DNA from: Candidatus Chloroploca asiatica
GTDB lineage: Bacteria > Chloroflexota > Chloroflexia > Chloroflexales > Chloroflexaceae
DNA length: 64,000 nucleotides
NCBI RefSeq assembly: GCF_002532075.1
Contig: NZ_LYXE01000063.1
Span: forward strand, 124,001 to 188,000
Reading direction: 5' to 3'
The first letter of the stretch is position 1. Every line of letters begins with the position of its first letter. This document shows positions 1 through 64,000 of this stretch, piece by piece. Under the pieces are notes generated by a model that saw only the letters and a list, made by a program, of their open reading frames with translations, made no database searches and was not told where the DNA came from. Made by a program: the position numbers and the translations under genes.

Positions 1-117
1 CAACGCTTCACGGGCCACCCCGAGGCCTGCATGCTCCATCAAACCTTCCCACGTAGCGCCGGCCTCAACCGCAGCCTGTTCCAAACGCCGCATCTCGGCT
101 GTAGCAACAATTTTCAC
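1..117 (-). CDS. nnr: NAD(P)HX epimerase/dehydratase, N-terminal fragment
   Basis: Partial gene running off the left edge; only the first 39 codons are present. The translation begins MKIVATAEMRRLEQAAVEAG and continues with a WEGLMEHAG segment, the typical start of the YjeF_N (NAD(P)HX epimerase) domain, which repairs hydrated NAD(P)H. In bacteria this domain is usually fused to an ADP-dependent dehydratase, but that part lies outside the window. The GTG start at 117 overlaps the acpS stop as GTGA, so the two genes are translationally coupled; the acpS-nnr pairing is common. The family call is good, the full domain content is inferred. Confidence 0.8.
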   Translation of the reverse strand, partial: MKIVATAEMRRLEQAAVEAGATWEGLMEHAGLGVAREAL

Positions 118-530
118 GGCAAGCCTGCCAATCCAACCACACTCGCCATCGCATACTCGCGTGTATGCGTCAGGCTCAGTGACAACTCGTCCAGACCAAG
201 GGCCGCCGCAGCCTCTGCTGCCGCACCATGCAACACAAGCTGAGGCCGACCATCATCAGCCCGTCGAACCTCGATCTCGTGCAGGTGCAGCAGCGGCACC
301 GTCGCCTCGGCAGCCCCGAGGCCACTCAGACCACGCCCAAGCGCCTTCACTGTGGCTTCTTTGGCCGCCCAGCGCGCTGCCAACGAATCAAAGCGTGGCG
401 CTCGCGTCGCGAGGCCACAATCTTCTAGTTCCCGTGGCGTAAAGACCCGCTGCGTGAAACGCTCGCCCCACTGTTCGACCGCTTCACGTACACGCCCGAC
501 TTCGACAAGATCAATGCCATGATAAATCAT
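114..530 (-). CDS. acpS: Holo-[acyl-carrier-protein] synthase
   Basis: Transfers 4'-phosphopantetheine from CoA to apo-ACP, activating fatty acid synthesis in the cytoplasm. The 138-residue protein has the AcpS signature GIDLVEVGRV near the N-terminus (Mg-binding Asp), the FTPRELEDC segment, the RWAAKEATVKALG helix carrying the second metal ligand, and the SLTHTREYAMASV strand near the end. Length is usual for the family. ATG at 530 is preferred over the in-frame TTG three bases upstream. The gene begins just after the stop of the upstream FecR-like gene and ends overlapping nnr, so it belongs to a minus-strand operon. Confidence 0.93.
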   Translation of the reverse strand: MIYHGIDLVEVGRVREAVEQWGERFTQRVFTPRELEDCGLATRAPRFDSLAARWAAKEATVKALGRGLSGLGAAEATVPLLHLHEIEVRRADDGRPQLVLHGAAAEAAAALGLDELSLSLTHTREYAMASVVGLAGLP

Positions 531-533
531 CAA

Positions 534-1946
534 CTATTGCTCGCCAACAAGTGAAACCTCGGTAACCCGTGAATCATAGTCATGGCCCTGCGCAAAGATC
601 TGGATGCTCCGCAAATAACGAAAATCGGGTAGTTTATCTTGCTCACGCAGATCAAAACTAATCAAAGCCCACTCGGCTAATGGCACCGGATAATACGTCA
701 CCCCTGGCTCACGCACCATCGGCGCAACCGCATCTTCATCAACAAAGATACAATAGTCACGCTGCTCTTCAGGATCAGCCGGGGTCGTCCGCTTCGCGAT
801 GAGCCGCACCATCACTGGGCATTCGACCCCACGATCACCCGTGTCGGGCAAGGATTGATAGAGCACCCGCACCCAGAGTGAGAGGTGCAAACTGGGAAAC
901 TCCGAGATATCCACCCCCAACCCCTGCGCCCCCAGTTCCTGCTTGATGCCGGTGGTGAAACTACTTGTCTGCCCACCCGCACGATAAAACCAGGCGGCAA
1001 CCCGTCGCTCGTTGGGGGCACAGAAGTTGTTGACAATCGGGGGCCGACAGGTCTGCGCAAGCCGAAAGAAGCCCTGGTTCTCACGCGGCAGATCTGGCCC
1101 TGAATAGACGTGCCAGTACTCGGAACGTGGTCGTGTGGGATCAGCCACCGTGGTATTGTTGTATTCCACCTCGGTAAACTGGCTAAACCCACCATCACGC
1201 ACCAGATCCCAGCGTGCCGGAACCACAAGCCCCGGGGAACCAGCCGCATCAATCGTCACCCGTTCACGCGAACCGAGGCTTACCGCTTCCCCATCCACCC
1301 CGATAACCGTGGCCGAACCACTCCGCACCGCAACGTCAACTTCCTGCGCAAGAACGTCATCAACCCGCAACACCGAGCGTGCCGGGGACCGTAACTCGAC
1401 ACTGTAACTGCCACCCGGCGTCAACTCGATCACCGCATCACCAACAAGAACCTGGAATTGCACCTGGTCATAAGGCTGAGCTTCCGCCAGATCGTACCGG
1501 ATGTATCCCCTGTTTTGCCTCATCACCACCCGAAAATGATCCTGGTTCCACCGACTAACCTCCATGGTTTCAAGCGTCAGTTCGGTTCCCGCCCACAGAT
1601 CAAATTGGCTCGCATCAAAGAGCTTGATCGTCGCCACCTGACCATAACCAGCCGTCGCCGTCGTACGCACACTATCGCCCTCAACCAGAACCAAACCATC
1701 AGGCGCACCCTGATAGATCGTCCGCTGCGCCGGGCGCCAACTCAACGACTCAGCCGGGCCACGCACAATCAGCGTCGCTTCACCGGTGAGCGTTGCCTCT
1801 TGATACACATTCCGTACGGTCAACCCTGCCCATGTCAGCAACCCGACAAAAAGGGCAAAAAAGAAGAGCAGGCTTGCCCAGGCAATGCTCAACGTCCGCT
1901 GTTGAGCCGCCTGGCGTAAAGCAACACCTGAATCAGCTGTTTGCAT
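534..1946 (-). CDS. FecR-domain membrane-anchored protein
   Basis: A 470-aa protein with a short cytoplasmic N-terminus and one hydrophobic segment (about residues 20-43), followed by a large extracytoplasmic part. Residues about 80-230 look like a FecR-type beta domain (a region on EGDSVRTTATAGYGQVATIK and a later VRSGSATVIGVDGEAVSLG stretch), seen in anti-sigma sensors and cell-surface proteins. The C-terminal 230 residues look like a jelly-roll or carbohydrate-binding beta-sandwich. No sigma factor gene is adjacent, so a classical anti-sigma role is not supported. It lies 9 bp after the ROK kinase and runs straight into acpS, probably one transcript. Function unknown; FecR-like fold is inferred. 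Confidence 0.7.
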   Translation of the reverse strand: MQTADSGVALRQAAQQRTLSIAWASLLFFFALFVGLLTWAGLTVRNVYQEATLTGEATLIVRGPAESLSWRPAQRTIYQGAPDGLVLVEGDSVRTTATAGYGQVATIKLFDASQFDLWAGTELTLETMEVSRWNQDHFRVVMRQNRGYIRYDLAEAQPYDQVQFQVLVGDAVIELTPGGSYSVELRSPARSVLRVDDVLAQEVDVAVRSGSATVIGVDGEAVSLGSRERVTIDAAGSPGLVVPARWDLVRDGGFSQFTEVEYNNTTVADPTRPRSEYWHVYSGPDLPRENQGFFRLAQTCRPPIVNNFCAPNERRVAAWFYRAGGQTSSFTTGIKQELGAQGLGVDISEFPSLHLSLWVRVLYQSLPDTGDRGVECPVMVRLIAKRTTPADPEEQRDYCIFVDEDAVAPMVREPGVTYYPVPLAEWALISFDLREQDKLPDFRYLRSIQIFAQGHDYDSRVTEVSLVGEQ

Positions 1947-1955
1947 AATTTATAT

Positions 1956-2888
1956 CTACTCTATGCACTGCAACGCAAGGGCTGCGGCACCAAGCAAACC
2001 AACATGATCGCCTAAGGAAGCCGCAAGAATGGGCACCTCACGATAGAGTGGCACCCGTACATTGGCATACGCCACTTCCCGAGCGGCCTCCAACAAGGCT
2101 GGATTGTGCAGGATGACACTTCCCCCTACGAGAAGAATTTCAGGACTAAAGAGATGCAGCATCGAGGCAAAACCCATACCCAACAGACGCGCTTCACGCT
2201 CCATTAACTGTCGGGCCAACCGATCGCCTTGCTGCGCCGCCAAGGACACCTCGGCTGCCGTGACCGTCGTCGGTGTCGCCAATGTGTGCAGGGCACTATC
2301 AGGATAGTGGGGCATCTGCTTGGCCGCCTCACGGCCAAGCGCGGTTCCCGAAGCGAGATCTTCCCAGATCGCCCCAGTCGCATGATCCACAATCAAAAAA
2401 CCTGGTTCCCCAGCAGCTCCTAGGCGCCCAAGTAGCAATTGACCATCAACGATAACGCCGCCACCTATCCCTGTACTCACCGTCAGATAAACTAGGTGGC
2501 GTAGCCCTTGGCCACGCCCAAACCGCCACTCGCCCAGGGCAGCCGCATTGGCATCGTTCCCAAGGGTGACGGGCAAGCCCGTCGCTGTGGCGACCCGATC
2601 ACGCAACGGGAAGGCATCCCACCCCGGCATGTTCGGCGGCGAATAGATCATCCCGGTGACCGGATCAAGCGGTCCCGGTGCACCAATGCCCAGACCCAAC
2701 AACCGATCATTGGGCAAAACTACGGCTCGCACCAGTTCAATCAACTTCAGGACACGCCCCAGAACCGCCTCGGCACCTTCATGCACCAGCGTCGCGGTAC
2801 GCTCAGACACAACGAGCTCACCCGTGAGCGTCACAAGCGCGGCACGGAGTTGGGTTCCCCCAATGTCAACTGCAATAACGTAGTCCAT
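1956..2888 (-). CDS. ROK-family sugar kinase (glucokinase-like)
   Basis: Cytoplasmic ATP-dependent hexose kinase of the ROK family. The N-terminal phosphate-binding loop VDIGGTQLRAAL, the GIGAPGPLDP segment, the sugar-binding GNDANAAALGEW motif and the TVSTGIGGGVIVDG stretch are all present. The usual ROK Cys-rich zinc motif (GxCGCxGxxE) is absent: the corresponding region reads LGAAGEPGFLIVDHATG, which is common in bacterial glucokinases without that zinc site. The start is set to ATG 2888; an in-frame upstream ATG at 2945 would add 19 unrelated residues and overlap the promoter. The -10 hexamer lies only 7 bases before this ATG, suggesting a leaderless or very short-leader mRNA. Confidence 0.88.
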   Translation of the reverse strand: MDYVIAVDIGGTQLRAALVTLTGELVVSERTATLVHEGAEAVLGRVLKLIELVRAVVLPNDRLLGLGIGAPGPLDPVTGMIYSPPNMPGWDAFPLRDRVATATGLPVTLGNDANAAALGEWRFGRGQGLRHLVYLTVSTGIGGGVIVDGQLLLGRLGAAGEPGFLIVDHATGAIWEDLASGTALGREAAKQMPHYPDSALHTLATPTTVTAAEVSLAAQQGDRLARQLMEREARLLGMGFASMLHLFSPEILLVGGSVILHNPALLEAAREVAYANVRVPLYREVPILAASLGDHVGLLGAAALALQCIE

Positions 2889-2895
2889 ACCCTCG

Positions 2896-2925
2896 ATTAT
2901 AGCACGCTGATTGACTCTCTGTGAA
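2896..2925 (-). promoter_or_regulatory. Promoter of the ROK kinase operon
   Basis: On the minus strand, TTCACA (2925-2920), an 18-bp spacer ending in TGC, then TATAAT (2901-2896). The extended TGC-TATAAT box is a strong sigma-70/SigA match. The -10 ends 7 bases before ATG 2888. It is back to back with the lexA promoter, the two -35 boxes being 8 bp apart. Confidence 0.7.
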
Positions 2926-2933
2926 GAAAACGC

Positions 2934-2963
2934 TTGACAGCACAAGTGTTTGCTTGCTATAAT
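2934..2963 (+). promoter_or_regulatory. Promoter of lexA
   Basis: Perfect consensus hexamers: TTGACA (2934-2939), an 18-bp spacer and TATAAT (2958-2963). This is the strongest sigma-70-type promoter seen in the window. It fires toward lexA and leaves a leader of about 100 bases. The presumed start site falls inside the candidate LexA box. Confidence 0.8.
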
Positions 2964-2967
2964 ACAT

Positions 2968-2981
2968 CCTACATACGTTCT
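2968..2981. promoter_or_regulatory. Candidate LexA box (autoregulation)
   Basis: CCTACATACGTTCT matches the Gram-positive type LexA consensus CGAACRNRYGTTYG at 11 of 14 positions, with an intact CGTTC half-site and a decayed left half. It sits directly after the lexA -10 box, where bound LexA would block initiation. The match is imperfect and the operator used by Chloroflexales LexA is not known to me, so this is a candidate only. Confidence 0.4.
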
Positions 2982-3066
2982 ATCGTGTCAAGGTCGGCGA
3001 TTGAACAATGCATCCATCTGCCGTTGGCCCCTGTCTGGGCTACGGCCTGAAGAAAGGACAGGGCAT

Positions 3067-3726
3067 ATGCGGTCTTCAAATGGGCTTTCCGTACGCCAGG
3101 AGAAGATTCTGAACTACATCAGGGACTTTCTCAAAAAGAACAACTATCCGCCAGCCATTCGTGATATTCAGAATGACCTCGGCATCAGTTCAACGTCGGT
3201 TGTCGCCTACAATCTGCGCATCCTGGAAGAGAAAGGCAAAATTTCCCGCGATGGCAAAATTTCCCGCGGCATCAGCATTCCAGGGATGACTCTTGATCAG
3301 ACCGTGGTAACGTCACACGGCTTTACGGTACCAATGCTCGGGATGATTACCGCTGGTTCACCCTTGCCCGACCCTGAAGCGATCAATGTCGAGGATGCGG
3401 AACAGATCGAGGTGCCCGCTGAACTGGGTTCAGCCGACAAATTGCGTGATGTCTATGCCCTAAAGGTACGTGGGTATTCAATGGTTGATGCGCTGATCGG
3501 CGACGGTGATATCGTGCTCTTGCGCTATCAAGAGACCGCCGATAATGGGCAGACCGTCGTTGCTCGCCTTGTTGACGAAAATGCAGTCACTCTCAAAAAG
3601 TTCTACCACGAGGGTGAACGCATCCGCTTGCAACCAGCCAATGTGACGATGGAGCCGATCTTTACGACGCCTGATAATCTGCATATTCAGGGGCGCGTGG
3701 TCGGTGTGATCCGTAGCGTTGAATAG
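3067..3726 (+). CDS. lexA: LexA repressor / SOS-response autoprotease
   Basis: Transcriptional repressor of the SOS regulon that self-cleaves when RecA filaments form. Residues about 1-70 are the winged helix (VRQEKILNYIRDF, PPAIRDIQNDLGISS). The cleavage site Ala95-Gly96 lies in MITAGSPLPDP; the catalytic Ser138 is in RGYSMVDALIGDGD and the catalytic Lys177 in AVTLKKF. Length 219 aa is usual. ATG 3067 has an AAAGGA ribosome-binding site; the longer frame upstream has no family resemblance. Its own promoter and a possible LexA box lie upstream, and a perfect 24-bp hairpin terminates it. Confidence 0.95.
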   Translation: MRSSNGLSVRQEKILNYIRDFLKKNNYPPAIRDIQNDLGISSTSVVAYNLRILEEKGKISRDGKISRGISIPGMTLDQTVVTSHGFTVPMLGMITAGSPLPDPEAINVEDAEQIEVPAELGSADKLRDVYALKVRGYSMVDALIGDGDIVLLRYQETADNGQTVVARLVDENAVTLKKFYHEGERIRLQPANVTMEPIFTTPDNLHIQGRVVGVIRSVE

Positions 3727-3731
3727 ACCAC

Positions 3732-3792
3732 AGAGGCCTGAGGGAGGAAAGAACGCCAGCTAAGCTGGCGTTCTTTCCTCCCTCAGGTCTCT
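3732..3792. terminator. Bidirectional terminator between lexA and the ABC permease
   Basis: A perfect 24-bp inverted repeat (3737-3760 with 3764-3787) around a TAA loop, extendable to 29 bp with one G-T pair. It sits exactly between two convergent genes. The upper stem contains AAAGAA/TTCTTT stretches but there is no separate T-tract. The very long perfect stem fits a bidirectional terminator. Confidence 0.8.
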
Positions 3793-4896
3793 TCATCCCG
3801 CTGGCCCCATCACTAGCGGTGGCGGCACAAGATACCACCATGCATGGGTGAAGTACGCAACCGCCCCAAGCCCGATCAGCAGCAAAGCAAAACCAAGATC
3901 AGTCCAGCGCAGATGCCAACGGCGATGCGGCAAGACAAGATGCGCACTCATCCAGCAGAGCAACACCGTCATCAGGCTATACCCAATCAGGGTCGCCCGA
4001 TAGATCGGTATGACGACCACGCCAGCCGGGCCGTAAAAGATTACCCCCGAGCTCAAGAGGTGCAAAAAGGGCAGGCCCCCGGTCGAAAAGTCAAAAGCAA
4101 TAAACGGCATCATCCCTGGATCAAAGCCACCTTCGATCACCCCTGGCTCAATCGTTGTCACCGCAAAGAGCGCACTGAGTGGGTTTAGATAGTAGAGCAT
4201 TGGGGGCGGTGGTTGCCCCGGTGGGTTACTGAACTGGCCCCACACGGCCCCGATGAGCAGCGGAACACCAATCAAGAGCACGACCAGCAGATAGGCAACC
4301 GTCGTTGCCCGGGCCGTACGCCGAAAAAGGCTCGAACAAAAGAGCCCGATCGCGCCAAAGGCAACCGTCGTCACCAGCAAGAGCACCACCGTCTTGACTA
4401 GCGCCTTGGGTTCTACTCCGCCAAAGACCAGTACAATGCTAAAGACTGGCAGCGACGCAAAAATGAGCAAAAAGAGGTAACTCAAGGCGGCAAACAACTT
4501 GCCCCAGAGGAGTTGCCCAGGACGCAGCGGGGTAGCCATGAGCATATCGTAGGTAAGTTGCTCTCGCTCACTGCTGATCGTCGCGCTCGTCAAGGCTGGG
4601 GCCAGCATAATAATCAAGAGCAATTCCACAAAACTGAGCCCACGGAAGAGCGCCTGGCCAACCTGCGCACTCAGCACTGTCCCCCCAAAACGCGCTTGCT
4701 GCAACATCAGTTGATAGATGCCCAACCCAGTCAGCGCCAGCAACACCAGAAATCCCGTCAAGATCAGATACGGACGCATGCCCCGCATCCGGGTGCGCAC
4801 CTCTTTGACAATGATCGGGTTCAGTTGAAAATGCCATGCTCGCATCCGCGCCTCATCTCTCAAGACCTGTACCCACGTACCTTGCCCACTACTCAC
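3793..4896 (-). CDS. ABC-2 type exporter permease
   Basis: Integral membrane subunit of an ABC exporter, 367 aa. After about 30 cytoplasmic residues (FQLNPIIVKEVRTRMRGMRP) come a TM helix near residues 42-62 and at least five more hydrophobic segments. An amphipathic part reads SSEREQLTYDMLMATPLRPGQLLWGKL, typical of ABC-2 permeases of the NatB/GldF type (shown here only as SSEREQ...LLWGK). The start overlaps the ATPase gene by 8 bp, so the two are co-translated. The substrate cannot be read from sequence. The upstream 806-aa exoprotein is probably part of the same machine. Confidence 0.85.
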   Translation of the reverse strand: MSSGQGTWVQVLRDEARMRAWHFQLNPIIVKEVRTRMRGMRPYLILTGFLVLLALTGLGIYQLMLQQARFGGTVLSAQVGQALFRGLSFVELLLIIMLAPALTSATISSEREQLTYDMLMATPLRPGQLLWGKLFAALSYLFLLIFASLPVFSIVLVFGGVEPKALVKTVVLLLVTTVAFGAIGLFCSSLFRRTARATTVAYLLVVLLIGVPLLIGAVWGQFSNPPGQPPPPMLYYLNPLSALFAVTTIEPGVIEGGFDPGMMPFIAFDFSTGGLPFLHLLSSGVIFYGPAGVVVIPIYRATLIGYSLMTVLLCWMSAHLVLPHRRWHLRWTDLGFALLLIGLGAVAYFTHAWWYLVPPPLVMGPAG

Positions 4897-5848
4897 CCGC
4901 CGTCAGCCGTAAAAAGAGTTCTTCCAGATTCTCGGCCTGAGCACGGAATTCACTGATCGCCAGACCCTGACCAATCAAATAGTGCAGCAGGCGCATCTGC
5001 AACGTCTCATCCGCTTCGTCAAGTTCGATAATCAGGGTTCGTTCTTCGGTTGGCGCAAGCCGCACCTTCCGCAGATGTGGCAACGTTTCGCTTGCCGTGC
5101 CAACGAGTCCGCGCAAAACAATTTCGGCCTGTTCAACACTGTGCAGCACGCGGATCCGCAACTGCGCCCCGCCTTGCAACTGGCGCCGAACTTCGTCAAC
5201 AGGCCCACTGATCACCATTTTGCCACTTTCGATGATCCCAATTTCGGTACAGATTTCGGCCAGTTCGCTGAGAATATGTGAACTCAGCACCACGGTTTTG
5301 TCCATTTCACGCAAGGTACGCAACAACTCACGCAGTTCAACGCGCGCCCGCGGATCAAGACCACTGGCTGGCTCGTCTAGCAACAGTACCGGTGGATTAT
5401 GCACCAGCGCATGTGCCAGACACAGTCGTTGCTGCATCCCCCGCGAGAGCGTCTGCACATACGCGGTGCGTTTGCTGCTGAGATCAACCAGACTCAACAA
5501 CTCATCAACCGTACGACTACGACGATCCGATGGAATACCATAACAACGGGCAAAAAAATCGAGATACTCCCAGACCCGCAGATCATCATAGACGCCAAAA
5601 AAATCAGGCATATACCCGACGAGACGCTGACCACTTCCCGGTACTAACCGTTGTCCCGAAAGCCGAATTTCACCACTCGACGGCTCGAGAAGACCGGCAA
5701 GCAAGCGCAAGGTCGTCGTTTTACCCGCCCCATTCGGCCCGATAAAGCCATAAATACTGCCACGCTCAACCCGTAAATTGAGTTGGTCAAGCGCGATCAT
5801 ACGCCCATAACGGCGGCTTAAATTGATCGTCTCAATCGCAGGGATCAC
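4889..5848 (-). CDS. ABC transporter ATP-binding protein
   Basis: Cytoplasmic ATPase of the ABC-2 exporter. It has Walker A GPNGAGKTTTLRLL, signature LSRGMQQRLCLAHAL, Walker B VLLLDEPASGLDP and the switch His in VVLSSHILSEL. The C-terminal 90 residues form the DUF4162-like tail found in NatA-type ATPases. The chosen start is GTG 5848: it has an AGAGGAG ribosome-binding site seven bases upstream, overlaps the previous stop as GTGA, and gives the normal 319-aa length. The longer frame upstream adds 13 residues inside the preceding gene. Confidence 0.92.
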   Translation of the reverse strand: MIPAIETINLSRRYGRMIALDQLNLRVERGSIYGFIGPNGAGKTTTLRLLAGLLEPSSGEIRLSGQRLVPGSGQRLVGYMPDFFGVYDDLRVWEYLDFFARCYGIPSDRRSRTVDELLSLVDLSSKRTAYVQTLSRGMQQRLCLAHALVHNPPVLLLDEPASGLDPRARVELRELLRTLREMDKTVVLSSHILSELAEICTEIGIIESGKMVISGPVDEVRRQLQGGAQLRIRVLHSVEQAEIVLRGLVGTASETLPHLRKVRLAPTEERTLIIELDEADETLQMRLLHYLIGQGLAISEFRAQAENLEELFLRLTAGE

Positions 5849-8265
5849 GGCAAGGCTCCTCTGACACTGATTCCAAGGTAAACACAACTAAAAGCGACCT
5901 GTGGCAACTCATTGCTCACCTGCATCCGTACCGTCCCATTGCTGCTCAGAAAGCGCTCAGGTTGGGCCACAGCAAAAGAGCGATCAGCCATACTCGAACC
6001 AACCGACTGGACAACCCAATTGCCCGTCACCCAATCATAGAGGGCTACGTTGGTACCGTCAGGCCACCCCCCATCGCCGCTGGTCAACAACGTCAACGCC
6101 GTTGGGCGCAACCCATACAGATCACGCGGCAGCCGCAACTGCAAGACCTGCGGCTGCGGCATCAGCGCGAGGCCATTGCCCTGGCCCCCATAGCAGAAAT
6201 TGGTTGCACTCGGCTCAAACTGAACCTGCATCCATTGCTCGCTCAGGTTCACCTCGGTGACGCTGACTTCGATGCGCGGAACCGCCGTAATCAAGGCCAG
6301 TTCCTGGCGATCCACCCGCAATTGCTCGTCACCAAAACGCACCGCAGCCGTATCAGCCCAGGCCACCAGCAACGGTTCGCTCTGATGCTGTCCTGGCCCA
6401 TAACTAAACCGTGCATCAAGAATCCGTACCCGTTGTTGAAGATCGGGACCAAGTGGTTGACCACCGGGGAGGCCCTGCTGCTGCAGTTCCTCGCCATACA
6501 TAAGATAGCTAACCGGCACAAAGACCGTGCCAAACATCTGATCCTGTTGCACCACCTGCAAGACGCCGCTCGCTGTCGCACCAGGAGCCAGATCGCCAAG
6601 GCGCAAGACCTGATTACCCTGCATCAGATGCGCCTCACGCAGGATGAGCGGGGTGTTATTCGTCACTTCGCCTTCAAGACGCTCACCATGAAAGATTAGC
6701 CTTGACTGCAACCCTTCCAGCGGAATCGACGTATCGGTCATCAAGGCGCGCATCGACCACTGCGCAATCGTCAGATCACGTACGGCGCTAAAACGGTCAT
6801 CTTGATGGTAAATCCCGCCGCTCGGCAGGGTCATATCCCAGGGCCCCTGGATCGAGATCGGGCGCATCAGCGGTGGGACACGCGACGAGACAACAGTCTG
6901 GACAGGGAGGGTGTACTCCTCACGTTGGGGCGAAAAAATCCCGAGAAACGAACGGGCGCGCGCAACACCCCCACTCCCTGCAGCCGGTTCAATCAGGGTC
7001 ACCTGATTGAAAAGTACCGCATTGCCCCGCTGCCAGAACCCGACCCCATAGGTCAAGCCTGCAAAGACCAGGGTAATCAGCGGAACCACGATCCAACCAA
7101 GCGCCTGACGGTCGAGATGACGCAGCAGCAGAAAGGTACCCGGCCCAACCAGCAGAATATAGGTCGCCACCAGCACCATCAACAAACCAAGTGGAGGAAA
7201 CTCGAGGGCAGGCAAACTGGTCAGACTCGCCGCCATATTGCTCTCGAGAAAACTATCCACACTCGTCTGTTCCGGTACAAAACCCGGAGGAAGCGGACTA
7301 GCCGAGCGCAACAACTCACCCCAAAAGAAACTCCACCCATCCCAGGCGAGCAAGGTCGGGTGACCGGGCGGCACGGCAAGGACGGTAATTAAACCCTGCC
7401 CCAGCGTCTGTTCCACAGCAATGGAATCATCAATTCCTGGCAATGTGAGTGGCAAGCGATAGGACAAGCGACCCGCTTGATCTGCAACCGGCTCAAGCCG
7501 CGCAAACGGCACATCCGCAACGGCAACCCCTGGCGTACCCACCAATGCTGCCGCCGACAACGGCCTCACTTCAACCACGTGCGCTGCACGAAGCGAAGCG
7601 GAGAGGCTGGCAAGCAAACCCGGAAGCTGATCGCCGCCACCAATCATCAGGCGCCCCCCCCGCACAACCCATTCATGCAAAGCCATCTGTTGGTCGTCGC
7701 GCAACTCGTTAGCCGTGATCTCATCGAGGAGGAGCGTATGAAACATCGTCAGACCAAGGGGATGGGAAGGGAGATCGGCAGATATGACCGGCATAACCAG
7801 CAAAGGTTGACCATCAGGTAACCGCTCGGGCAAGCGCAGCGGACGATCACGATCAGAAACAACACCAATCACATGCGCCCGTGCATTCGCTGGCATCAAC
7901 TGCAGTGGCTGGGTTGCCAGTTCGCGCCCGTCTTCCAGCACGCGGACAAAAAGACGCCGTGACGAAGGAGTCATATATGCATAGAGCGTCACCGCCTTGC
8001 GTGCCTCACGAGGCAACTCAAGCAATACTGCATACTGTGCCCCGTCACGCGTACCAACCTGCACTTGCACCGTGCGATCGACACCACGGTTTTCGACCTC
8101 AACAACCACAGGAAACCAGGTCGCCGTGCGAAAGAGATCGCCAAACAACGGCCTGGCTTGCAACGACAACGTCTCGACTTGAGCAGCACGAAGCGCTGGC
8201 ATAGGTGCAACGAGCACCACCAATGCCAGCAGCACAGGCAACCAGTGCAGTGAGCGCGACTTCAT
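5845..8265 (-). CDS. Large membrane-anchored extracytoplasmic protein of an ABC-2 exporter operon
   Basis: 806 aa with a signal peptide (residues about 1-28), an N-terminal beta-sandwich domain, a part around LHEWVVRGGRLMIGGGDQLP that resembles a glutamine-amidotransferase-like fold found in related membrane proteins, then two TM helices (about residues 365-390 and 400-425) and a beta-rich C-terminal exodomain. It is the first gene of a translationally coupled trio with an ATPase and permease, so it is likely an extracytoplasmic partner. The arrangement recalls gliding-type (Gld) or cell-envelope ABC systems, but no specific family name could be assigned. Confidence 0.65.
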   Translation of the reverse strand: MKSRSLHWLPVLLALVVLVAPMPALRAAQVETLSLQARPLFGDLFRTATWFPVVVEVENRGVDRTVQVQVGTRDGAQYAVLLELPREARKAVTLYAYMTPSSRRLFVRVLEDGRELATQPLQLMPANARAHVIGVVSDRDRPLRLPERLPDGQPLLVMPVISADLPSHPLGLTMFHTLLLDEITANELRDDQQMALHEWVVRGGRLMIGGGDQLPGLLASLSASLRAAHVVEVRPLSAAALVGTPGVAVADVPFARLEPVADQAGRLSYRLPLTLPGIDDSIAVEQTLGQGLITVLAVPPGHPTLLAWDGWSFFWGELLRSASPLPPGFVPEQTSVDSFLESNMAASLTSLPALEFPPLGLLMVLVATYILLVGPGTFLLLRHLDRQALGWIVVPLITLVFAGLTYGVGFWQRGNAVLFNQVTLIEPAAGSGGVARARSFLGIFSPQREEYTLPVQTVVSSRVPPLMRPISIQGPWDMTLPSGGIYHQDDRFSAVRDLTIAQWSMRALMTDTSIPLEGLQSRLIFHGERLEGEVTNNTPLILREAHLMQGNQVLRLGDLAPGATASGVLQVVQQDQMFGTVFVPVSYLMYGEELQQQGLPGGQPLGPDLQQRVRILDARFSYGPGQHQSEPLLVAWADTAAVRFGDEQLRVDRQELALITAVPRIEVSVTEVNLSEQWMQVQFEPSATNFCYGGQGNGLALMPQPQVLQLRLPRDLYGLRPTALTLLTSGDGGWPDGTNVALYDWVTGNWVVQSVGSSMADRSFAVAQPERFLSSNGTVRMQVSNELPQVAFSCVYLGISVRGALP

Positions 8266-8347
8266 AGATGCGTGCCTTCAGACAAGCAAACCTACCGGGG
8301 CCAACGCAACAAGGCGGGAGTGACCTCTCAACCACTACCGCCCACAG

Positions 8348-8378
8348 TATAATACTGAACTGCCAGGAGCAAACTGAA
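8348..8378 (-). promoter_or_regulatory. Weak candidate promoter for the 806-aa protein operon
   Basis: On the minus strand TTCAGT (8378-8373), 18 bp, TATTAT (8354-8349), lying about 80 bases before the ATG at 8265. The -10 is inside a GTATAATAC palindrome, so a plus-strand TATAAT is also present, but that strand has no convincing -35 or gene. Low confidence. The rest of 8266-8549 shows no other gene or repeat. Confidence 0.3.
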
Positions 8379-8549
8379 AAAAGCGTGATAGCAAGCGCTA
8401 TAACGCAAAAAACTACATGCAAACTAGGCAAACACTCGGAAGGGCAGACGGGGCAACCAGCCGAAGGTGGCAAGAAGAGAGAAGTTGGCAAGGCACGCGG
8501 AAAGCTTGACGGTATTCGTCAAACCTTCTCGTACCTTGCCAGGATCGAC

Positions 8550-8690
8550 CTACATATCGCGACGTCGTACATGACGAGATGAACGCTCAATCGGAAGCAG
8601 CACAGGCTCACGCTGCAAAGACACGAAGGAGACTACGAAGAGCAGCGCCAAGAGGGCGGCCATCACAACCAGCATGAAGAAAAGAGCCAT
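8550..8690 (-). CDS. 46-aa single-pass membrane peptide
   Basis: A small open frame that a 60-residue cutoff would miss. ATG 8690 is preceded by GAAAGGA eight bases upstream. The product starts MALFFMLVVMAALLALLFVV, a clear TM helix of about 22 residues, followed by a charged tail (LQREPVLLPIERSSRHVRRRDM) rich in Arg. This topology (hydrophobic N-terminus, basic C-terminus) and the good ribosome-binding site argue for a real gene. It is in the same direction as, and about 285 bases upstream of, the 806-aa exporter component. Function unknown. Confidence 0.55.
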   Translation of the reverse strand: MALFFMLVVMAALLALLFVVSFVSLQREPVLLPIERSSRHVRRRDM

Positions 8691-8785
8691 AGCAGCAATC
8701 CTTTCGACTATGACACTACCATCGTCGCCAGGCGACGTGGTTGTCTATGTAATAAGTATACCTAAGATTAGGCACCACGTCCATA

Positions 8786-8837
8786 CCAAAATTGTGAGTT
8801 TTTACTCACAATTTTGGCAAACCACAGGTTTGCCAAA
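8786..8837 (+). promoter_or_regulatory. Two mutually exclusive hairpins upstream of nusA
   Basis: Stem 1 pairs CCAAAATTGTGAG (8786-8798) with 8805-8817 (13 bp, plus an A-T closing a T-rich loop). Stem 2 pairs TTTGGCAAACC (8813-8823) with 8827-8837 (11 bp, ACA loop). They share bases 8813-8817, so both cannot form at once. Stem 2 also covers the -35 box of the nusA promoter. Either a terminator of antisense or upstream transcripts, or DNA-level operators. Confidence 0.5.
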
Positions 8838-8858
8838 GCGATCTAGAGATGTTATACT
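8830..8858 (+). promoter_or_regulatory. Promoter of the nusA-infB operon
   Basis: TTGCCA (8830-8835), a 17-bp spacer and TATACT (8853-8858). This gives a leader of about 250 bases before nusA. The leader (8865-9115) carries a short hairpin near its end, but no tRNA and no clear rimP gene, which often heads this operon elsewhere. Confidence 0.6.
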
Positions 8859-9066
8859 GTCACCGCGACACGGTTGCGTGCGCAGCATCTTGCTGCCTTG
8901 CTGTGCATGTTATTTCAAAAAACCGTTCGGTCACGCCGCATTAGCCCGTTCAGGAACACTGCGATGAAGTATCGCTGAGTTTGCGTCCAGGCAAAGGTAT
9001 CGCCCAACCAGAAGTGGTTGCGCGTGCCAATCTATTAGCATTGCGGCCTGAGTTGTGAGGTTCTGG

Positions 9067-9089
9067 AAAAGTGGGTAGCCCCCACTTTT
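9067..9089 (+). terminator. Attenuator-like hairpin in the nusA leader
   Basis: AAAAGTGGG (9067-9075) pairs perfectly with CCCACTTTT (9081-9089) around a TAGCC loop, followed by a T-rich run. It ends 26 bases before the nusA ATG. Position and shape fit an intrinsic attenuator in the leader, plausible for autoregulation of nusA, whose product acts on pausing at such hairpins. The regulatory role is inferred. Confidence 0.5.
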
Positions 9090-9115
9090 CTTAATTGTAG
9101 GCGAGAAGTAAACCA

Positions 9116-10438
9116 ATGAAGAGCGATTTTTATACAGCGATTTCACAGATTGCGGCAGAACGGGGCATTCCCAAAGAGGCAATTTTAGACGTGATGGAAA
9201 AAGCCCTCATCACAGCCTATAAGCGCACCCTGGGAACAAACCTCCCCCCTATGGAGGTTACGGTCCGCCTTGACCCACAATCCGGGGCGGCCGTGGTCTA
9301 TGCCGAAAAACAGGTTGTTGATGATGTACTCGATGAGCGCTTTGAAATAGATATCGCCGATGCCCAGAAAGTCAAGGCAGATGCACAACTCGGCGAAACG
9401 ATCATGGTAGAGAGTACGCCGCATGACTTCGGGCGCATCGCCGCACAAACGGCGAAACAGGTTGTGCTCCAGGGAATCAAAGAAGTTGAGCGTGAGTATA
9501 TCTATGGCGAATATATGGATCGTGAGGGGGAACTGATCACTGCGACAGTTCAACGTATGGCCAAAGGCAATGTCATCCTCGAAATGGGCAAAGCCGAGGC
9601 CATCCTCCCACCGAAAGAGCAGGTGGATAACGACCGCTATTATCACGGTCAACGCCTGAAAGTCTACTTGATGGAGATCCGACGTGAGGATCGTGGCCCT
9701 CGTCTGATTGCTTCACGTACGCACAAACAGTTGATCATGCGCCTCTTTGAGATGGAAGTGCCTGAAATTTACAATGGCACGGTGGAGATTAAGTCAATTG
9801 CCCGTGAGCCAGGTTTACGCACGAAGGTGGCCGTGGCCGCCCGTCAAGAAGGGATTGATCCCGTAGGCTCGTGCGTTGGAATGCGGGGTATCCGTATTCA
9901 GAATATTGTCAATGAGCTGAACGGCGAAAAAATTGACGTGGTGCAATGGTCAGTTGATCCCAAAGATTTCATCGCCAATGCCCTTTCACCAGCTCAAGTG
10001 GTTGAGGTTCATCTGAATGAAGATGAACACGCAGCCCTCGTGATCGTCCCCGATAAGCAACTCTCCCTGGCAATTGGCAAAGAGGGGCAGAATGTTCGCC
10101 TCGCCGCAAAATTAACCGGCTGGCGTATTGATATCAAGAGCGCAACTACCCTCTTGGAAGAAGAACGGGCATCCTCAGAAGCGCGCGGCTTTGCCGAGGC
10201 TGAACAGATGCAAACCGAAGCTGAGCTTTCACACGCTCGGGTTGAAAATCGCAAGGTGCGGCCTGATGGTACCGTGATGTATCAAAACCATCGCTATGGA
10301 CCGCTCGGGAATGAACTGCTCGGTGAGACTGTACAACTTCGCACAACATCACAAAAGTTGTATATCTATGACCGTGATCGCTTGATCGCATCCTATATCC
10401 TGATTGAAGGTGAGGGTGATAGCGAAGAAGAAGAATAG
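9116..10438 (+). CDS. nusA: Transcription termination/antitermination factor NusA
   Basis: RNA polymerase-binding elongation factor. Domain order: NusA N-terminal domain (about 1-125, MKSDFYTAISQIAAERG), S1 domain (about 130-200, with GNVILEMGKAEAILPPKEQ), two KH domains (about 205-345; GSCVGMRGIRIQNI and LAIGKEGQNVRLAAKLTGW), then a linker. The last 60 residues (about 380-440) are unusual: NRKVRPDGTVMYQNHRYGPL followed by a beta-rich segment and an acidic EEEE end. This resembles the small beta-barrel at the end of IS481/Mu-type transposases. ATG 9116 gives the expected N-terminus. First gene of the nusA operon. Confidence 0.95.
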   Translation: MKSDFYTAISQIAAERGIPKEAILDVMEKALITAYKRTLGTNLPPMEVTVRLDPQSGAAVVYAEKQVVDDVLDERFEIDIADAQKVKADAQLGETIMVESTPHDFGRIAAQTAKQVVLQGIKEVEREYIYGEYMDREGELITATVQRMAKGNVILEMGKAEAILPPKEQVDNDRYYHGQRLKVYLMEIRREDRGPRLIASRTHKQLIMRLFEMEVPEIYNGTVEIKSIAREPGLRTKVAVAARQEGIDPVGSCVGMRGIRIQNIVNELNGEKIDVVQWSVDPKDFIANALSPAQVVEVHLNEDEHAALVIVPDKQLSLAIGKEGQNVRLAAKLTGWRIDIKSATTLLEEERASSEARGFAEAEQMQTEAELSHARVENRKVRPDGTVMYQNHRYGPLGNELLGETVQLRTTSQKLYIYDRDRLIASYILIEGEGDSEEEE

Positions 10439-10456
10439 CTTGCCCGTGAGGTGAAG

Positions 10457-10762
10457 ATGGCACATCCGTCAGGATTACGTAAAACTAGGCCCGTTCCTCA
10501 ACGTACCTGCGTTGCCTGTCGACGTACCGACGCAAAACAAGGCCTTGTTCGCGTCGTGCGTAACGCTGAGGGGCAGGTAGTGGTTGATCCAACGGGCCGC
10601 CTCAATGGACGTGGGGCCTATCTCTGCCCTGAGATAACCTGCTGGGAGGTCGCCCTCAAGCGGCATCACCTCGAACGAGCCCTACGAGTGGCAAGTATTG
10701 AACCTGACGTGAGTGCTCTGTTACTGGCATATGTGCGCGATCTAGAAACAACGAAGATATGA
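10457..10762 (+). CDS. ylxR: YlxR/RnpM-family RNA-binding protein
   Basis: A 101-aa member of the DUF448 (YlxR) family, small nucleic-acid-binding proteins encoded between nusA and infB; the Bacillus homologue binds RNase P RNA. The signature PQRTCVACRRTDAKQ, the RVVRNAEGQVVVDPTG segment and the GRGAYLCPE motif are all present. ATG 10457 follows GTGAGGTGAAG, which serves as the ribosome-binding site; an in-frame GTG at 10451 lies inside that site. It starts 18 bp after the nusA stop. Confidence 0.9.
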   Translation: MAHPSGLRKTRPVPQRTCVACRRTDAKQGLVRVVRNAEGQVVVDPTGRLNGRGAYLCPEITCWEVALKRHHLERALRVASIEPDVSALLLAYVRDLETTKI

Positions 10763-10863
10763 AGCGCTGATAATGTAAGTACAGACAAAAATTAGCTCCA
10801 TTGGTCGGTTGGGGTGGCATTCGGCCACCTGAACGGCTCAGGGAAGTGAAAGGATAACAAGAA

Positions 10864-13302
10864 ATGAAACCTACTACAGGCGTCTCTTCCCGTGATGCCG
10901 ATCTTTCTGCTACTGGCAGTCGTGACTCGGGTGGGCCAGGTGGTGGCAACCGCGGATCTGGTAGTGGCGGAGGGCGTGGCCCCGGTGACTCCGGTGGACG
11001 TGGCCCCGGTGGCCCGAGTAACCGTGGCTCTGGAGGGCCTGGTGGCTCCGGAGGGCCTGGTGGCTCCGGGGGGCGTGGCCCCGGTGGCGGGAGTAGCCGT
11101 GGCCCTGGCGGCCCCGGCGGCGGTAGCCGTGGCCCCGGTGGCCCCGGTGGCCCCGGCGGCGGCAGTAATCGTGGCCCCGGTGGCCCCGGCGGCAGTAGCC
11201 GTGGCCCCGGTGGCCCCGGCGGTAGTAGCCGTGGCCCCGGTGGCCCCGGCGGCGGCAGTAATCGTGGCCCCGGTGGCCCCGGCGGCGGTAGCCGTGGCCC
11301 TGGCGGCCCCGGTGGCCCCGGCGGCGGCAGTAATCGTGGCCCCGGCGGAAATGCAAATCGCAATAGTCGACCAGGAGGCGGCACTGGCGGGAGCCGCGGT
11401 GGTCGACCGAGTGGCAGTCGGCCTGGCAGTGATGAACGTGAGGGTAATTTCGGCGGTGGTCGTGGCCGCCCCTCTGGACGGCCTGGGCCTGGGGGACGTA
11501 CAGGGCCTGTCGTGCCAGCGCGCCCGCGTGGCCCCGTTGAATTGCCGAGTGTGATGACAGTACGTGAGCTTTCTGAGGCCACCGGGATCGGAGCATCTGA
11601 AATCCTGAAGGCGCTGATGAAAGGTGGGGTGCTGGCAACCATTAATCAGCAAATTGATTACGAGACCGCTGCGTTGATTGCGGCAGACTTCACCATCGAA
11701 ACCACCGAGAAAGTGCCCGAACAACTGATAGGCATTGTGGATAATGTTAAAGATGTGCTCAATGCCCAGGCACCAGGTGAACTTCGCCCACGGCCACCAG
11801 TGGTGACCATTATGGGCCACGTCGATCACGGCAAGACAAAATTGCTTGATGCGATCCGCTCCGCTCGCGTTGCCGAAGGTGAAGCCGGCGGTATCACCCA
11901 ACATATCGGTGCGTATCAGATCGAGGTCAATCATCGCAAGATCACGTTTCTCGATACGCCTGGCCACGAAGCCTTTACCGCGATGCGTGCGCGTGGAGCC
12001 CAGGCCACCGATATTGTTGTGCTGGTCGTCGCAGCCGATGATGGTGTGATGCCTCAGACGCTTGAAGCTATTAGTCACGTGAAAGCAGCCGGCGTGCCGA
12101 TGATTGTCGCGATTAATAAGATCGATCTGCCAACCGCAAATATTGATCGTATCAAGCAACAACTCGCTGCCCACGATGTGGTGGTTGAGGCCTATGGCGG
12201 TGAGGTGCCCTCGGTAGAAGTCTCGGCAAAGTCTCGCTTGAATATCGACGGCCTTCTCGAGATGATTTTGCTCGTGGCCGATATCGAAGAGTTTAAAGCG
12301 AATCCTGATGCACCTGCTATCGGGACAATTATTGAAGCCGAACTCGATAAGAATCGAGGGTCGGTTGCAACTGTCTTGATCCAGAATGGCACGCTCCGCC
12401 CCGAAGATAATGTGCTCGTCGGTGGGGTCTCGGGCAAGATCAAGTCGATGTTTAGCGATAGTGGCAAACGCCTCCGTCACGCTGAGCCTTCCACCCCTGT
12501 GGAAATCCTTGGGCTTGAAGGCGTACCCCAGGCCGGCGATATTCTCCAGGTCATTGATGACCTCAGCATCGCCCGCGAGGTAGCCCTCCAACGAACACGC
12601 CAGACCCGGATGGAGGCTATTGCATCAACACGAGGTACGACTCTCGAGGATCTCTTCAGTAAAGTACAACAGGGACAGGTCAAAGATCTGAATGTGATCT
12701 TGAAAGCTGATGTGCAAGGCTCGCTCGGAGCGATCGAGCACCAGTTCAAGCAACTCAGTGAGTCGCAAGATGAGGTGCAGATCCGGGTGATCCATCGCGC
12801 CACCGGTGCCATCAGTGAGGGCGATGTGAACCTCGCAATGGCATCGCAGGCGATCATTATTGGTTTTAATGTCCGCCCTGACCCCGCTGCCCGCCGGGCA
12901 GCCGAACATCAAGGCATTGATATTCGGTTCTACAATATCATCTATCAACTGACCGATGATATCAAAAAGGCGATGGTGGGTATGCTCGCGCCAACCTTTA
13001 AGGAGGTTGTCGAAGGCTTCGCTGATGTGCGCAATACGTTCCGCTTGCCCTCGCGTGAGGTCGTCGCTGGTCTCTATGTGACTGATGGCAAGATCACGCG
13101 CACAGGCCAGAAGGTGCGCGTCCTCCGCAATGGCGCGGTTATCCACGATGGGCGCATTAGTAGCCTCAAGCGCTTTAAGGACGATGTCCGTGAGGTGACC
13201 TCAGGCTATGAGTGTGGCTTGATTGTTGATGGCTTCGGCGATGTTCAGGTCGGCGATAATATGGAGTTCTATCGCGAAGAACGGGTCGAGGCAACGCTCT
13301 AG
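10864..13302 (+). CDS. infB: Translation initiation factor IF-2 with long Gly-rich N-terminus
   Basis: GTPase that delivers initiator tRNA to the 30S subunit. Residues about 20-220 are a low-complexity Gly/Pro/Ser/Arg extension; about 228-280 is the IF2_N helical domain ([19 protein letters not shown]). The G domain follows with G1 [13 protein letters not shown] (about 318), the [10 protein letters not shown] switch, G3 DTPGHEAF (about 363) and NKIDLP (about 417), then domains II-IV, for 812 aa. ATG 10864 has an AAGGA site nine bases upstream. Most of the family ends like this protein. The repetitive extension is far longer than needed for the core factor. Confidence 0.95.
10930..11345 (+). 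repeat. GC-rich tandem repeats encoding GGPGG(S)xRGP units in IF-2
   Basis: Imperfect tandem repeats of 9-, 12- and 21-base units built on GGCCCCGGTGGC encode about 140 residues such as [10 protein letters not shown] and [11 protein letters not shown]. The region has almost no synonymous diversity, which implies recent expansion or gene conversion. It is a likely site of length polymorphism and assembly error. Confidence 0.85.
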
Positions 13303-13318
13303 ATCCGTTCGTGATGAG

Positions 13319-13346
13319 GTCTGGAGTGGTTTTCACCACTCCAGAC
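13319..13346 (+). other. Intercistronic hairpin between infB and rbfA
   Basis: GTCTGGAGTGGT (13319-13330) pairs perfectly over 12 bp with 13335-13346 around a TTTC loop. No T-tract follows, so it looks more like an RNA-processing or stability element inside the operon than a terminator. Confidence 0.6.
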
Positions 13347-13368
13347 TGCACAACAAGTCGGAACATGT

Positions 13369-13770
13369 ATGTCCAAACAACGCTTACAACAGGTCGCCGA
13401 TACGATGCAGCAGATCCTCGGTCAGGTGATCCAGTACGAGTTGAAAGACCCACGCGTCGGTTTTGCCACGGTTACGGGTGTCGAGGTGAGTGCCGATCTG
13501 CAACGCGCCACGGTGCGTGTCTCGGTGATGGGCGAGCCCGATGAACAAGCCGCAACCATGGAAGGCTTGCAACGCGCACGTGGCTTTTTGCGCAAGCGTG
13601 TCGCCGAAGAGATGAACCATATGCGCTTTGTGCCTGAATTACGTCTGGTACACGATACATCGCTTGCCTATACCATGCGTATCGACGAAGTGCTGCATGA
13701 AGTAGAAGCTGAACGCAAGGCTAATCCGCCAAAACTTGATGATGAACCCGAGGATCATGGACGGGCCTGA
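13369..13770 (+). CDS. rbfA: Ribosome-binding factor A
   Basis: Binds helix 1 of 16S rRNA during late 30S maturation. The 133-aa protein has the KH-like RbfA fold: [20 protein letters not shown] at the N-terminus, the [19 protein letters not shown] strand-turn-strand, and the [14 protein letters not shown] segment ending in DEVLHEVE. Length and motifs are standard. It follows infB across a 12-bp hairpin and overlaps the next gene. Confidence 0.94.
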
Positions 13771-14347
13771 CGCTTATTATAAAAAGCGCATTACCTATAC
13801 CCTCCACCATCAGCCTTTTGCGTTTGATGTGGGCCATACGCTCTTTTCGTCGTTTCAGGTTGACGATGGCACCGATTTGCTGCTCCGTACGATTGCTATG
13901 CCCAACCCGCCAACCCGGATTCTCGATCTGGGCTGTGGTTGTGGGGTGATCGGGATTACCCTGGCCCGGCGCTTCCCCGATGCCGAGGTGGTGATGGCCG
14001 ATAAGGATCTGCTCGCGGTGCGTTATGCCCGCCATAATCTGACCCTTAATGCCGTAACCAATGCGACCGTGATCGGGAGTGTTGGGCTCGAACAGGTGCC
14101 ACCTGGCCCCTACGATCTGATCGTCTCGAACATTCCCGCGAAGATCGGTGATGCGGCCATTGAAGAGGAGTTTATCCTCAAACCGCTGACCCTCCTCGCT
14201 CCCGATGGTGTTTACTGGTTTGTGGTAGTGAGCGGCTTGAATCACCTGATCCCTCGGCTCGGGCCACGCCATCAGTTGCGCCTGAAAGAGATGAAGAAGC
14301 GCTCTGGTTATACTGTTTATCGCATCTATCCTTCGCTATCACTATGA
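13757..14347 (+). CDS. RsmC-like class I SAM methyltransferase
   Basis: A 196-aa methyltransferase of the small-domain (RsmC/MTS) type. SAM motif I is [17 protein letters not shown], motif [19 protein letters not shown]; the catalytic NPP(Y)-like motif reads SNIPAKIGD, a variant in which the first Pro of NPPF is replaced. Such proteins usually modify guanine in rRNA, which fits its place between rbfA and nrnA. ATG 13757 (GAGGATC just before it) is preferred over ATGs at 13739/13742, which would overlap rbfA more. It ends overlapping nrnA as ATGA. The exact substrate is not known. Confidence 0.82.
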
Positions 14348-15345
14348 TGATCTATTCTGACCCTACACGTGCCGCGCCAGCCTTTCGCGCCCAGATCGAT
14401 CAGGCACAGCATATTCTCTTGCTCACGCACGTCAATCCTGATGGCGATGCGATTGGTTCGATGCTCGGTGCTTTCCACGCGCTGCGCGATGTTGGTAAAC
14501 AGGTGACGGCCCTGGCGTCATCGGCGATCCCCGACTATACCAGGTGCCTCGCAGGGATCGATGAGGTGCAGATCTATCAGCGGGGCAGCGCCTTCCCTGA
14601 GGTCGATTTGATCTGGATGCTTGATACCGCAGCCCTGAGTCGGGTTGGGGCAGTATTTGACGATCACGAAGCTGCCCTTGCCGCACGACCATTGATCATT
14701 ACCGATCACCATGTCACCAATGACGGCGGCGGGGTCGTCAATTTGATCGATCCTTCTGCGGCTTCAACTGCCGAATTGCTCTTCCGGTTGCTCCAGGCGA
14801 TGGAGTTGCCCATCCGACCAGCTGCGGCCACGAGCATGCTGCTTGGCCTGACAACTGATACGCAGAGTTTCCAAACAAGTAGTACGTCACCTCGTTCGCT
14901 GCGCATTGCAGCAGATATGCTCGAAGCAGGCGCTGATCAACGCACCGTCATCTCGGCGATCTACTTCAGCGTCCCCGAAAGTGTAGTGCGCCTCAGTGCC
15001 CTGACGCTCAGTGGCATGCAACGTGAAGACGGGTTGATCTGGACAACGGTGACGCAACAGCAGATGGCAAGCACGCGGGCAGGTGACGAGGCCCCCGACG
15101 ATGCGATCAGGCAATTGCAACGCGTCGAGGGCATGCAGATTGCGGCCCTCTTCAAAGAACGCTTTGATGGCACGGTCAAGCTCAGTCTTCGTTCGATACC
15201 AGGGATTGATGTAGCCGCCATTGCCCGTACCTGGGGTGGAGGTGGACACAAACAGGCTGCCGGGGCCACCTTGCCAATGAAGCTTGAGGAGGCTCAGGCC
15301 ACGGTGTTACCCCTGCTACGGGCAGCCATTGAGCAGGCACAGTGA
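14344..15345 (+). CDS. nrnA: DHH-family nanoRNase/pAp phosphatase
   Basis: Bifunctional oligoribonuclease and 3'-phosphoadenosine 5'-phosphate phosphatase of the DHH/DHHA1 family. Metal-binding motifs are LTHVNPDGDAIGSML (motif I), MLDTAALSR (motif II) and ITDHHVTNDGGG (DHH, motif III). The C-terminal DHHA1 domain carries the substrate-binding GGGGHKQAAGATL. Length 333 aa is usual. Translationally coupled by ATGA to the upstream methyltransferase and by GTGA to truB, the standard Gram-positive arrangement rbfA-nrnA-truB. Confidence 0.92.
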   Translation: MMIYSDPTRAAPAFRAQIDQAQHILLLTHVNPDGDAIGSMLGAFHALRDVGKQVTALASSAIPDYTRCLAGIDEVQIYQRGSAFPEVDLIWMLDTAALSRVGAVFDDHEAALAARPLIITDHHVTNDGGGVVNLIDPSAASTAELLFRLLQAMELPIRPAAATSMLLGLTTDTQSFQTSSTSPRSLRIAADMLEAGADQRTVISAIYFSVPESVVRLSALTLSGMQREDGLIWTTVTQQQMASTRAGDEAPDDAIRQLQRVEGMQIAALFKERFDGTVKLSLRSIPGIDVAAIARTWGGGGHKQAAGATLPMKLEEAQATVLPLLRAAIEQAQ

Positions 15346-16241
15346 ACATCCCAATGCATGGCTTTTTGAATCTAAATAAGCCGACGGGAATGACGTCTCA
15401 TGATGTTGTCGCCAGCGTTCGCCGAATGGTTGGCCGAGGCATCAAGGTGGGCCACGCAGGTACGCTCGATCCAGCAGCAACAGGAGTGTTACCGATCGCC
15501 CTCGGACAGGCAACCCGGCTGATCGAGTACCTGAGTGATGCGCACAAGGGCTACCGCGGGTTGGTGCGCCTGGGGATAACGACAACAACCGACGATGCTG
15601 AGGGCGACATACTTAGCCAGCAACCCGTACCACCTCTCACCGATACAGAGATTGAGGCCGCAGTCGCGCCCCTTCGCGGGGCTATTATGCAAGTACCACC
15701 ACACTATTCGGCGCTTCATCATCAGGGACGACGCCTCTATGATCTGGCACGAGCGGGTGAGACGGTAACCTTGCCGCCACGTCCAGTGATGATTCATCAC
15801 TTGGCCTGGCATCGCTCGCGTGAAGATACCCTCAGTCTGGAGGTGACATGCGGCAAGGGAACCTATATTCGTGCACTTGCCCGTGACCTTGGGGCGTCCC
15901 TCGGGTGTGGCGCACATCTCGCCAACCTCGAGCGAACATTTGTCGGTCATTTCACCCTTGCCAACGCCGTTCCGCTGAGCAAGTTGCGCGACAACCCTGA
16001 TCTCCTGACCGCTGCCTTGCTGCCCCCAGAAACAGCGCTTGCCGACTGGACAGCCATCATCGTAGAAGATGAACAGGCCCAACGGATCGCGCATGGCATG
16101 CCAGTCACCTTGCCGCCAATGCCTGATATGTATCTACGTGCTCATTGCTCTGATCAGAGCTTGTTGGCCCTGTTGAAACGGCAGGAAGCTGATCACCACG
16201 TATGGCAGCCGGTCAAAGTCTTTCGCCCAGGCCCAGACTAG
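15342..16241 (+). CDS. truB: tRNA pseudouridine(55) synthase
   Basis: Makes pseudouridine 55 in the T-loop of tRNAs. The N-terminal NLNKPTGMTSHDVV motif, the catalytic Asp in GHAGTLDPAATGVLPIA, the KGYRGLVRLGITTTTDDAEG segment and CGKGTYIRALARDLG are all present. The 299-aa length is typical. GTG 15342 overlaps the nrnA stop; ATG 15354 is an alternative start that keeps the whole domain. Last gene of the nusA operon. Its TAG stop lies in CTAG, which also supplies the TAG stop of the convergent gene on the other strand. Confidence 0.94.
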   Translation: MNIPMHGFLNLNKPTGMTSHDVVASVRRMVGRGIKVGHAGTLDPAATGVLPIALGQATRLIEYLSDAHKGYRGLVRLGITTTTDDAEGDILSQQPVPPLTDTEIEAAVAPLRGAIMQVPPHYSALHHQGRRLYDLARAGETVTLPPRPVMIHHLAWHRSREDTLSLEVTCGKGTYIRALARDLGASLGCGAHLANLERTFVGHFTLANAVPLSKLRDNPDLLTAALLPPETALADWTAIIVEDEQAQRIAHGMPVTLPPMPDMYLRAHCSDQSLLALLKRQEADHHVWQPVKVFRPGPD

Positions 16242-16654
16242 TTAGAGCCCGCCTCGAACTCAACCGTAAGTTCAACGTGCTCTTTCAAGCCCTCAACGGG
16301 CAGATCACGAAAGACGATGAGACCCTGATGGTCAAACATACCCCGAAGCATCCGATCAGGCAAGCGAAGCCGAACTCCTGCGTCAAGGAGCGGCTGAACC
16401 TTCACCACCAGCGACCACTGTGGCGGCTCGTGCATAAGATCAACACGGAAGTTATAACCGGCAAAACGATTTTCAGCGATGGTCTGAGCATCAGCTTCGC
16501 CATAGGCAACCCCGAGGAGATTATACGAGGCAAGAATCTGCCCGATCAGGCTGGGATCAAGATCGATCTGATAGGTCGGTAACTCAGATTCATGCGTGGG
16601 ATCTGGTTGGTCTGATAACTGCATATCAGGATCCGGTTGGTCTGGTTTATGCAT
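16238..16654 (-). CDS. Hypothetical protein
   Basis: 138 aa, start chosen at ATG 16654 (MHKPDQPDPDMQL); a longer frame to 16798 would read through an upstream promoter-like region. The N-terminus contains two near-identical DQPDP units encoded by a short direct repeat (about 16599-16645). The remainder (LDPSLIGQILASYNLLGVAYGE...) looks like a compact alpha/beta domain with no motif I recognise. It is convergent with truB and shares the CTAG stop. Codon use is like its neighbours, so it is probably expressed. No function assigned. Confidence 0.6.
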   Translation of the reverse strand: MHKPDQPDPDMQLSDQPDPTHESELPTYQIDLDPSLIGQILASYNLLGVAYGEADAQTIAENRFAGYNFRVDLMHEPPQWSLVVKVQPLLDAGVRLRLPDRMLRGMFDHQGLIVFRDLPVEGLKEHVELTVEFEAGSN

Positions 16655-16753
16655 AATTGTTCCATACTCTGTGGTAGCGACGAGCAGTATACTCATTGTA
16701 CCATTTCTGACAAGGATTTGGGGGGCCTGCGGCTTCTGAACAACAACCACGGA

Positions 16754-16776
16754 GTGGTTTGGTATAATAAAACCAC
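16754..16776 (+). promoter_or_regulatory. comEA promoter -10 inside an inverted repeat
   Basis: GTGGTTT (16754-16760) and AAACCAC (16770-16776) flank GGTATAATA, placing a perfect TATAAT (16763-16768) at the centre of a 7-bp inverted repeat. The -35 is weak (TGAACA-like, about 20 bp upstream). The arrangement suggests an operator over the -10, with comEA about 100 bases downstream. Confidence 0.45.
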
Positions 16777-16877
16777 ACACGCACCATTTTCCAGTCACAA
16801 ACGGTATAAATAGGTGAGTCTACCCCACGCCTGACCTCAGACACACGGTTGACTCGCTGAAAGAACGATGACTGAAA

Positions 16878-17546
16878 ATGGAACCATACCGCATGGATCG
16901 TGAATTTTGGTTACGTCAACCTCGCCTGATTGCAGCTGTCGTCTGTTTTGCGCTGGGGATCATTGTGGCAGGAGTAGGCCTTGGCAATCGCTGGTCGCAA
17001 CCGCAACCGGTAGCGTTCACATCGAGCTTGAGTCAACCATCCGATCTCTTCGCTGATGTTGTCCCGCTTGATGCGCCGGTTGAAGCCCTAGAAGCGGCTG
17101 AACCAGTCGAACTCGTGATCTATATCTCAGGAGCCGTCCTCAGACCTGATGTCTACCGCCTTCCTGCCGAGGCGCGGATCAAAGATGTGGTGATGGCCGC
17201 TGGCGGCTTTACACCCGATGCGGCTACCGAAGCTATCAATCTGGCCCAACCCCTCCTCGATGCAGATCATATTCATGTGCCCTATCAACATGATGGGCAG
17301 GCTTCTCGTGCAGATCCAGGTGAGACGACGCATACGGCAGGAGGGACACATCTGATCGACCTGAATCGAGCCACCTCTGCCGAACTCGAAACGTTACCTG
17401 GCGTTGGACCCGTTCTGGCTCAACGTATCGTCGGACGCCGAACAGAGCAGGGACCATATACCTCCGTTGAACAACTGCGTGATGTGACTGGGATTGGCGA
17501 CAAACTCTTTGGGCAACTTGAAGCGCTCGTCACAGTGGGACGCTAA
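16878..17546 (+). CDS. comEA: ComEA-type DNA-uptake protein
   Basis: Membrane-anchored DNA receptor for natural transformation. Residues about 17-36 are a TM helix, an extracytoplasmic SLBB/ComEA N-domain follows (YISGAVLRPDVYRLPAEARI to DHIHVPYQ, about 75-140), and the C-terminal 65 residues carry the helix-hairpin-helix DNA-binding pair LIDLNRATSAELETLPGVGP and VEQLRDVTGIGDKLFGQL. At 222 aa it has the standard size. No comEB/comEC follows; pyk does. Transformation ability is inferred from the family only. Confidence 0.9.
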   Translation: MEPYRMDREFWLRQPRLIAAVVCFALGIIVAGVGLGNRWSQPQPVAFTSSLSQPSDLFADVVPLDAPVEALEAAEPVELVIYISGAVLRPDVYRLPAEARIKDVVMAAGGFTPDAATEAINLAQPLLDADHIHVPYQHDGQASRADPGETTHTAGGTHLIDLNRATSAELETLPGVGPVLAQRIVGRRTEQGPYTSVEQLRDVTGIGDKLFGQLEALVTVGR

Positions 17547-17564
17547 TTGAGGATAGGAGAGTCA

Positions 17565-18992
17565 ATGCGGCGGACAAAAATTGTCGCGACACTGGGGCCA
17601 TCAAGCAGTACCCCTGAACGAATTACGGGGCTTATCCGCGCCGGGATGAATGTTGCACGGCTCAACTTTTCACACGGAACCCACGAAGAACACGCCGCCC
17701 ACATTGCAATGGTACGTCAGGCCGCAGCCCAAACCGGGAAGCATATCGCGATTTTGCAAGATCTTCAGGGACCCAAGATCCGTACCGGCAAACTTGAAGG
17801 CGGTCGCCCCGTGGAACTTGTTGCAGGTCAGACCTTCACCCTTACCACCGAGCCCATTGAAGGCAATGCAGCCCGTGTAACAACCACGTATGAACTCATG
17901 CCTCAAGATGTTCGTCCACGAGATCGTATCTTGCTCTCAGATGGTTTGATCGAACTGGTTGTCGTCGATCACAGCACCACCGAGGTCATTACACGAGTTG
18001 TGCATGGCGGACGGCTCAAAGAGAAACAGGGCATCAATCTGCCTAATGTTCGGGTCAGTGCGCCTGCCGCAACCGCCAAGGATCTCGAAGACCTCCAGTT
18101 TGGGCTTGCGCACGGGGTCGATTATGTCGCCCTCTCCTTTGTACGTCACGCCGCTGATGTGGTCAAGATCAAAGAGATCATTCAGCAGGCTGGCAAAACC
18201 ACGCCCGTCATTGCGAAAATCGAGCGGCCTGAAGCCCTCGATGTCCTGCCAGCTATCTTGAGTGTCGCCGATGGGGTGATGGTTGCACGGGGAGACCTTG
18301 GGGTTGAAATGCCACCTGAACGGGTTCCCCTGGTGCAGAAACAGATCATTGATGCAGCCAACCGGGCCTTGATCCCGGTCATTACCGCGACCCAGATGCT
18401 TGAGTCGATGATTACCAATCCACGTCCCACCCGCGCCGAGGCCAGCGATATTGCGAATGCGATTCTTGACGGCTCGGATGCGGTGATGCTCAGTGGTGAA
18501 ACCGCGGCGGGAGCCTATCCAATCGAAGCCGTCCAGATGATGGCGCTGATCGCCGACTCGATCGAGGGGAGCACGGCCTATCACGGAAGTGACCTTGCCA
18601 TTCCACGCTGGGCCATTGCGCAGACGCCTTCGATCCCACGCGCCATTGCCGATGCAGCATGCACGATTGCGCGCGGTCAGCCTGTGCGCGGCATTGCCGT
18701 CCTGACCCAGACAGGCTCCAGCGCACGCCTGGTCTCACACTACCGCCCGCACGTGCCAATTATTGCGATTTGCCCCGGTGATGAGATAGCACGGCGTACA
18801 GCCCTCTACTGGGGCGTCACCCCGCTGTTTATTCAGGCGGCAGATCGCCTTGATGAACTGGAACAGCGGATCCAGCAAGAACTCTACGAGCGCGGGATGG
18901 TGCAACACGGCGATCTTTTGATTCTGACCGGCGGCCATCCAATCTACCGCTTTGGGCCAACTAATTTTCTGAAGGTGCTGGTGTTACAGTAA
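17565..18992 (+). CDS. pyk: Pyruvate kinase
   Basis: Glycolytic enzyme converting phosphoenolpyruvate and ADP to pyruvate and ATP. The N-terminus RRTKIVATLGPSS, GMNVARLNFSHGTHEEH, the ILQDLQGPKIR strand, the catalytic Lys in KIERPEALD, MVARGDLGVEMP and TQMLESMI are all in place; the C-terminal allosteric domain spans about 355-475. ATG 17565 has GGAGAG just upstream; an in-frame TTG at 17547 is less likely. Length 475 aa is standard. It follows comEA by 18 bp and is probably co-transcribed, despite no functional link. Confidence 0.95.
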   Translation: MRRTKIVATLGPSSSTPERITGLIRAGMNVARLNFSHGTHEEHAAHIAMVRQAAAQTGKHIAILQDLQGPKIRTGKLEGGRPVELVAGQTFTLTTEPIEGNAARVTTTYELMPQDVRPRDRILLSDGLIELVVVDHSTTEVITRVVHGGRLKEKQGINLPNVRVSAPAATAKDLEDLQFGLAHGVDYVALSFVRHAADVVKIKEIIQQAGKTTPVIAKIERPEALDVLPAILSVADGVMVARGDLGVEMPPERVPLVQKQIIDAANRALIPVITATQMLESMITNPRPTRAEASDIANAILDGSDAVMLSGETAAGAYPIEAVQMMALIADSIEGSTAYHGSDLAIPRWAIAQTPSIPRAIADAACTIARGQPVRGIAVLTQTGSSARLVSHYRPHVPIIAICPGDEIARRTALYWGVTPLFIQAADRLDELEQRIQQELYERGMVQHGDLLILTGGHPIYRFGPTNFLKVLVLQ

Positions 18993-18998
18993 AACGGC

Positions 18999-19042
18999 TT
19001 GACACCCCCATCACCTGATGCTACCCTGTAACCGTGGGGGTG
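18999..19042 (+). promoter_or_regulatory. Promoter with flanking 8-bp inverted repeat
   Basis: TTGACA (18999-19004), 17 bp, TACCCT (19022-19027). The repeat CACCCCCA (19003-19010) pairs with TGGGGGTG (19035-19042), so one arm overlaps the -35 and the other lies just after the start site, an operator-like layout. It can also act as a weak terminator for pyk. It precedes the 611-aa gene. Confidence 0.5.
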
Positions 19043-19064
19043 ATCACACGTATGGAGTCGGCTT

Positions 19065-20900
19065 ATGACCTACCACGAGCCTACAATTGCAAGCATTCTA
19101 CGTCTCCTTGCTGAAGAGCACCAGGGTTCCGTGGATGAACGCACCCTGCTTGATCAGGTACTAACTCGGCGTCCAAGTAGTGCCAAGAATCCATATGCAA
19201 CCATTCGTGATCGCCTGCGCTGGGATGGCTTGACGTTGGGATGGTTACGGCTCAGCCGTACCCAGTTGATCCCTCTCCGCATTGCCTTGCAGGATCTGAC
19301 GTTTCGTTGTCAGCCCCGTGACTGTGATCTGATGGACGGATTACTACCAGTTGTGCATCTGCAACCATTTGCCGGTCTGCGCGCCTATGATTGCCTGGTG
19401 CAAGATACGGATGGCGAGTTGCTTCCGTTGCTTGGGATTGAACAAGAGGAATTTCGCCATCCCTCTTTGCCTGCCGTTGATCTCCGTGCATGGTATGAGC
19501 GGACGGGTTTCAGCCCCGGTGATAGTATCATTGTCACTGTGATCAGGGCACAACCAGTGACGATGCGCCTTGAGCATGAACCCTGTACAGCCTTGCGCAA
19601 TGACGCAGTGCAGGCCCAGGATACTGAATTAATCGACGCCATCGTTGAACGTGTACGGCGCTCACAGGTGGCGCTCGTACCTTGTGATGAGATTGTGCTG
19701 CCCATTTTTGCGACGGCCTCGTGGCGCACAACGTATCCTGGTACGCCATGGCAGTACCTCGTACTGAATGACCGACGCCTCCACCTGGTCGATGATATCT
19801 TTCTGACAACTCAGCATTTGCCCGTATTGTCACTCTTTGGGCATGATGAGGTCTTTGAAGCACCTCCGCAAAGCGAACAGGCCCTGCACGCCGTTGATGC
19901 CGCCTTACTCGCCGAAATTGACGCACTTCAGAAAGAATTACGCTACGCACGTCAACACGATGCTGAAGCGGGACTCTGGAGTGGACAAATCCAGCGCGCT
20001 TCGGCCCGTTTCGGACGGTTCGAGCACACTGAACCAGGGCAACATGGCCTCCTTGGGGGGCTCGATGATGCGCTGTATGATGGTATATGGGAACTAGACG
20101 ATCCCTGGCTGGGTGAAGAGTATGAGCCAGATCCAGCCCGCTTGGTCGACACGCACACCTATACACTCGAAGAAATCCAGGAACGGCTCTTTGCGATCCT
20201 CCCACCGCGTGATGTTGAACGACTCCGCGAGGCACGCCCAGAAGAGGCCGAGGTTATTGTGGCAAGCCACCTCAATAGGCTGCTCGTACAAGCACCCGAG
20301 CTCTTTCCGCGCATCGATCACATCGCACCCGTGGATTATGTCGATCACGCCGTTACCGCGTTTGATGATGATGAGGATTGGCATGAGGCCTGGGATGATG
20401 ATGCCGATGACGAAGAATCGGATCTCTATGACGATCCAGATGATGAGTTTGAAGATCAGACAACGCTTGCGGCTCTCGATCAGAGTAGCGATCTGATTGG
20501 TCAATTCTATGACTACCTGCGTGAGATGGGCAAGCGCGATACCACAGCGCGCGTGCGCAGCCGGGCGCTCTATGTGTATGCCGAATTTCTGGCTACTTTC
20601 TATGGACGTACGCTCGCCGAAGGCGATTATGCCACCCTGGATGAGTGCCTCTTTTTCTACTATCCTCAATCGAGTGCGCATACCTCAGAACGACAGGTAC
20701 GTGAGCTTTGTACCGCGATCAAGCAATTGTATGCCTTTCTCAAAGAACGCGGCGTCATCTTTGATAATCGTTTCGCGGAAGCCCTCTGGCGACGACGTGA
20801 CCAGGCGGCGAGGGTCATTGCCCTTTATGAACGCATTCCAGATGACTCGCCAGGAAGCGAAGTGCTGGTTACCAACCTCTTTTTTCCTTATATCGAGTGA
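19065..20900 (+). CDS. Acidic 611-aa protein of unknown function
   Basis: Not recognised. The N-terminal 90 residues look helical with a winged-helix feel (IASILRLLAEEHQGSVDERT... ATIRDRLRWDG). A central part is mixed alpha/beta. Residues about 430-465 are an acidic linker (FDDDEDWHEAWDDDADDEE) that looks intrinsically disordered. The last 130 residues (IGQFYDYLREMGKRDTTARV...) are helical and resemble the SAM-like core-binding domain of tyrosine recombinases, but no catalytic recombinase domain follows. GGAG lies before ATG 19065. It overlaps the M19 peptidase frame, so an operon is likely. Codon use is native. Confidence 0.6.
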   Translation: MTYHEPTIASILRLLAEEHQGSVDERTLLDQVLTRRPSSAKNPYATIRDRLRWDGLTLGWLRLSRTQLIPLRIALQDLTFRCQPRDCDLMDGLLPVVHLQPFAGLRAYDCLVQDTDGELLPLLGIEQEEFRHPSLPAVDLRAWYERTGFSPGDSIIVTVIRAQPVTMRLEHEPCTALRNDAVQAQDTELIDAIVERVRRSQVALVPCDEIVLPIFATASWRTTYPGTPWQYLVLNDRRLHLVDDIFLTTQHLPVLSLFGHDEVFEAPPQSEQALHAVDAALLAEIDALQKELRYARQHDAEAGLWSGQIQRASARFGRFEHTEPGQHGLLGGLDDALYDGIWELDDPWLGEEYEPDPARLVDTHTYTLEEIQERLFAILPPRDVERLREARPEEAEVIVASHLNRLLVQAPELFPRIDHIAPVDYVDHAVTAFDDDEDWHEAWDDDADDEESDLYDDPDDEFEDQTTLAALDQSSDLIGQFYDYLREMGKRDTTARVRSRALYVYAEFLATFYGRTLAEGDYATLDECLFFYYPQSSAHTSERQVRELCTAIKQLYAFLKERGVIFDNRFAEALWRRRDQAARVIALYERIPDDSPGSEVLVTNLFFPYIE

Positions 20901-20905
20901 ACAAT

Positions 20906-21967
20906 ATGCTGGTTGATGGGCATCTCGATCTCGCCTATAACGCGCTCACGTTTGAGCGTGATCTTTTGGCAGGTGTTGCGGCAATCCGTACCCACGAACA
21001 GCCGCCTTCACAAACTCAGGGCGAGGCAACGGTTGCGTTGCCTGAATTACGTACCGGTGGGGTTGGGTTGGTCTTTGCCACGCTCTTCACCCTACCTGCC
21101 TCAGCGCTTGAGACTGACCTCGCCCAGGAAGCGAGTTATGCGACGCCTGCCGAAGCCCACGCGCTGGCCCGGGCCCAACTCGCGTATTATCAAGAACTCG
21201 AAGCGCGTGACCTGGTGCGCATTATACGTACCAAGACCGATCTCGCCCGCCATCAGGCGACCTGGAAGCAGGCCACCAGTCCCCTAGGACTGGTGCTGTT
21301 GATGGAGAATGCCGATCCGATTACTGAACCCGCCGAGAGCGCCTGGTGGGCAGAACAGGGTGTACGCCTTGTCGGACCAGCCTGGCAAGCCACACGCTAT
21401 TGCGGTGGTACGAAACAGCCAGGTCCGCTGACTCCCCTCGGACGAGCGCTCTTGCCTGAACTCGCCCGCAATCAGATCGTGCTCGATGTGAGCCATATGG
21501 CCGAGGAGAGTTTCTGGCAGGCAATGGATCGCTGGGATGGCCCGGTCATCGCATCACACAGCAACTGTCGCTCACTCGCCCCTCAGTTCAACGCCGACCG
21601 TCACCTCAGCGATGCTATGATCAAAGAGTTGATCACCCACGGTGCCGTGATTGGGACGGTCTTTTTCAATGGCTTTCTTGCTCGTGACTACCAGCGCGGT
21701 ACGCCGAAAGAACGCTATGGGCTTGATCTCGTCGTGCGCCATATTGACCATGTGTGTCAACTCGCCGGTAATGCCCGCCACACAGGCCTTGGAACCGATC
21801 TCGATGGAGGACTGGGCCGTCAGCAGATCCCCCGTGAAATTGACACCATCGCTGATCTCCCACGTGTCGCCGAAGCCCTCAGTCGTGCCGGTTTTGCCGA
21901 TGCCGATATTCAGTTGATCATGGGTGATAACTGGCTGCGGATGCTGGCACAGGCGCTCCCGGAGTGA
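20906..21967 (+). CDS. Membrane (renal) dipeptidase family M19
   Basis: Zinc dipeptidase of the amidohydrolase fold. The N-terminal metal motif is DGHLDLAYN (HxD); LLMENADP supplies the bridging Glu region; VLDVSHMAEESFWQ and ASHSNCR give the two metal His residues, and GLGTDLDGG near the end matches the family's IGTDFDG motif. 353 aa from ATG 20906; a GTG at 20897 would overlap the previous stop as GTGA and is an equally coupled start. No signal peptide, so cytoplasmic. Followed directly by an M61 peptidase. Confidence 0.88.
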   Translation: MLVDGHLDLAYNALTFERDLLAGVAAIRTHEQPPSQTQGEATVALPELRTGGVGLVFATLFTLPASALETDLAQEASYATPAEAHALARAQLAYYQELEARDLVRIIRTKTDLARHQATWKQATSPLGLVLLMENADPITEPAESAWWAEQGVRLVGPAWQATRYCGGTKQPGPLTPLGRALLPELARNQIVLDVSHMAEESFWQAMDRWDGPVIASHSNCRSLAPQFNADRHLSDAMIKELITHGAVIGTVFFNGFLARDYQRGTPKERYGLDLVVRHIDHVCQLAGNARHTGLGTDLDGGLGRQQIPREIDTIADLPRVAEALSRAGFADADIQLIMGDNWLRMLAQALPE

Positions 21968-23733
21968 TGTCTATGTTGACCTATACCATTGCGATGCCCG
22001 CGCCGCATACGCATCTGTTCCATGTGTCAGTTGAAGTTGACAATGTAACCGATGATTATGTAGACCTGAAATTACCAGTCTGGACACCCGGGTCATATAT
22101 GATCCGTGAGTATGCCCGCCATGTCCAGTCTTTTTCGGCGTCTACGGATCATGGTCAGCCCCTCACCTGGCAGAAAGTAACCAAATCAACCTGGCGCATT
22201 GCAACCGAGGCTTCCTCAAAGGTCATTGCCCGCTATCAGGTGTATGCGCATGAGCTCACCGTACGCACCAGTCATCTCGATGCGAGCCACGGGTACATCA
22301 ATGGGGCGACCGTCTTTATGTATGTCCCCGAGCGTACCAATGAACAATTGCGGGTACTCATTGATGTCCCTAGTGGTTGGCTCGTCACGACAGGGCTGCG
22401 CCCCCTGGTTGGCGATGCCCTGATGCCTGATCCTCGCCCCAAAATCAATCTCTACACGGCAAATGACTACGACGAATTAGTTGATTGTCCCATCGAATGT
22501 GGCACACACCGGCTCCTGACTTTTGACGTGGACGGCATCCCGCATCAGATTGCGCTCTGGGGTCAGGGCAATGAACAAGAGCCCCGCCTGATCGCAGATA
22601 CCCGCCGTATTGTCGAAATTCAGCGTGATTTTTTTGGGCACCTGCCCTACACCAGCTATACGTTTATTTTGCACCTGACCGACGGGCGCGGGGGTGGGCT
22701 CGAACACCGCAATAGTGTGAGCAATCAGGTTGATCGCTGGACATTTCAACCAGAACGCAGCTACGAGCGCTACCTGGCGCTGACTAGCCACGAGTTGTTT
22801 CACGTCTGGAATGTGAAGCGCCTGCGACCAGCCGCACTTGGCCCATTTGACTATCAGACCGAAAATTATACGCGGCTCCTCTGGTTTGTTGAAGGTGCGA
22901 CAAGCTACTATGACCACTTGCTGCTGGTGCGTGCTGGCCTGATAAAACCAGAACGCTACCTTGCCCGCCTCAGCGAAACTATCTTCAATCTCCAGAGCCA
23001 GCCGGGGCGTCATGTGCAGAGTCTCGAAGCAAGTAGCTTCGATGCCTGGATCAAGCTCTACCGGCCTGATGAAAACAGCGCCAATTCCAGTATTTCATAC
23101 TACCTGAAGGGGAGCCTCGTCTGCCTCTTGCTCGATCTTGCGATACGTGAAGTAACCCACGGAGAGGCCTCATTTGATGACGTTATGCGGCTTCTCTTTG
23201 CGCGGTATCCCCTCAATGGAACGGGGCTTCCCGAGGATGGGGCGATCCTTGCTGCGGTCGAAGAGGTGGCGGGAGGATGCGATGGGCGCTTCCGCGATTT
23301 TTTTGCCAACGCGATTGCTGGGACAAGCGAGCTCGACTATCATGCGGCGCTGGCGGTGGTTGGCCTGGTGCTGGTGTGGAAACGTCATGGCCCACGCGCC
23401 TGGACAGGCTTAACGCTGCGGTCTGAGGGACAACGCACGATCGTGGCAACCGTACGCAGTGATAGCCCAGGGTATGCAGCCGGGATCTACCCCGACGATG
23501 AACTACTCGCGATCAACGGTTGGCGGATCAACGAAACAAAACTGCAAGCCCGGCTCGCCGAACATCAGCCAGGTCAGGTCGTCCGGTTCACGCTTTTCCG
23601 TGGTGACCAACTCATCGACCTGCCACTCACCCTGGCCGAGGCCCCACCCGACGGGCTGGAACTCGTGCCAATGAAAGAGCAAAGTTCAGCGCAACAGCAA
23701 GCCTACCGCAACTGGCTTGGGCTAGAGGCCTGA
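21967..23733 (+). CDS. M61 glycyl aminopeptidase-like protein with PDZ domain
   Basis: Peptidase M61 family. The N-terminal beta domain contains LPVWTPGSYMIREYARHVQ, the M61 hallmark. The gluzincin active site is SHELFHVWNVKR (HExxH, about residues 276-280) with the third ligand Glu expected in WFVEGATSYYDHL. A PDZ domain occupies about residues 485-560 (DSPGYAAGIYPDDELLAING). 588 aa from ATG 21967, which shares its A with the M19 stop (TGATG). No signal peptide was seen. M19 and M61 together point to a peptide-degradation operon. Confidence 0.9.
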   Translation: MSMLTYTIAMPAPHTHLFHVSVEVDNVTDDYVDLKLPVWTPGSYMIREYARHVQSFSASTDHGQPLTWQKVTKSTWRIATEASSKVIARYQVYAHELTVRTSHLDASHGYINGATVFMYVPERTNEQLRVLIDVPSGWLVTTGLRPLVGDALMPDPRPKINLYTANDYDELVDCPIECGTHRLLTFDVDGIPHQIALWGQGNEQEPRLIADTRRIVEIQRDFFGHLPYTSYTFILHLTDGRGGGLEHRNSVSNQVDRWTFQPERSYERYLALTSHELFHVWNVKRLRPAALGPFDYQTENYTRLLWFVEGATSYYDHLLLVRAGLIKPERYLARLSETIFNLQSQPGRHVQSLEASSFDAWIKLYRPDENSANSSISYYLKGSLVCLLLDLAIREVTHGEASFDDVMRLLFARYPLNGTGLPEDGAILAAVEEVAGGCDGRFRDFFANAIAGTSELDYHAALAVVGLVLVWKRHGPRAWTGLTLRSEGQRTIVATVRSDSPGYAAGIYPDDELLAINGWRINETKLQARLAEHQPGQVVRFTLFRGDQLIDLPLTLAEAPPDGLELVPMKEQSSAQQQAYRNWLGLEA

Positions 23734-24414
23734 TTATTCGACCCGTTCAACTTCGATCGTACGAGCCATACGGCGATCAAGGGCATAGACCACCGCCCCC
23801 AGGCGTACCGTAATTGGTCCGTCGAAGGGAGCACTTGCGGTAATCTCAACCAATGCACCGGGCACCAAGCCCAGGTCGGCCAGATAACGCAGGCGTTCAG
23901 CGCTCTGATCACGCATACGGATCACCCGAGCGCACTCTTCCACTTTCATATCAGCGAGACGCAGATCGAGACTCGTCGGCAAGGTACCTTCGAGGCTTGG
24001 GATGGGATCGCCATGGGGATCGAGGGTGGGATGACCAAGGTGAGCAGCAATCCGCGCCTCAAGCTTCTCGCTGATGTGATGCTCAAGCTTTTCAGCCTCT
24101 TCATGTACCTCGTCCCAGCTATAGCCCAGGGCTTCCACCAGATAGAGTTCAAGGAGACGATGATGTCGGATCACCTCAAGCGCAATCCGCTCACCAGCCG
24201 GGGTCAACTGAACCCCCTGATAGGGTGTATGCTGCACCAGGTTCATCTCGGCCAGTTTCTTGATCATGCCCGTCACCGAGCCGGGGCGAGAGCCGCGCTC
24301 TTCACCAAGCAACGACGTCGTAACCACTGGTTGATGCTGTTGTAGATGATAAATAGACTTCAGATAGTCTTCCACTGCGGGAGTAATACGGGTGTGATCT
24401 TCCTGTTCTGCCAT
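23734..24414 (-). CDS. DtxR/MntR-family metal-dependent regulator
   Basis: Metal-sensing repressor of the DtxR family, 226 aa. Residues 1-70 form the winged helix (ITPAVEDYLKSIYHL, the GSVTGMIKKLAEMNLVQH recognition helix), about 70-145 the dimerisation/metal domain (EVIRHHRLLELYLVEALGY, EVHEEAEKLEHHIS, where Glu and His ligands cluster), and the C-terminus an SH3/FeoA-like domain (ADLGLVPGALVEITASAP). The SH3-like domain suggests DtxR/IdeR-like rather than short MntR architecture. Start ATG 24414 has GGAG nine bases upstream. Its stop abuts the convergent M61 stop. No metal transporter is adjacent. Confidence 0.9.
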   Translation of the reverse strand: MAEQEDHTRITPAVEDYLKSIYHLQQHQPVVTTSLLGEERGSRPGSVTGMIKKLAEMNLVQHTPYQGVQLTPAGERIALEVIRHHRLLELYLVEALGYSWDEVHEEAEKLEHHISEKLEARIAAHLGHPTLDPHGDPIPSLEGTLPTSLDLRLADMKVEECARVIRMRDQSAERLRYLADLGLVPGALVEITASAPFDGPITVRLGAVVYALDRRMARTIEVERVE

Positions 24415-24586
24415 TCCTTTCCGCTCCTTTCCCGCAAGGCCAGACATGCACGTACAATGTATCATAAAGCTCGCTCAAACGCCAGTAAGCCGACATTGCC
24501 AGCAACGCCAGAGCATGCTATCCTGGCAGAAGCAGCGCGATCATGCGCCCCGTAGAGGCATTGTCGTACTCTTGAGGATAGCTATT

Positions 24587-25015
24587 ATGACAATTACTGA
24601 CCGTATGCTCACTGGTGCCATTGCGAATAATCCGTCCCACTATGACGGTGATGGCGAATGGCGCTACTCTATTCCCCATCAAACCCTCTATTTTAGCAAA
24701 GCAACCGATCCAGATCCACGTGATGCCGAACCGTTTTTCGCCCTGCCATCACTCAACCCCGATGGCTCACACCGTATGGAGCGTGCATTTCGTGCGTTTA
24801 TCAAACGCCGCTGGTTGCCGAGCCGCCAGCAAGAACTTGAGCAATTTGCCGCCCGTAAAGGCTGGCATCTGGCGATGGAGCTACGTTATGGAGGGGGAGC
24901 CCTCGATGACAAAGAGGCCGAAGAATGGCAATATGTCGTCAACCGCGAACTGGAACGGCTTGCACGGCAAGTTCGTGCTCAGATCGCTGCGCTCCACCAG
25001 GCGTCCTCGGCTTAG
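24587..25015 (+). CDS. Hypothetical protein, 142 aa
   Basis: Not recognised. ATG 24587 has GAGGA eight bases upstream; the longer upstream frame is non-coding in character. The product is hydrophilic: an N-terminal beta-like part (WRYSIPHQTLYFSKATDPDP) and a C-terminal helical half rich in Arg/Glu (EEWQYVVNRELERLARQVRA). No TM helix or signal. It is divergent from the DtxR-type gene with a shared 172-bp promoter region, so it could be under that regulator, but this is only inference. Confidence 0.6.
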   Translation: MTITDRMLTGAIANNPSHYDGDGEWRYSIPHQTLYFSKATDPDPRDAEPFFALPSLNPDGSHRMERAFRAFIKRRWLPSRQQELEQFAARKGWHLAMELRYGGGALDDKEAEEWQYVVNRELERLARQVRAQIAALHQASSA

Positions 25016-25045
25016 GGACAATACCTTGCACACACGTCGGGGTAT

Positions 25046-25123
25046 TTGATGCAAAGCCGCAGAGGCGCCAAGGTTTGATGGATCTGCATACGCAGCATTG
25101 CGCCGTTGCGCCGTTGCGTCAAA
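25046..25123. repeat. Dispersed palindromic repeat, copy 1
   Basis: A 78-bp element with imperfect terminal inverted repeats ending in TTTGA(T/C)GCAA, built from CGCAAAG/GGCGC units. Its core AGGTTTGATGGATCTGCAT closely matches the second copy at 44713-44787, which is in the same orientation at the core. It supplies the stop codon (TGA in its terminal TTTGACGCAA) of the small gene on the minus strand. Non-autonomous, MITE-like or REP-like. Confidence 0.7.
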
Positions 25124-25484
25124 TCATGCTGACACGGGTAATCAGGGTATACGCAGGCCCAACGCTGCGATAGGTCGCGCTCAAAGACACCTCGCAAGTG
25201 CCTTCAAGCGGGGTAGCCAGCGGCAGCACTGCGGCGCATATCCCATAGCCCACCGTGGCACTGGCTCGCCCTCCCGAGTGTACCAAGTCAACAATTACAC
25301 TACGCGGGCGCACACCTTCACTATAGATCCAGCGAACATGCAGGAGTGCAGGGTTACCGCCACACAGATACTCCCAGTCAACCCCGATGATGCGTGCAGG
25401 CACCAAACTCTTACGGGCCAGCACAAGGGCCACGCTCCCCCACCAGAGGAACCAGCAGCGCATCACAAACGCATCAAGGCTCAC
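25119..25484 (-). CDS. Small putative exported/membrane protein, 121 aa
   Basis: GTG 25484 overlaps the yhbY stop as GTGA, the same coupling seen throughout this cluster, which is the main evidence that it is a gene. The N-terminus has a hydrophobic stretch (AFVMRCWFLWWGSVALVLAR) that could be a signal anchor; the rest looks beta-rich (WIYSEGVRPRSVIVDLVHSG). Its last codon and stop lie in the border of a dispersed repeat, so the natural C-terminus may have been altered by insertion. No family recognised. Confidence 0.5.
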   Translation of the reverse strand: MSLDAFVMRCWFLWWGSVALVLARKSLVPARIIGVDWEYLCGGNPALLHVRWIYSEGVRPRSVIVDLVHSGGRASATVGYGICAAVLPLATPLEGTCEVSLSATYRSVGPAYTLITRVSMI

Positions 25485-25795
25485 CCGTCTGCTCCTAGGG
25501 GCAAGATGATCGTACGCCGTTCAGGGTCAGCTTGCTCACGATAAAGCACCAGCACATAGCCAACCATGCTGACCAGTGTAGCTTCGGTTGCGGCCACTAT
25601 CGTCTCGGCAAGTTCGTGCTTCTGGTCTTTGCCATCGATCAAACGCACCTTGATCAACTCGTGTGCATTCAACTCCTGGTCAAGCTTAGCAAACAGTTGT
25701 TCCGTCAACCCTTGCTTGCCAAGCATCACCGTGGGCTTGAGTGGATGCGCCATTTTGCGCAGAAAGGCACGTTGGGCATTTGTCAGTTGTGTCAT
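25481..25795 (-). CDS. yhbY: CRS1/YhbY RNA-binding protein
   Basis: A 104-aa single-domain RNA-binding protein associated with pre-50S ribosomes in other bacteria. Features are LTNAQRAFLRKMAHPLKPTV, the GxxG loop in MLGKQGLTEQ, and ELIKVRLIDGKDQKHELAE, then VGYVLVLYRE. Normal length. ATG 25795 overlaps the upstream glycosyltransferase stop as ATGA, and it is in turn coupled to the 121-aa gene. Location in a sugar cluster is unusual and may just reflect operon packing. Confidence 0.93.
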   Translation of the reverse strand: MTQLTNAQRAFLRKMAHPLKPTVMLGKQGLTEQLFAKLDQELNAHELIKVRLIDGKDQKHELAETIVAATEATLVSMVGYVLVLYREQADPERRTIILPLGADG

Positions 25796-26607
25796 AAGTT
25801 TTTTGGAGGAACCGTATCACGCCAACCCTCTTCGGAAGAGTCAAGCGTTATTGGGGCGGCACGATAGCGCCCACGCAGATCATTAAGCCGAACCGTCACC
25901 ACATCACGCAAATTACGCCACGAATCACGGAGAGGATTGACTTTCGTCTCGGTACCATAGTGCCAGCGCACGGGAACTTCGGCGATGCGATAGCCCATTT
26001 TCCGGGCGAGAAAGAGCAATTCAACATCATACGCCGTCACGGCAGCCCCCTGAAGCACCGGCGCATCATCGCCATAAATACGCACCCGCCGAAACAGATC
26101 ATGGGCCACGTGACGAGGCATAGCTTTGAAACCACACTGCGTATCATTAATCCCACGCAGGGCAATCAAGGCAATCAAGCCATTGAAGACACGCCCCATC
26201 ACATGGCGATACCAGGGTTCACCATCACGCGTTGCGCCGACACCCTCACGTGAGCCAATGACAACTTCATAGCCATCCTGCAGCATCTGTTCGAGGCGCA
26301 CCCACTCTTCAACCGGCACTGCGAGATCAGCATCAGACAAGAGAACATAGTGCCCGCGTGCAGCGAGCGCACCGGCACGTACCGCAAACCCCTTGCCCCG
26401 ATGGTCAAGCCGCAAGACCTCTACACCCGGCATCGCGGCAGCAAGATCGGCCGTTGCATCAGAGCTTCCATCATCAACCACCAGCACTTCACTCGTAAAT
26501 GGCTGGGTCGCCAAATAGCGCTGGATCACGGTCAAGGTGTGCGGCAACCGGCCTGCCTCATTATAAGCCGGAATCACAATCGAAAGCCAGGGCATCGTAT
26601 CAGACAC
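25792..26607 (-). CDS. Family 2 glycosyltransferase (dolichyl-phosphate-glucose synthase-like)
   Basis: GT-A fold glycosyltransferase, 271 aa, of the type that loads a sugar onto a polyprenyl phosphate. The N-terminus LSIVIPAYNEAGRLPHTL, VLVVDDGSSDATAD, the DxD-like LLSDADLAVPVEEW, and INDTQCGFKAMPRH (the acceptor region typical of DPG synthases) are present, with ELLFLARKMGYRIAEVPVRW near the end. No C-terminal TM pair, so membrane attachment would be peripheral. GTG 26607 with GAGGAT upstream is the chosen start, 2 bp after the previous stop. Confidence 0.88.
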   Translation of the reverse strand: MSDTMPWLSIVIPAYNEAGRLPHTLTVIQRYLATQPFTSEVLVVDDGSSDATADLAAAMPGVEVLRLDHRGKGFAVRAGALAARGHYVLLSDADLAVPVEEWVRLEQMLQDGYEVVIGSREGVGATRDGEPWYRHVMGRVFNGLIALIALRGINDTQCGFKAMPRHVAHDLFRRVRIYGDDAPVLQGAAVTAYDVELLFLARKMGYRIAEVPVRWHYGTETKVNPLRDSWRNLRDVVTVRLNDLRGRYRAAPITLDSSEEGWRDTVPPKNL

Positions 26608-26609
26608 GA

Positions 26610-27581
26610 CTACATCCTCGCTTTCGCGGTAAGACCGAGGTTCAGTGCGGTCGCAAAGCCAGCGAGGGTTGTGTCAGTCAAATGTGACTGCTGCCGACGT
26701 TTACCGACAAAGAGAGGCAAGGCACGGAGAGCCGCCCACTGCCCTCTGAGGCGAGCGCGGGCGGCAGGCTCGCGGAGATGCCGCAGGCTAGCGAAGACAA
26801 AGCGCAACTGGGAAACACACAGCGCGCCCCAATGACGGCGAACCAGTGGCAGCGGCATATTTTTGATCCAGACCAGCAAAAAATTACGTCCACAGTAATA
26901 ACTTGCCAGGACACCACCACCGGTAGCACTAAGCCGATGGTAGACAACAGCGGTAGGCACAAAGAGCGTGCGCACACCATGATGTCTGGCGCGTAAATTC
27001 AGGTCAACATCTTCACAATACATCACAAGATCTTCATCAAAGACCCGGCCTGACTGCGCCAGCGTTTCAAGGATCGCACGACGATAGGCCGCAGCACCGG
27101 CGCAAGGGCCAAAGACTTCGGTGAGGGCATCATACTGCCCGCGATCACGTTCCCAGACGCCACGGCTCCCTGGTTCACCATCAAACTGATAATAATCACC
27201 AGCCGAATGGAGCATATCGCGGCGATCAAAGAGGCGCAACTTGCTCGCGGCAAAACCATAGGCCGGATAGCGTTCAAGCGCTCCAATCAACTCGGCAAGC
27301 CAGTGCGGCGTGGCCTCGGTATCATTATTCAACAGCACCACATACGGAGCATTTGTTGCAGCGAGCCCAGCATTGACGGCGGCGGCGAGGCCACGATTAC
27401 GTTCAAGGGCAACGACGTGAACCTCGGGATAGGCTGTGGCAAGCAAGGCCAGCGAATGATCGGTACTGCCATCATCAACGACGGTCACAAGCCAATCACG
27501 CCGAGTCTGGGCACGCAGCGCATCAAGGCAAGTCGGCAGCAGATCAGCGCCATTATAATTGGGAATAATAATATCAATCAT
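26610..27581 (-). CDS. Family 2 glycosyltransferase (rhamnosyltransferase-like)
   Basis: 323-aa GT2 enzyme: IDIIIPNYNGADLLPTCLDAL, VVDDGSTDHSLALL, the metal-binding LLNNDTEATPHWL, and the ED-type catalytic region EDLVMYCEDVDLNLRARHHG followed by YHRLSATGG. The overall pattern matches rhamnosyl or N-acetylglucosaminyl GT2 enzymes that add sugars to envelope polysaccharide. Being next to rfbD (dTDP-rhamnose synthesis) supports rhamnosyl transfer, by context only. Confidence 0.87.
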   Translation of the reverse strand: MIDIIIPNYNGADLLPTCLDALRAQTRRDWLVTVVDDGSTDHSLALLATAYPEVHVVALERNRGLAAAVNAGLAATNAPYVVLLNNDTEATPHWLAELIGALERYPAYGFAASKLRLFDRRDMLHSAGDYYQFDGEPGSRGVWERDRGQYDALTEVFGPCAGAAAYRRAILETLAQSGRVFDEDLVMYCEDVDLNLRARHHGVRTLFVPTAVVYHRLSATGGGVLASYYCGRNFLLVWIKNMPLPLVRRHWGALCVSQLRFVFASLRHLREPAARARLRGQWAALRALPLFVGKRRQQSHLTDTTLAGFATALNLGLTAKARM

Positions 27582-27584
27582 CGT

Positions 27585-28418
27585 CTAGCGTTGCAAAAAA
27601 GCGGCCACGGCATCTTCCCAGGGGCGCAAGGACAAGCCCAACGCAGCACCAGCCAGATTGGCAAGCGGCGTATACGGGGGCGGGGTACTATCACGCACAA
27701 AATCAGCCAGTTTGATCGGCGTCAGCACCACATCTTCGTAACCAGCAAGACGCAAGATCGTCGTTGCAAAGCTATAGCGTGAAGCAACCCCACCATTGAC
27801 CATGTGGTATGTCCCATACTGCTCACTGGTAATAAGCTCACGCAGCGCGAGGGCCACATCAAAGGTATAGGTCGGGCTACCAAACTCATCATCAACCATC
27901 CGCAAGCCCCCAGAAGGTGACTGCTCAGCAAGACGAAGGACCGTACGGACAAAATTGCGTGTCCCACCAAAGAGCCACGCCACCCGCACAATATAGAAAG
28001 CATCAAGCAACTCACGCACCGCCAATTCCCCGGCTAGCTTCGAGCGACCATAGGCATTGACGGGGCGAGGCTGATCGTACTCGTAGTACGGGGTCAACGC
28101 ATCACCGGCAAAGACCTCATTGGTACTGATATAGACGAGGGGCACCTTGAGCTTGCGACAGGCAAGCGCAACAAAGCGCGTACCTAGCCCATTGATCCGA
28201 TAGGCCATCTCGGGATCACGGGCACAGGCATCAACATTAGTAAACGCCGCTGGATGCACCACCAGATCGGCCCCCGTAGCGACAACCTGCGCGACAGCCT
28301 CGGGCGAACCAAGTTCGAGGTTGGTATGGTCAAGCGGAATAATCGTATGTTCAGCACCCAGCACCGCACACAACTCACTGCCGAGTTGCCCACGTGCCCC
28401 AGTAATCGCCACCTTCAT
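27585..28418 (-). CDS. rfbD: dTDP-4-dehydrorhamnose reductase
   Basis: Final step of dTDP-L-rhamnose synthesis. NAD(P)-binding motif VAITGARGQLGSEL at the N-terminus, HPAAFTNVDACARDPEMAYRIN, the catalytic YxxxK as VNAYGRSKLAGE, and IVRVAWLFGG are all typical. 277 aa from ATG 28418, which follows GGAAGG; a longer frame to 28445 is less likely. rfbA/B/C are not in this window. Head of the rfbD-GT2-GT2-yhbY operon. Confidence 0.92.
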   Translation of the reverse strand: MKVAITGARGQLGSELCAVLGAEHTIIPLDHTNLELGSPEAVAQVVATGADLVVHPAAFTNVDACARDPEMAYRINGLGTRFVALACRKLKVPLVYISTNEVFAGDALTPYYEYDQPRPVNAYGRSKLAGELAVRELLDAFYIVRVAWLFGGTRNFVRTVLRLAEQSPSGGLRMVDDEFGSPTYTFDVALALRELITSEQYGTYHMVNGGVASRYSFATTILRLAGYEDVVLTPIKLADFVRDSTPPPYTPLANLAGAALGLSLRPWEDAVAAFLQR

Positions 28419-28486
28419 GCAAGCCTTCCCGTGCGTACGCAGCAATCTTCACCCCGGGTGGATGGTAGCAGAAGCCGCTAGCAACG

Positions 28487-29953
28487 TCAACTCACAAGTG
28501 GAAGCGTAAGCGTCACGATAGTTCCATGGCTATCAGTGCGATTGGCAAGCGCACACCGGCCACCGACGGCATGAACAATACGAGCAACCAGCGCCAACCC
28601 AAGCCCCATACCCTCAACCTGACCAGTAAAATTGCGTTCACCCTGATAATACGGATACCACGCCCGCTGACGTTGTTCACTACTCATCCCAGGGCCATCA
28701 TCAATAATCTCCAGCCGCAGCATCTTAGGTTCCAGCAATGAAAGCTTGATCTGAACCGCGGGGTCACGCTGAGGATGGAATTTGACACAATTTTCCAGCA
28801 CTTCACGCAGCAGCACTTCAAGGCTATGCTGCGTCAGCGCAATGCGATCATTGGCTGACTCGGGGGACAAAGCTTCGATCGTCACCCGCTTGAGCTCGAG
28901 ATCACGGGCAATCTGATCGAGCAATAGCGGAACCTCCGAAACAATAATGCTATCGAGCCCATAGACATCAGAGGGTGAGCGCAGATAATGCAGAATGTCC
29001 TCGATTTCCGAGCGCAAACGTCGTGCACCGGCAAGGGCCACCTCAGCAATACGGACGATACTCTCGCGATCCATCGTCGCGCCGCCACCACTCAAAATAT
29101 TCAATCCACCGAGAATGCCTACGAGCGGCGTACGGAGCTTGTGCGCCAGCATGGTATGAAACGTCCACATCTCGCGCTGCGTAATCATCTGTTCGGTCAC
29201 ATCACGCAGCCGCAAAACGCGGGTCACATCATTCTCAGCGGGCGGCAACAAGTCAACGCGGAGCCAGCGTTCGAGACTACTCGCACGTTCTGGGCTGACC
29301 AAGAAACGAGGTTGATCATCCTGAGCGGGGACATGGGGCCAATCGGCCCATGCTTCAGGTGGGGTCAACCGATACTGCTGGAGAGCGAGGGGCAAAAACA
29401 TATGATCGAGAGGCGCATCGGGGGCAAGCGCCAGGATCGTGCGCGCGTGCGGATTGGCATAGTGAACTTGATCAGCCTCATCGAGGAGCAAAATACCGTC
29501 ATCACTATGTTCCACGGCCCAAACAAACCGCGCTCGTTCCGTTGCCGTACGGCGTTGCTGTTCAACAAGGGTTCGATAGCGATTCAGGCGCAGGATCGTC
29601 GTCACACGAGCCCGCAACTCGACATAGTCAAACGGCTTGGTCACAAACTCATCAGCGCCAGCCTGAAAGCCTTCAACCCGTGATTCACGATCATCAAGTG
29701 CCGTCACGAGCACAACAGGCACGTGAGCCAGCGCAGGATCGGCGCGCATATGGCGACAGACCTCAAACCCGTCCATCCCTGGCATCATCACATCAAGCAG
29801 CACCAGATCCGGGGGATTCGCCGCCGCCAGAGCCAGCGCATCAGGCCCATTGGCAGCACACACCACTGTATGGCCGAGCGGCTGCAAGAGATCCGCCAGG
29901 ATACTCAACATCTGTGGATTATCGTCAATAGCAAGAATTGTCCCGTTTTCCAT
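28487..29953 (-). CDS. Hybrid response regulator / histidine kinase
   Basis: 488-aa signalling protein. An N-terminal receiver domain (about 1-120) has the acidic pair IDD, phospho-acceptor Asp54 in LVLLDVMMPGMDG, the Thr in LVTALDDRES and Lys in FVTKPFDYVE. A PAS-like domain follows (about 145-250, WAVEHSDDGILLLDEADQVH), then the HisKA helix with His in FHTMLAHKLRTPLVGILGG and a HATPase_c domain (VLENCVKFHPQRD, DDGPGMSS, GMGLGLALVARI). No TM segment, so soluble. GAGGG precedes ATG 29953. The receiver-first order suggests it acts downstream of another kinase. Confidence 0.93.
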   Translation of the reverse strand: MENGTILAIDDNPQMLSILADLLQPLGHTVVCAANGPDALALAAANPPDLVLLDVMMPGMDGFEVCRHMRADPALAHVPVVLVTALDDRESRVEGFQAGADEFVTKPFDYVELRARVTTILRLNRYRTLVEQQRRTATERARFVWAVEHSDDGILLLDEADQVHYANPHARTILALAPDAPLDHMFLPLALQQYRLTPPEAWADWPHVPAQDDQPRFLVSPERASSLERWLRVDLLPPAENDVTRVLRLRDVTEQMITQREMWTFHTMLAHKLRTPLVGILGGLNILSGGGATMDRESIVRIAEVALAGARRLRSEIEDILHYLRSPSDVYGLDSIIVSEVPLLLDQIARDLELKRVTIEALSPESANDRIALTQHSLEVLLREVLENCVKFHPQRDPAVQIKLSLLEPKMLRLEIIDDGPGMSSEQRQRAWYPYYQGERNFTGQVEGMGLGLALVARIVHAVGGRCALANRTDSHGTIVTLTLPLVS

Positions 29954-30016
29954 AGCCCTCTGATCATAACAGATATGGGCCGAACCTGTAAAGAGTGAAA
30001 CAACGCCACCGCGCCA

Positions 30017-30442
30017 TCAAACAGGCCCGAGACGCCCACGAGCTAACTGGACAATCTTGATCAACTCATCATCGGTCGGGCCACCACCATTCTGTTCCCA
30101 CCACCGACGATACCAGCGTAAATTCTCGACAAAGGCCGTCATCACTTCCTCACGGGTCAGCGGAGGCACCTTCTGACGAAGCGCATCGAGAGCTTCTTCA
30201 CGGTCAACTTCTCCCAATTCCTCAATCGAGAGAAGGATGCGTTCGGCACGGAGGAGAAACAACTCGCGCTCAATCATAGGAAACTCGTCAGCGATCTGAC
30301 GAATGTTGCCCAGATAGCAAATGGTGCGCTGACGCGGAACACCCCGCTCGTCACGATAACTGGCAACGAGATACGCATCATAAAAGCTGGTATCCGCGAT
30401 CGTGGCGTTTTTGTGGCGCCTGACCACCCAGCGTACATACAT
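30017..30442 (-). CDS. Hypothetical protein resembling the N-terminus of IS1634-type transposases
   Basis: 141 aa, ATG 30442 with GAGG eight bases upstream. The first 55 residues (MYVRWVVRRHKNATIADTSF... VPRQRTICYLGNIRQ) have the pattern MYVRxxxRx...YRxxxGxxRxRxxxxLG seen at the start of IS1634/IS4-like transposases, but the rest (helical, with DREEALDALRQKV and WYRRWWEQNGG) lacks a DDE catalytic domain. No inverted repeats flank it. It may be a domesticated or solitary DNA-binding domain. It lies divergent from the bch block. Confidence 0.55.
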   Translation of the reverse strand: MYVRWVVRRHKNATIADTSFYDAYLVASYRDERGVPRQRTICYLGNIRQIADEFPMIERELFLLRAERILLSIEELGEVDREEALDALRQKVPPLTREEVMTAFVENLRWYRRWWEQNGGGPTDDELIKIVQLARGRLGPV

Positions 30443-30474
30443 ATGTGTAACCTCAAATAATTTGTTGTTGTTCT

Positions 30475-30483
30475 AGTATAGCA
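30475..30483 (-). promoter_or_regulatory. Extended -10 promoter element for the 141-aa gene
   Basis: On the minus strand TGCTATACT (30483-30475), an extended -10 box, 33 bases before ATG 30442. No clear -35 is needed for this class. A TTGACT lies only 8 bp further upstream and is not correctly spaced. Confidence 0.4.
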
Positions 30484-30551
30484 CAACAAGTCAAATTTTT
30501 GAATAAATGTCACAAACAAAATGTCTAGGTTTTGCCATAATTTTGCACATA

Positions 30552-30580
30552 TTGCAACCTTTTTGAGCATATGCTATACT
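30552..30580 (+). promoter_or_regulatory. Promoter of the bacteriochlorophyll operon
   Basis: TTGCAA (30552-30557), 17 bp, TATACT (30575-30580) with a TGC extension. It is the best plus-strand promoter before the carrier gene and leaves a leader of about 235 bases. Confidence 0.55.
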
Positions 30581-30821
30581 TTCGCTCATTAAGAATATGC
30601 CCTCTAGGCGTCTTTTGGCCCCGTCCTTTCTACAACTGATCTAGCTGAACTGGATTAGGAGAGTAGCCACAACCAAGTATATCAGCGGGATCGCGCCTCT
30701 TCACTAACCAACTATGTAGAGGTTTCTATCGTATCCTGCATACCCACCTAATAATGTAGTTCTAAGTCTGTAGTACTTTATACAGTATTCGCTTTTCTAG
30801 ATCCGGAAAGGGGCAAGTCGC
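30581..30821 (+). promoter_or_regulatory. Long leader ahead of the bch2 carrier gene
   Basis: A 240-base untranslated stretch, A/T-rich relative to its surroundings, with no open frame, tRNA or known riboswitch that I could recognise. It contains a second weak TATACA box near 30778. GGAAAGGGG just before the ATG is the ribosome-binding site. A long leader on a photosynthesis operon could carry light- or oxygen-responsive control, but nothing in it proves this. Confidence 0.35.
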
Positions 30822-32177
30822 ATGGGTTTCCTGCGTCTCGTCATTAAAACACTCCGCTTGGCGACAATGCGCCTGGGCATTGGCTGGATGTTCGCCCTCG
30901 TGACGTTTAACTTCAATCGAGTTGCGATTGCCGATCTCGGGGCCATCGCCGTCATTGTCACCTCGCTGATCGGGATGCACCACTTCATCTCGTTCTTCCA
31001 GGTCTACTGGGGGCGCTTTGCTGATCGTTATCCCATTTTTGGCTATCGCCGCACCCCCTATATCTTCATTAGTGGTGTTGGAGCCTCACTGATTTTTCTG
31101 TTTCTGCCCTATATTGCGGTCGGGCTTGGTTCGCGGGATCTGGTTGCAACCGTTGAAGCCTTCCTCTTGATGGCTGTGTTTGGTGTCTTTATGGCGATGA
31201 ACGGCAGTGCATCAAACTCGCTGGTTGCAGAAGTCACCACCCCCAAAGAGCGTGGCGGCGTGGTAGCCGTGATCTGGGCTGCGATCATCATCAGCGGCAT
31301 TGTCTCGGCAGGGGTCTCGCGGGTGATTATGCCCGAATACTCACATGAGGCTATGCGGCAACTCTACAACCTGACGCCGATCATTGCCGTCGTGACAATT
31401 CTGCTCGGCGCGGTCGGGATGGAGCGCCGGATCACCAAAGAAGAGCATGCAGCCCTGCTGGCTGCCCAGCCGCAAGAGAGCGTTTCGCCCCTGGGTACCT
31501 TCCGCGTGGCTCGTCAACTGATGGGAACCAATACCCACGTGCGTGCCTTCTTCTTCTTTGTCCTACTGGCCATTATGGGCATCTTCCTGCAAGATGCGAT
31601 CCTTGAACCATTTGGTGCTCAGGTCTTCGGAAAAACTCAGGCCGAGACTGCCGCCTATCAGCAGGCCTGGGGAGCCGGAGCGCTGCTCGGGATGTTTTCG
31701 ATTGGGGTGATCTCCTCGATCTTCCCGATTTCCAAGAAATTCATCGCGAGCCTGGGTGGGCTCGGCATTGCCGCTGCGTTGGCAACGATTGCGTTCTCTT
31801 CCATCACGTATCAGCCTGGTCTGGTCTATCCGGCGCTGCTGGTCATGGGGGTTGGGATCGGCTTCTTCAACGTCGGTGCGCTCTCGATGATGATGGAAAT
31901 GACGATCGAAGGGCAGACGGGCCTCTATATGGGGATCTGGGGTATGGCTCAGGGTCTGGGCAATGGGTTTGCCAACGTCTTTAGTGGCGGTCTCGTCACG
32001 GCGATGATTGGCACGGGTTTGTTCAGCCCGACCCTCGGGTACTCACTCATCTTTGGCTTCGAGGCCATCGTGATGGTCGTCGCCATTGGCATCCTGCGCA
32101 ATGTGAGTGTGCAAGAGTTCAAGGGCCTGACCAAGCAGGATATCGGAACGGTGCTGGCGATGGATACCGCGAGCTAG
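30822..32177 (+). CDS. bch2: PucC/Bch2-family (BCD) MFS carrier
   Basis: Integral membrane protein of the bacteriochlorophyll delivery (BCD/PucC/LhaA) branch of the major facilitator superfamily, associated with assembly of light-harvesting complexes or chlorosomes. About 12 TM helices over 451 aa. Diagnostic parts are MRLGIGWMFALVTFNFNRVA at the start, YWGRFADRYPIFGYRRTPYI in loop 2-3, and IGFFNVGALSMMMEMT near the middle of the C half. It heads the bch block and presumably serves BChl a or c transfer. Which of the paralogous names (bch2, pucC, lhaA) applies is uncertain. Confidence 0.88.
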   Translation: MGFLRLVIKTLRLATMRLGIGWMFALVTFNFNRVAIADLGAIAVIVTSLIGMHHFISFFQVYWGRFADRYPIFGYRRTPYIFISGVGASLIFLFLPYIAVGLGSRDLVATVEAFLLMAVFGVFMAMNGSASNSLVAEVTTPKERGGVVAVIWAAIIISGIVSAGVSRVIMPEYSHEAMRQLYNLTPIIAVVTILLGAVGMERRITKEEHAALLAAQPQESVSPLGTFRVARQLMGTNTHVRAFFFFVLLAIMGIFLQDAILEPFGAQVFGKTQAETAAYQQAWGAGALLGMFSIGVISSIFPISKKFIASLGGLGIAAALATIAFSSITYQPGLVYPALLVMGVGIGFFNVGALSMMMEMTIEGQTGLYMGIWGMAQGLGNGFANVFSGGLVTAMIGTGLFSPTLGYSLIFGFEAIVMVVAIGILRNVSVQEFKGLTKQDIGTVLAMDTAS

Positions 32178-32198
32178 TCCGTTGAGCTAGAGGGAATG

Positions 32199-32234
32199 CC
32201 GCAGCGAGCAGATGCAGATAGACGCTCGCTGCGG
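32199..32234 (+). other. Intercistronic hairpin
   Basis: CCGCAGCGAGC (32199-32209) pairs perfectly with GCTCGCTGCGG (32224-32234). It ends 11 bases before the next ATG and overlaps the edge of its GGAG ribosome-binding site, so it could modulate translation of the methyltransferase. Confidence 0.55.
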
Positions 32235-32245
32235 AGAAGATTGTT

Positions 32246-33058
32246 ATGGCGCTTGCGTTTAGTTTTGAGAATATAGCTTCGGTCTATGATGCGCAACGAG
32301 CCCATCCACCCGAGGCAGCAGCACAGATCGGTCAGGCGATTGTAGGTCTGAGCGGTTCGTGTGCTTCGCTGCTCGAACTGGGGGTAGGCACGGGGCGCAT
32401 TGCGGTGCCGACAGCTCAGGCCGGTGGGTTGGTGGTCGGACTGGATATTTCAGCCGAGATGTTGGCTCTGGCAGCACAACGAGCCAAAGCTACCGACGTA
32501 GAGCTTGCGCTGATTTGTGGTGACGCCCAGCAATTACCATTTCCGGATCAGAGCTTTGAGGCCGTGCTCGCGGTACATGTGTTGCACCTCTTGTCTGATT
32601 GGCGCTCAGCCCTGAGCGAAATCGTACGTGTCCTCAAACCGGGTGGTCTCTTTGTGCAAGGCAGTGATTGGCGTGATCCTGATTCGTGTGTCGGACGCCT
32701 GCGGACGCAACTGCGCCTAGCCGCTATCGAGTCCATGCCTGGAAGCCGCCCACCGGGAGCGGGAGCAGCGCTTGCGCAAGCCCTGGCGCGCTCTGGCGGC
32801 ACGACGAGCGAACCATTCGTCGCAGCGACGTGGGTAACCTCGGTTAGCCCAGCCGACGTCCTGGCTAGCATGGCGGCACGCTTTGATGCCGAAACATGGG
32901 TACTCAGCGATGCGATGCTCGCTACCGTTATGGAGCGCGTGCATGCCTGGGCGGAAGCAACGTGGTCAGATCTGACCGAACCCGAAATGGTAGAACACCG
33001 GTTTATCTTGAATGTTACGCACCTTGGCACCGCTGAACCGGAAGTGATGCATAGCTAA
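32246..33058 (+). CDS. Class I SAM methyltransferase within the bch block
   Basis: 270-aa soluble methyltransferase of the UbiE/Methyltransf_11 type: motif I LLELGVGTGRIAVPTA, motif II VVGLDISAEMLALA, the acidic post-motif CGDAQQLPFPDQSFEAVLA, and VLKPGGLFVQ. The C-terminal 110 residues are helical and probably the substrate lid. It lies between bch2 and bchF with a 70-bp gap upstream and 16 bp downstream. It is not a radical SAM enzyme, so not BchQ/BchR/BchU as known to me, and it is not BchM-like by its motifs. The substrate is unknown; a pigment or quinone is a fair guess from context. Confidence 0.8.
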   Translation: MALAFSFENIASVYDAQRAHPPEAAAQIGQAIVGLSGSCASLLELGVGTGRIAVPTAQAGGLVVGLDISAEMLALAAQRAKATDVELALICGDAQQLPFPDQSFEAVLAVHVLHLLSDWRSALSEIVRVLKPGGLFVQGSDWRDPDSCVGRLRTQLRLAAIESMPGSRPPGAGAALAQALARSGGTTSEPFVAATWVTSVSPADVLASMAARFDAETWVLSDAMLATVMERVHAWAEATWSDLTEPEMVEHRFILNVTHLGTAEPEVMHS

Positions 33059-33074
33059 CCTGGTGATTGTTATG

Positions 33075-33539
33075 ATGTATACTGAAGACCAACTACGCCG
33101 TCGTGAACGCTCACGCTGGACAAAAGTGCAAATTATTCTGGCCCCGATCCAGTTTGTGGTCTTTTTGATCAGTTTTGCCCTGGTACTGCGGTATCTTGCC
33201 ACTGGCGAAGGTTACTTGATTACGACCATCAGCATCTGGCTCAAAATCGCCTTGATCTGGGCGCTCACCATTACCGGAATGCTCTGGGAATATGATATGT
33301 TTGATCATTATTTCATGGCAAAAGAGTTTTTCTGGGAAGATGTCGGCAATCTGATTGCGATTATCACGCATAACCTCTACTTTGTAGCGCAATGGATGGG
33401 GGCCGACACGCGCACCGTGATGTGGGTGATGGTCTTTGCCTATGTCACCTACCTCTTTAACGCGGTTCAATTTGTGGTACGAGGAGTGAATTCAGCTCGC
33501 CAACGCCGTTCGCTCCGCCAGGCAGCCTCACAAATGTAG
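33075..33539 (+). CDS. bchF: 2-vinyl (3-vinyl) bacteriochlorophyllide hydratase
   Basis: Hydrates the C3 vinyl group of (bacterio)chlorophyllide a to 3-hydroxyethyl on the path to BChl a. The 154-aa membrane protein begins MYTEDQLRRRERSRWTKVQ and has four TM helices, including APIQFVVFLISFALVLRYLA, WEYDMFDHYFMAKEFFWEDVGN and a final VTYLFNAVQFVVRG. These match BchF closely in length and pattern. ATG 33075 is preferred because the family starts MYT; ATG 33072 and GTG 33063 are in frame. Directly precedes bchC, the next enzyme in the pathway. Confidence 0.9.
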   Translation: MYTEDQLRRRERSRWTKVQIILAPIQFVVFLISFALVLRYLATGEGYLITTISIWLKIALIWALTITGMLWEYDMFDHYFMAKEFFWEDVGNLIAIITHNLYFVAQWMGADTRTVMWVMVFAYVTYLFNAVQFVVRGVNSARQRRSLRQAASQM

Positions 33540-33605
33540 TGTGCCTGGAGGCCTGATGATCTGCACCAGTTGCGGATCCCTTTTTTCGACATTCGCTAGA
33601 AAGCG

Positions 33606-34607
33606 ATGGCCCACATGCCGATCAAATCTCGCGCCGTAGTCATCCCTCGCCGCAATACCATTGAATTGCGCACGGTTCAAGTCCTTGAACCACAAGCGGG
33701 TGATGTGCTACTCCGCACTGCCTTTACCTCGATTAGCGCTGGAACAGAGCGGATGCTGCTTGATGGCCGTATGCCGCATCCCGCACTGCTCTTTCCGGTA
33801 GTACCCGGCTATGAAACGGTAGGCCAGGTCGTGAAGGTGGGAGCCAAAGCCCCTCAGGAATTGCTGGGGCAATGGGTATATGTTGGTGGCGCACGCTGTT
33901 TCCGTGGGGTCAACCCGGCCTGGGGTGGGCAGAGCGAGTATATTAGTGCCGAGGCCGACCGCGTCGTGCCGCTCGGTTCGATTGACCCGGCGACCGGGGT
34001 AGTGCTCGCCCTTGCTGCAACCGCGCTGCATGGGCTCAATATCGCCCAGATCCGTAAGACTGACCGCGTACTAGTACTTGGACAGGGGATCGTTGGGCAA
34101 CTGGCCGCCCGCCTCGCTCGTATTCAGGGGGCACAGCATGTGGCAGTCGCCGACCGGGTGGGCGTACGTCTGGCCGTGGCCGAGGCGGATCAGGTCATTG
34201 ATATTACCCGCGAGTCACTGGACGAAGCCCTCGGCGAAGCCAATATCAATGTCATCATTGAGGCAACTGGCTCGATGCCTGCACTTGTCGGGGCACTGCC
34301 GCTGCTCGCCAACCATGGGCGCGTTTTGCTGCTCGGCTATTATGACCATATCAATATTCCGTATGCCCCGGTCTTTATGCGTGAGGCGCAGATTCTGGTG
34401 GCCCGCGAATGGCAATTTGGGGCCGATGGCGACCTGCCCCGCGTGCGCGATATGCTCGCCTCGGGGGATCTGAATGTCAATGGCCTGCTAACGCACCGGG
34501 TGCCCCTTGATCGTATTCAGGCTGCCTATCGGCTCGCTCTTGAAGATCCGAGTTGTCTCAAAGTCGTCGTGGAATGGCCGCAGGACGAAGCAACGAGCGA
34601 AGTCTGA
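33606..34607 (+). CDS. bchC: 3-hydroxyethyl bacteriochlorophyllide a dehydrogenase
   Basis: NAD-dependent oxidation of the C3 hydroxyethyl group to acetyl, the final C3 step of BChl a synthesis. It is a zinc-free medium-chain dehydrogenase-like protein of 333 aa: SISAGTERMLLDGRMP near residue 40, VPGYETVGQVVKVG, a Rossmann motif VLVLGQGIVGQLAARLA and INVIIEATGSMPAL. The SAGTERMLLDG and PGYETVG motifs are hallmarks of BchC. ATG 33606 and ATG 33615 are both possible. Between bchF and bchX, as in other phototrophs. Confidence 0.93.
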   Translation: MAHMPIKSRAVVIPRRNTIELRTVQVLEPQAGDVLLRTAFTSISAGTERMLLDGRMPHPALLFPVVPGYETVGQVVKVGAKAPQELLGQWVYVGGARCFRGVNPAWGGQSEYISAEADRVVPLGSIDPATGVVLALAATALHGLNIAQIRKTDRVLVLGQGIVGQLAARLARIQGAQHVAVADRVGVRLAVAEADQVIDITRESLDEALGEANINVIIEATGSMPALVGALPLLANHGRVLLLGYYDHINIPYAPVFMREAQILVAREWQFGADGDLPRVRDMLASGDLNVNGLLTHRVPLDRIQAAYRLALEDPSCLKVVVEWPQDEATSEV

Positions 34608-34638
34608 CTCAAAGTCAGACGCGCAAAGAGAGGCGTTC

Positions 34639-35865
34639 ATGCCTGCGAAGATGCGACAAAATGGAACGAACCATGCCCGGATGCTGGCCGTCTATGGCAA
34701 AGGTGGCATGGGCAAGTCCTTTTTCACGACAAATCTGGTAAGCAAACTGGCCCTGCTGGGCAATCGAGTCATGCAACTCGGCTGCGATCCCAAGCACGAC
34801 AGCTGCAATGCCCTGTTTGGCGGGGTCAGCCTGCCGACGCTCGGCGATGTCTGGCGTGAGTTGAAAGAGGCTGGGCGTGAAGACCAGCTGCGCGCCGAGG
34901 ATGTTATCTTCAAGACACGGGTAATGGATCAGGCAACCGTCTATGGGTGCGAGATTGGTGGCCCCGAGGTCGGGCGCGGCTGTGGTGGGCGTGGCATTAC
35001 CTTTGGCTTTGATCTGCTCGAAAAGTTCGGGATGAGCCAGTGGGCACTTGATTATATTGTGATGGATTTCCTGGGTGATGTGGTCTGTGGAGGCTTTGCC
35101 ACGCCGCTCTCACGTTCACTGGCCGAAGAGGTGATCATCCTCTGTGGCAATGACCGCCAGAGCCTCTATGCGGCCAATAATATTGCGAGTGCGGCCCGCT
35201 ATTTTGCCCAGATGGGTGGGCGCACACGCCTGATTGGGTTAATTGTCAATCGGGATGATGGGAGCGGTGTCGCCGAGCGCTTTGCCGAGCGGATCAATCT
35301 GCCGGTACTGGCAAGTCTTCCGCTTGACCGTGGCGTGCGCGAACTCGCCGACGCATGCCAACTGGCGCTCACCGAACCACGTTTTGAGGTTATCTTTGAC
35401 CGCCTGGCACGCCAGATTATGACCCGGAGTATCCCCGAAGTCGCCATGGAAGATGTGCATCCCCTTGAGTATGCCGAGTTTTTGAAGGTCTTCGGGGCCA
35501 TCGAGCCCGATCTGGTGCCCGAAGGGGCAGGGGTCGAAGAACTAATGGGCGGGCGTGAGGCCAGGGCTATTCCGACCTTCGAACTGGGCTTGATGCAACA
35601 GGCGGTTGGCGATCAGCCTGAACTTGATCCGGCGACACGCCGGGTTGTCGGCAGATTGCTCACCGATCTTGGCATGTATGTGACCGAAGCCAACCAGGAT
35701 CCGAAAAAGGGCATGACCCTCACGATTGATGGCAATACAACCATTTGCTTTGGCAACGAGGATGAACTTGAGAGCAAACTGGCGATCTTGATCGCTTTGC
35801 AACGCTCAGGGGAACCCTACCGTTATGTTGACCTGAGAAGACCGGCAAGCCCGTTGTATCGTTAA
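34639..35865 (+). CDS. bchX: Chlorophyllide a reductase, iron protein subunit X
   Basis: NifH-like Fe protein that passes electrons to BchYZ to reduce the C7-C8 bond of chlorophyllide a. P-loop YGKGGMGKSFFTTNL, LGCDPKHDSCNALFGG, and the cluster-ligand Cys residues in GPEVGRGCGGRGITFG and DVVCGGFATPL identify BchX rather than BchL/NifH. 408 aa, longer than L-type proteins, with a C-terminal extension (MTLTIDGNTTICFGNED...) typical of X. ATG 34639 has GAGAGG upstream; the longer frame overlaps bchC. bchY and bchZ are not in the window. Confidence 0.95.
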   Translation: MPAKMRQNGTNHARMLAVYGKGGMGKSFFTTNLVSKLALLGNRVMQLGCDPKHDSCNALFGGVSLPTLGDVWRELKEAGREDQLRAEDVIFKTRVMDQATVYGCEIGGPEVGRGCGGRGITFGFDLLEKFGMSQWALDYIVMDFLGDVVCGGFATPLSRSLAEEVIILCGNDRQSLYAANNIASAARYFAQMGGRTRLIGLIVNRDDGSGVAERFAERINLPVLASLPLDRGVRELADACQLALTEPRFEVIFDRLARQIMTRSIPEVAMEDVHPLEYAEFLKVFGAIEPDLVPEGAGVEELMGGREARAIPTFELGLMQQAVGDQPELDPATRRVVGRLLTDLGMYVTEANQDPKKGMTLTIDGNTTICFGNEDELESKLAILIALQRSGEPYRYVDLRRPASPLYR

Positions 35866-35880
35866 GCGAAGGAAGGCCCG

Positions 35881-36048
35881 ATGAAGCTAGAAACCCCTTC
35901 GAAAGTCGCCTTGACCGAGTACGTGTTGGCACCCTGGCATTTGCGCCTACGCTGGTGGGCCTGTGGGTTCTTTTGGAGCTGGTGCCAGGGTTTTGAAGCC
36001 CACCATGTGACATCGCCAGAACAGGCCAATCCCCTGTGGCGTCGGTAA
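35881..36048 (+). CDS. 55-aa Trp-rich small protein downstream of bchX
   Basis: Too short for usual ORF cutoffs. ATG 35881 is preceded by an excellent site (GAAGGAAGG, four bases from the ATG) and lies 15 bp after the bchX stop. The product has six Trp in 55 residues, concentrated in APWHLRLRWWACGFFWSW, with two Cys and several His (EAHHVTSPEQ) after it. The central segment could be a short amphipathic or membrane-inserted helix. Its close spacing to bchX suggests co-translation and a role tied to pigment synthesis. No family recognised; homologues were not searched. Confidence 0.6.
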   Translation: MKLETPSKVALTEYVLAPWHLRLRWWACGFFWSWCQGFEAHHVTSPEQANPLWRR

Positions 36049-36107
36049 GATAGCTCATCATAACGGGTTATATGGCACCTTGGTGATGAAGCATACTTGC
36101 AGCAATA

Positions 36108-36138
36108 TGGTACAATAGAACATGAAGGACAGTCCTTC
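36108..36138 (+). promoter_or_regulatory. Candidate extended -10 and palindromic operator before the second small gene
   Basis: TGGTACAAT (36108-36116) is an extended -10 box without a clear -35. Eight bases on is the 15-bp palindrome GAAGGACAGTCCTTC (36124-36138), right where a repressor could block initiation. This would give bchID its own promoter. No other gene is seen in 36049-36213. Confidence 0.4.
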
Positions 36139-36213
36139 GGAAGCTCATAGCTACAGTTCCATGGTGCCATTCTTCGCGTCAAACCGTACGCGACAAATGA
36201 TAGGAGTAGGGGT

Positions 36214-36414
36214 ATGCCAGCAGGTCTTGGTGAGGCCACGCAAATGATTGGCCCGATCACCCCGGCGCTCATGTGCTGGGCAAGTTTGATTATTACGGTA
36301 CTTGCACTCGGTTTGACCTTTTTCTGGACCAATATCACGGCCTTTGCACGGCGTGCGCGCAATGGCCAGCGTGTTCCTACGGCCGGTTCGGTGGTGAAAC
36401 GCTCCGAACGCTGA
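36214..36414 (+). CDS. 66-aa single-pass membrane protein in the bch block
   Basis: ATG 36214 has a TAGGAGTAGGGG ribosome-binding site. The product has one strong TM helix (about residues 18-40, LMCWASLIITVLALGLTFFW) and a basic tail (ARRARNGQRVPTAGSVVKRS), so the C-terminus is probably cytoplasmic. It has no His positioned as in light-harvesting alpha/beta peptides, so a pigment-binding LH role is not supported. It lies between bchX and bchI and may help place or stabilise a pigment enzyme. Function unknown. Confidence 0.65.
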   Translation: MPAGLGEATQMIGPITPALMCWASLIITVLALGLTFFWTNITAFARRARNGQRVPTAGSVVKRSER

Positions 36415-36436
36415 CGTCATTTCGGTAACGTGTGTG

Positions 36437-36479
36437 ATGCGAAGTGCAAGGTGTGCTCGCTACATGTTGCACTTCGCAT
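36437..36479 (+). other. Hairpin upstream of bchI
   Basis: ATGCGAAGTGCAA (36437-36449) pairs perfectly over 13 bp with 36467-36479. Only TTT follows, so it may be a partial terminator after the small membrane gene or an mRNA-stability element ahead of the bchI ribosome-binding site. Confidence 0.6.
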
Positions 36480-36497
36480 TTCAATGAGGTGAAAACT

Positions 36498-37607
36498 GTG
36501 CCCACGGCTACTGAGCCTGAGCTTCCTCAGACGCTGTCTAATGGTGCTGTCCCCCCATCTTCTGCACCTGTTCCTCCGTACCCGTTCGCTGCAATTGTTG
36601 GTCAGGCCGAGCTCAAACTAGCTCTGCTGCTTTGTGTTGTGAATCCAACGATTGGCGGGGTGATGGTGATGGGCCATCGCGGTACCGCCAAATCAACAGC
36701 TGTCCGTGCGCTGGCGGCGATGTTGCCACCAATCAAGGCTGTGCCTGGTTGTCCGTATTCATGTTCCCCTGATCGTACGGCTGGGCTATGTGAGCGCTGT
36801 ACAACGCATAATGAGCCTGGGGGAAGGAAAGCAGCGCGGCATCCATCAGCAGTGACCATTGCAGTGCCAGTGGTCGATCTCCCATTGGGCGCGACTGAAG
36901 ACCGCGTCTGTGGTACGCTTGATATTGAACGCGCTCTGACGCAGGGTGTGCAGGCGTTTGCCCCAGGGTTGCTGGCCCGCGCCAATCGTGGCTTCCTCTA
37001 CATCGACGAGGTAAACCTGCTCGAGGATCACCTCGTGGATGTGTTGCTCGACGTGGCTGCCAGTGGTACCAATGTGGTTGAGCGTGAAGGCATCAGTATC
37101 CGTCACCCGGCACGTTTTGTCCTGGTAGGTAGCGGCAACCCTGAAGAAGGTGATCTGCGACCGCAGTTGCTTGACCGCTTTGGCTTGCACGCGCGCATCA
37201 CAACGATCACGTGTGTCGAAGAGCGTGTCGAAATTGTGAAGCGCCGTCGTGCCTATGATACCGATCCCTTTGCCTTTGTCGAGGAGTGGGCGAAAGAGAC
37301 GGCCAAAGTGCAGCGTAAAATCAAGGGTGCCCAGAAACGGTTGCCTGAAGTCACGTTGCCTGACCCGATTCTTTACAAGATCGCTGAACTCTGTGTCAAA
37401 CTCGAAATTGATGGGCATCGGGGTGAGTTGACATTGAGCCGGGCAGCCAGTTCACTGGCGGCATTTGAGGGTCATAACGAGGTGCGCATGGAGGATGTCC
37501 GGCGCATTGCCAATCTTGCGCTGCGTCATCGCCTCCGCAAAGACCCCCTCGAGACCCAAGACGACTCGGTGCGCATTGAACGTGCGGTCGAAGAGGTGCT
37601 GACGTAG
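36498..37607 (+). CDS. bchI: Magnesium-chelatase AAA+ subunit I
   Basis: ATPase subunit of the enzyme inserting Mg2+ into protoporphyrin IX. After a Pro-rich lead come YPFAAIVGQAELKLALLL, Walker A VMGHRGTAKSTAVRAL, the PFSCSPD-like CPYSCSPDRT insert, VVDLPLGATEDRVCGTLD, Walker B GFLYIDEVNLLEDHLVD, and the sensor and arginine-finger region LVGSGNPEEGDLRPQLLDRF. GTG 36498 is chosen because AGGTG lies seven bases upstream; the longer frame would read through a hairpin. 369 aa, usual length. BchD follows; BchH is not here. Confidence 0.95.
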   Translation: MPTATEPELPQTLSNGAVPPSSAPVPPYPFAAIVGQAELKLALLLCVVNPTIGGVMVMGHRGTAKSTAVRALAAMLPPIKAVPGCPYSCSPDRTAGLCERCTTHNEPGGRKAARHPSAVTIAVPVVDLPLGATEDRVCGTLDIERALTQGVQAFAPGLLARANRGFLYIDEVNLLEDHLVDVLLDVAASGTNVVEREGISIRHPARFVLVGSGNPEEGDLRPQLLDRFGLHARITTITCVEERVEIVKRRRAYDTDPFAFVEEWAKETAKVQRKIKGAQKRLPEVTLPDPILYKIAELCVKLEIDGHRGELTLSRAASSLAAFEGHNEVRMEDVRRIANLALRHRLRKDPLETQDDSVRIERAVEEVLT

Positions 37608-37633
37608 TTGACGCTTGCAGCAGACAGACCATC

Positions 37634-37657
37634 GGCAGCGCCGGCTCAGGCGCTGCC
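37634..37657 (+). other. Hairpin between bchI and bchD
   Basis: GGCAGCGCC (37634-37642) pairs with GGCGCTGCC (37649-37657) around GGCTCA. No T-tract follows. Probably an intraoperonic element adjusting the BchI:BchD ratio, which is a guess. Confidence 0.5.
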
Positions 37658-37716
37658 CGCTGACTATGGGCGTGAGCGCTCGTCTGTTCCTGCTCTAGGT
37701 GCGTAAGGTGAACGCT

Positions 37717-39657
37717 ATGCCTCTGGTTACGGTTGCCCAACGTGGGATGCCCTTCTCGGCTCTCGTCGGGCTTGATGCGGCGCGCCAGGCGCTGCTCCTC
37801 CTCGCCGTCGATCCCGGTCTTGGTGGGGCGGTCATTGCCGCCGGGGTTGGCACGGGCAAAAGCACGCTGGTACGTGCGTTTGCGCAACTGATTGATGAGC
37901 AGATTTTTGTAGAACTGCCCGTCGGGGTGACAGAAGATCGTTTGCTAGGTGGCCTCGATCTCGAGGCCACGCTTGCCCGTGGCGAACGGGTGCATCGTAG
38001 TGGGGTGCTAGCCCGTGCTCACGGTGGCCTACTCTATGCCGATGGGGTGAATCTGCTTGACGATAGCACGATTAACCATCTGCTCGCTGCGCTCGATAGC
38101 GGGGTGGTGCGCGTAGAACGCGAAGGGTTGAGTGTGGTTGAACCCTCACGATTTGCGTTGATCGCGACCTATGATCCCGATGAAGGCCCGCCCCGGCGTC
38201 ACCTGATGGATCGCATTGGCTTGATTGCCGCCCCGATTTCCCAGGCCCCGGCACCTGCCCGCGCCGAGGTCGTGCGCCGTAATCTCACGCTTGACCGTGA
38301 ACGTCTGGTGACCCTGAAACGGTCAAAGAAGACCTCTTTGCTCCTCGAAGGCCTCAGTGGCGATTTCGAAGATGAAGATGCGCTCTTGCAGGCGATGGTG
38401 ATGGCAGCACGCGAAGCGCTGAAAGAAGTCACGATCGATGAGCCTCAAGTTACGCAGCTAATTCAGGCCGCGCTGGCGCTCGGCGTCGAAGGTCATCGGG
38501 CTGATATTTTTGCGACCCGTGTGGCCCTGGCCTCGGCAGCACTCGCTGGACGCGAAAAGGTCGCTGATGAGGATCTAGAGCGCGCCGTGCGTTTTGTGCT
38601 GTTGCCACGTGCCACCCGTACCCCACAGATGGAGGCACCACCGCCGCCACCCGAAGAACCCCCACCGCCCGAGGAGCCGCCACCGCCCTCGCAGAGCGAA
38701 GAGAATAATGAAGATGAAGAAGAGAAGCCCCCGCCCCCGCCTGAAGAATTGACAGTGGAAGATCTGATCCTGGCGGCTCTCGATAGCGAGATCCCGCCTG
38801 ATGTGCTAGAGACACCCTTTACGGTGCGCCGCAACGGGCGGAGTGGGTCACGTGGGACAACCTCTGGCTTGCGTGGGCGGCATATTCGCTCGATCCCCGG
38901 TCTTCCCTCACAGGGGCGGCTGGATGTTGTGGCAACGCTGCGCGCGGCGGCACCGTGGCAACGGGTACGGCACGAAGAAGCCATTCAACGACCACGCGCT
39001 GAGGTACACAAACGCCACATTCGGCTCAAAGCCGACGATCTCCATATCAAGAAATATCGCAGCAAAGCGGGGACACTCTTCTGCTTTCTGGTAGATGCCA
39101 GTGGATCGATGGCGCTGCACCGAATGCGTCAGGCAAAAGGGGCCGTCAATGCGCTGTTGCAACAGGCGTATGTGCATCGGGACCAGGTGGCGCTGCTGGC
39201 GTTTCGTGGGGAAGAGGCCGAAGTGCTCTTGCCACCGTCGCAGAGTGTCGAACTGGCGAAACGAGCCCTTGATGTGCTGCCCACAGGCGGTGGAACACCC
39301 CTGGCGGCGGCGTTGCTCGCGGCCTATCAGGTCGCCGAGCAGGCCCGTGCACGGGGTATTCATCGAACCACCATGGTGATTATTACCGATGGGCGGCCCA
39401 ATGTGCCATTACGCCCCGACCCGAGCCATGATAAGCAGACTCGTCTGGAAGTTGCGCGCCGGGAAGTCCAGACCCTGAGTGCGCGTTTGCACGCAGCCGG
39501 GATCGGTGCCGTGGTGATTGATACCCAACGCAGCTTTATCAGTCGAGGCGAAGCGCAACAACTGGCTGCCTGGCTGGGCGGGCGTTATGTCTATCTACCG
39601 CAAGGTCGTGGTGAACAGATCGCCCAGGCTGTGCTCGATGCCAGCACGGAAAGTTGA
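37717..39657 (+). CDS. bchD: Magnesium-chelatase subunit D
   Basis: 646-aa partner of BchI. An inactive-type AAA+ domain (about 1-290; GVGTGKSTLVRAF, LYADGVNLLDDSTINHL) is followed by a Pro/Glu-rich linker (about 305-350, PPPPPEEPPPPEEPPPP) and a C-terminal von Willebrand A domain whose MIDAS motif is FLVDASGSMALHR (about residue 460), plus LPTGGGTPLAAAL and ITDGRPNVPL. ATG 37717 has AAGGTG seven bases upstream. The acidic Pro linker is characteristic of BchD/ChlD and bridges the ring of I subunits. Confidence 0.95.
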   Translation: MPLVTVAQRGMPFSALVGLDAARQALLLLAVDPGLGGAVIAAGVGTGKSTLVRAFAQLIDEQIFVELPVGVTEDRLLGGLDLEATLARGERVHRSGVLARAHGGLLYADGVNLLDDSTINHLLAALDSGVVRVEREGLSVVEPSRFALIATYDPDEGPPRRHLMDRIGLIAAPISQAPAPARAEVVRRNLTLDRERLVTLKRSKKTSLLLEGLSGDFEDEDALLQAMVMAAREALKEVTIDEPQVTQLIQAALALGVEGHRADIFATRVALASAALAGREKVADEDLERAVRFVLLPRATRTPQMEAPPPPPEEPPPPEEPPPPSQSEENNEDEEEKPPPPPEELTVEDLILAALDSEIPPDVLETPFTVRRNGRSGSRGTTSGLRGRHIRSIPGLPSQGRLDVVATLRAAAPWQRVRHEEAIQRPRAEVHKRHIRLKADDLHIKKYRSKAGTLFCFLVDASGSMALHRMRQAKGAVNALLQQAYVHRDQVALLAFRGEEAEVLLPPSQSVELAKRALDVLPTGGGTPLAAALLAAYQVAEQARARGIHRTTMVIITDGRPNVPLRPDPSHDKQTRLEVARREVQTLSARLHAAGIGAVVIDTQRSFISRGEAQQLAAWLGGRYVYLPQGRGEQIAQAVLDASTES

Positions 39658-39673
39658 GCAGTGGTGTACATCT

Positions 39674-40888
39674 ATGCTGGTCTACATTGCTTACCCCACC
39701 AGTCTGACGTTGCAGTCGGCCAATGCGTTGCAAACGTATACCACCCTGCGTGAACTGCGGGTTCGTCGACCTGACACGCTGGCATTGATCCCACGCTGGG
39801 GGCGCGAAGCGAGTCGGTTTGAGGAGGTAGGGGCCGTGCATCTGCCCCGCCCGGCGATTGGGAAGCTCTCACGTCTCTACAAATCAACGTTGCTCTACTA
39901 CCTTGAGCACACAGCCTTTGCGTTTATGACAGCGGCACTGATCGCACCACGACGACACGAGGTTGAAGCTGTCTACGTACGGCAGGTGATCTGTGCCGCC
40001 TGGTGGGCCGGCGTGCTCGGGCCACGCCTGGGGATACCAGTGATCTACGAGGCACACGACCTGGAGGCGAGGAATCCATCGCGGGCACGGGAACCGTGGG
40101 CCGAGGGACTTTTGCACCTGATTGATCGCATCGCACTGACGCAGTCTTCGGCGGTTGTGTCGCTGACCGACGATTTTCGGCAGTTGCTGGCAACGCTTGG
40201 CTGGCGCAACCTGGACGAAGTATTTGTCGTTCCCGACGCCTATGACGAGCAGATTTTTGCGCAAGGGAATCGGCAGGAAGCCCGGCAAACCCTGGGGCTC
40301 CCCGCCGAAGCACCGATCATCGCGTACGCAGGCATGACGTTCGCGCATCGGTGGCTTGAGGGTCTGCTGGCCGCGTGCGCGGAACTGCGGCAAAAATGCC
40401 CAGATCTGGTGCTCATCCTGGCAGGCGGGCGGGATCACGAACGCGAGGCTTTGCGCAAGCAGGCCTATGATCTTGGTTTTGGTGATGGTGGGCAGCAGCA
40501 AGGACAGGGCGTCTGCCTGCTCATCCCACCACGGCCCCAGACCGAGATTGTCACCTACCTGCAGGCAGCCGATGTCCTGGCGATACCAGACACGGTAACA
40601 GACATTACAGCCTCGCCGCTGAAACTCTTTGAATATCTTGCCCTGGGTCAACCGATTGTACTGCCCATCTTGCCTGCATTGCAAGAGATTGTGCCCCTGC
40701 ACCTGAGTCACACCTTTGCCCGACGCGATCAAGCAGGTCTGACGAAGGCCTTGGGGGACGCGCTGGCACGGGCACCGGATAGGAGGCGGGCGATGGCACG
40801 CCGGGTAATCGCGGCCGAACACACCTATGGCAAACGCGCCGAACGCATTCTCGCGGTTGTGAACCGCATCAAGAACAACGAGCCCTGA
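39674..40888 (+). CDS. GT-B glycosyltransferase, family 4-like
   Basis: 404-aa enzyme with two Rossmann-like halves. The N half includes VYIAYPTSLTLQSANALQTY and IYEAHDLEARNPSRA; the C half has IIAYAGMTFAHRWLEGLL, VLILAGGRDHERE and the EX7E-type region ITASPLKLFEYLALGQPIVL, typical of group 1 (GT4). The start ATG 39674 lies 16 bp after bchD; the longer frame overlaps bchD and is rejected. Ribosome-binding site is weak. It may be co-transcribed with bchD; whether it acts on a glycosylated pigment or carotenoid, or on lipid or polysaccharide, cannot be told. Confidence 0.85.
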   Translation: MLVYIAYPTSLTLQSANALQTYTTLRELRVRRPDTLALIPRWGREASRFEEVGAVHLPRPAIGKLSRLYKSTLLYYLEHTAFAFMTAALIAPRRHEVEAVYVRQVICAAWWAGVLGPRLGIPVIYEAHDLEARNPSRAREPWAEGLLHLIDRIALTQSSAVVSLTDDFRQLLATLGWRNLDEVFVVPDAYDEQIFAQGNRQEARQTLGLPAEAPIIAYAGMTFAHRWLEGLLAACAELRQKCPDLVLILAGGRDHEREALRKQAYDLGFGDGGQQQGQGVCLLIPPRPQTEIVTYLQAADVLAIPDTVTDITASPLKLFEYLALGQPIVLPILPALQEIVPLHLSHTFARRDQAGLTKALGDALARAPDRRRAMARRVIAAEHTYGKRAERILAVVNRIKNNEP

Positions 40889-41011
40889 TTTGACGCAATG
40901 TGCTAAAAGCGTGTACCATACGTCATGGAGAGGCAGAATTGGTCGCCTCTCCATGCAGACGTTTGCGAGTTTGCAGGCGAGCAAGTACCTGTAAACCACC
41001 AGGAGTCACGT

Positions 41012-41368
41012 ATGATCACCATTATCATCTGGGCGGGCGTCGGTCTGGTTGTCCTCGGTGTGGGGGGAGGCATTGCCACCACTGCCACAACCGCCTTTAT
41101 TCCGGCCCTCTTTGGGCTAGTTCTGATCGTTTTAGGCTGGCTGGCACGCAATCCAGCGCGTACCAGGCTAATGACGCTCATCGCGTTGGGGATCGCAGCG
41201 CTGGGGACCATTGCGGCGCTCGCCAATGTCGGGCGTCTGGCTGGGGCAGGCGGGGTCGGCCTGAATGCGGCAACCTTCTCGAACCTCATCATGGCCTTCT
41301 TCAGCGTACTACCACTTGGCTTCTGGGCCGTGGAGCGGATGACAGGCATGAAGTTGTTGGAGGATTAG
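41012..41368 (+). CDS. Small multi-pass membrane protein, 118 aa
   Basis: ATG 41012 has CAGGAG upstream. Three or four TM helices make up nearly the whole protein (MITIIIWAGVGLVVLGVGGG, TTAFIPALFGLVLIVLGWLA, LMTLIALGIAALGTIAALA, NLIMAFFSVLPLGFWAVER). The longer upstream frame lacks a start signal. No motif recognised. A strong bidirectional terminator follows. Confidence 0.7.
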   Translation: MITIIIWAGVGLVVLGVGGGIATTATTAFIPALFGLVLIVLGWLARNPARTRLMTLIALGIAALGTIAALANVGRLAGAGGVGLNAATFSNLIMAFFSVLPLGFWAVERMTGMKLLED

Positions 41369-41388
41369 CGGGAAACCGATGCTGGGGC

Positions 41389-41419
41389 AAAAAAAGGCCA
41401 GCGACACTGGCCTTTTTTT
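41389..41419. terminator. Bidirectional intrinsic terminator
   Basis: AAAAAAAGGCCAG (41389-41401) pairs over 13 bp with CTGGCCTTTTTTT (41407-41419) around CGACA, giving a GC stem with a T7 tail in both directions. It separates the membrane gene from the convergent ABC-2 permease. Confidence 0.93.
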
Positions 41420-41438
41420 GCGTGCCAGCACACAGCAC

Positions 41439-42503
41439 CTAGACTGTCCCAAGGCGATAATTACGGCGGGTCAAGCCAGCAAGGATAGCGCCGGTCACGG
41501 CAATCAGCGCAAGCAGGACACCGAGCAAACCGGCAATATCAGCGAGACGCGCATTGTGCTGAACGATCTCGATGACGGGTTGCACAAGATAGTAGGTTGG
41601 AAAGATACGTGCGATCCACTGCGGAATGTCGGGAAAGAGGGCAATCAAGGCGGGCGCATACAAAAGCAAACCGATGGCCTTGATCGTGGCAAAGAGCGAA
41701 TTGACATCCTTGACAAGCACTCCCATCACAATCCCCAGTTCGGCGGAGAAGATCGCCCCCAAGAGCAAGACCCCCGCGACAAGGCCAGTGCGCTCGTTAA
41801 GGGCACCATTGAGCGCAAGCACAACCAGCGCCATGACGGTACTCAAGCCAACGCCAAGCAAGCCCTTGGCAAGGTACACATCAGCGGTGGTCGCCGGCGT
41901 GATCGCCAACGCCGTCAGCGTCCGGTGCTGTTTTTCGCTGACCAGCGATGAAGCAGGGAGCATCATTGCCCCAAAGACGACACTCATCAAGATGAGCAGC
42001 GGCAAGATGCGATCTTGCCAAGGCAAGGCGACGGTATCGCCAAGTATCGTGGTCGTCAAAGTTACAGGTAGCTCCTGTCCCGCGATCTGACGCGTCCAGG
42101 CAACAAGGGCTGTACTGAGCAGAGCGCGATCCTTCAGCAGACTCTCGCCCCAGACATAAGCGATCATCGTTGTTGGTTGGCCTGCGGCAAGCTGCGCATC
42201 AAAATCTGCCGGTACGACCACGCCCATATCAATGGCCCCCCGACGAGTTGCTGCCTCGAGTTCAACCTGCGTAGCAAAGATCGTCAGCCGGATCGAGGTC
42301 ATCGCAGCGGCTGATTGGCTCAACCGCGAGGATCCCTCATCAACGATACCAAGGCGGGGCTTGCCACTAAAGAGCGTCCCAAAGAGCAGCGCAAGGGCGA
42401 GGCTGAGGACAAGAGGAACCACCACAGCAAAGATAAAAATAATATTCTTGGGGCCCTGCACCAATTCACGATAGAGCAAAACCCCCACTCGATAGAGACT
42501 CAT
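41439..42503 (-). CDS. ABC-2 transporter permease (YhgE/Pip-like), second
   Basis: 354 aa: one N-terminal TM helix (about 20-42), a large extracytoplasmic loop (about 45-170, LGIVDEGSSRLSQSAAAM), then five TM helices at the C-terminal half. This 1+5 arrangement is the ABC-2 membrane_2/3 type seen in drug and antibiotic exporters. The segment ASSLVSEKQHRTLTALAITP is the conserved coupling-helix region. Starts with ATG overlapping the previous stop as ATGA. Last gene of a three-gene exporter; homologous to the permease upstream, so they likely form a heterodimer. Confidence 0.88.
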   Translation of the reverse strand: MSLYRVGVLLYRELVQGPKNIIFIFAVVVPLVLSLALALLFGTLFSGKPRLGIVDEGSSRLSQSAAAMTSIRLTIFATQVELEAATRRGAIDMGVVVPADFDAQLAAGQPTTMIAYVWGESLLKDRALLSTALVAWTRQIAGQELPVTLTTTILGDTVALPWQDRILPLLILMSVVFGAMMLPASSLVSEKQHRTLTALAITPATTADVYLAKGLLGVGLSTVMALVVLALNGALNERTGLVAGVLLLGAIFSAELGIVMGVLVKDVNSLFATIKAIGLLLYAPALIALFPDIPQWIARIFPTYYLVQPVIEIVQHNARLADIAGLLGVLLALIAVTGAILAGLTRRNYRLGTV

Positions 42504-43561
42504 CGGAATCTCCTTTGCAGCGTCAGCGTACCAATGGTCATCAGTACCGCTGCATACGCCAGCAAGACCAGCAGATTGGCACCAACCTCGCGCCAGCCGG
42601 CCGCAAAATTAAGGGTACGAAAGAGGGTATCAACGAGATAATACGACGGGATCAGCCGCATCCAGTTGGAAGTCAGACCGGGGATCAAGAGGCTCAGCGT
42701 CGGCAACGCGAGCAAGAGCATCGCGAGGATGCCCCAACCCATCACCGACATCAAATCGCGCCCGACGGAAGCAATCAGGAACGCCACCCCGGTCACCATG
42801 GCCGCCCCAGCGAGAAGGGCGAGCAAATTCAACAAGGGCTGAGCCGTGAGGCCCCCGGTAACCAGCAAGAGCAACGCAGCCTGCGCAAAAGCAAAGAGCG
42901 ACCCAAAGATCCCTTTCGCAAGAAAGAGCCCGCGCATCGTCAAAGGGGTCACCAGCAACGCCCGGATGGTACCACCCTCGACCTCACTCGCAATCAGACT
43001 GGCGAGACCGAGGCATTCCACCATCAAGATAAAGACCACCAGTAGTGGCAGCATGCGCTGGCGAGGGGCAATCTGCGCCCCGGCCATATCAGGGCCAAGC
43101 ACCGTCTCGGTGACCTCAATTGGCAATTCCTGTCCAAGAATGAGAAAGACAAACTCTTGCAACGCCACCTGGTAGATGGACACAAACTCGGGGGGAACAT
43201 CGGGGGCAAGGAAGAGGGTCACCTGAGGTTGCGTACCAGCCTGCAACTGAGCGGCGAGATCATCAGGAAAGACAAAGCCAACGGGAAGATCGCCGGCAAG
43301 GATGGCAGCCTGTAACTCTTCTGAGGTAGCAAAACGAGCGATGCGCACCTCATCAGCACTGCTCAACTCAGCCTCAAGCGCAGGAGGAGCCTCGGCGAGC
43401 ACCAACCCGAGCGCAAGCGTCTCATCAACCGTTTTGGGAAGAAGAAAGTAGAGGCCGGTAAAAGCCACCAGCGACAAAACGGTCACAAGGGCAAAGAAGC
43501 GATTGGCAAAATAGCCCTTGAAATCCTTGGCAATGAGCGCGGTCAGCATCATCGTGGTCAT
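42500..43561 (-). CDS. ABC-2 transporter permease, first
   Basis: 353 aa with the same 1+5 TM plan as its neighbour: N-terminal helix (about 20-40), exoloop to about 170, then five TM helices. The coupling segment reads SEVEGGTIRALLVTPLTMRG. ATGA overlap with the ATPase gene gives translational coupling. It forms a heterodimeric exporter with the next gene and the ATPase. Substrate unknown. Confidence 0.88.
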   Translation of the reverse strand: MTTMMLTALIAKDFKGYFANRFFALVTVLSLVAFTGLYFLLPKTVDETLALGLVLAEAPPALEAELSSADEVRIARFATSEELQAAILAGDLPVGFVFPDDLAAQLQAGTQPQVTLFLAPDVPPEFVSIYQVALQEFVFLILGQELPIEVTETVLGPDMAGAQIAPRQRMLPLLVVFILMVECLGLASLIASEVEGGTIRALLVTPLTMRGLFLAKGIFGSLFAFAQAALLLLVTGGLTAQPLLNLLALLAGAAMVTGVAFLIASVGRDLMSVMGWGILAMLLLALPTLSLLIPGLTSNWMRLIPSYYLVDTLFRTLNFAAGWREVGANLLVLLAYAAVLMTIGTLTLQRRFR

Positions 43562-44424
43562 GACGCAAGCCCCCGGCCAGTAATGCGAATGAAGATATCT
43601 TCAAGGGTCGCCTCGGCGCTATGCAAGGTGACGACCTGTTCACCCTGGAGCAAGGCAGCGACCTCGGCGGGGGTATCAGCGCGATCGAGCATAACCTCAC
43701 GGCGCTGCAGAGTGCCATCGGGGGCGAGCACTTCGACGTACACCATACGCTCGCCATACTGCTGCTTGAGCGTATGCGGCGTATCGAGGGCGACGATGGT
43801 ACCGCGATCAAGAAAGGCAACCCGATCACAGAGCAGATCGGCCTCGTGCATATCATGGGTCGTCAAAAAAATCGTCGCCCCGCGGGCCTGTTCCTCACGG
43901 ATCACATGACGAATCGCCTGCGCCGACGTCGGATCAAGGCCCTCGGTTGGTTCGTCGAGAAAGAGCACATCGGGTTGATTGACGAGGGCACGTGCAACCA
44001 TCAGACGCTGCTTCATCCCTTTGGAATAGCCTTCAACCTTATCTTTGCCGCGGCCATCGAGGCCAACCCGACGCAACAGTGCATCGGCATCAAAACCGCG
44101 CACCCCGAAGAGACGGGCAAAGAGATGCAGATTTTCGACACCACTCATCGTCTCGTAGAGATTCGTCAACTCGAAACAGACCCCGATCCGCGCTTGTACC
44201 TGTTTGGGATGACGGGCAACGTCAATGCCCAGGATCTTAATCTGGCCGGCCTGCGGACGCAACTGGCCAGTGAGCATCTTCACCGTTGTCGATTTGCCAG
44301 CACCATTGGGGCCAAGGAACCCAAAGATCTCGCCGGAAGCAACCTGGAAACTGATCTGGTCAACAGCAAGCAACGAGCCATAACGATAGACCAACTGCTC
44401 GGCAATAATTGAAGGAATAGGCAT
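43558..44424 (-). CDS. ABC transporter ATP-binding protein (drug-exporter type)
   Basis: 288 aa: Walker A FLGPNGAGKSTTVKML, signature YSKGMKQRLMVARAL, Walker B VLFLDEPTEGLDP and switch His in FLTTHDMHEADL. Pattern and C-terminal tail are of the DrrA/CcmA type. ATG 44424 follows a GAGG site and matches the family's N-terminus (IIAEQLVYRYGSLLAVD); a longer frame to 44496 runs through a simple GATGAAA repeat and is rejected. Heads the exporter operon, with a promoter about 120 bases upstream. Confidence 0.93.
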   Translation of the reverse strand: MPIPSIIAEQLVYRYGSLLAVDQISFQVASGEIFGFLGPNGAGKSTTVKMLTGQLRPQAGQIKILGIDVARHPKQVQARIGVCFELTNLYETMSGVENLHLFARLFGVRGFDADALLRRVGLDGRGKDKVEGYSKGMKQRLMVARALVNQPDVLFLDEPTEGLDPTSAQAIRHVIREEQARGATIFLTTHDMHEADLLCDRVAFLDRGTIVALDTPHTLKQQYGERMVYVEVLAPDGTLQRREVMLDRADTPAEVAALLQGEQVVTLHSAEATLEDIFIRITGRGLAS

Positions 44425-44520
44425 CAGAAGCCTCGTAGGGAAAGATGAAAGATGAAAGATGAAAAGGGAAGGGAGAGCGTAGGGTGAGAACATCAAGGAT
44501 GCAATGTGTGTCGGTGTGCG

Positions 44521-44574
44521 GTTCAGTCACTGTGAACCTTATCTAAATTACCTTGATTGTACGTTGGGTGTCAA
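44521..44574 (-). promoter_or_regulatory. Promoter and operator-like repeat for the ABC-2 exporter
   Basis: Minus strand TTGACA (44574-44569), 18 bp, TAATTT (44550-44545). Downstream of the -10 is GTTCA-N7-TGAAC (44521-44537), an inverted repeat placed where a repressor could block elongation. Suggests inducible control of the exporter; the regulator is not adjacent. Confidence 0.5.
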
Positions 44575-44712
44575 TAGGTCTATGGTCGTAGGACCAACCT
44601 ACTGATCACCCCATGCGCGCCCTGAGCGTGGGTGCAAACACCTCGGCGCGGTGAAGCGAGGCCTGCCCGCGGGATTGAGCAGATGCATTGCGGCAAGACC
44701 ATTCGGGTTGTG

Positions 44713-44787
44713 TGACGCAACGGCGCAAAGGCGCGGAGGTTTGATGATTGTACATGCGCAGCTTTGCGCCTCTGCGGCTTTGCGTCA
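44713..44787. repeat. Dispersed palindromic repeat, copy 2
   Basis: A 75-bp copy of the element at 25046-25123, with ends TGACGCAA / TTGCGTCA and GGCGCAAAGGCGC-type inner repeats. The core AGGTTTGATGAT...CATGCGCAGC matches copy 1. It lies in the intergenic 44575-44814, which otherwise holds no gene. Confidence 0.75.
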
Positions 44788-44814
44788 ACTGAGCAAGGCA
44801 AGGTGGCAAAGAAT

Positions 44815-46680
44815 TTAATGGCGTATGAGGGGCAAGTAGACCCGCGACAGCGGCGCAAGCGGTGTGGTGGTCGGTGTGATCGTGGGCATACGTGTTACGG
44901 TGGCCGTGCCGGTCGGTGTGGCTGTTAGCGTGCCGGTGGGCGTCGCCGTACCCGTCGCCGTACCGGTGGGCGTTGACGTCGCGGTGCCCGTTGCCGTACC
45001 CGTCGCCGTACCGGTGGGCGTTGACGTCGCGGTGCCCGTTGCCGTGCCAGTGGGCGTCGGCGTGACGGTGCGCGTCGGCGTCGCCGTGGTGGTGCCGGTG
45101 GGCGTCGGCGTGGCGGTGCGCGTCGCCGTGGCGGTGCGTGTTGGTGAAGCGGTTGGCGGGGCAGGGGTAGCCGTAGCCGTTGGGTTGTTGGCGCTCAGTG
45201 CAGTCAGGGCCGCATCAAGTTGCATGCGCGGCTTGATAATGGTAGGAAAACCGGAGCGTTGCGCAGCGATTGGTTTGCCGGTGATTTGCAGGGTGTTCAA
45301 GAGCAAGGTAACGCTTGCGGTAGGAGCAGCCTGCTTCAAGACGGCCCAGGCCCCGGCGACATGAGGTGCCGCCATTGAGGTGCCCGAATACCAGGCATAG
45401 GTAGTAGCTGGGACGGACGAGAGGGTAAAATGACCTGGAGCAAGTAAACTCAGAAACGAGGCACTATTCGAGAAACTTGCCACCTGATCAACGGGCAGGC
45501 CCGAGGAACTGGTCGTCGTTGCACCAACGCTGATTGCCGTCGAGATACAGGCCGGAAACGAGATTGCGTCACTATAGCTTGTATTGCCTGAAGCAACGAC
45601 GGTCGCAATGCCAACACTGCGCAACGAGTCGATAATTTGCTTCATCGGATCATTATCACACGTCGTCGTATAGCGACCACCGCCGAGACTCATATTCACA
45701 GCAGCCAGCGCATAGGTATCGCGTAGGCCATAGACATGCTCAAGTGCCGCCATAAGATCGCTTGACCAAGCCGTCACACAATATGAAGAGCCACACGCAA
45801 CGCGGGAAAAGACCTGCACCGCAATCAGACCAGCCTCAGGGGCAACCCCGGCGACCGTCTGGGGCACGCCACCGATCGAGAGAGTGATCGGCTTGCCGGC
45901 CACAATGCCAGCCACGTGCGTCCCGTGCGCACATCCCGTAATTGAGGCATCACATGCCTGACCTGAACCAGGTTGCGTTGAGGAACTGACCCCACCGGGA
46001 CAGAGGCTTGTTGTACTCGAAGTATTGGAAGAGAAACAGGCTTCGGCGACCGTCTGACCGGCAAGAAAGGGATGCGTTGTCTGGACACCCGTATCGAGCA
46101 CGGCGACCACGTACCCATCACCAGTAAAGCCTTGCGCCCAGGCCGTCGTTGCACCGATCAGTGCGGTACTCTCGTGGAGGTTAGCTTGCAACATCAGATC
46201 AGACTGAAGGCGCACCACCTCGGGGGAGGCAGCGAGTACCTGGAGCGCGGCAGCATCAACGTCGAGGGCCATAGCCGGGGTCAGAGTATAGCGATGGCGA
46301 ATGGTGGCAACGTGCCCAGCAAGCCGAGACTGGACGGCATCCTGCGCCTGTTCAATGCGGCCGCGCTGGTCAGCGACGTCAGTCGCAGTCGTCAACGAGC
46401 CTTCGGGAACCGTGGGAACACCAAGCGTCACGATAACCTGTACACTGCCATCTGCCTGGGCGACTCTGCTCAATTCAGCGAGACGCTTGACAAAGTCAGG
46501 ATCGCGCTGCGAGGCAACATGGGCGGCATGTGAACCAGACTGCTCAGCAAAACGGGCCTGGGCAGCATCACCAGTGGGAAACTGAACAAGCGTGAGCAGC
46601 AGCAATACAAAGAGAACCAGCGCATGCACAGCATAGCGGCGACGGCGCGGCAACGGTACTAACGATGAAAAACATGGCAT
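44815..46680 (-). CDS. Secreted subtilisin-like serine protease (S8) with Thr-rich tail
   Basis: 621-aa exported protease. A signal peptide with basic start covers residues about 1-38, then an I9-type propeptide (about 70-165), and an S8 catalytic domain with Asp in [14 protein letters not shown] (about 197), His in [14 protein letters not shown] (about 254) and Ser in [13 protein letters not shown] (about 431), with the oxyanion Asn near [13 protein letters not shown]. Residues about 515-610 are tandem [10 protein letters not shown]-type repeats forming a surface linker, ending VYLPLIRH. Four extra Cys ([19 protein letters not shown]) suggest disulfides. Likely cell-surface anchored. Confidence 0.92.
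44870..45180 (-). repeat. Tandem repeats encoding the [11 protein letters not shown] linker
   Basis: Imperfect 18- and 24-base repeats (built on ACCGGCACGGC/GTCGGCGTG) code for about 95 residues of Thr/Pro/Gly/Ala at the protease C-terminus. Low complexity and recent expansion are evident. Such Thr-rich linkers are common on Chloroflexota surface proteins and are likely O-glycosylated, by inference. Confidence 0.8.
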
Positions 46681-46758
46681 CAGATCCCCCAGGTACGCGG
46701 CACAAAGATCCGCTTATGGCATCAAGCCCCCCAGGTACGCGGCACAAAGATCCGCTTA
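46674..46758. repeat. 42-bp tandem duplication at the dgt 3' end
   Basis: Two copies (46674-46715 and 46716-46757/8) of a 42-bp unit, differing at only three or four bases. In the dgt frame each encodes the C-terminal [10 protein letters not shown] followed by A or I and a TGA stop, so the duplication keeps the frame and includes the stop codon. The left copy also overlaps the first codons of the protease gene (46680). Confidence 0.85.
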
Positions 46759-47789
46759 AAGATTTCGAGGGCATAGCGATCAGTCATGCCCGCGATATAA
46801 TCCACGACGGCCCGTTCGATCGGTTCATCGCGTTCCCGGTTAATGCGTAGCAAATCAGGGGGAAGTTGTTCAGGATATTTGACAAAGTAGGCATAGAGCG
46901 TCTCGATCACAAAGCGAACCTTCTCATCATCAGCCTTCGCCTTCCGGTTCAAATAGACCTCGCGATACATAAACTCGCGCAGTCGGTTGGTGGCCTCGAG
47001 AATAGGAGCGCTCATCGCAATCAAGGGAGGATCGGGGGGCGTTCCTTCACCGGTGGCCCACCAGTTATGGGTAATCAGGTCACCAACCATCGTATTGAGG
47101 CGTTCACCGTGAGTATGACCGAGCCGATCGAGCAGATCGGCGGGCAAATCCTCTTTATGCAAAACACCAGCACGAAGAGCATCATCAATATCGTGATTGA
47201 TATAGGCGACGCTATCACAGATCTTAATGATCTGCCCCTCCAGGGTATGGGCGGTACCCCAGGCTGTCATCATGATATCACGGCGCGCTTTAGAGTGGAG
47301 ATAAATACCCTCGCGAACGTCATAAGTGAGATTGAGACCACGGCCATCGCGTTCGAGCACCTCGATGATCCGACGCGACTGTTCATTATGGCGGAAGTGG
47401 TCAGGGAAGATGCGGGTGAGGGCCGTCTCACCGGCGTGACCAAACGGAGCATGGCCGAGATCGTGGCCCAAACCAATCGCCTCGGTCAGATCCTCATTGA
47501 GATGCAAGGCCCGCGCCACCGTCCGCGAGACCTGCGTCACCTCGAGGGTATGAGTCAGGCGGGTACGATAGTGATCGCCAAGGGGCGCAATAAAAACCTG
47601 GGTTTTATGCTTCAAACGGCGAAATGGCTTCGAGTGCAAAATACGATCGCGATCACGTTGAAACGCCGGACGGATGGGACAGGGAGGTTCAGGATGTTCA
47701 CGCACCGCATCGGCGCTAAAAGCCGCCAGAGGCGAAAGCGTCCGGCGTTCAAGTTCTTCTTGATACTCACGTACATGTGCAGAGACCAT
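46722..47789 (-). CDS. dgt: Deoxyguanosinetriphosphate triphosphohydrolase-like protein
   Basis: HD-domain dNTP triphosphohydrolase, 355 aa, that hydrolyses dNTPs to nucleoside and triphosphate. FQRDRDRILHSKPFRRLKHK, the metal His in HTLEVTQVSRTVARALHL, the HD pair in AIGLGHDLGHAPFGHAGE, and EGIYLHSK are as in the dGTPase family type 2. ATG 47789. The C-terminus is part of a 42-bp tandem duplication, but the family length is kept. It ends 42 bases before the protease start on the same strand. Confidence 0.93.
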   Translation of the reverse strand: MVSAHVREYQEELERRTLSPLAAFSADAVREHPEPPCPIRPAFQRDRDRILHSKPFRRLKHKTQVFIAPLGDHYRTRLTHTLEVTQVSRTVARALHLNEDLTEAIGLGHDLGHAPFGHAGETALTRIFPDHFRHNEQSRRIIEVLERDGRGLNLTYDVREGIYLHSKARRDIMMTAWGTAHTLEGQIIKICDSVAYINHDIDDALRAGVLHKEDLPADLLDRLGHTHGERLNTMVGDLITHNWWATGEGTPPDPPLIAMSAPILEATNRLREFMYREVYLNRKAKADDEKVRFVIETLYAYFVKYPEQLPPDLLRINRERDEPIERAVVDYIAGMTDRYALEIFKRIFVPRTWGA

Positions 47790-47934
47790 ACGCCTTCCAT
47801 TCTGGTGGCACGCGATGCCAGTTACGCTAGCACCTCGTGCCAGCAGACCAGGCCTTGCGATAAGGGCAGTTTTTCGTGCAGTCCTTCCGTTATTATTTTA
47901 CCTCACTACGCAAACGAATCTTTTCTCAATAATG

Positions 47935-47956
47935 ATCATTCCAGTGCTAGAATGAT
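47935..47956. promoter_or_regulatory. Operator-like inverted repeat upstream of dgt
   Basis: ATCATTC (47935-47941) and GAATGAT (47950-47956) with an 8-bp spacer, overlapping the 10-bp palindrome AATGATCATT (47931-47940). It lies about 145 bases before the dgt ATG. A transcription factor site is plausible; no clear promoter hexamers were found with it. Confidence 0.35.
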
Positions 47957-48012
47957 GGTGCAGGCGGAGCAACCGCCACATCTGATACCTCTCTCTCACA
48001 TCCTCTATGGTC

Positions 48013-48049
48013 AAAGCGGCCTGTGCTGTCCCCCAGCACAGGCCGCTTT
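48013..48049. terminator. Intrinsic terminator
   Basis: AAAGCGGCCTGTGCTG (48013-48028) pairs over 16 bp with 48034-48049 around TCCCC. It lies 28 bases after the stop of the minus-strand gene at 48077 and would end that transcript before dgt. Confidence 0.85.
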
Positions 48050-48076
48050 CGTTATCACCAGAGCGCATTCGACGGA

Positions 48077-48589
48077 TCATGTTTCGACCACAACGGTATG
48101 CAGGCCCACAATCTGGCCTGTTGATGAGATCCCCAGCAGAAAGACATCGGCCTGATAGCCGCCGATGCGACAGGCAACCGGATTGGCAAGACGCTGCCGA
48201 AAGACCTCGCGCAGCGTCGCAAAGCGGGCCGCCTGAGCACGTTGCTCTGGCGACATCCAAGGCTCGGCACGAGCAGGGGCCGCCAGGAAGGCATCGGCGT
48301 CAAGCATGCGCATTGGAGCACCATCGGCAAGGGTGTGGCAAACCTGCGAGGGGGTCAGACCGGAGTATGCAGGGGGCACAAAAGGATCGAGGGGTGCATC
48401 AATTTCACTGGGATAGAGCAAGCCTTCGGCGGCCTGGGCAAGCGCAGCAAGATCAGGATGCGGATAGGGACGGCGGATCAACGGGAGAAAGACCTGGCTG
48501 GGGGCAGAACTCGGACGAGCACCGACTGGTGGATGTGCGAAAGCGAGCGTACAGGTCAACACAACAACCATCCATACAAGAACACGCAT
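48077..48589 (-). CDS. Exported protein with LPLIR motif
   Basis: 170 aa. Signal peptide MRVLVWMVVVLTCTLAFAHP then a short Ser/Pro linker (SSAPSQ) and VFLPLIRRPYPHPD. The remaining part is helical with a possible Cys pair (SQVCHTLADG, NPVACRIGGYQ) and ends in a beta-like tail (VFLLGISSTGQIVGLHTVVV). ATG 48589 has GAGAGG six bases upstream; the longer frame (to 48628) lacks one. LPLIR also occurs at the C-terminus of the neighbouring protease. No enzyme motif recognised. Confidence 0.65.
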   Translation of the reverse strand: MRVLVWMVVVLTCTLAFAHPPVGARPSSAPSQVFLPLIRRPYPHPDLAALAQAAEGLLYPSEIDAPLDPFVPPAYSGLTPSQVCHTLADGAPMRMLDADAFLAAPARAEPWMSPEQRAQAARFATLREVFRQRLANPVACRIGGYQADVFLLGISSTGQIVGLHTVVVET

Positions 48590-48713
48590 AACAACCTCTC
48601 TGTGGTGTAGGACTAATACGTGCCACATAAGCCCCTCGCCGCCACATCAACCCTCCCGTCAAAGGGTTTCTCCCCACGTACACCCACGGAACAGCCTGGA
48701 CACCGGCGACCAT

Positions 48714-48784
48714 CCGCTGGATGCCCGCGTGCGCGGGCATGACATGGGTGCGCCCCGCCCTGTCGTTCCCACGCACGCGGGAAC
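48714..48784. repeat. REP-like palindromic repeats
   Basis: ATGCCCGCGTGCGCGGGCAT (48721-48740) is a 9-bp perfect palindrome, and GTTCCC...GGGAAC (48765-48784) is a second related one in inverted order. The 28-bp block starting at 48714 recurs exactly at 54294-54321. Such GGATGCCCGC-type palindromes are a widespread class of dispersed bacterial repeat. Confidence 0.75.
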
Positions 48785-48993
48785 CCAGGTTTGGGCCAGC
48801 CTGCGCCAACCACGGCGTGGCACACACTACTGCGGTGGGAGGCTTCATCAGGCACCCTTGCATAGGACAAGTGAAACCCATTGAGCCAACCCTCACCTGC
48901 GAGGGAGGCATCCGGCTCCTCAACCCAGCGGGGGGAGAGGCTTACGCCTAATAGACCGTTGAGAGGCGGCAAAGGATACGCTTGATTATGCGC

Positions 48994-49022
48994 TTGTGAT
49001 GAGATTCTTTCTGTGGTATGCT
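48994..49022 (+). promoter_or_regulatory. Candidate promoter for the phosphatase-like gene
   Basis: TTGTGA (48994-48999), 17 bp, TATGCT (49017-49022), about 105 bases before ATG 49127. Hexamers match consensus at 4 and 5 of 6 positions. Confidence 0.4.
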
Positions 49023-49126
49023 GGCGTTTCCAAACATCCGGACCGAGGGTCGCCACTGTTGCGGCTGACACCAGAGTATCCTTGTCATCGATGTAGTTGC
49101 TGTTTGAGACAACCCCGATCATCTCT

Positions 49127-50164
49127 ATGCAGATTCCAATCGATCATCCTGAAGCGTTATTAGCGTTGCTGCGCGTACTGCACGAGCAGATTCGTGATGC
49201 AGTGGTGACAGCCTGCGAACAGTCGGCAGTCGAAGAACTGGCTGGCGTGGCCGAAGATGGGCAGGCCGGCGATACGATCTATGCAATCGACCGGGTAAGT
49301 GAGGCGCTGCTCGTGGATTTTTTTGGTGAGCATGTGGCCCCACGCTGGCCGCTGGTGTTGTTCGCTGAGGGATTGCCGCCCGATGGTATCACGCTGCCGG
49401 TGGGGATGCCACCTGACAAAGCCGTGATCCGTGTGCTCGTTGATCCGATTGACGGCACCCGCGGCTTGATGTATCAGAAACGCCCGGCCTGGATACTGAC
49501 CGGCGTGGCCCCCAATCATGGCCCGGCAACCCGCCTGCGTGACATTGTGCTGGCGGTGCAGACCGAGATTCCTCTGGTCAAGCAGCATCTCTGCGATACG
49601 CTCTGGGCGGTGGCTGGCGGGCCGCTGCACGCGGAACGACTCAATCGACTGAGTGGTGAACGGTGGCCGATCACACTGCGTCCATCACGAGCGACCACGA
49701 TTGCCCACGGCTTTGCCATGATCAGCCGCTTCTTTCCGGGGGCACGGGAAGAACTCGCGGCGATTGATGAAGCGATGGTACGGGCGGTACTCGGCCCACC
49801 CCAGGCGGGCAAGGCCCACTGTTTTGAGGATCAGTATATCTGCTCGGGAGGCCAACTCTACGAGTTGATCGCTGGGCACGACCGGTTTGTCGCTGACCTA
49901 CGCCCGCTGCTTGACCAATATATGGCAGCCCGCGGCGAAGCCCTGGGAATCTGTTGTCATCCGTATGATCTCTGTACGGCACTGCTGGCCGAACAAGCCG
50001 GGGTGCTCCTCACGGATGAGTATGGCAACCCATTCGATGCTCCTTTCACACTTGATGCTGACGTGGGCTGGATTGGCTATGCGAATGCAGCCATTCGGAG
50101 CCAGATCGAGCCTGTGCTCCTGGCTGAGTTACGCAGGCGGTTGAAATCAGGGAGTGCCAACTGA
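49127..50164 (+). CDS. Inositol monophosphatase-family phosphatase
   Basis: 345 aa, cytoplasmic, of the Li-sensitive phosphatase fold (inositol, bisphosphate nucleotidase or fructose-1,6-bisphosphatase type). The metal motif [12 protein letters not shown] (about 105-116) is intact, preceded by the acidic [11 protein letters not shown] that would supply the first Glu, and followed near the C-terminus by [20 protein letters not shown], the D-x-A-A-like closing motif. An unusual insertion spans about residues 150-250. ATG 49127; the longer frame adds ten residues without support. It is paired with the GHMP-kinase homologue downstream, both on the plus strand. Substrate unknown, probably a sugar phosphate. 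Confidence 0.85.
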
Positions 50165-50176
50165 AGTCGGCACTCC
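50151..50176 (+). other. Hairpin overlapping the phosphatase stop
   Basis: GGAGTGCC (50151-50158) pairs with GGCACTCC (50169-50176). The stem starts inside the last codons and covers the TGA stop. Weak terminator or stability element. Confidence 0.5.
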
Positions 50177-50220
50177 GGTACACCCAATTCAAGCTTTAAT
50201 AACCTTCAGCCCTTCATGTT

Positions 50221-50259
50221 CTGCGGAACGATGCCAACTTCGTTGGCATCGTTCCGCAG
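50221..50259 (+). other. Perfect 18-bp hairpin before the GHMP homologue
   Basis: Arms 50221-50238 and 50242-50259 pair perfectly around TTC. It is immediately followed by AGGAG, the ribosome-binding site of the next gene. It can terminate upstream transcripts or, if transcribed, hold the ribosome-binding site close to a stable stem. Confidence 0.75.
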
Positions 50260-50271
50260 AGGAGTCCCTAC

Positions 50272-51699
50272 GTGCCACATGAGTTTGAGCGTTTTCTGCA
50301 GGTTGTCCGGGCGGAACGAGATTTTTTTGGGCATACCGAGGGTTCTATCTACGCGAGTCGTGGGCCAGGTTGGGTTGATCTGGTTGGCGGCGCGGCTTTT
50401 GATGGCGGCACACTTGCGCTAGGCTGGCCACTTGGAACCGGGACATTTGTGGCTGTGCAACCACAGAGCGAACCCGTGATCGAGATACGTATCCTGCCTG
50501 ACCCACACGCAACTGGGGAGGTTCACCCTCGCTCGGGACAACGCCAAAGAGACAAGAATCGCACTCCTCTTGCCGACGTTGCGTCATACAGGGTGCAGTG
50601 TCATCAATTAGCGACCCTCGATGGTACACCATCCAGCTATGGCGAGGGGAGAAAGGTGCTGAGCGAATTCCCGGCGATGGTGCAGATCGTCGGTGGGATC
50701 TGGCTCGCCCTGATGCGTGAAGAGTTTGTGCGTTTTCCAGGCGGGGTGAGGGTGCTGGTGCAGCCGAACAGCGGCCCTGGCGCAACAATGGGCCTTGGGG
50801 CGGCCATAGCGCAGGCACTTGTCGCGGCGTTTCAGGTACAGCTGGCCCCGCGTGAACTGGGTCTGCTGGTTCAGACGGCACTGCATCGGAGCAGTGGCAC
50901 GAATCCGGGCGTGCTTGGGCCACTCGTCAGTGTCTGTAGCCACGCTGGGTCACTGCTGCTCGTGCATCAACAACCAGCCTGGCTCTGGGGCGAATTGCAT
51001 CTCCCGCCGGGCACCGCACTGTGGGCGGTGGCGATCGGAGATGGACCGCCGATAGAACCCCAGCATCAATTGCAGGTGGCAACGGCGATGGCCTACCATC
51101 TCGTCGCTGAGGTGACCGCGACAGCGCCAAACGACGCAAACAGCTACTGGCGCGGGTATCTGAGCAACCTTGGAACAGCCCGCTATGAAGCACGGGTGCG
51201 TGCCACGTTGCCGGTGAGCCTGAGTGGGGCCGCGTTTCTGGAACGCGCAGACGTACCTGCCGGCATATCTATTGATCCTGCGGTATCCTATCCGGTGCGA
51301 GCAGCCGCAGCCCTCGCCGTTGAAGAACATCTACGCGCACGCATGATCGCGGCGCTATTACGGGCGGCGGCAAGCAAAGCTCAGCGCGACGAAGATCTGC
51401 ATCTAGTCGGCGAATTACTGGCGCGCTCACACGGCGGCCAGCGTGCCGCAGGCTTGGGCGATCCGCGGGCCGACCGGCTCGTCGAAGTCATTGCCCTCGA
51501 CGGGGGCAGCCTCGGTCTCTATGGGGCACGGGCAACCGCAGCGGCGTCGGGGGCAAGCCTGGTCGTGCTGGGCCATAACGATGCCGAAGCTGCGCTACAA
51601 ACCCTCGTTGACAAGGTTGTCCAGGAGTCGGGATTGCATATGCGAATAACTGGCGGCACATCATCGGGAGCGCACGCATCCGGGGTACGCGAGGTGTGA
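50272..51699 (+). CDS. GHMP-kinase homologue (L-arabinokinase/galactokinase-like) with degraded active site
   Basis: 475 aa, GTG 50272 with GAGGAG seven bases upstream. It aligns along its length with L-arabinokinase-type GHMP enzymes: RGPGWVDLVGGAAFDGG (about 29-45), SHGGQRAAGLGDPRADRLVE, SLGLYGARATAAASGASLVV (about 413) and a C-terminal TGGTSSGAHASG. Yet key residues differ from the family pattern as I know it: the Mg-binding Ser of the GLSSSA loop is GLGAAIA, the catalytic Asp of GVMDQ is missing (GVLGP, about 213), and the Gly-rich ITGGGSGG loop is ATAAASGA. This suggests a pseudokinase. The frame is intact, so it is maintained. Possible binding or regulatory partner of the phosphatase next door. 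Confidence 0.75.
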   Translation: MPHEFERFLQVVRAERDFFGHTEGSIYASRGPGWVDLVGGAAFDGGTLALGWPLGTGTFVAVQPQSEPVIEIRILPDPHATGEVHPRSGQRQRDKNRTPLADVASYRVQCHQLATLDGTPSSYGEGRKVLSEFPAMVQIVGGIWLALMREEFVRFPGGVRVLVQPNSGPGATMGLGAAIAQALVAAFQVQLAPRELGLLVQTALHRSSGTNPGVLGPLVSVCSHAGSLLLVHQQPAWLWGELHLPPGTALWAVAIGDGPPIEPQHQLQVATAMAYHLVAEVTATAPNDANSYWRGYLSNLGTARYEARVRATLPVSLSGAAFLERADVPAGISIDPAVSYPVRAAAALAVEEHLRARMIAALLRAAASKAQRDEDLHLVGELLARSHGGQRAAGLGDPRADRLVEVIALDGGSLGLYGARATAAASGASLVVLGHNDAEAALQTLVDKVVQESGLHMRITGGTSSGAHASGVREV

Positions 51700-51742
51700 T
51701 AGCCTGCAACATCTGCAACGAAATTTCGTGTGAGGTAAAGAG

Positions 51743-52549
51743 ATGATGCCACGCTTGATGGTCATTCTGCTGATAAGTCTGCTAACCACTGGATGCAGCA
51801 ACCATGCGACGGATCAGCCAAGCATCACCGCGCTACCTACCTTCGAGGCAACGCTGACGCCAACGATGATTATGATGACCCCAACGATCGTCGGGACACC
51901 AACGCCAACAGCACGTGAACTGATGGCAACCACCCAGGCTGAAGAAGCCCGGATAGAGGCAACCACCCTTGCGGCGCAGCGGCAAGAGGTTGCGCAACAG
52001 GTCTTTCGTGACGATTTTGTCGATAATCGCAACGCCTGGTTTACCGGGGTGTTCAATGAGGTTGAAACAAATACCATCGAGGATGGCTTTTTCAAAATAG
52101 CCTGGACAGCCTCAGGGGCCTCGTACGAACTCTATGAGGTACGCGAGCTCAATAATTTCATTGCTGAACTCGACTGCCGCATTCACGAAGGTGATCGCAA
52201 GGGGAGCTGCAGCCTCGTTTTTGGGCATCAGGGTGAGTTGGGGTTTTACAAATACGAGCTCTTTGAGGATTACTACAGGCTCTTCATCATTCAGAGCAAT
52301 GCTGAGCCAGGGATCCTGGCCGAAGGCGATCCGTCATCGGTGATCAGCGCACCTGGGGAACTCAACCAGCTACGCATCATCCGTGAAGGCACCCGCATCC
52401 AAATTGAACTGAACAACGTCATGCTTGCCAGGGTCAACGATAACACCTACCCTGGCGGCAAAGTTGGCGTCTCGACCAACTCATACAGCGACGTTGACAA
52501 GGTCGAAGTCTGGTTGGATCGCTTTGCGATCTGGAGCTTGCCGGAGTAA
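51743..52549 (+). CDS. Lipoprotein with LamG/3-keto-disaccharide hydrolase-like domain
   Basis: 268 aa. Signal peptide with lipobox LLTTGCSN (Cys about residue 18) anchors it to the outer face of the membrane. A Thr/Pro-rich linker (about 25-60, TLTPTMIMMTPTIVGTPTPT) and a short helix precede a beta-sandwich domain (about 95-265: FRDDFVDNRNAWFTG, NFIAELDCRIHEGDRKGSC, LRIIREGTRIQIELN, GKVGVSTNSY), the pattern of concanavalin-like (DUF1080/LamG) domains that bind glycans. GAGG lies before the ATG pair; 51743 or 51746 may be used. Confidence 0.78.
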   Translation: MMPRLMVILLISLLTTGCSNHATDQPSITALPTFEATLTPTMIMMTPTIVGTPTPTARELMATTQAEEARIEATTLAAQRQEVAQQVFRDDFVDNRNAWFTGVFNEVETNTIEDGFFKIAWTASGASYELYEVRELNNFIAELDCRIHEGDRKGSCSLVFGHQGELGFYKYELFEDYYRLFIIQSNAEPGILAEGDPSSVISAPGELNQLRIIREGTRIQIELNNVMLARVNDNTYPGGKVGVSTNSYSDVDKVEVWLDRFAIWSLPE

Positions 52550-52554
52550 GTGTA

Positions 52555-52603
52555 GGTTCCTTCGCTAGAAAACCAGCATAACTGGCCTTGCGGCGAAGGA
52601 ACC
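52555..52603. terminator. Bidirectional terminator between lipoprotein gene and serA
   Basis: GGTTCCTTCGC (52555-52565) pairs over 11 bp with GCGAAGGAACC (52593-52603), with a partly paired inner loop. Lies between convergent genes. Confidence 0.7.
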
Positions 52604-52613
52604 ATGCGCAACC

Positions 52614-54191
52614 TTACAACACCACGCCAATGGCCCGCTGAATATCTTCTTCCTCTTCGATCTTCGCCAGCACCTCGGCTGAGGCTGGCTCATCGAGGGT
52701 CAAGACCATCATCGCCTGCTCGCGGGGCGCAAGGCGACCGACATACATACCCGAGATATTGACGTCACTGGTACCGAGCAACGTACCGACACGGCCGATC
52801 ATACCGGGGCGGTCACGGTGATAGGTAAAGAGCAGCGGACCGTTGGGCACAAAGTCAACAAAATAGCCATCAGCCTGAATGATATGTGACTCGCCGCGCA
52901 AGACACTGCCACTGAAACAATGGAGATTCTCTGCCGTCTGGACATTGACAACCAGCAGGCCAGTATAGCTCTGCGCATCAGGATCAGTACGCTCGGTGAG
53001 ACGCACACCGCGCTCGCGGGCGATGAGCGGCGCATTGACAGGCGTAATGCGCATGGGGCTATTGGCTTCAAGCAGACCTTGCAGCACCGCGAGGCGCACC
53101 GGGTGGGTATCTACTTCGGCCAGTTCACCGCGAAATTCGAGGTCATAGCTACGCACCGGATCAACAATCATCTGGGAGATCAGGCGCCCGAGTTGACGAC
53201 CAAGGGTCATATAGGGCTGCAAGACACCCCACGATTCAGGGGCCACAAACGGTGCATTGACGGCATAACGTGGCGTTTCGCCGCCAAGCGCAGCCGCAAC
53301 ACCCTCGGCGACCTCGCTTCCGGCAGAGATCTGGGCTTCGGCGGTTGACGCACCAATATGGGGCACCGTAATGATCTTGGGGTGATGGGTCACCAGCGCA
53401 TCAGGCGCGGGCGGCTCTTGACTAAACACATCAAGCGCAGCAGCGGTCAACTGGCCGCTATCAAGCGCTTCCATCAAAGCTGCCTCATCAACAATGCCAC
53501 CACGGCTAGCATTGATCAAACACGCCCCACGCTTCATGCGCGCAATACGGCTGGCATCAAAGAGATTGCGGGTTCCCTCAACAAGAGGAATATGCAACGA
53601 AACAACATCACTCCGGGCGAGCAGATCGTCCATCGAAACCAACTCGACCCCGATCTGCTCAGCGCGGTCAAGCGAGACCACCGGATCATAGGCAAGAATC
53701 GTCATCTCGAGGGCACGGGCACGGATGGCGACTTCGGAACCGATCCGCCCGAGGCCAACGAGGCCAAGCGTCTTGCCCCGAACTTCCCAACCGACGAACT
53801 TCGTCCGCTCCCACTTGCCACTCTGGAGAGAAGCGTGGGCCTGAGGAATCGAGCGGGCAAGGCTGATGAGCAAGCCTATCGCAAGCTCGGCCACGGCAAC
53901 ATTATTGGAGGCAGGCGCATTGACGACAATAATGCCATTGCGGGTAGCCGCCTCAACATCAATGTTATCGACACCGGTTCCAGCGCGCCCGATCACCTTC
54001 AACTGCTTGCCTGCCGCAATGACCTCGGCGGTCACTTTGGTGGCCGAACGCACGACCAGGGCATCATACTCGGCAACCTGCGCAAGCAGCGCTGCCTTAT
54101 CAAGATCGAGCTTAACATCAACCGCGCCCGCCCGCCTGAGAACGTCGAGGCCCTCAGCCGCAATCTTCTCTGTGACAAGAATCCGATCCAT
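52614..54191 (-). CDS. serA: D-3-phosphoglycerate dehydrogenase
   Basis: First enzyme of serine synthesis, 525 aa, long (type I) form. Substrate domain ILVTEKIAAEGLDVL, NAD motif LGLVGLGRIGSEVAIRA, catalytic Arg in INASRGGIVDEAAL, Glu in DVFSQEPP and His in VPHIGASTAEAQ. An allosteric-substrate-binding (ASB) domain covers about 315-445 and a C-terminal ACT domain about 450-525 (FTYHRDRPGMIGRVGTLLG) for serine feedback. ATG 54191 has GGAGA upstream. Confidence 0.95.
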   Translation of the reverse strand: MDRILVTEKIAAEGLDVLRRAGAVDVKLDLDKAALLAQVAEYDALVVRSATKVTAEVIAAGKQLKVIGRAGTGVDNIDVEAATRNGIIVVNAPASNNVAVAELAIGLLISLARSIPQAHASLQSGKWERTKFVGWEVRGKTLGLVGLGRIGSEVAIRARALEMTILAYDPVVSLDRAEQIGVELVSMDDLLARSDVVSLHIPLVEGTRNLFDASRIARMKRGACLINASRGGIVDEAALMEALDSGQLTAAALDVFSQEPPAPDALVTHHPKIITVPHIGASTAEAQISAGSEVAEGVAAALGGETPRYAVNAPFVAPESWGVLQPYMTLGRQLGRLISQMIVDPVRSYDLEFRGELAEVDTHPVRLAVLQGLLEANSPMRITPVNAPLIARERGVRLTERTDPDAQSYTGLLVVNVQTAENLHCFSGSVLRGESHIIQADGYFVDFVPNGPLLFTYHRDRPGMIGRVGTLLGTSDVNISGMYVGRLAPREQAMMVLTLDEPASAEVLAKIEEEEDIQRAIGVVL

Positions 54192-54293
54192 GAAAACATT
54201 CTCCAGCTATAGACATCAGCCAACACGAAAGAGGCCGATGCGCAAATCAGCCCACACTTTATCATACCAGAGCGAGTTTCAAGCAGAGTAATA

Positions 54294-54321
54294 CCGCTGG
54301 ATGCCCGCGTGCGCGGGCATG
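54294..54321. repeat. REP-like palindromic repeat, second copy
   Basis: A 28-bp exact copy of 48714-48741, with the palindrome ATGCCCGCGTGCGCGGGCAT at 54301-54320. It lies just after the stop of the isomerase gene on the minus strand and may act as its terminator. Confidence 0.8.
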
Positions 54322-54327
54322 CCAAGG

Positions 54328-54903
54328 TTAGCCCTGCGCACGATGCAAGCGCTGTTCAAGCTCTTCGCAGATCGCGTGAAGGAGCAGACCGTGGACTTCC
54401 TGGATGCGGGCGCTGTTGTCGCTCGGCACCACGAGGCTATGATCGGCGAGGTTCAGTGCCAAACCGCCATCTTTGCCAAGCAGGGCAAACGTGATGAGAC
54501 CCGCCTCACGGGCCGCATGTAGCGCGGCCAGAAGATTGGGCGAACCACCAGAGGTACTGAAGATAACCAGCAGATCGCCGGGCCGGCCAAGCGCCTGGAT
54601 CTGACGGGCAAAGACCTGTTCGTAACCAAAATCATTGGCGATGCAGGTCAGCGCCCCAACATCGGTATTGAGGCAAATCCCAGCGAGCGGGCGGCGATCG
54701 CTCCGATAGCGCCCGACCAGTTCCTCGGCAAGATGGATCGCATCAGCGGCACTGCCACCATTGCCACACGTAAAGAGCGTCTGCCCGGCCAACACCGCCT
54801 CGGCAATGCGCTCAACGAACGCATCGACCGCCGCTGACTGCGCCGCAAAACGCTGGAGCACGGCAACGAGTTCATCGCATTGATCAGTAAAAGAGCTATG
54901 CAT
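54328..54903 (-). CDS. gmhA: Phosphoheptose isomerase-like SIS-domain protein
   Basis: 191 aa. GmhA converts sedoheptulose 7-phosphate to D-glycero-manno-heptose 7-phosphate. The SIS signature LFTCGNGGSAADAIHLAEEL, LNTDVGALTCIANDFGYEQVF, LLVIFSTSGGSPNLLAAL and the C-terminal QEVHGLLLHAICEELEQ are as in GmhA. ATG 54903 best fits the family's N-terminus; ATGs at 54918 and 54945 are in frame and none has a good ribosome-binding site. Chloroflexota lack LPS, so heptose probably goes to envelope glycans; a DiaA-like role is also possible. Confidence 0.8.
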   Translation of the reverse strand: MHSSFTDQCDELVAVLQRFAAQSAAVDAFVERIAEAVLAGQTLFTCGNGGSAADAIHLAEELVGRYRSDRRPLAGICLNTDVGALTCIANDFGYEQVFARQIQALGRPGDLLVIFSTSGGSPNLLAALHAAREAGLITFALLGKDGGLALNLADHSLVVPSDNSARIQEVHGLLLHAICEELEQRLHRAQG

Positions 54904-54986
54904 CACAAGAGTAACCATACTATACGGCGGCAAAATCTTTGGCATTGTAGCATACGTTCAAGCCAGCCACGATAGTAGTGCCAACT

Positions 54987-56318
54987 TCAGTCGGCCGCAG
55001 CAAGCGCCAACCCCGAAGCTACGCCCGTAAAAACATCCATCTCCTGGAGACGGTCGGCCCCGAATTTGTTGGCAAGCATTTTGACAAAGCGCGGCACGCG
55101 TGACGAGCCGCCGGTACGCAAGACGACATCAATATCGTCGGGCAAGAGATCGGCAGCGGCAAGCGCCCGATCAATGCACTGCTCAACAGCCCGCACATCA
55201 GGGCCAATCAGGCGGTCAAAATCCCAGCGTGGAATCACTTCATCAAAGGCAATCTCGCCCATGTGCATACCGAGCACCGTCTCGCGGGCCTCACTGAGCC
55301 GCACCTTGGCAGCTTCGACGGCCTCGTAGAGGGGCAAACCATAATTCTGGCGCACAAGCGAGCGGAGCGCACGCAATTCGCGTGGGCGGTCGCCAATTGC
55401 AATGGCCTCATCAATAATCTCAAGATAGTGGGGTTGAGTGAGATCGATGATCTGCTGCCACTCGCAGAGATGATCGAGCACATGGGTCGGGAAGGGCAAG
55501 CGACGAGAACCGAGGGTGGCACCTTCGCCAAAATGGGGCAAGAGGCGACCCATCACCAGGCGCTGATCAAGCAGATCGCCGCCCACGGGCACCCCATCGA
55601 TCGCCAGAATCTGCCGACTACCGGAACCATCGAGGCGCATCACCGTGACATCAAGCGTACCGCCGCCAAAGTCAAAGACAAGCACATGCTCGGCGCGTCG
55701 GACAGTACGGGCATACGCCAGGGCCGCAGCCGTCGGTTCTTCGAGAAAGGTCACCTCGGGCAAACCGGCGAGCTTGCAGGCAGCCTGCATACGTTGAAAC
55801 GCAAGTTCATTGCTAGCCGGATCGAGGCTATAGAAGACCGGACGCCCAATCACCATGCTGGTCACCTGGGTACCCAGCGCAGCCTCGGCCCGTTCAAGGA
55901 TCATCCGTAGGGCAATCGCGATCAATTCCTCGAGCGTATACAAGGTACCAAACACATTGGTACGCGAAAAACTGCGGTCGCGCAGCCCTGTCTTGAGCGA
56001 TTGAAAGAGCCGCCCCGGTGCATTCGCATCAACTTTCACATACAGGGCCTGTTGAATCGTCCCAAAATCAGCGAAGGTTACCTCGGCATCGCCAATATAC
56101 TTCCATTCATACTCAACTTCGCGCCCAACATTGCCCTCGGTAAACCGATTGATCGCCTCACGACCAAGATAGGCAGCCCCTTCGCGAGTCATAAAGAGCG
56201 TTGAGCGCAGAATGCCTGGATTGGCATTCACCGGATCAAGTGGCAAGAGCCGAACCTGACTGCCATCATAGATGGCTGCGCTCGAATTTGTTGTCCCAAA
56301 ATCCAGCCCGATACGCAT
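54987..56318 (-). CDS. Hsp70-like (YegD-type) chaperone
   Basis: 443-aa protein of the actin/Hsp70 ATPase fold without the C-terminal substrate-binding domain and lid of DnaK. Phosphate 1 motif RIGLDFGTTNSSAAIYDG, FLEEPTAAALAYARTV, phosphate 2 VLVFDFGGGTLDVTVMRL and adenosine motif VVLRTGGSSRVPRFVKML are intact. This architecture is the YegD family. GAGGAGA precedes ATG 56318. No partner gene is obvious; the isomerase gene follows in the same direction. Confidence 0.9.
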   Translation of the reverse strand: MRIGLDFGTTNSSAAIYDGSQVRLLPLDPVNANPGILRSTLFMTREGAAYLGREAINRFTEGNVGREVEYEWKYIGDAEVTFADFGTIQQALYVKVDANAPGRLFQSLKTGLRDRSFSRTNVFGTLYTLEELIAIALRMILERAEAALGTQVTSMVIGRPVFYSLDPASNELAFQRMQAACKLAGLPEVTFLEEPTAAALAYARTVRRAEHVLVFDFGGGTLDVTVMRLDGSGSRQILAIDGVPVGGDLLDQRLVMGRLLPHFGEGATLGSRRLPFPTHVLDHLCEWQQIIDLTQPHYLEIIDEAIAIGDRPRELRALRSLVRQNYGLPLYEAVEAAKVRLSEARETVLGMHMGEIAFDEVIPRWDFDRLIGPDVRAVEQCIDRALAAADLLPDDIDVVLRTGGSSRVPRFVKMLANKFGADRLQEMDVFTGVASGLALAAAD

Positions 56319-56502
56319 TGCATTCTCCTCATCATGCGAGGGGTACCAGACGAAGGATACCTGACAGGAAAGAGGGTGTCAATGCGACGATCGACTGAAG
56401 TACGAGTGCATATCCTGCAACAGACTGATGCAAACGAACGTCAGATCAGGCATAATGAGAAAAGTTTGCACATAGCAACCGCGACAAGATTCATGTGGGT
56501 GG

Positions 56503-56519
56503 GTAGGGCAAGGCCCTAC
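56503..56519 (+). other. Small hairpin before the adaptor gene
   Basis: GTAGGGC (56503-56509) pairs with GCCCTAC (56513-56519) around AAG, about 20 bases before ATG 56540. AAGGAG (56524-56529) follows as the ribosome-binding site. The rest of 56319-56539 shows a CATAAT box but no convincing -35. Confidence 0.5.
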
Positions 56520-56539
56520 AACGCAAGGAGTTATCAACG

Positions 56540-58345
56540 ATGGCTGCAACAGCCACACCTCAGAAACGCAACCGCAATGGACGGCGCTGGATCATTGGAC
56601 TCGTCGTCATCGTGTTGGGCATTGCTGCGCTAACTGGCGTGGTCATGACCTTCCTGAATCAAGGGGCCACACCCGGCACCTTGCCTGCGGGTTGGCAGGA
56701 AGTCGAAGTTACCAGCGGAAGCATCACATCGTCGGTACGCGCCACAGGAAATGTCGAGCCACAGGCCGAGGCGCAGGTACGGTTTGAAACCAGTGGCACC
56801 GTCACCGAAATCATGGTGCAACCTGGTGACGTTATTGAAGCCGGTCAGCCCCTTGCCCGCATTGACACGACTACGCTTGAGTTGCGCGTACAGCAGGCCC
56901 AGGCGGATCTTACGCAGGCCCAGGCGGATCTTGAAGCCCTGCTGGCGGGTTCGACGGAAGAAGAACTTGCCGAGGCAAACGCACGCGTCGAGCAGGCACG
57001 GCGCCAGTATGCCCAAGCGGCAGGAAGTGTCAGTGCAGCTGACGTGAGCGCAGCCCGTGCCGAGCTTGAGAGTGCTCAGGCCCGGCTGGCCCGGCTGGAA
57101 GCAGGCCCCGCGACCGACGAACTGGCAAGCGCCAACGAACGGGTGCAGAGTGCCCAGACGAATCTCGCCAACGCACGCACAAATCTGAGTGCAGCAAAAG
57201 AACGCGCCCGCAACGATCTGGAAACACGCGCCAACGCCTTGCGCAACGTCCAGGATGAGTATAGCCGGATCTACTGGGAAAACCGTGAACTTGAACGCTT
57301 GCCAACGGATCTCCCCCAAGAGCGGCGCGATCGCGAAGAGCAAGCGGCACGCAATGTGACTGATGCCGAAACAGCCTTGCGCAATGCCCAGACGGCCTAC
57401 GAACAGGCGCAACAAGAAGAGATTAACAGCCTTGCCGCCCGCGAAGCCGAGTTGAACAGTGCCATCGCAGCGCGTGATCGCCTGCTCCGTGGCACTGAAA
57501 CCGAGACCATCGCCGAGGCTCGCGCCGCCGTGCAACGTGCCCGCGCTCGCCTTGATCAATTGACCGGGGCGCAACGCCAGAGTGAGCTCGCGACCCAACA
57601 ATCGGGTATCGAAATTGCGCAGGCGTCACTCGATCGTCTGCTTGCCGAGCCGAGCAGCGCCGCCCTCACCGCTCGCGAAGCCGGATTGATCCGCGCCGAA
57701 GTGGCCCTCAAGAGTGCCCAGCGTGACCTGGGTCAAGGCACCCTGGTGGCCCCCTTTGCGGCGACGGTTGCCCGCGTTGATATGCGCGTAGGTGAACCTG
57801 CCGACGCATCAGCCGTGATTGCCCTAGCCGATCTGAGCAGCTTTCACGTCGATTTGCCCGTCGATGAACTCGATATCGCCGAAGTGCAGCTTGAGCAGCG
57901 GGCAACGATTGAACTCGATGCCCTACCTGGTGCACGGCTCGGCGGCGTTGTAACGGCGATTGCCCCGCTCGCCACACGTAGCGAAACGGGAACCACGACC
58001 TACGAAGTCACGGTCACCTTTGACGAGGAGAGCCCGGGCGTACGGTCTGGGATGACGGCGGTCGTCGCGATCATTACCGAGGAAAAAGAGGATGTTGTCC
58101 TTGTGCCACGACGTGCGGTGCGTGCCGAGGGCGGGCAGAGCTTTGTCCTGGTGCCCAATCCTGCGCTTGTGCCGCAACCAGCGATACCGGGGCAACCTGC
58201 AGCGCTACCTGGTGATCGCCGACCGGTGACCATTGGCCTAAGCAGCAGTGAGTTTGTTGAAATCGTTGAGGGGATTACCCCGGGAGAGCGCGTCCTGGTA
58301 CAGGATGTGGTGAGCACCTTCAATCCAGCTGGCCCGCCGAATTAA
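56540..58345 (+). CDS. MacA/HlyD-type membrane fusion protein with long coiled coil
   Basis: 601-aa periplasmic/extracytoplasmic adaptor. TM helix about residues 15-37, then a barrel-sandwich lipoyl half ([38 protein letters not shown]), a very long coiled coil (about 110-400, repeated [27 protein letters not shown]-like heptads), the second lipoyl half ([20 protein letters not shown]) and a C-terminal membrane-proximal domain ([20 protein letters not shown]). Head of a MacAB/YknXYZ-like exporter. In a monoderm the adaptor links the permease to the wall or exterior. ATG 56540 follows AAGGAG. Confidence 0.92.
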
Positions 58346-58382
58346 GTCGCTGAGCGCGCGGGCGGGCCGCTCGCGTGCTCAG
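58331..58382 (+). other. Alternative hairpins after the adaptor gene
   Basis: GGCCCGCC (58331-58338) can pair with GGCGGGCC (58361-58368), or CTGAGC (58350-58355) with GCTCAG (58377-58382). The two stems interlock and exclude each other. The first starts inside the coding end. Confidence 0.45.
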
Positions 58383-58420
58383 GAGGTCAACAAACTTCGT
58401 TCACAACCTACGAATTATCC

Positions 58421-58451
58421 TGACTCTTGTGCTTGCTGGCAACAAGAGTCA
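58421..58451 (+). other. Hairpin just upstream of the ATPase ribosome-binding site
   Basis: TGACTCTTGT (58421-58430) pairs over 10 bp with ACAAGAGTCA (58442-58451). It ends three bases before AGGAAG, the ribosome-binding site for ATG 58467, so it could modulate ATPase translation relative to the adaptor. Confidence 0.55.
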
Positions 58452-58466
58452 ACAGGAAGCGATGCC

Positions 58467-59225
58467 ATGACTGATTTGATTGTCGTCAAGAACCTCACCA
58501 AAGTGTACCGTATGGGTGATGTCGAGGTTCACGCCCTGCGTGGGGTTTCACTGACCATTCGTGAGGGTGAGATGGTCGCCATTATGGGGCCATCGGGCAG
58601 TGGCAAAAGTACCCTGATGAATATCATTGGCTGCCTTGACCAGCCGAGCGATGGCGAATACTACCTCGACGGGGTCAGCGTGGCAGATCTCAACGACAAC
58701 CAGTTAGCCGAGATCCGCAACCAGAAGATCGGCTTTGTCTTTCAGCAGTATATGCTGCTACAACGCACAACCGCGCTGCGCAACGTTGAACTGCCGATGC
58801 TCTATGGCGGCAAAGGGGGCAGTCGCCACGAACGCGCCATGGCGGCCCTGGCAGCCGTCGGCATGGACGAACGCATGCACCACAAACCCAACGAGCTCTC
58901 GGGTGGGCAACAGCAACGTGTGGCAATTGCCCGTGCCCTCGTCAACGAACCGCGCATTATCATGGCCGACGAACCCACAGGGGCCCTCGACACCCGCACC
59001 GGCGAAGAGATTATGGGCATTTTTCAAAAACTCAACCGCGATCAGGGCATTACGGTGATCCTCGTCACCCATGAACACGATGTTGCCCAACACGCCGCAC
59101 GCATTATTAGCGTGCGCGACGGGGTTATTGCCGGCGACGAACCCGTACAAGGTCGCATTCTCGCAGGGACCCCGGTCGCTGCGATTGGAACCGAGGCCGA
59201 AGCAATGGATGAGGTCGCATCGTGA
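58467..59225 (+). CDS. MacB/LolD-type ABC ATP-binding protein
   Basis: 252-aa ATPase of the MacB/LolD/FtsE branch. Walker [18 protein letters not shown]-loop [13 protein letters not shown], signature [15 protein letters not shown], Walker [13 protein letters not shown] and switch His in [16 protein letters not shown]. The C-terminal 25 residues extend past the usual end. It ends overlapping the permease start as GTGA. Confidence 0.95.
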
Positions 59226-60475
59226 ATCTGATCGAATCCTTTCGCATCGCCCTGCAGGCTCTGCTCAGCAACAAACTCCGGGCCTTGTTGACGATGCTCG
59301 GCATCATTATTGGCGTTGGGGCTGTCATTGGCATGTTGGCGATGGGCAACGGGTTTCAGGGCTTTCTGAATAGTCAGTTTGCGCAACTTGGGGCGGGTAA
59401 CTTCTATGTAGCCCCCTTTATTGATAGCAACCGGATTGATGTGCTCACCTCGGCACGCTTGACGGCGAGTGATGCACGGGCCATCATGCAACCAGGCCGC
59501 GCCCCGGCAGTCAGCCAGGTTGCGATCGAGTTCAGTGGTAACGCCCAGGTAAGTGCCGGCGGTCAGCGGCGCACCTACAGCGTGCGAGCGGTCAACCCCG
59601 AGTGGTTCGAAGTGACCCCTCAGGATCTCGGGCCGGGCCGTCTCTTCACGAGCGACGAGAACCAGGATCGCGCACGGGTCGCCGTGCTTGGCAGCATTGT
59701 GGCTGAACGCATGTTTGGTGATATCAATAGTGCGGTTGGTCAGCGGCTCGATCTCAATGGCGTCGGCTTCGATGTGATCGGTGTTTTGACGACCCCTGAA
59801 GGCACCTTCAGTATCGGGGCCGATCCTGCCGAAGCGATCTTCATTCCCTATCATACTGGGGTCGCCCGACTCTATCGGAATCAGGTCAATGATCGTATTG
59901 ACGTTTCAATTATCACGATCAAAGCCCGGAGTGTGAATGAGGTTGATGAGGCGATTCGTCAGGTGACCGCGATTCTGCGCGAGCAGCACCGTCTGACCTA
60001 TCAAGATAATGATTTTTCGATCATCAACCCCGAACAGATCGCCGCCCAACTCAATAGCGTGATCGGAGCCTTCAACTCTTTTCTCGGGCTCGTGGCCGGT
60101 ATTTCGCTCGTCGTTGGGGGTATTGGGATTATGAATATCATGCTCGTCAGTGTGACTGAACGCACGCGTGAGATTGGGCTTCGTCGTGCTGTTGGAGCGA
60201 AACAGCGTGATATTCTTTGGCAATTTTTGATCGAGGCGTTGGTGCTTTGTCTGATCGGAGCAGCAATAGGCACAGTCTTAGGCTATGGGCTCTCGTTCAT
60301 CGGAACCTTTGTCCTGGTTAGTCTGTTCAATGCCGAAGGCGCTGAAGCTACGGTCAATATGAGCAATATCATGCTGGCAAGCAGCATTGCAGCCATCATC
60401 GGCATTATCTTTGGCTTCTTTCCGGCTCTCCAGGCCTCCCGTCTGAACCCGATTGAAGCCCTTCGTACCGAATAG
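59222..60475 (+). CDS. MacB-like ABC permease, first
   Basis: 417 aa, FtsX/MacB type: TM helix about 18-42 ([20 protein letters not shown]), a large extracytoplasmic MacB_PCD domain (about 45-270), then three TM helices (about 280-305, 335-360, 375-400) with the conserved [20 protein letters not shown]-type motif (residues given as [20 protein letters not shown]) and the C-terminal [17 protein letters not shown] 59222 overlaps the ATPase stop. The second permease 5 bp downstream is its homologue. Confidence 0.93.
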
Positions 60476-60480
60476 AGACT

Positions 60481-61746
60481 ATGGCGCTTTTAGAATCCTT
60501 TCGCATTGCCTGGGGCGCAATGCTTACCCACAAACTACGTTCGTTGTTGACGATGCTTGGCATCATTATCGGTGTCGGAGCAGTAGTCGGCATGCTCGCG
60601 ATTGGCGAAGGCTACGCTCGCTACATTGATGCCGAGTTCAATTCGCTTGGGGTTGGCACATTTTATGTCAATCCATCAGTCGACCGCGACGCCGACGACG
60701 AGACGCTGAGGCCACAGTTGACCGCGGCCAACGCTGCGGCGCTGATGGAGCCGGGACGAGCACCAGCGATCGATCTGGTGGTAATCGAACTGAACCGGAA
60801 CGGGGTTGTGAGTGCGGGAGGTGAACGCTTCCTCTTTGGGGTCAAAGGGGTGACACCCGGATTCTTTACCATCGGTGCCCAAGAACTTGGTGATGGGCGT
60901 TACTTTACCGACGAGGAAGATCTCGCTAGCGCACGAGTTGCCGTCATCGGGCAAAATGTCGCCACCACGCTCTTTGGAGGCATTGAAGGGTCGGTCGGCC
61001 AACGCATCACCGTCAACGGGGTACAATTCGAGGTCATCGGGGTCTCGGTCGCGCAACAGAGCCAGATCTCTGGCGCGTTCGGACGGTTCAGTGACCCAGG
61101 TGAGCAGGTCTATCTGCCATATCGCACCGCCCGTGACCGGCTCTTCCGCAACGACGTCACAACACGGGTTGATGTCTCGAGCCTGACGGTACGCGCACGT
61201 GATGTCGATCTGATTGATGAAGCGATCCGGCAGGTGACCGAAGTGTTGCGCGAAGAGCATCGGCTGACCTACCAGGCCAACGATTTTCGAATCACCAATC
61301 CCGCGCAACTCTCGGCGCAGTTTCAAGCGATCACCGTGGGCTTCAGTGCTTTTCTGGGCACCATCGGGGGGATCTCGCTGCTTGTTGGAGGCATTGGCAT
61401 CATGAATATTATGCTCGTCAGTGTCGCCCAGCGCACCCGCGAAATCGGCCTGCGCAAGGCAGTCGGGGCCAAACGACGTGATATCCTGCTCCAATTCTTG
61501 ATCGAAGCCCTGGTACTCTGCCTCGCCGGTGGCGCAATCGGGATCGGCCTGGGGTATCTGCTCTCGTTCGGGGGAACCTTTGTACTCTACGCGATTTCGC
61601 AAGACCCCAATATCCGTGCCAGTGTCTCGCTCTTCTCGATCATCCTGGCGACTTCCATCTCGGCGAGCATCGGGATCTTTTTCGGACTTTTCCCAGCGAT
61701 CCGTGCGGCGCGGCTTGACCCAATCCGTGCCCTGCGCAATGAGTGA
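60481..61746 (+). CDS. MacB-like ABC permease, second
   Basis: 421 aa, same plan as its neighbour: N-terminal TM ([20 protein letters not shown]), MacB_PCD exodomain with its own divergent sequence (SPSVDRDADDETLRPQ region), [20 protein letters not shown], two further TM helices and IRAARLDPIRALRNE. It is clearly a duplicate of the first permease, sharing about half of residues by eye in the TM parts and less in the exodomain. Together they probably form a heterodimer. Ends at a terminator. Confidence 0.93.
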   Translation: MALLESFRIAWGAMLTHKLRSLLTMLGIIIGVGAVVGMLAIGEGYARYIDAEFNSLGVGTFYVNPSVDRDADDETLRPQLTAANAAALMEPGRAPAIDLVVIELNRNGVVSAGGERFLFGVKGVTPGFFTIGAQELGDGRYFTDEEDLASARVAVIGQNVATTLFGGIEGSVGQRITVNGVQFEVIGVSVAQQSQISGAFGRFSDPGEQVYLPYRTARDRLFRNDVTTRVDVSSLTVRARDVDLIDEAIRQVTEVLREEHRLTYQANDFRITNPAQLSAQFQAITVGFSAFLGTIGGISLLVGGIGIMNIMLVSVAQRTREIGLRKAVGAKRRDILLQFLIEALVLCLAGGAIGIGLGYLLSFGGTFVLYAISQDPNIRASVSLFSIILATSISASIGIFFGLFPAIRAARLDPIRALRNE

Positions 61747-61747
61747 A

Positions 61748-61793
61748 GAAGATGCCATCGCCCTCTTCCAAGGCCTAGGGCGATGGCATCTTC
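61748..61793 (+). terminator. Terminator of the MacAB-like operon
   Basis: GAAGATGCCATCGCCCT (61748-61764) pairs over 17 bp with 61777-61793. The left arm starts right after the stop codon. A direct copy of the 24 bases 61751-61774 recurs at 61902-61925. Confidence 0.8.
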
Positions 61794-61810
61794 CGTGTAT
61801 GCACCCGCAC

Positions 61811-61925
61811 GGGCACCCGCAAGGGGTGCCCCTACACCGGATGCGGCCCCGCCCCGGTACGGGCACCCCTTGCGGGTGCCCCGTTGTATCCGATTTCGTA
61901 TGATGCCATCGCCCTCTTCCAAGGC
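61811..61925. repeat. Inverted GGGCACCC repeats and a 24-bp direct repeat
   Basis: GGGCACCCGCAAGGGGTGCC starting at 61811 occurs again in reverse orientation at 61861-61882, each copy being itself near-palindromic; together they form a long stem. A 24-bp direct repeat of 61751-61774 follows at 61902-61925, so the block is bracketed by the same sequence. It resembles a small insertion of a dispersed repeat flanked by a duplicated terminator arm. No gene in 61794-62052. Confidence 0.75.
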
Positions 61926-62052
61926 CCCTCCAGAGTTGACTCGGCAAGAGCATGTATGCTACCATCGCATATATGAGAATGTGACATCCATGTCACCCAA
62001 AGAAATTGTCATCAGTTTATCCACTCTCAGATAAGCTGACAAAGTAGGCACC

Positions 62053-62826
62053 ATGCTCAGCCCATTGCCCGCTTGGCCCGATGTTTTGCTCTACCCACTG
62101 CTCGCGGCGATGCTGCTCTGGGTTGGCTTGACGGTGATCGTGGGCAGTTTGAACCGACGCAGCCCATGGCCGGGCAGGGTTGCGCTCGTTGCGGTGCTGC
62201 CCTTGCTGGCAATGGCCCACCACGAACTCTGGGTCGTGGCACACGATGCAAGCATTGCCGGAGCCTACCGCGCCTTTGTGGCGGGGACGTTTATCTGGGC
62301 ATGGCACGAACTAGCTTTTTATAGCGGGGTCTTAACTGGGCCATGGCGCAAGCCCTGCCCACCCGAGGCACGAGGCATCAAACGCTTTGGCTATGCACTT
62401 GGCACCCATCTTTATCACGAACTGGCCGTCCTTGCCGAAGTTGTGTTGATGCTGTGGCTGCTAGGTGGTGGAACAAATACCCTTGGGCTTCTGGTCTTTG
62501 CTTTAAGCTGGGCAATGCAACATAGCGCCAAACTCAATGTCTTGCTTGGGGTACCACGGTTGAATGTCGAACTCTTTCCGCCACATCTGCGTTACCTGGG
62601 GAGTTACTGGGCACCGCGGATGCCAAGCGGATTCTTCATTCCCTCGGTCTCGATTGCAACCATGCTTGCCATCATGCTGTGGCTCGCAACATGGGCCCAC
62701 CGCCTCGATCCATCAGGCGTACGACTCGCCTTGCTCGCCTCACTGGTGACCCTCGGAGCGATCGAGCACTGGATGCTCGCCTTGCCCGCACGACGCACAG
62801 TGGCCGTTGCTTCCAGCGTTGATTAA
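62053..62826 (+). CDS. puhE: Putative photosynthetic complex assembly protein 2 (PuhE, DUF3623)
   Basis: 257-aa integral membrane protein with about six or seven TM helices. The motifs SIAGAYRAFVAGTFIWAWHE, LTGPWRKPCPPEARGIKRF, ALGTHLYHELAVLAEV and MQHSAKLNVLLGVPRLNVEL followed by HLRYLGSYW are diagnostic for PuhE/DUF3623, found with reaction-centre assembly genes in purple phototrophs. Its presence here, apart from the bch block, supports a type-2 reaction centre organism. Ribosome-binding site weak. Role in assembly of the quinone-type reaction centre is inferred from the family. Confidence 0.9.
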   Translation: MLSPLPAWPDVLLYPLLAAMLLWVGLTVIVGSLNRRSPWPGRVALVAVLPLLAMAHHELWVVAHDASIAGAYRAFVAGTFIWAWHELAFYSGVLTGPWRKPCPPEARGIKRFGYALGTHLYHELAVLAEVVLMLWLLGGGTNTLGLLVFALSWAMQHSAKLNVLLGVPRLNVELFPPHLRYLGSYWAPRMPSGFFIPSVSIATMLAIMLWLATWAHRLDPSGVRLALLASLVTLGAIEHWMLALPARRTVAVASSVD

Positions 62827-62959
62827 CTGGTGCGACCAGATGGGCTCACAACATACAAGAAGAGGCTGTAACCGGGCTTGCTATGCTGGCCTGGCTTTCA
62901 CTTTTTGCGCAGACAGGCGCATTGGAGTATGATGAAAGGCGCAGCGCAAGGAGGGAGGG

Positions 62960-64000
62960 ATGTTCGAGGCGATCTTTACGCCAGAGTCAGTCGCAGTGAT
63001 TGGGGCGTCGCCCAATCCTGAACGCGTAGGTTATGCCGTGCTCAAGAATATCCTGGACAATGGATATCCTGGTGCGGTCTACCCAATCAATCCACACATC
63101 CCCGAGATTCTGGGGTGTCAAGCATATGCAAGCGTGCTGGATGTGCCTGATCCCATTGAACTGGCTGTGCTGGTGGTTCCCATCGGTCAGGTCTTGCCTG
63201 TGGTTGAACAATGCGGGCAGAAGGGCGTGCGCGGTCTGGTTGTCATCACCGCTGGCTTCAAAGAGGCTGGCAGTGAAGGCAACGAGCTTGAACGCAAATT
63301 GTTGGCCCTGGTGCGTAGCTATGGTATGGATATGATCGGGCCAAATAGCCTCGGCGTGATTGACACGTTCAGCAAACTTAATGCTTCGTTTGCCGGAGTC
63401 ATGCCCAATCAGGGCAATATTGCCCTGATGTCGCAGTCGGGGGCTATCTGCGCGGCGATTCTTGACTGGAGCAAGAATCGCGGCATTGGCTTTTCACGGT
63501 TTGTGTCACTCGGCAATAAGACCGATATTAATGAGGTCACGCTGCTGCGGGCATGGGGTAGCGATCCCGAAAGCAAGGTGATTCTGGCCTATCTCGAAGA
63601 TATTAGCGATGGGGCGTCATTTATCGCGACGGCACGCGAGGTGACTCGTCAGGTTCCCGTGATTGCGATTAAGAGTGGCACAACGGCAGCCGGTTCACGC
63701 GCTGCATCATCACATACAGGTTCCCTCGCGGGCTCGGAACAAGCCTACGAAGCCGCCTTTGCGCAGAGTGGCATTCTGCGTGCCCGCACGGTGAGCGAGC
63801 TCTTTGATCTGGCTTTGATCTTTTCGTATCAGCCCTTGATTCAGGGTAATCGCGTTGCCGTGGTGACCAATTCAGGCGGGATGGGCATTATTGCCGCCGA
63901 TGCTGTTGAACGCAGTGGCCTGGCGATGGCCCTCTTTGCGCCAGCAACGATCGAGCGGCTGAATCATGATCTGCCCCCTTCGGCAAGTGTCTATAATCCT
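62960..64000 (+). CDS. Acyl-CoA synthetase (NDP-forming), N-terminal part
   Basis: Runs off the right edge after 347 codons. ATG 62960 has GGAGGGAGG upstream. CoA-binding domain with VAVIGASPNPERVGYAVLKN and VYPINPHIPEILG, then ligase-CoA domains with GLVVITAGFKEAG, MIGPNSLGVID, NIALMSQSGAICAAILDW and the phospho-His loop region SHTGSLAGSEQAYEAAF. This is the ADP/GDP-forming acetate-type CoA ligase alpha half, often fused to an ATP-grasp beta half that lies outside. It could make or use acetyl- or propionyl-CoA; substrate not readable. Confidence 0.9.
   Translation, partial: MFEAIFTPESVAVIGASPNPERVGYAVLKNILDNGYPGAVYPINPHIPEILGCQAYASVLDVPDPIELAVLVVPIGQVLPVVEQCGQKGVRGLVVITAGFKEAGSEGNELERKLLALVRSYGMDMIGPNSLGVIDTFSKLNASFAGVMPNQGNIALMSQSGAICAAILDWSKNRGIGFSRFVSLGNKTDINEVTLLRAWGSDPESKVILAYLEDISDGASFIATAREVTRQVPVIAIKSGTTAAGSRAASSHTGSLAGSEQAYEAAFAQSGILRARTVSELFDLALIFSYQPLIQGNRVAVVTNSGGMGIIAADAVERSGLAMALFAPATIERLNHDLPPSASVYNP

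Follow-up and report, generated by a model that had tools for sequence, protein, structure and literature searches.

Why does a bacterium keep a gene of the L-arabinokinase/galactokinase family whose product has lost the residues of catalysis, and does the phosphatase gene beside it account for its retention? The question is raised by a locus of Candidatus Chloroploca asiatica (RefSeq assembly GCF_002532075.1, contig NZ_LYXE01000063.1), studied here within a window of 64,000 nucleotides (contig positions 124,001 to 188,000, forward strand; coordinates are those of the window unless another locus is named). An earlier note had described an intact frame with a good ribosome-binding site, and both descriptions hold. 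The frame runs uninterrupted on the plus strand from a GTG at 50272 to a TGA stop at 51699 (475 amino acids), with GGAG at 50261 to 50264, 7 bases 5′ of the GTG, and the start is conserved among orthologues.

The end-to-end likeness to L-arabinokinases and galactokinases that the note had seen is true homology, not chance. In a single-sequence search of solved structures, the protein matched PDB 9ulx ("AbGHMP"; E value, 6.6e-50; residues 16 to 469) and no other chain; a profile search against 9ulx gave an E value of 3.1e-81. PF08544 scored 17.1 bits (cut-off, 21), PF00288 was not found in a Pfam search, and galactokinase model TIGR00131 scored 20.1 bits, far short of its equivalog cut-off of 226.65; active relatives pass the cut-offs of both PF00288 and PF08544. 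An AlphaFold2 model (pLDDT 86.7, pTM 0.87) was compared by VIA-align with Pyrococcus furiosus galactokinase 1s4e (Z 37.0, 2.0 Å over 340 residues), human GALK1 (Z 36.8), and yeast Gal3p (3v2u; Z 28), and by this model the galactokinase/GHMP two-domain fold is kept despite the loss of motifs. A link to heptose metabolism through a SIS-domain gene (54328 to 54945) was considered and dropped: that gene is on the opposite strand, and galactokinases head the fold matches.

Motifs were compared in an alignment of relatives from 61 Chloroflexales genomes and from the phylum, which splits the family in two, with active members on one side and 21 degenerate proteins (that of the window and 20 others) on the other. 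Active members retain APGR[LV]D, ADYSG, GKG[VL]SSSA, PCG[VI]MDQ, DSG[IV]RHxVxGxDY, and ITGGGSGG. All 21 degenerate proteins have PGW for PGR, a replaced ADY, and a phosphate-loop site that is unrelated in sequence and marked by a 4-residue deletion, and both DSG...DY and GGGSGG are gone. Two of the positions, R34 and D216, we take to be catalytic by reference to the known motifs of galactokinases (R37 and D186 in human GALK1). At the first (codon 50371 to 50373), Arg in 19/19 active relatives is Trp in 21/21 pseudokinases; at the second (50917 to 50919), Asp in 19/19 is Gly in 21/21, in keeping with the note's reading of GVMDQ as GVLGP with the catalytic Asp gone. Its replacement of ITGGGSGG (motif 3) by ATAAASGA is likewise seen, at residues 421 to 428 (51532 to 51555). 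The phosphate loop is lost as the note had said, but not at the place named: GLGAAIA (residues 174 to 180), read there as the counterpart of GLSSSA, lies just beyond the aligned site, where the remnant of GKGVSSSAAL is SGPGATMGLG (residues 167 to 176, 50770 to 50799), with a 4-residue deletion just before it. The note had missed the loss of the APGR Arg (W34) and of the sugar-side motifs ADY and DSGxRHxVxGxDY, the latter a degenerate remnant at residues 254 to 264 (51031 to 51063).

No alternative gapping restores Ser or Asp at the catalytic positions, because all 21 clade members agree; shifted gaps are ruled out. The marks of the enzymes, namely the phosphate loop GLSSSA, the catalytic Asp and Arg, and motif 3 GGGSGG, are absent from the window's protein, which on these comparisons almost certainly has no kinase activity. 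That it remains a kinase through displaced residues would fit the intact fold, yet with Arg and Asp fixed as Trp and Gly, a shorter phosphate loop, and neither motif 3 nor the sugar-side motifs left, we regard this as extremely improbable.

A maximum-likelihood tree of 43 rows, drawn with a midpoint root only, separates two clades, one of 21 pseudokinases and one of 20 active members, each with support of 100/100. On the path between the two clades lie two GHMP proteins with different motif damage, in genomes G009 (L044:8400-9809) and G004 (copy G004a; L051:5186-6613). The simplest reading of this tree would be one loss in a Chloroflexaceae ancestor, followed by further decay. The pseudokinase clade is confined to Chloroflexaceae (family f1), where it spans several genera with its losses in common; W34 and G216 are present in every member, and the note's description of a conserved pseudokinase is upheld. 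Scanning one genome per species (84,980 species) with two short patterns, which more distant members could escape, returned 18 loci, in Ca. Chloroploca, Viridilinea, Oscillochloris, Chloroflexus, or unclassified Chloroflexota, mostly Chloroflexales. The gene is absent from several relatives and is therefore dispensable in places.

Such absences would suit a decaying gene heading for loss, as would its faster evolution than that of the neighbouring gene and the existence of a true pseudogene in genome G043 (family f2), where a truncated active-type kinase remnant (L097:5882-6211) lies directly behind the phosphatase gene. Selection was estimated as dN/dS (Nei-Gojobori), a simple method applied to few pairs. 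Among three Chloroploca genomes the pseudokinase gave 0.18 to 0.20, the phosphatase 0.09 to 0.11, and a SerA-like neighbour 0.02 to 0.03; in Chloroflexus the pseudokinase gave 0.11 to 0.17, with dS near saturation in most pairs and a value of 0.17 in the one unsaturated pair. These estimates indicate purifying selection on the pseudokinase gene, weaker than on its neighbours. Frames are intact in all 21 clade members, about 60 columns are invariant across genera, and the predicted fold is confident. With dN/dS at 0.11 to 0.20, well below 1, decay toward loss is largely refuted and stands as a marginal prospect; dN/dS and conservation together rule out a pseudogene.

The constraint that remains is unevenly placed. 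Out of 155 columns invariant in active members, 30 survive in the pseudokinases, and the most constrained stretch is residues 344 to 400 (51301 to 51471), which holds 22 of the 60 clade-invariant columns in 12% of the protein, including the clade-specific R364AAA, Q371, R372, D375, Q390, D397, and A400. Most likely, constraint has moved to the C-terminal helices. At seven columns invariant in active members, 21/21 pseudokinases share a different residue (W34, G216, A270, Q390, D397, A400, and R420), and there are further invariant, clade-specific polar residues. Clade-specific invariants (W34, H243, Q390, D397, and R420), some of them at former active-site positions, could point to a new ligand or reaction. 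A former active site turned to another ligand or another chemistry is nonetheless an unlikely account, given that what was the phosphate loop has become shorter and differs from member to member.

Directly upstream lies the gene that the note had called an intact, inositol-monophosphatase-type neighbour, correctly so: an inositol-monophosphatase-fold phosphatase of 345 amino acids (49127 to 50164, plus strand), with its metal ligands E81, D106, D109, and D281 (the E, DxxD, and D of the family) invariant in 30 sequences. It resembles SuhB and MJ0109 of the inositol monophosphatase family in fold (Z about 25, 2.4 to 2.7 Å) and conserves DPIDGT and the other metal ligands, though at only about 16% identity. 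The window's copy scores 13.8 bits with PF00459 (cut-off, 27), and an orthologue (G058) passes at 34.8; judged by its ligands, the enzyme is presumably active. The gap between the two genes (50165 to 50271) holds a REP-like palindrome, with about 50 half-sites in the genome, and a single-copy perfect hairpin (50220 to 50260). A hairpin with compensated stem changes occupies the equivalent site in G001, and G002 has neither element. Third in the cassette is a putative lipoprotein gene with a PF06439-like (ConA-like) domain (51743 to 52549, plus strand), whose Chloroflexus counterpart carries instead a zinc ribbon at the N terminus and what looks like a membrane helix. On the minus strand nearby are genes for a NuiA-like nuclease inhibitor (48080 to 48628; PF07924 E value, 2.8e-22) that looks secreted, with what resembles a signal sequence at its N terminus, and for an apparently secreted, subtilisin-like protease (44815 to 46680) that bears a long tail of low-complexity Thr/Pro/Gly repeats.

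The pairing of the two genes, which the note had described, is borne out across Chloroflexaceae genera, and its origin is deeper than the pseudokinase. Elsewhere in Chloroflexota, galT, an inositol-monophosphatase-like phosphatase gene, and an L-arabinokinase-like GHMP kinase gene form a Leloir-type operon (L180:3031-8752; L181:4335-8927; L182:6590-10068; L056:6925-10419). All eleven active loci inspected (families f24 and f6) have this order, and the two genomes of genus g21 in family f4 share it. The two f24 loci typed have a GalE-like epimerase gene immediately upstream, preceded by a DeoR-type regulator gene in the one f24 locus where that gene was typed; a GH43 gene follows in G202. Three active loci (G037, G049, and G051) are without the galT-phosphatase linkage. 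Since phosphatase and kinase are adjacent in the active operons, their adjacency is older than the pseudokinase. Three Chloroflexaceae genomes still carry active copies (G004b, G014b, and G018), with GalT adjoining in the last two, and the window's genome encodes a canonical galactokinase (C126) and GalT (C88) elsewhere. The ratio of kinase to phosphatase distance is 2.3 (1.73 to 2.99) for pseudokinase pairs, compared with 1.24 (1.04 to 1.64) for active pairs; the pairs are not independent, and the two ranges do not overlap.

Does the pseudokinase then serve the phosphatase? A dedicated regulatory subunit or scaffold would agree with an ancestral gene order and with genes that are adjacent and co-oriented in 12 of the 14 clade members outside Chloroflexus; in G002 they overlap, and in several other genomes they lie close together. 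It would agree, too, with the length of the Chloroflexus branch (1.21, the longest inside the clade), on which the phosphatase has been lost. However, the adjacency was inherited from the active operon and need not mean interaction, and each gene occurs without the other. The phosphatase is missing from each of the seven Chloroflexus genomes in which the pseudokinase persists under purifying selection; in the loci read, the pseudokinase sits beside the lipoprotein gene, usually with a glyoxalase-like gene upstream. Conversely, phosphatase is followed by lipoprotein with no pseudokinase between them in four genomes (G012, G021, G023, and G035), and more genomes have a phosphatase but no pseudokinase match; a profile search of the phosphatase loci in genomes without a match detected no hidden divergent pseudokinase, and brought up just the active-type remnant of G043. 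These reciprocal losses rule out a sole dependence of the pseudokinase on the phosphatase. The note's proposal of phosphatase control is weakened accordingly: it may be one role and is not the only one, because Chloroflexus has lost the phosphatase and retains the pseudokinase under selection. We consider a dedicated phosphatase subunit improbable, if less so than a reused active site.

The other role proposed, sugar sensing, finds no support in the motifs: those for sugar and for nucleotide are both lost. A Gal3p-like transducer would retain them, and the protein at 50272 to 51699 does not. Sensing of sugar or of ATP is unlikely because both binding sites are degenerate, and we are fairly sure that the protein does neither.

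Descent from the operon kinase, loss of its motifs, a fold predicted to be intact, purifying selection, and reciprocal gene losses can all be read from sequence comparison, and the account that best joins them is as follows. The protein descends from the sugar-1-kinase of the galT-phosphatase-kinase operon found across Chloroflexota. In a Chloroflexaceae ancestor, the kinase copy beside the phosphatase gave up its phosphate loop and motif 3, together with both catalytic residues (Arg and Asp) and those of the sugar side; the fold was retained, and the resulting pseudokinase was kept under purifying selection. The putative function is non-catalytic binding of another protein through the C-terminal helical half, which we think somewhat better than an even bet; in genomes that have both genes, the phosphatase may count among its partners, and it cannot be the sole reason for retention. 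A GHMP pseudokinase of operon-kinase descent, now acting as a non-catalytic protein-binding protein, is on balance our preferred explanation overall. That it amounts to a clade-wide bacterial GHMP pseudokinase in which both substrate sites were lost and a new conserved surface or pocket was gained, with a new function in anoxygenic phototrophs, is a more tentative proposal, with chances a little short of even.

Along with the pseudokinase, the galT-phosphatase-kinase operon of Chloroflexota comes to light. The active relatives and the two degenerate intermediate branches make the steps from enzyme to non-enzyme testable, and lineages in which one of the two, operon partner or pseudokinase, is gone do the same for dependence on the partner. 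In a literature search that reached few subscription papers, no bacterial GHMP pseudokinase turned up, nor did anything on AbGHMP.

Among known proteins, AbGHMP (PDB 9ulx/9uly) is the closest solved relative, homologous from end to end (the E value of 6.6e-50 given above). The active bacterial L-arabinokinase/galactokinase-like GHMP kinases hold the corresponding operon position in Chloroflexota; they keep APGR, ADY, GKGxSSSA, G[VI]MDQ, DSGxRHxVxGxDY, and GGGSGG, whereas the window's protein keeps none of these intact. To our knowledge, GHMP-fold proteins that work without catalysis are few and all eukaryotic (Gal3p and XOL-1). XOL-1 of Caenorhabditis elegans is not known to bind ATP. It is a GHMP-family developmental regulator according to the paper that cites its description (Luz et al. 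2003, cited in PMC8825453), a GHMP fold in a regulatory role, eukaryotic and of a separate lineage, and is likened here by description only. Yeast Gal3p is a galactokinase paralogue that lost enzymatic activity after duplication and became dedicated to regulation (PMC7556753); like the window's protein, it has a galactokinase fold (Z 28) that was retained when kinase activity was lost. The title of 3v2u gives galactose and ATP as the ligands in the Gal3p crystal, so Gal3p still binds both, whereas in the window's protein both sites are degenerate, and it is not known to have a partner like Gal80. The closest precedents for non-catalytic use of a GHMP fold are Gal3p and XOL-1, and, as judged from its motifs, the Chloroflexaceae protein has gone further in loss than Gal3p.
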